A DNA stretch of 9,607 nucleotides from Prevotella sp. (GTDB lineage: Bacteria; Bacteroidota; Bacteroidia; Bacteroidales; Bacteroidaceae). A program made the translations under genes and the position numbers. Each line of letters opens with the position of its first letter. Positions within the stretch are counted from its first letter, which is position 1. Where the stretch lies: positions 1 to 9,607 of the forward strand of contig JAGAPI010000258.1 in NCBI GenBank assembly GCA_017623335.1, written 5' to 3'. This document shows, one piece after another, positions 1 to 9,607 of this stretch. The notes beneath the pieces were generated by a model. The model saw only the letters and a list, made by a program, of their open reading frames with translations, was not told the origin of the DNA and ran no database searches.

Positions 1-25
1 ATAAGAATAAAAACAAAGGGGAATC

Positions 26-340
26 ATGGAAAGACAGGATGTGATAGAAAAACTTAGACAAATAGGAGAAGCCACGCTTCCCCCAGGCACTTCCCTGTAT
101 CTTTACGGTTCAAGGGCAAGAAACGACAGCCATGAGGATTCCGACTGGGACATAATGATTCTGTTGGACAAAGACAGGCTCTGTGCAGACGACTACGGAT
201 TGGGCTATCCCTTCAGGGAATTTGGCTGGGACATCGACGAGGATATTAATCCCACGGTCTTCGCCAAAGGGCATTGGAACAAATATCCGTTCCTTCCTTT
301 CTACAAAAATGTTGAACACGACAAAATAGTATTATTATGA
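26..340 (+). CDS. MNT-type nucleotidyltransferase, probable antitoxin
   Basis: This 104-residue protein is a minimal nucleotidyltransferase (MNT, pol-beta fold). The diagnostic motif is GSRAR at residues 28-32, followed by the metal-binding pair D40 and D42 in SDWDIMI. A third carboxylate probably lies in the acidic stretch at residues 69-73. In characterised MNT/HEPN pairs the MNT protein neutralises the HEPN toxin, in some cases by attaching AMP to a tyrosine of the toxin. The start at 26 follows a purine-rich AAAGGGG a few bases upstream. The stop overlaps the next start as ATGA, so the two genes are almost certainly translationally coupled. Antitoxin-first order is usual for this module. 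The pair is more AT-rich than the leftward operon, which fits mobile accessory DNA. The family call is firm; the antitoxin role is inferred. Confidence 0.85.
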   Translation: MERQDVIEKLRQIGEATLPPGTSLYLYGSRARNDSHEDSDWDIMILLDKDRLCADDYGLGYPFREFGWDIDEDINPTVFAKGHWNKYPFLPFYKNVEHDKIVLL

Positions 341-729
341 GTCTGAGCGAAGAAGAGAGAAAAGCTATTGTAAATCTCGAAATTGAAAAAGCAGAGAATA
401 CATTTGCGCAAGTCAGCAAACTGACAGAACTCGGTTATTGGGACACAATAGCCAATCGTTTGTATTATTCAGCCTTTCATGCGGCAACGGCACTTCTGAT
501 AAATGACGGGTATCGGGTAAACACCCACAAGGGCATAATCGCCTTGCTCGGACAATATTATGTCAGGACAAACAAAATGTCATCTGCTGACGCTAAGCTG
601 TACTCTGACCTCCAATCTATGAGAAACAACAGTGACTACAACTGTTCATACGATGCCACAGAAGAAGACATACGTCCCCTTATTCCCAAAGTCAACGCTT
701 TTATTGAAAACATTAAGGCGCTGATTTAG
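337..729 (+). CDS. HEPN domain protein (UPF0332-like), probable toxin partner
   Basis: This 130-residue, helix-rich protein has the UPF0332/HEPN signature. The stretch NRLYYSAFHAATALL at residues 40-54 forms the conserved helix, and RNNSDY at residues 96-101 is the family's R-x3-DY motif. HEPN toxins usually cut RNA with an R-x4-6-H motif. Here no histidine follows R96; tyrosines Y101 and Y105 occupy the region instead. That pattern is typical of the R-x-x-x-D-Y subgroup and leaves RNase activity uncertain. The start overlaps the upstream MNT stop by four bases, so the two are made together and presumably form a complex. It may be an RNase toxin, a target for modification by the MNT partner, or a non-toxic binding partner. 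Confidence 0.82.
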   Translation: MSLSEEERKAIVNLEIEKAENTFAQVSKLTELGYWDTIANRLYYSAFHAATALLINDGYRVNTHKGIIALLGQYYVRTNKMSSADAKLYSDLQSMRNNSDYNCSYDATEEDIRPLIPKVNAFIENIKALI

Positions 730-920
730 ATAGCGTTTCTGATGGGAAAAGGTAAAATAAAACTAAGGTTCACAAGTTTGTGGACCACAAACGTGTGAAC
801 CTTGTGTATTCGCCTTGCCGACAGTGTATTTCAGAAATGGTTTACCAAAGAATGGATGTAGGCAAGCATTATAATATATAATTTTCAAAAACCACTGAGG
901 TGATTATTCTAAGGCGGATT
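730..920. other. Intergenic region between convergent transcription units
   Basis: No convincing coding region or RNA gene is visible between the plus-strand MNT/HEPN pair and the end of the minus-strand operon. The only clear structure is the 39-bp palindrome at 765-803, listed separately. The rest (804-920) is AT-rich, with a run of TATAATATATAATTTT-like sequence around 870-886 and no recognisable motif. Confidence 0.6.
751..803 (-). terminator. Probable intrinsic terminator of the leftward operon
   Basis: The arms at 765-783 and 785-803 are 19 bp each, match at 18 of 19 positions and have one base between them. On the minus strand the stem is followed immediately by AGTTTTATTTT, a usable U-rich tail, whereas the plus strand has no T-tract after it. 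This makes it a terminator for the minus-strand operon, lying 118 nt beyond the stop of its last gene. It might also slow transcripts arriving from the HEPN gene. The single mismatch is an A facing a G. Confidence 0.6.
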
Positions 921-3062
921 CTAACGATATCCGTACACAGGATTATCCGTGGTGATGAAGTCAGGACGCAGGATGCGTGCCATACGCAACTCCGGCTCAG
1001 TGTCGAGCGTCCACATATTCACATGCAGACCAAGGCTGTGGGCCTCGTCTATCCACTCCGGATGCCTGAGGAAAATCTTCATTGAATAGTCAAGACATTT
1101 ATATCCGCGCGATTTGGCTTCCTCCGGCGACAGCTTGCCGCCAACGTAAGCCACATACACCGTACTGTCATTATGCAGCACATTGTCGCACACATCTGCA
1201 CTAAACGATATATATTCCACCTGCCTCTGCATGCTGAGCGAGCTCACCGTCTCCACGGCTTTTGCTGCTATATAGGCATTGGCAGAGTCCGACGGCTGAT
1301 TCTTTATCTCAAGTATGATTTTCATGTCGGGAAACTTTCTCGCCTCTTCAAGATAACCGGCAAGAGTGGGTATTTTCTCGCCGTTGGCAAGACGCACGCC
1401 CGACAGCTGTGCGTATGTGCTTGAAGAAATAGGCAGACCGCCAATGTGGGGTTCGTGATTAACAATCAGCACACCGTCGGAAGTGGCGTGTATGTCAAGC
1501 TCGCAGCCATAGACTCCTGCCTTTCCCGCGGCACGGAGAGCGGCTATGGAGTTCTGCACTGCTCCCTTCGCCCTCCAATAGCCCCTATGGGCGATAATCT
1601 TAGGAACAAAATTATCGGCAACAGTCCGCATGTATGCCCTGTCGGCGGCAACGCTCTGCCTGAAAGTCTCACCGAAACGGTTTTTCACCACCACGGTAAT
1701 CTCCTTAGTGCCGGGCGCCGGCGTAGCCTTGAAAAGATGACTTGTAAGGCAAGTCTTGCCGCGCTTGCCCAACAACTGTAGATAAGCCTCGTCATTGTCG
1801 GTGAAACGCTCCATGCGTCCGCGGCAGACACCGTCCTCATACCACTCCACAACCGTCTCCGTGTCGCAGTCCCACACATTTGCCACCACATCGAACGGAT
1901 GCGAGAGAAACTCTCCCACAGAATAGAGGCTCATCTGCCGCGAGACATCATCACCCGTTGGCTTATACTGCCACGACAGCGAATCTGCCGATGCCGTCAC
2001 TATCATATATCCATTGGGGGCTCCGCAGCGGTTCACATCACCGCGCCACCATGTTCCGCATGCCGCGCCGATGTTATGCTCATAGAGAGAATCCGAGACG
2101 ATATTGTTCTGTAAAAAATGCGTATGTCCGGCAAACACATGCACGCGATAGCCTTTCAACACCTCAGCCAGCTGCTCCGCATTGAGCACATTGCCTCCTG
2201 CCTCAACAACGTTCCATGCCGCAGCGTGCATGTTGAGAATCACCATCGAGCCTTTGGGCACATAACTGAGGTCGCGCCGCAGCCACTCCAGCTGCGCCCC
2301 GGTAATCTGCTCACGGTAATCCTTGTTGCCCATATAATTGATGTTCTTCAATGTCACGACATGCACTCCGGCAATGTTGAACGAATAGTCAACAGGTCCG
2401 AAATGGCGATGATATTCCATCTCTCCATACACCGGCGTTCCCAGCGGCATGTTGTTGAGAGCCTGATAGCGCTTGTCGAAATCATGGTTGCCTATGCACT
2501 GGAAAGCCGTGACAGGCAGAGAGTTCACCGACTGCTTATAACCGTCGAACAGCTTCATGTTGTCCCACACAATATCTCCAAGAGCCATAGTCACCACCTC
2601 GTGCTCGCCCGACAGACATTCCGCGGTATTCCTCAAGTCAGGAATGGTCTGCTTATTCCACTTTGCCAGCTGTTCCCGGTTTTTCACCTGCGGGTCGGAG
2701 ATGGCAATGAAATAGAACTTATCATCCTTCTTCTCACGCCTCTGCAGCACAAAGTCGTGCTTGCCCCTGTTGTCGGCAAGGGTACGCACACCGACATAGA
2801 AGTCGGCAATTGCCCCACGCCTGGGCAGACAATATCCGGAAGGAGTTGAGATATACACAAACTTACACGTGTTGGTGTCGGTAGGCAGCATCCACGCTCC
2901 CTTGTCATCGGTCACGGTGAACTCTGAACCGTTTGTCACCACAACCTTTGCCACACCATTCCCCTTTCCGTCGACCACGCGGCCACTGAAGTCAAACTGC
3001 CTTGCAAACGACACGCCTGCGGCAAGCATGCACAAAGCCAGACATGATAATCTATATTCCAT
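921..3062 (-). CDS. Secreted calcineurin-like phosphoesterase fused to glycerophosphodiester phosphodiesterase
   Basis: This 713-residue exported protein appears to combine two phosphoester hydrolases. Residues 1-20 are a signal peptide ending SFA. Residues 22-105 form a beta-rich, carboxypeptidase-regulatory-like N-domain, as is usual before such phosphoesterases. Residues 116-320 carry the dimetal calcineurin motifs: D123-P-Q125, GDIVWDN (162-168), GNHD (191-194), H279 and GHTH (312-315). Residues 330-475 look like the accessory C-domain of this phosphoesterase family. Residues 488-713 are a GDPD domain with HRG (492-494), ExD (E521, D523), H536 and LEIK (E585), so its metal and acid-base residues appear intact. 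QNS at 503-505 replaces the common ENT. GDPDs split glycerophosphodiesters into glycerol 3-phosphate and an alcohol; the calcineurin part could then release phosphate or cut another ester. Its ATG lies one base after the stop of the upstream gene. The gene ends with TAG, so amber is a working stop here. Confidence 0.9.
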   Translation of the reverse strand: MEYRLSCLALCMLAAGVSFARQFDFSGRVVDGKGNGVAKVVVTNGSEFTVTDDKGAWMLPTDTNTCKFVYISTPSGYCLPRRGAIADFYVGVRTLADNRGKHDFVLQRREKKDDKFYFIAISDPQVKNREQLAKWNKQTIPDLRNTAECLSGEHEVVTMALGDIVWDNMKLFDGYKQSVNSLPVTAFQCIGNHDFDKRYQALNNMPLGTPVYGEMEYHRHFGPVDYSFNIAGVHVVTLKNINYMGNKDYREQITGAQLEWLRRDLSYVPKGSMVILNMHAAAWNVVEAGGNVLNAEQLAEVLKGYRVHVFAGHTHFLQNNIVSDSLYEHNIGAACGTWWRGDVNRCGAPNGYMIVTASADSLSWQYKPTGDDVSRQMSLYSVGEFLSHPFDVVANVWDCDTETVVEWYEDGVCRGRMERFTDNDEAYLQLLGKRGKTCLTSHLFKATPAPGTKEITVVVKNRFGETFRQSVAADRAYMRTVADNFVPKIIAHRGYWRAKGAVQNSIAALRAAGKAGVYGCELDIHATSDGVLIVNHEPHIGGLPISSSTYAQLSGVRLANGEKIPTLAGYLEEARKFPDMKIILEIKNQPSDSANAYIAAKAVETVSSLSMQRQVEYISFSADVCDNVLHNDSTVYVAYVGGKLSPEEAKSRGYKCLDYSMKIFLRHPEWIDEAHSLGLHVNMWTLDTEPELRMARILRPDFITTDNPVYGYR

Positions 3063-3063
3063 A

Positions 3064-3555
3064 TTACAATTTCTTTAGTTCTACATTTTCAAAAAGTTCC
3101 ACAACATCCTTGCCAGCCTTAGCCTTGCGTGCTGCCGTTTCAAAATCGGCGGTGTTCTCCTCAAAGCATATCACATTGGCACAGTCGAGAATATGCGCCA
3201 TCACAGCCACGGCGTCGCCGCTTGCCATTCCGCCATCCCTAACGGCATGGCGTATATATCTGTCAGCACGTTCCACAGCCTTGAACACCGCAGGTTTGCG
3301 AATCTCCGTTGCCGAGCCCGAAAAGCCCACCTCCACGTCATACACACAGGTATAGTTGGCAATAAAGGTGTTCCACTTCTCAGTGATGACACTGCCGAGG
3401 GGATGCTGCTCCTCAAAGGTGTTTTTCACCGTTGGTATATTTCCATAAACCTCATAACTGTAACGGCACGACTTGACAACTGCCGTATTCTCGTCTTTGG
3501 CATACACGCCCGCAGAAAGCGCCATTGCCAGCAAAACAATAATTGTCTTTTTCAT
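3064..3555 (-). CDS. Secreted protein of unknown function in a SusCD/phosphoesterase operon
   Basis: I do not recognise this family. The 163-residue product begins with a clear signal peptide (MKKTIIVLLAMALSAGVYA, cleavage after residue 19). The mature part is mixed alpha/beta, with four cysteines (C30, C70, C125, C130) that could form disulfides outside the cytoplasm. There is a helical, charged stretch at residues 86-107 and a Lys/Glu-rich C-terminus. No lipobox cysteine follows the signal, so it should be soluble in the periplasm or exported. The gene starts 22 nt after the SusD stop, with an AAAAGGAAAAGAAG purine run before the ATG. It ends one base before the ATG of the phosphoesterase/GDPD gene, so it is firmly part of the operon. 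A role alongside the SusD protein or the hydrolase is inferred from position only. Confidence 0.8.
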   Translation of the reverse strand: MKKTIIVLLAMALSAGVYAKDENTAVVKSCRYSYEVYGNIPTVKNTFEEQHPLGSVITEKWNTFIANYTCVYDVEVGFSGSATEIRKPAVFKAVERADRYIRHAVRDGGMASGDAVAVMAHILDCANVICFEENTADFETAARKAKAGKDVVELFENVELKKL

Positions 3556-3577
3556 CTTCTTTTCCTTTTTATATTAT

Positions 3578-5038
3578 TTATCTTTTTTGCCATATCAGCT
3601 TAGTGCTTATCTCATCGGCACCCATCGACTGTACCGCCTTCAGATAGTTCTCACGGTTCATGCGCTGCAGGATGGCAGGATACTTATACCTGTAGGGCAT
3701 GGCATCGCCTGAAGCCACGCCGGGACCTGTCGGCACATCGGGGTAGCCTGTGCGGTTGTACTCAAACCACTGCTGATAATCGATGAAGAACAGCGCATAG
3801 AACTTCTGCTCCATGATGCGCCTGAGCGTACCGTCGTATGCTGTGGCTGGATTGTCGAAATATCCCTCCGGCAGCTCCACTCCCCACTGCTGCATATTGG
3901 CAGCCACGGCATCCTCGTACAGCTTGCGGGCATCCTGACTGATGATTCCGCGCTGGGCAAGCTCGGCTTTTATGAAAAGCACCTCAGAATAAGTGATGAG
4001 GGCAATGTCCTGCGGAGCCGTGGCAAGAGTGGCGGCATTGGGAGCCGAGCCGTTAATCACCGGCATGTTGGCATATCCGCTCTGCAGTCCCACATAGTCC
4101 TTCACATCCTTTCCGTTGTCATCCTTATTGGTAGCCTTGAGGGCAAACACCGGCAGGCGCGGGTCGTTCCACTGCTTGAGGGGATTGATGAAGAACTCCG
4201 ACAGCTGCTTGTACGAGCTTAGGTCTGACGGGCGTGTCATAGGCGCCTCGTATGGAGCCACTCCGGAGATTTGCACCATCGCCGACTCTTCATTACTGTC
4301 AAACACAGGATATTCGTCAGGATTGTCCACCATCTTCCTCAGTTCCGCAGCGGCATTAAGCTCCGGCACATCAATAACTCTCAGCAGTGCCCTCATGCGG
4401 AGCGAGTTGGCAAACTTGCGCCACTTCGCAATACCGTCGGCATCGCTGCCGCTGATGCAGTAGAGCAGGTCGCCGCTGTCATTATATCTCAGTCCCTTAG
4501 ACGGAGCAAAACGGCGGTTGGCGGCATCGAGCGAGTCTATGACAGCACGATAGACATCCTGCTGCGTGTCGAACTTAGGATAGTACAGCTGCTGGTCGCC
4601 GCGACAAGCCTCCTGCATTGGAATATCGCCAAAGGCGGCCGTAAGAGTCTCGAACATCCAGCACTGAAGTGTCAGTCCTATAGCCTGATAGTTGGCATCG
4701 CCCACAGCCACACCGTTATCGTATATTGCCTTGGCGTTGGTAAGCCATTTGTAATACTGGGTCCATGCTCCGTCGCCAGCCGTGTCGGTGATTCTGTACC
4801 ATCCCACCCCGTTGGTTGAGTTGGTGGTGACAAGACACTGCATCAGCTGAAATGTATAGCTGTTGTAGCGCTGCCATGTATAGATTCCCATGTTGTAGAT
4901 CACTGGAGTCAGGAAACTGCCCGCATTTGCTCCGTCCATTCTCGTAGGGTCAGTATTTGTCTCATCCATCGACTCACACGACATCATACCACACAGTGTC
5001 ATCAACAGGACACTTATCGAATATAAAATCTTTTTCAT
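3578..5038 (-). CDS. SusD/RagB-like outer-membrane lipoprotein (SusD-like_2 type)
   Basis: This 486-residue lipoprotein should sit on the cell surface, forming the lid over the SusC-type channel and binding the substrate before import. A lipoprotein signal ends at MMSC, with C21 as the predicted lipidated residue, and the following ESMDE is acidic, as in surface-exported Bacteroidetes lipoproteins. The early sequence (TNTDPTRMDGANAG) and the long helical region with YTWQRYNSYTFQLMQ and MFETLTAAFGDIPM match the SusD-like_2 branch. The C-terminal part contains EVLFIKAELAQRG and FFIDYQQWFEYNRTGYP, also typical of the family. Length is normal. It lies 36 nt after the susC stop. The ligand cannot be read from sequence; the operon's phosphoesterases suggest an organophosphate rather than a glycan. 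The frame is intact although the cognate SusC is interrupted. Confidence 0.92.
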   Translation of the reverse strand: MKKILYSISVLLMTLCGMMSCESMDETNTDPTRMDGANAGSFLTPVIYNMGIYTWQRYNSYTFQLMQCLVTTNSTNGVGWYRITDTAGDGAWTQYYKWLTNAKAIYDNGVAVGDANYQAIGLTLQCWMFETLTAAFGDIPMQEACRGDQQLYYPKFDTQQDVYRAVIDSLDAANRRFAPSKGLRYNDSGDLLYCISGSDADGIAKWRKFANSLRMRALLRVIDVPELNAAAELRKMVDNPDEYPVFDSNEESAMVQISGVAPYEAPMTRPSDLSSYKQLSEFFINPLKQWNDPRLPVFALKATNKDDNGKDVKDYVGLQSGYANMPVINGSAPNAATLATAPQDIALITYSEVLFIKAELAQRGIISQDARKLYEDAVAANMQQWGVELPEGYFDNPATAYDGTLRRIMEQKFYALFFIDYQQWFEYNRTGYPDVPTGPGVASGDAMPYRYKYPAILQRMNRENYLKAVQSMGADEISTKLIWQKR

Positions 5039-5074
5039 TCTTTTCTTTCATTTTTCATTCAACATAAAACTTTA

Positions 5075-6277
5075 TCAGAAACCAACCTTAACGTTGACGC
5101 CGAACGAACGTGTAGTAGGCAACGTACCTACCTCAACGCCGCTTACAAACGAGCTTCCGTCGAGCGATGCTGTCTCGGGGTCGAACATCGGATAACCGGT
5201 GATGCACAACAGGTTGCGTCCGTACACTCCCACCACAGCCGAATCCAGGAACGTGTTCTTCAGCCACTTCTTTGGCAGGGTGTAGTCGAGCCTCATCTCA
5301 CGCAACTTCAGATAGCTGTTCTTAAACGAGTTGGTCTCAACGTTGCCGATGCGGTAATATTCCTTGTAATACGCCTCCAGGGTTACAATCTTGGTGTTGG
5401 GAGAATAAGTTCCGTCGCCGTTGTCAACCACGCCTGGCGCAATACAGTACACGCCTTCAACGGGAGTGATTTTCTGCTGTTCAAACAATGCCAGCACCTC
5501 AGGGTCTGTAATGTCAAGATAAAGTTCTGTGCCAGGCTTACGTCCGTTGAGCGTCTCTGCAATGTGTCCCTGCTCACACATCTTGTGATGCGACTGCGAA
5601 TAGGTGATTCCTCCCACCTGTCCGTCCCACTGCATCGAAAGCTTCAGGTTCTTGTATCTCAGCGACGTGCTGAAAGCTCCCTTCCATTTGGGCAGGGCAC
5701 AGCCCACATACTCTATTTCCGACGGACGGTCGGGCAGTCCAGTAGAGGCTATTATCACCAGCCCCTCGTCGTTGCGCTTAAGCTTATATCCCCAGATGTC
5801 GCCGGTCGTTCCTCCCACAGTACCTATTATATATACGTTGCCGCTCACATATGAGCCTATCACCTGACGCTCATCCGCATTGTCGGCAAGCGACTCTATC
5901 CTGTTGCGGTTGAGCGACCACGACAAGGTGTTGTTCCACTCCCACGAGCGTGTCTTTACAGGCGTTCCCCTGAGCACAAGCTCCAAACCCTGATTTCTCA
6001 CGCATCCTGAATTTATGATGCCTTTGGTATATCCTGTCGTCGGGTCGAAGGGAGCACTGAGAATCTGGTTTTTAGTGCGGTTGTAGTAATAGGTGAAGTC
6101 GATTCCCAGGCGTCCCTTGAAGAAGCGGACGTCGAATCCTCCCTCCCAACTCGTTGACATCTCAGGTTTAAAGTCGGCGTTATACAGCGTGCCGCTCTTC
6201 ACGAGCGAGCCTGCAAAGTCGCTTGTTGAATAATAAGGTGCGGTTTTGTAAGGGTCGGTGTCGTTGCCCACTTGCGC
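5075..6277 (-). CDS. SusC C-terminal barrel remnant after the amber codon
   Basis: This 400-residue continuation, beginning AQVGNDTDPYKTAPYY, is the second half of the SusC barrel. It keeps family landmarks such as SWEGGFDVRFFKGRLGIDFT, VYGRNLLCITGYP and the terminal aromatic F that helps outer-membrane assembly. It has no signal peptide. A GTG at 6271 is available but has no ribosome-binding context, so independent translation is unlikely; it matters only if the amber codon is read through or reverts. Confidence 0.7.
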   Translation of the reverse strand, partial: AQVGNDTDPYKTAPYYSTSDFAGSLVKSGTLYNADFKPEMSTSWEGGFDVRFFKGRLGIDFTYYYNRTKNQILSAPFDPTTGYTKGIINSGCVRNQGLELVLRGTPVKTRSWEWNNTLSWSLNRNRIESLADNADERQVIGSYVSGNVYIIGTVGGTTGDIWGYKLKRNDEGLVIIASTGLPDRPSEIEYVGCALPKWKGAFSTSLRYKNLKLSMQWDGQVGGITYSQSHHKMCEQGHIAETLNGRKPGTELYLDITDPEVLALFEQQKITPVEGVYCIAPGVVDNGDGTYSPNTKIVTLEAYYKEYYRIGNVETNSFKNSYLKLREMRLDYTLPKKWLKNTFLDSAVVGVYGRNLLCITGYPMFDPETASLDGSSFVSGVEVGTLPTTRSFGVNVKVGF

Positions 6278-8347
6278 CTACGATGCGCGCAGTTTCATAT
6301 AAGAAATCCAGTCCGGCAGCTTTACCACCTCGTTCATCATCACGCTCAGGCTCACCGAAGGATAGAAAAACGAGCGGTTCTTCCTTGGCAGCGTCGACGA
6401 CCAGTCGTTTCGCCCGCTGATATCGAGAAACAGCATGTTGCGGTATGCAAGGTTGGCGGTGAAGTACAGGCTGTTGACACGCTTCTTGTTGATGACCGTC
6501 TTTACGAGCGGCGAGCTGATGCCGTTGGCGAGCTTATACACTCCCGGAGTGTTCAGACCAGTGACCGAAGCCGAGAGCATGTCGTAGTAAGACACCATCA
6601 TGTTGCCGCCCGCCGAGGCGTTCAGGTGCAGTCCGTTGGAATAGCTGTTATGGTAAGACAGCAGCACATCGCTGTTAGCCTCATAGTCAAGCACATTCTG
6701 CTTTTTGAAGAATCCGTCGGGAAACACCTTGTCGTCCCACGGACGGTGCTGCTCCTGCGTCTGTGCCGTGAACTGTATTCCCGAGCGCACCATCAGGTCA
6801 AGGTTGCGTGTCACCTGATATGTGGCACTGGCGTTACCCATAAACGTGTGTTTCCTTGCAGGATTCTCCGCCTCGTAAAGCAACACGTAGGGATTGGGCA
6901 GATAGCTTGAGAAAGGACGTATCTGACTGACGTTCTCCTGTCCCTTATACCACATCGGCCTGAACCAGTTAAGGTCGAAGTTAGGATTCATGAAAATCAG
7001 GAAATACGAAATGGAGTTTGAGTTATATGTCAGCGACGGAGTGTTTTCCACATCACGGTATGTGTACGATGCGCGTCCGCTCACCTTAAGCCTCTTCGAC
7101 ACCTGCCGGTTGGCTGCCATCGACAGCGTGAGCCGGTCGTAGCCTGAGTTTGGCAATATCCACTCATTCTTGCTGTAGGTAAGCGCAAGGCGCATGTCGC
7201 CGCGGTCGCCAGTGCCGCTGATGGCAAGCGAATGGGTTGAGGTGTGTCCCGTCTGAAACAGTCCCGAGTGATTGTCGGTGTACGGGCGCCACAGTGTGGC
7301 TTGCTCTCCGCGTCCCTCTGTCGCCGGGTCGTACTGAAAGAACATCTGTCCGTCGAATTTCGGTCCGAAGGCGGAGCTTGTTCCCGATGTGCTCGCCAGC
7401 CCGTCGTCGCCTTTGCCGAATGAGTAGTACTGCTGTCCTTCCCAAGGAGTGTTCTTGCCGCCTATGTTCTTCGCCACGCCCTGACCGAACTCATACTGAT
7501 AATCAGGGAAATGTGCAGCCCCGTCCCATGTCTGGTTAAAGCTGTAGGTGACGCCTATTCCTTTCTTTCCGCCACGCCCTGTCTTGGTTGTCACCATGAT
7601 AACGCCGTTGGCTGCCCTCGAACCGTACAATGCCGATGCCGACGCTCCTTTCAGCACCTGAATGCTCTCTATGTCGTCGGGATTAAGGTCGGAAAATCCG
7701 TTACCGTAGTCCACAGAGCCTTCCGAATTGCCGCCTGCCCCGTATGAGCCGCCGGGATTGTTCATAGGGCTCGACAACGGCACTCCGTCAACAACCACAA
7801 GCGCCCCGTTGCCGTCCATGTTCATCGACACATCGCCGCGAAGGCTTATCTTCGTAGATGACAGCGGACCGCCAGCCGTGGTAACGTTCAAGCCAGCCAC
7901 CTCACCCTGAAGCGCCAGCGACCAGTTGCTTGGCATACTTGCCGTTATGTCGTCGCCGCTCACCGTCTGCGTGGAAAAGCCGAGTCCCTTCTCACTTCTT
8001 TTGATGCCAAGCGCGGTCACCACCACATTGTCCAGCTCCACGGCGTCGTCCTCCATCTCCACATTCAACTCGCCGCCGCTGTAGGACACGCGCTTCTTCT
8101 TAAATCCAACATAGCTGAACACGAGCCTGTCCTGCTTACCGAGCGTGCGTTCTGTCACAAACTGAAACTTACCGTCCACATCAGTAATGCCCAGCGTCTT
8201 CTGCTGACTGTTAAGCGACACCGTCGCCCCGATTACAGGTTCTCCCTTACTGTCCGTGACGCGCCCTTTGACGGTTGTCTGTGCCGTCACTGCCGTCGTT
8301 GCCGCCAACAGTAGCATCGCCGATGCAATTCTTTTAATTGTCTTCAT
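6278..8347 (-). CDS. SusC N-terminal open frame: signal, CTD-like domain, plug, half barrel
   Basis: This is the 689-residue part translated before the amber codon. It includes the signal peptide, the N-terminal regulatory-like domain, a short TonB-box-like stretch around [10 protein letters not shown] (108-117), the complete plug and roughly the first half of the barrel. A truncated barrel would probably be degraded in the periplasm. The ATG at 8347 lies about 35 nt downstream of a TAnnTTTG promoter element, consistent with a short AT-rich leader. Confidence 0.75.
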
Positions 8348-8368
8348 AAATTAAAATTAAATAAACAT

Positions 8369-8396
8369 AAAAAATCTGCCGCAAAAGTACGGCAGA
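8369..8396 (-). terminator. Intrinsic terminator between the phosphatase remnant and susC
   Basis: On the minus strand a perfect 7-bp stem (TCTGCCG paired with CGGCAGA, plus-strand positions 8375-8381 and 8390-8396) encloses an 8-nt loop and is followed directly by six Ts (8374-8369). This is a compact classical intrinsic terminator for leftward transcripts from the phosphatase gene. Its loop is also the susC -7 element, so stopping of upstream transcription and susC initiation use the same bases. Confidence 0.65.
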
Positions 8397-8404
8397 CTTG
8401 TTAC
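8382..8404 (-). promoter_or_regulatory. susC operon promoter with PhoB/PhoP-like hexamer
   Basis: TACTTTTG (minus strand, 8389-8382) fits the Bacteroidetes -7 consensus TAnnTTTG exactly. No TTTG is seen in the usual -33 region. Instead GTAACA (8404-8399) ends 9 nt upstream of the -7 element. Transcription should start near 8375, giving a leader of about 28 nt before the ATG. A missing -33 element with an activator-like hexamer close to -7 suggests activator-dependent expression. Confidence 0.6.
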
Positions 8405-8436
8405 ATATTCCTTTCAGATATATTGCATTTCCACTA

Positions 8437-8469
8437 TGTCACACTATTGTAAAAGCTTTGTCACACTAT
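8437..8469 (-). promoter_or_regulatory. Upstream operator array: three hexamers at 11-bp steps
   Basis: On the minus strand the array reads GTGACA-N5-TTTACA-N5-GTGACA (plus-strand positions 8459-8464, 8448-8453, 8437-8442). The outer two sit in a perfect 11-bp direct repeat, TGTCACACTAT on the plus strand at 8437-8447 and 8459-8469, exactly two helical turns apart. The array lies about 48 bp upstream of the susC -7 element and touches the end of the phosphatase remnant. The 6+5 direct-repeat layout is that of PhoB/PhoP-family response-regulator boxes. Confidence 0.5.
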
Positions 8470-9145
8470 CGTGTCACCAGCACCCGTCCGACACTGCCGT
8501 TGGGCTGCATCACCACCATCAGGTCGCCGCTGCGCTTACGGTTATACCCCATCACTATGCGGTCGAGAACAGCAGGCGGCAGCGTTTCTTTTTTCACACT
8601 GCTGTAATCAATACAAGCCATCACACACGGGTCACTCTCAAGACGCTCCCTCAACGCCACCTTCACCTTGTCGAAGCTAAGCCCGGCTTCCTCCACCGCC
8701 ACACGGTCTATATAAAAGCGGTATTCAATGAGCGCCTTCACCAGTTCACGCTCCGTTCCATTCCCCCAGCCCTGGTGTCTGTCCCTACGGTTCTGACCTC
8801 ATGGTCATCGGTGCAGTAGCATTTCCTGCCGTCCACAAAAAAGTTGTTGCCGGCAATACCGTGTATGGCTGGAGTAGTGCCGGTATATACGCTTGCGTGA
8901 CCAACCGCAGTCACCGTAGGCACATAGCACAGATAAGCGTTGTCATAGCCATACCCCTCTTCCATCAGGCGACGGAATCCACCCTCGCCCCAACGGCCGA
9001 CATAACGTTCGAGATAGTCCCATCTCATCTGGTCAACCACAATTCCCACCACCAGCTTTGGCATTCTGCCTTCTGCCTGTACACACTCTGCCGCCATGCT
9101 CATCATGGCAAACAGCATAACAAAAATCATTCTAACATTTTTCAT
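8466..9145 (-). pseudogene. PafA-type alkaline phosphatase, two deletions
   Basis: The intact family members are exported Zn-dependent phosphate monoesterases of about 540 residues. The N-terminal fragment (9145-8738) has a signal peptide and then LVVGIVVDQM with D38, YVPTVTAVGHA with the Thr nucleophile T79, and IHGIAGN with N100. Counted from the ATG at 9145, these residues fall on the numbers I recall for characterised PafA, which supports that start over the ATG at 9157. After about residue 128 homology stops. A second fragment, in another frame from about 8759 to 8466, resembles a later region (ERELVKALIEYRFYID to GYNRKRSGDLMVVMQP). It then ends at TAG without the usual C-terminal block containing the last metal-binding His. 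So the middle (about 250 residues, with several metal ligands) and the C-terminus (roughly 75 residues) are gone. The enzyme cannot be active. Confidence 0.82.
8738..9145 (-). CDS. Phosphatase N-terminal fragment still open from its own promoter
   Basis: This 135-residue open frame keeps the phosphatase signal peptide and the nucleophile region, then runs into foreign-frame residues (ERSVNW) and stops at TGA. It could still be transcribed from the promoter at 9169-9213 and exported, but with only part of the active site it should not hydrolyse phosphate esters. Confidence 0.6.
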   Translation of the reverse strand: MKNVRMIFVMLFAMMSMAAECVQAEGRMPKLVVGIVVDQMRWDYLERYVGRWGEGGFRRLMEEGYGYDNAYLCYVPTVTAVGHASVYTGTTPAIHGIAGNNFFVDGRKCYCTDDHEVRTVGTDTRAGGMERSVNW

Positions 9146-9168
9146 TTCACGATACATTTTTTTGACTG

Positions 9169-9213
9169 CAAAATTACAGTCTCCATGCTACATCTGTGTT
9201 ACATCAATGTTAA
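9169..9213 (-). promoter_or_regulatory. Phosphatase promoter with Pho-box-like triple repeat
   Basis: On the minus strand TAATTTTG (9176-9169) is an exact TAnnTTTG -7 element. Upstream are three 11-bp units, TTTAACATTGA, TGTAACACAGA and TGTAGCATGGA, giving TTAACA-N5-GTAACA-N5-GTAGCA (plus-strand 9208-9213, 9197-9202, 9186-9191). The proximal hexamer ends 9 nt from the -7 element, the same spacing as at susC. No -33 TTTG is present. A further TTTACA lies at 9231-9236. The predicted start near 9162 is too close to the ATG at 9157, so translation probably begins at 9145. Confidence 0.6.
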
Positions 9214-9322
9214 AATAACAACAAGTTTTCTGTAAACAAAGTATTTTCGTACCTGAAATTTTATATAGTCCAACCCAAACACGGTTATTCCTTTAATAAT
9301 TAAGCAATTAGAAGTTTTCATA

Positions 9323-9366
9323 GTCCAACCCAAGCCCAACCCAAGTCCAACCCATGTCCAACCCAA
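9323..9366. repeat. Four tandem 11-bp repeats, unit GTCCAACCCAA
   Basis: The four consecutive units are GTCCAACCCAA, GCCCAACCCAA, GTCCAACCCAT and GTCCAACCCAA. A fifth copy lies apart at 9268-9278; with its flank it forms a 14-bp direct repeat (ATAGTCCAACCCAA at 9265-9278 and 9320-9333). The single copy is offset by 55 bp, five repeat units. The minus strand is G-rich, with alternating GGG and GG runs, and might form a G-quadruplex. Confidence 0.85.
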
Positions 9367-9374
9367 AACATTCA

Positions 9375-9399
9375 CAATTTGCATTCAAAATGCAAATTG
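9375..9399. repeat. Perfect 11-bp inverted repeat with a 3-nt loop
   Basis: CAATTTGCATT (9375-9385) and AATGCAAATTG (9389-9399) are perfect reverse complements separated by CAA. Leftward the stem is followed by TGAATGTTTTGGG, only a weak T-tract, so it may be a poor terminator for transcripts leaving the insertion sequence, or a protein-binding dyad. Confidence 0.6.
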
Positions 9400-9405
9400 A
9401 AGAAC

Positions 9406-9459
9406 ATAATATTCAGAACACGTGATTTGTCAATGTAAATCAGCGATTTAGAATATTAT
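9406..9459. repeat. Nested inverted repeats beside the IS edge
   Basis: The outer arms ATAATATTC (9406-9414) and GAATATTAT (9451-9459) are perfect complements. Inside them TGATTT (9423-9428) and AAATCA (9437-9442) form a second stem with an 8-nt loop. The arms are AT-rich, so a stable structure is uncertain, but the nested symmetry could reflect a binding site or an insertion target. Confidence 0.45.
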
Positions 9460-9466
9460 TTCGCAT

Positions 9467-9607
9467 CAGGGCAGACGCATCAAATTTCGCTTATCTCCAA
9501 AAGTTTTGACAAGTATTCCTCGTCCCATCCTGCCTTCAGTCTTTTCAAGTTGAGGCTTCCCTTAGTCGTCTTGTCATTTTTCAAGATTGACAGAGCCATC
9601 TTGCTTA
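9467..9607 (-). mobile_element. Edge of an ISAs1-type insertion sequence
   Basis: The transposase end (stop at 9480-9482) lies next to CAGGGCAGACGCATCA (9467-9482). This has the character of a terminal inverted repeat reading inward from the element's outer end, with the stop codon inside it, as is common in compact IS elements. The other end lies outside the window, so neither the matching repeat nor a target duplication can be checked. The boundary at 9467 is therefore tentative. Confidence 0.55.
9480..9607 (-). CDS. ISAs1-family transposase, C-terminal 41 residues
   Basis: A minus-strand frame enters from the right edge and ends at TGA (9480-9482). It encodes MALSILKNDKTTKGSLNLKR and then LKAGWDEEYLSKLLEISEI, preceded by two residues. 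The pattern of leucine-rich helix, LLK-D-KT-K, then KRL+AGWD-(D/E)-YL near the C-terminus is what I recall for ISAs1-family (H-repeat-like) DDE transposases. The catalytic DDE residues lie outside the window, so activity cannot be judged. This partial frame is the only transposon gene visible. Confidence 0.65.
   Translation of the reverse strand, partial: SKMALSILKNDKTTKGSLNLKRLKAGWDEEYLSKLLEISEI

Follow-up and report, generated by a model that had tools for sequence, protein, structure and literature searches.

Known Pho boxes and phosphate-linked SusCD systems

Pho boxes of the E. coli type consist of 11-nt direct repeats that are bound head-to-tail (PMC4415409), and in E. coli the Pho box precedes the -10 element by about 10 bp (PMC1906773). 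The cyanobacterial SphR Pho box, CTTAACCT, is present in at least three tandem repeats with a 3-bp linker (PMC1906773). The action of PhoB is already known in Bacteroides; in B. fragilis, which belongs to the same order as the organism considered here, PhoB (BF1576) binds the pst promoter, and among the genes that depend on it are those for a porin O, for alkaline and acid phosphatases, and for a phosphate/sulphate permease, besides pst and ppk (PMC3547664). At low phosphate, a Na+-dependent phosphate transporter of this bacterium is lowered 101-fold and a second porin O about 3-fold (PMC3547664). No box sequence was found in the accessible text of PMC3547664, where 'pho box' occurs once and 'consensus' and 'binding site' are absent, and none for any member of the Bacteroidota was found in the open-licence PMC literature searched. 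In Flavobacterium johnsoniae, the SusCD-like pairs named PusCD lie beside phosphatase/phosphodiesterase genes and are induced by phosphate depletion (PMC8115612).

Here, a stretch of 9607 bases (the window), whose closest relatives are Prevotella MAGs, is compared with these systems. What is newly proposed from the DNA alone is a putative Pho box of Bacteroidota form that would be tied to a SusCD system. Like the E. coli PhoB Pho box (CTGTCAT repeats) as given in the accessible texts, the candidate box has 11-nt direct repeats at a comparable distance to the core promoter element, but its hexamer is GTAACA rather than CTGTCA, the repeats are usually three, and the core is TAnnTTTG instead of a sigma-70 -10. 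The SphR box, as far as its accessible description goes, shares the three repeats, the 11-bp period, and the TTAAC core; it differs in phylum and gene set, and the box described here stands at a constant N9 from the -7 element of Bacteroidota. The PhoP boxes of Bacillus subtilis are direct repeats of the TT[A/T]ACA type and are nearly equal in hexamer and spacing, whereas promoter context and phylum differ. As in PusCD, the SusCD-like pair of the window adjoins phosphomono- and phosphodiesterase genes. In contrast, PusD1 and PusD2 are listed as PF07980/PF14322 in the accessible source and the window SusD is PF12771/PF12741; likewise, the PUSI-III clusters are listed there with ECF sigma and/or FecR-like regulators, whereas a PhoB-type box is proposed for the window. 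Filing the window pair as a published PusCD was rejected on Pfam type, and it may still work like a PUS.

Two promoters of the window

On the minus strand, GTAACA (8404-8399) and GTAGCA (9191-9186) are both separated by exactly 9 nt from a following TAnnTTTG; these hexamers lie exactly where the first-pass annotation had located them, and its claim that a -33 TTTG is absent is borne out, as no TTTG or TTG is present within ~30 nt upstream of either TAnnTTTG. Both promoters show a box just upstream of the -10/-7 element, at N9, with no -35/-33. The pattern KTARCA-N9-TAnnTTTG has two matches in the 9607 bases, compared to a mean of 0.01 and a maximum of 1 in 200 dinucleotide shuffles. At the phosphatase promoter, the three hexamers with 5-bp spacers that had been described as an 11-bp direct-repeat layout are seen (Table 1). 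The identical geometry claimed for the two promoters applies to the proximal hexamer only, since the susC site has degenerate letters (GCAATA and GAAAGG) in its two upstream repeats. At least two direct repeats with an 11-bp period are found at the pafA site and at an antisense site, whereas the window susC site has one intact repeat, three being readable in the relatives L001 and L002. About four copies of another 11-bp tandem repeat, reading about TGGGTTGGACT on the minus strand, occupy 9322-9366, ~110 bp upstream of the pafA box; their period is that of the Pho box, and their letters are unrelated to it.

Table 1. Coordinates of the features found in the window
Feature	Position	Strand	Basis or remark
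Candidate Pho box of the pafA promoter, TTAACA-N5-GTAACA-N5-GTAGCA, 11-bp period	9186..9213	-	Matrix rank 1 in window, 28.4
pafA -7 element TAATTTTG	9169..9176 (read 9176-9169)	-	9 nt after box
PafA-type phosphatase gene, 5' piece	8738..9157	-	PF01663; aligned to residues 1-129 of the 492-aa L002 protein
PafA-type gene, 3' piece, other frame	8466..8741	-	Aligns to residues 334-419 of the L002 protein
Antisense triple box GTCACA-N5-GTAAAA-N5-GTCACA	8438..8465	+	Top box-only score in window, 24.1
Candidate box of the susC promoter: GCAATA, GAAAGG (degenerate), GTAACA 8404-8399 (intact)	8399..8426	-	Matrix rank 2, 17.8
susC -7 element TACTTTTG	8382..8389 (read 8389-8382)	-	9 nt after GTAACA
Terminator-like hairpin and T-run	8369..8396	-	Loop and stem top contain TACTTTTG; fold of 8420-8340, z -4.2
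susC-like TonB-dependent transporter, N-terminal part	6278..8347	-	Stops at in-frame TAG 6280-6278
susC-like, C-terminal part, frame unchanged	5075..6271	-	ORF list, Pfam, translation
susD-like lipoprotein	3578..5038	-	PF12771, PF12741
163-aa protein	3064..3555	-	No Pfam match
Calcineurin-like phosphoesterase fused to GDPD	921..3062	-	PF16371, PF00149, PF16370, PF03009

A matrix of 45 positions was derived from 28 phosphate-gene promoters (21 pattern matches and 7 pst promoters), which include one phoB and one ppk promoter, contain no pafA or susC promoter, and leave out the window sites; because this training set is partly pattern-selected, the information at the pattern positions is inflated. 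The matrix consensus is GTAACATnTTTGTAACAnnTTTGTAACATnnnnnnnnTACTTTTG, and the consensus box is GTAACA-N5-GTAACA-N5-GTAACA-N9-TAnnTTTG. This agrees with the KTNACA-N5 repeats, N9, and TAnnTTTG put forward as a Pho box in the first-pass annotation, with the amendment that the repeats are usually three. Over ~19,000 window positions, 9213-9169 and 8426-8382 come first and second, and the next position scores 0.4. Since much of the matrix score is due to the -7 element, a separate comparison was made of the 37 positions that precede each TAnnTTTG. The 80 loci around SusD relatives (L001-L080) contain 1225 TAnnTTTG sites, with a median box score of -36; one of these equals or exceeds the pafA site and 12 equal or exceed the susC site, the background counts taking in susC promoters. 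Taken alone, the window susC site is only suggestive, and its case would rest on the relatives. Thresholds used with the matrix, such as 6 or 8, are our own choice.

The pafA promoter of L001 and L002 has the sequence TTAACC-N5-ATAACA-N5-GTAATA-N9-TACCTTTG; their susC promoter has GTAACA-N5-TTAAAG-N5-TTAACA (TTAATA in L002)-N9-TACCTTTG. Both boxes are thus kept with the same phase and distance, while the letters differ at free positions, and the susC box, degenerate in the window, is a readable triple in both relatives. This footprint rests on L001 and L002, as L003-L005 end short of the upstream region.

Two features between pafA and susC, an antisense triple box and a hairpin around TACTTTTG, were overlooked in the first-pass annotation. 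The box-only score of the antisense triple is unequalled in the 3.1 Mb of L001-L080. Its minus-strand reading (8464-8437) is GTGACA-N5-TTTACA-N5-GTGACA, and the plus-strand reading scores much better. A promoter of its own was rejected because no TAnnTTTG lies 9 nt downstream, and the triple is for that reason taken as an extra putative binding site; L001 and L002 have a weaker antisense box, GAAACA-N5-GTAACA-N5-GTATAA, at the matching place. The hairpin letters are nearly unchanged in these two relatives. With the susC -7 element inside the hairpin, a possible terminator of one gene is laid over the start site of the next. An RNA begun just after TACTTTTG would lack the left arm, so that the hairpin could end pafA transcripts and spare those of susC.

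Genes under the two promoters and the state of the locus

The genes that had been noted downstream, namely those for a phosphatase, a phosphoesterase, GDPD, and SusCD, are present, but the phosphatase gene is broken into pieces of 139 and 91 aa in two frames. No counterpart of residues 130-333 of the 492-aa PafA-type protein of L002 could be aligned anywhere in the window. PafA is the best NCBIfam match of the 5' piece, at 163 bits and below the cut-off, so that the window phosphatase falls short of a full-length PafA (NF042991, 554 positions, 650 bits); the intact L002 relative also has PafA as its best NCBIfam match and, at 607.6, is likewise below the 650 bits. Translation of the window shows susC to be interrupted by a single in-frame TAG at 6280-6278. 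The susC promoter is followed by the susC-like gene, the susD-like gene, the gene for the 163-aa protein, and the phosphoesterase-GDPD fusion, which in this window accompanies a SusCD family with a PF12771/PF12741 SusD. Elsewhere in the window, 26-729 on the plus strand holds a nucleotidyltransferase and HEPN-domain pair (PF01909/PF18765, PF05168), which we take to be an MNT-HEPN-like toxin-antitoxin arrangement.

These breaks raise the possibility, which we hold to be doubtful but worth weighing, that the locus is decayed, that is, that the boxes are real and the regulon works in relatives while the window promoters drive nothing useful. Such a state would be in line with the missing PafA residues 130-333 (L002 numbering) and shifted frame, with the TAG in susC, and with a window susC box more degenerate than those of L001 and L002. 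Yet the pafA box scores as high as that of intact relatives (28.4 vs 28.5), the SusD and phosphoesterase-GDPD reading frames are open, and both breaks could come from metagenome assembly error; either decay or such an error could be the cause of both the phosphatase break and the susC stop. A decayed locus is in any case compatible with the explanation of the repeats as Pho boxes.

Boxes in front of phosphate genes in relatives

An exact-spacing scan with TNACA-N6-TNACA-N9-TAnnTTTG was run on 399 genomes of the family of G002, a Prevotella relative. It gave 45 matches in 40 genomes, compared to 10 for a reversed-pattern control and 16, in 15 genomes, for a swapped-spacing control. A phosphate gene comes first downstream in 20 of the 45 true-spacing matches and in none of the 16 swapped ones (Fisher p 0.0006), or, when only matches with a called gene are counted, in 20/40 and 0/9 (p 0.007). 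For five matches (L208, L212, L217, L220, and L236), there is no 80-aa ORF within 350 nt, and these were counted as non-phosphate; in the swapped control, 9 of the 16 matches had a called ORF, and these were judged by eye without Pfam. The p-values are optimistic, because the genomes are related and the matches non-independent (for example L099 and L100, and also L209, L225, and L226, whose letters are identical).

The first genes after the matches are assigned by Pfam to PHO4 (nine), Porin_O_P (three), the Na/Pi cotransporter family (two), and polyphosphate kinase (one), and, by NCBIfam over the cut-off, to PstS, PstC, and PhoB (the Bacteroidetes PhoB model), one each. The 20 phosphate matches are made up of 18 with a family name and two pst-type porins (L205 and L230), which were counted because they are 54-60% identical to porins heading pst operons. 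The other 25 precede TonB receptors (L207 and L224), cation ATPases, aminotransferases, and others, or are the five with no called gene. A third hexamer 11 bp further up, outside the search pattern and scored as present when at least four of five scored positions agree, is found in 15/20 phosphate matches and 8/25 others (p 0.007). Lack of enrichment near phosphate genes had been named in the first-pass annotation as the outcome that would refute the box; the check, run here on the genomes of relatives, found the motif enriched before pst and other phosphate genes. Much of the PhoB-dependent gene set listed in the accessible text on B. fragilis is thereby recovered by motif alone.

Less strict searches were of limited use. 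A loose-gap scan of 10 relatives gave 15 matches, and the three with the exact gaps of the first-pass annotation precede porins in two Prevotella genomes and a Butyricimonas MAG, where porin-like and PstS-like genes follow, as judged by eye. The gene after the match at L087 is PF07396. A loose variable-gap scan of 201 genomes was set aside as too noisy in favour of the exact-spacing scan. KTNACA-N5-KTNACA alone caught few of the later sites in L001-L080, because the boxes vary (GTAATA, GTCACC, and TTAAAG), and the matrix was used instead. At L082 and L083 (G006 and G008), GTAACA/TTAACA repeats stand before phosphate transporter genes that are PiT-like by eye, the final TNACA being 11, not 9, nt from TAATTTTG. 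Several dispersed CAAATGTAACA...TGTTACAAATGT inverted elements in G135, G177, and G191 look like a motif-mimicking repeat family.

With the matrix, a match of at least 6 lies shortly before the first operon gene in 17 of 20 pst regions, or 10 of the 13 outside the training set; none was found there in L195, L197, and L202, the last on a contig with only ~160 nt upstream of pstS. The 20 regions came from 44 genomes whose pstC passed the cut-off; a rule used for pst promoters was fixed after the window had been seen. No pstC match was obtained in 63 of 121 family genomes. G002 is one such genome, and the boxes there belong to a porin, pafA, and susC, not to a Pst system.

A PhoB orthologue is present in all 10 genomes of relatives searched, including the Prevotella relatives G001-G004, with 59-68% identity to the L223 product. 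This query and the regulator just after the pst operon of L197 are both over the cut-off of the NCBI Bacteroidetes PhoB model and are 55% identical to each other. A box precedes the phoB orthologue at 6 of the 10 loci, none of them being the Prevotella loci L269-L272, and is absent from all 20 loci that gave weaker response-regulator matches. These loci bear on whether the 11-bp repeats could be the operator of another OmpR/PhoB-family regulator with targets partly overlapping phosphate genes, for example in cation or envelope stress, which we consider unlikely. As a group, OmpR-family regulators recognise direct repeats spaced by about one helical turn, and some scan matches do precede non-phosphate genes, such as two P-type ATPases (L211 and L213). 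Nevertheless, both ATPase matches are without the third hexamer, the targets include pst, PiT, Na/Pi, porin O/P, Ppk, and a PhoB gene, and the contrast between the 6/10 phoB-orthologue loci and the 0/20 weaker ones also argues against another regulator.

For pafA, which has a match in 111 of 121 genomes, 30 loci were examined. A clear box stands directly before the gene in seven (L125, which is L002's own locus, L132-L136, and L140) and a weak match of 6.8 in L143; 23 loci are without a clear box, and 22 without any match. The predominance of boxless loci fits the description of Flavobacterium PafA, in the accessible texts, as constitutive, yet contributing about half of inducible activity (PMC8115612, PMC8812569). 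Adjoining the boxed pafA of L133, on the opposite strand (minus, 3244), a weak box (6.2) lies before a gene that is GDPD-like by eye.

Upstream of susC, windows in the 80 loci around SusD relatives gave matches of at least 8 in 19/75, compared to 14 elsewhere in the 3.1 Mb, two of which are the pafA sites of L001 and L002; L008 also has a susC-upstream match, outside the count of 75. As these windows were fixed at 550 nt, they may miss promoters of longer susC genes, which the whole-locus scan covers. Boxed susC genes occur in Proteiniphilum, Bacteroides, Paraprevotella, Butyricimonas, Porphyromonas, Hymenobacter, Pontibacter, and a Sphingobacteriales MAG. No box precedes susC in ten loci (L064, L068-L071, and L073-L077) that we take to be from Flavobacteriaceae. 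On the minus strand of L022 and L026, matrix matches lie ~190-210 nt before a metallophosphoesterase-like gene (starting MNKLPPRRQLEVVVISDVHLG and MARKRKVEVVVISDVHLG, respectively), possibly, we presume, a PlcP-type lipid-remodelling enzyme.

The same pattern in 326 genomes across the phylum gave 59 matches in 45 genomes, with 13 for the reversed control. Besides the known G002 match, 29 of these loci were examined and 26 proteins scanned, which comprise PhoU_div (three), PstS-type (one), Porin_O_P (two), phytase-like (one), TonB-plug receptors (nine), and others (10). By eye, TTAACA is the more frequent hexamer phylum-wide.

Proposed mechanism

The sequence, the spacing, their conservation, the association with phosphate genes, and the PhoB orthologues in relatives are direct observations. 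In light of these, both elements of the window are very probably Pho-regulon operator-promoters, in which the repeats would form a Bacteroidota-form Pho box bound by PhoB and activating the downstream genes; the repeated tag is most likely the docking site of this phosphate-starvation regulator. In the operator, a hexamer of consensus GTAACA (KTNACA) would be repeated head-to-tail three times at an 11-bp period, and 9 nt would separate the final copy from the -7 element TAnnTTTG in a promoter without a -33 TTTG. We infer PhoB as the binder, its phosphorylation, activation rather than repression, and organophosphate import by SusCD: in its phosphorylated form, PhoB would occupy the repeats head-to-tail along one helix face and recruit RNA polymerase in place of the missing -33 contact, so that both the phosphatase gene and the susC-susD-phosphoesterase/GDPD genes would be switched on when phosphate is scarce. 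The SusCD pair would then import an organophosphate, perhaps a glycerophosphodiester, and the phosphoesterase-GDPD protein would cleave it.

Counting against this mechanism, boxes precede Na+-dependent phosphate transporter genes (L219 and L246), a type of which one member is lowered in B. fragilis at low phosphate. The 25 scan matches that precede other genes or no called gene, the boxless loci among pafA, pst, Prevotella phoB, and Flavobacteriaceae susC, the single intact hexamer of the window susC box, and the breaks in pafA and susC also count against it. As both this transporter and the second porin O are lowered there according to the accessible text, some boxes may repress. It is highly improbable that the boxes arose by chance or reflect a general property of promoters, with AT-rich words resembling TAACA in front of any TAnnTTTG. 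TAACA is frequent in AT-rich intergenic DNA, one hexamer alone is short, and there are 16 matches to the swapped pattern and 10 to the reversed one, but the two window matches against 0.01 expected, the median of -36 over 1225 TAnnTTTG sites, and the 20 phosphate genes behind 45 true-spacing matches disfavour this reading for the boxes as a class, the controls being weakest for the window susC site alone.

Implications for the phosphate regulon of Bacteroidota

On balance, we lean towards a phylum-wide Pho box (GTAACA-N5 three times, N9, TAnnTTTG) together with a PF12771/PF12741 SusCD family that would be under PhoB in Bacteroidales, Sphingobacteriales, and Cytophagales and would act as an importer of organophosphate, not glycan, in gut Bacteroidales. 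The box divides the copies of pafA, whose product is otherwise described as phosphate-insensitive, into those without a box and those with one, the latter being predicted to be inducible. If the distance to the -7 element is fixed in the matrix, the phosphate regulon would become readable from Bacteroidota genomes, and the matrix leads to the prediction that some SusCD systems, which are usually taken as glycan importers, are phosphate-hunger systems.
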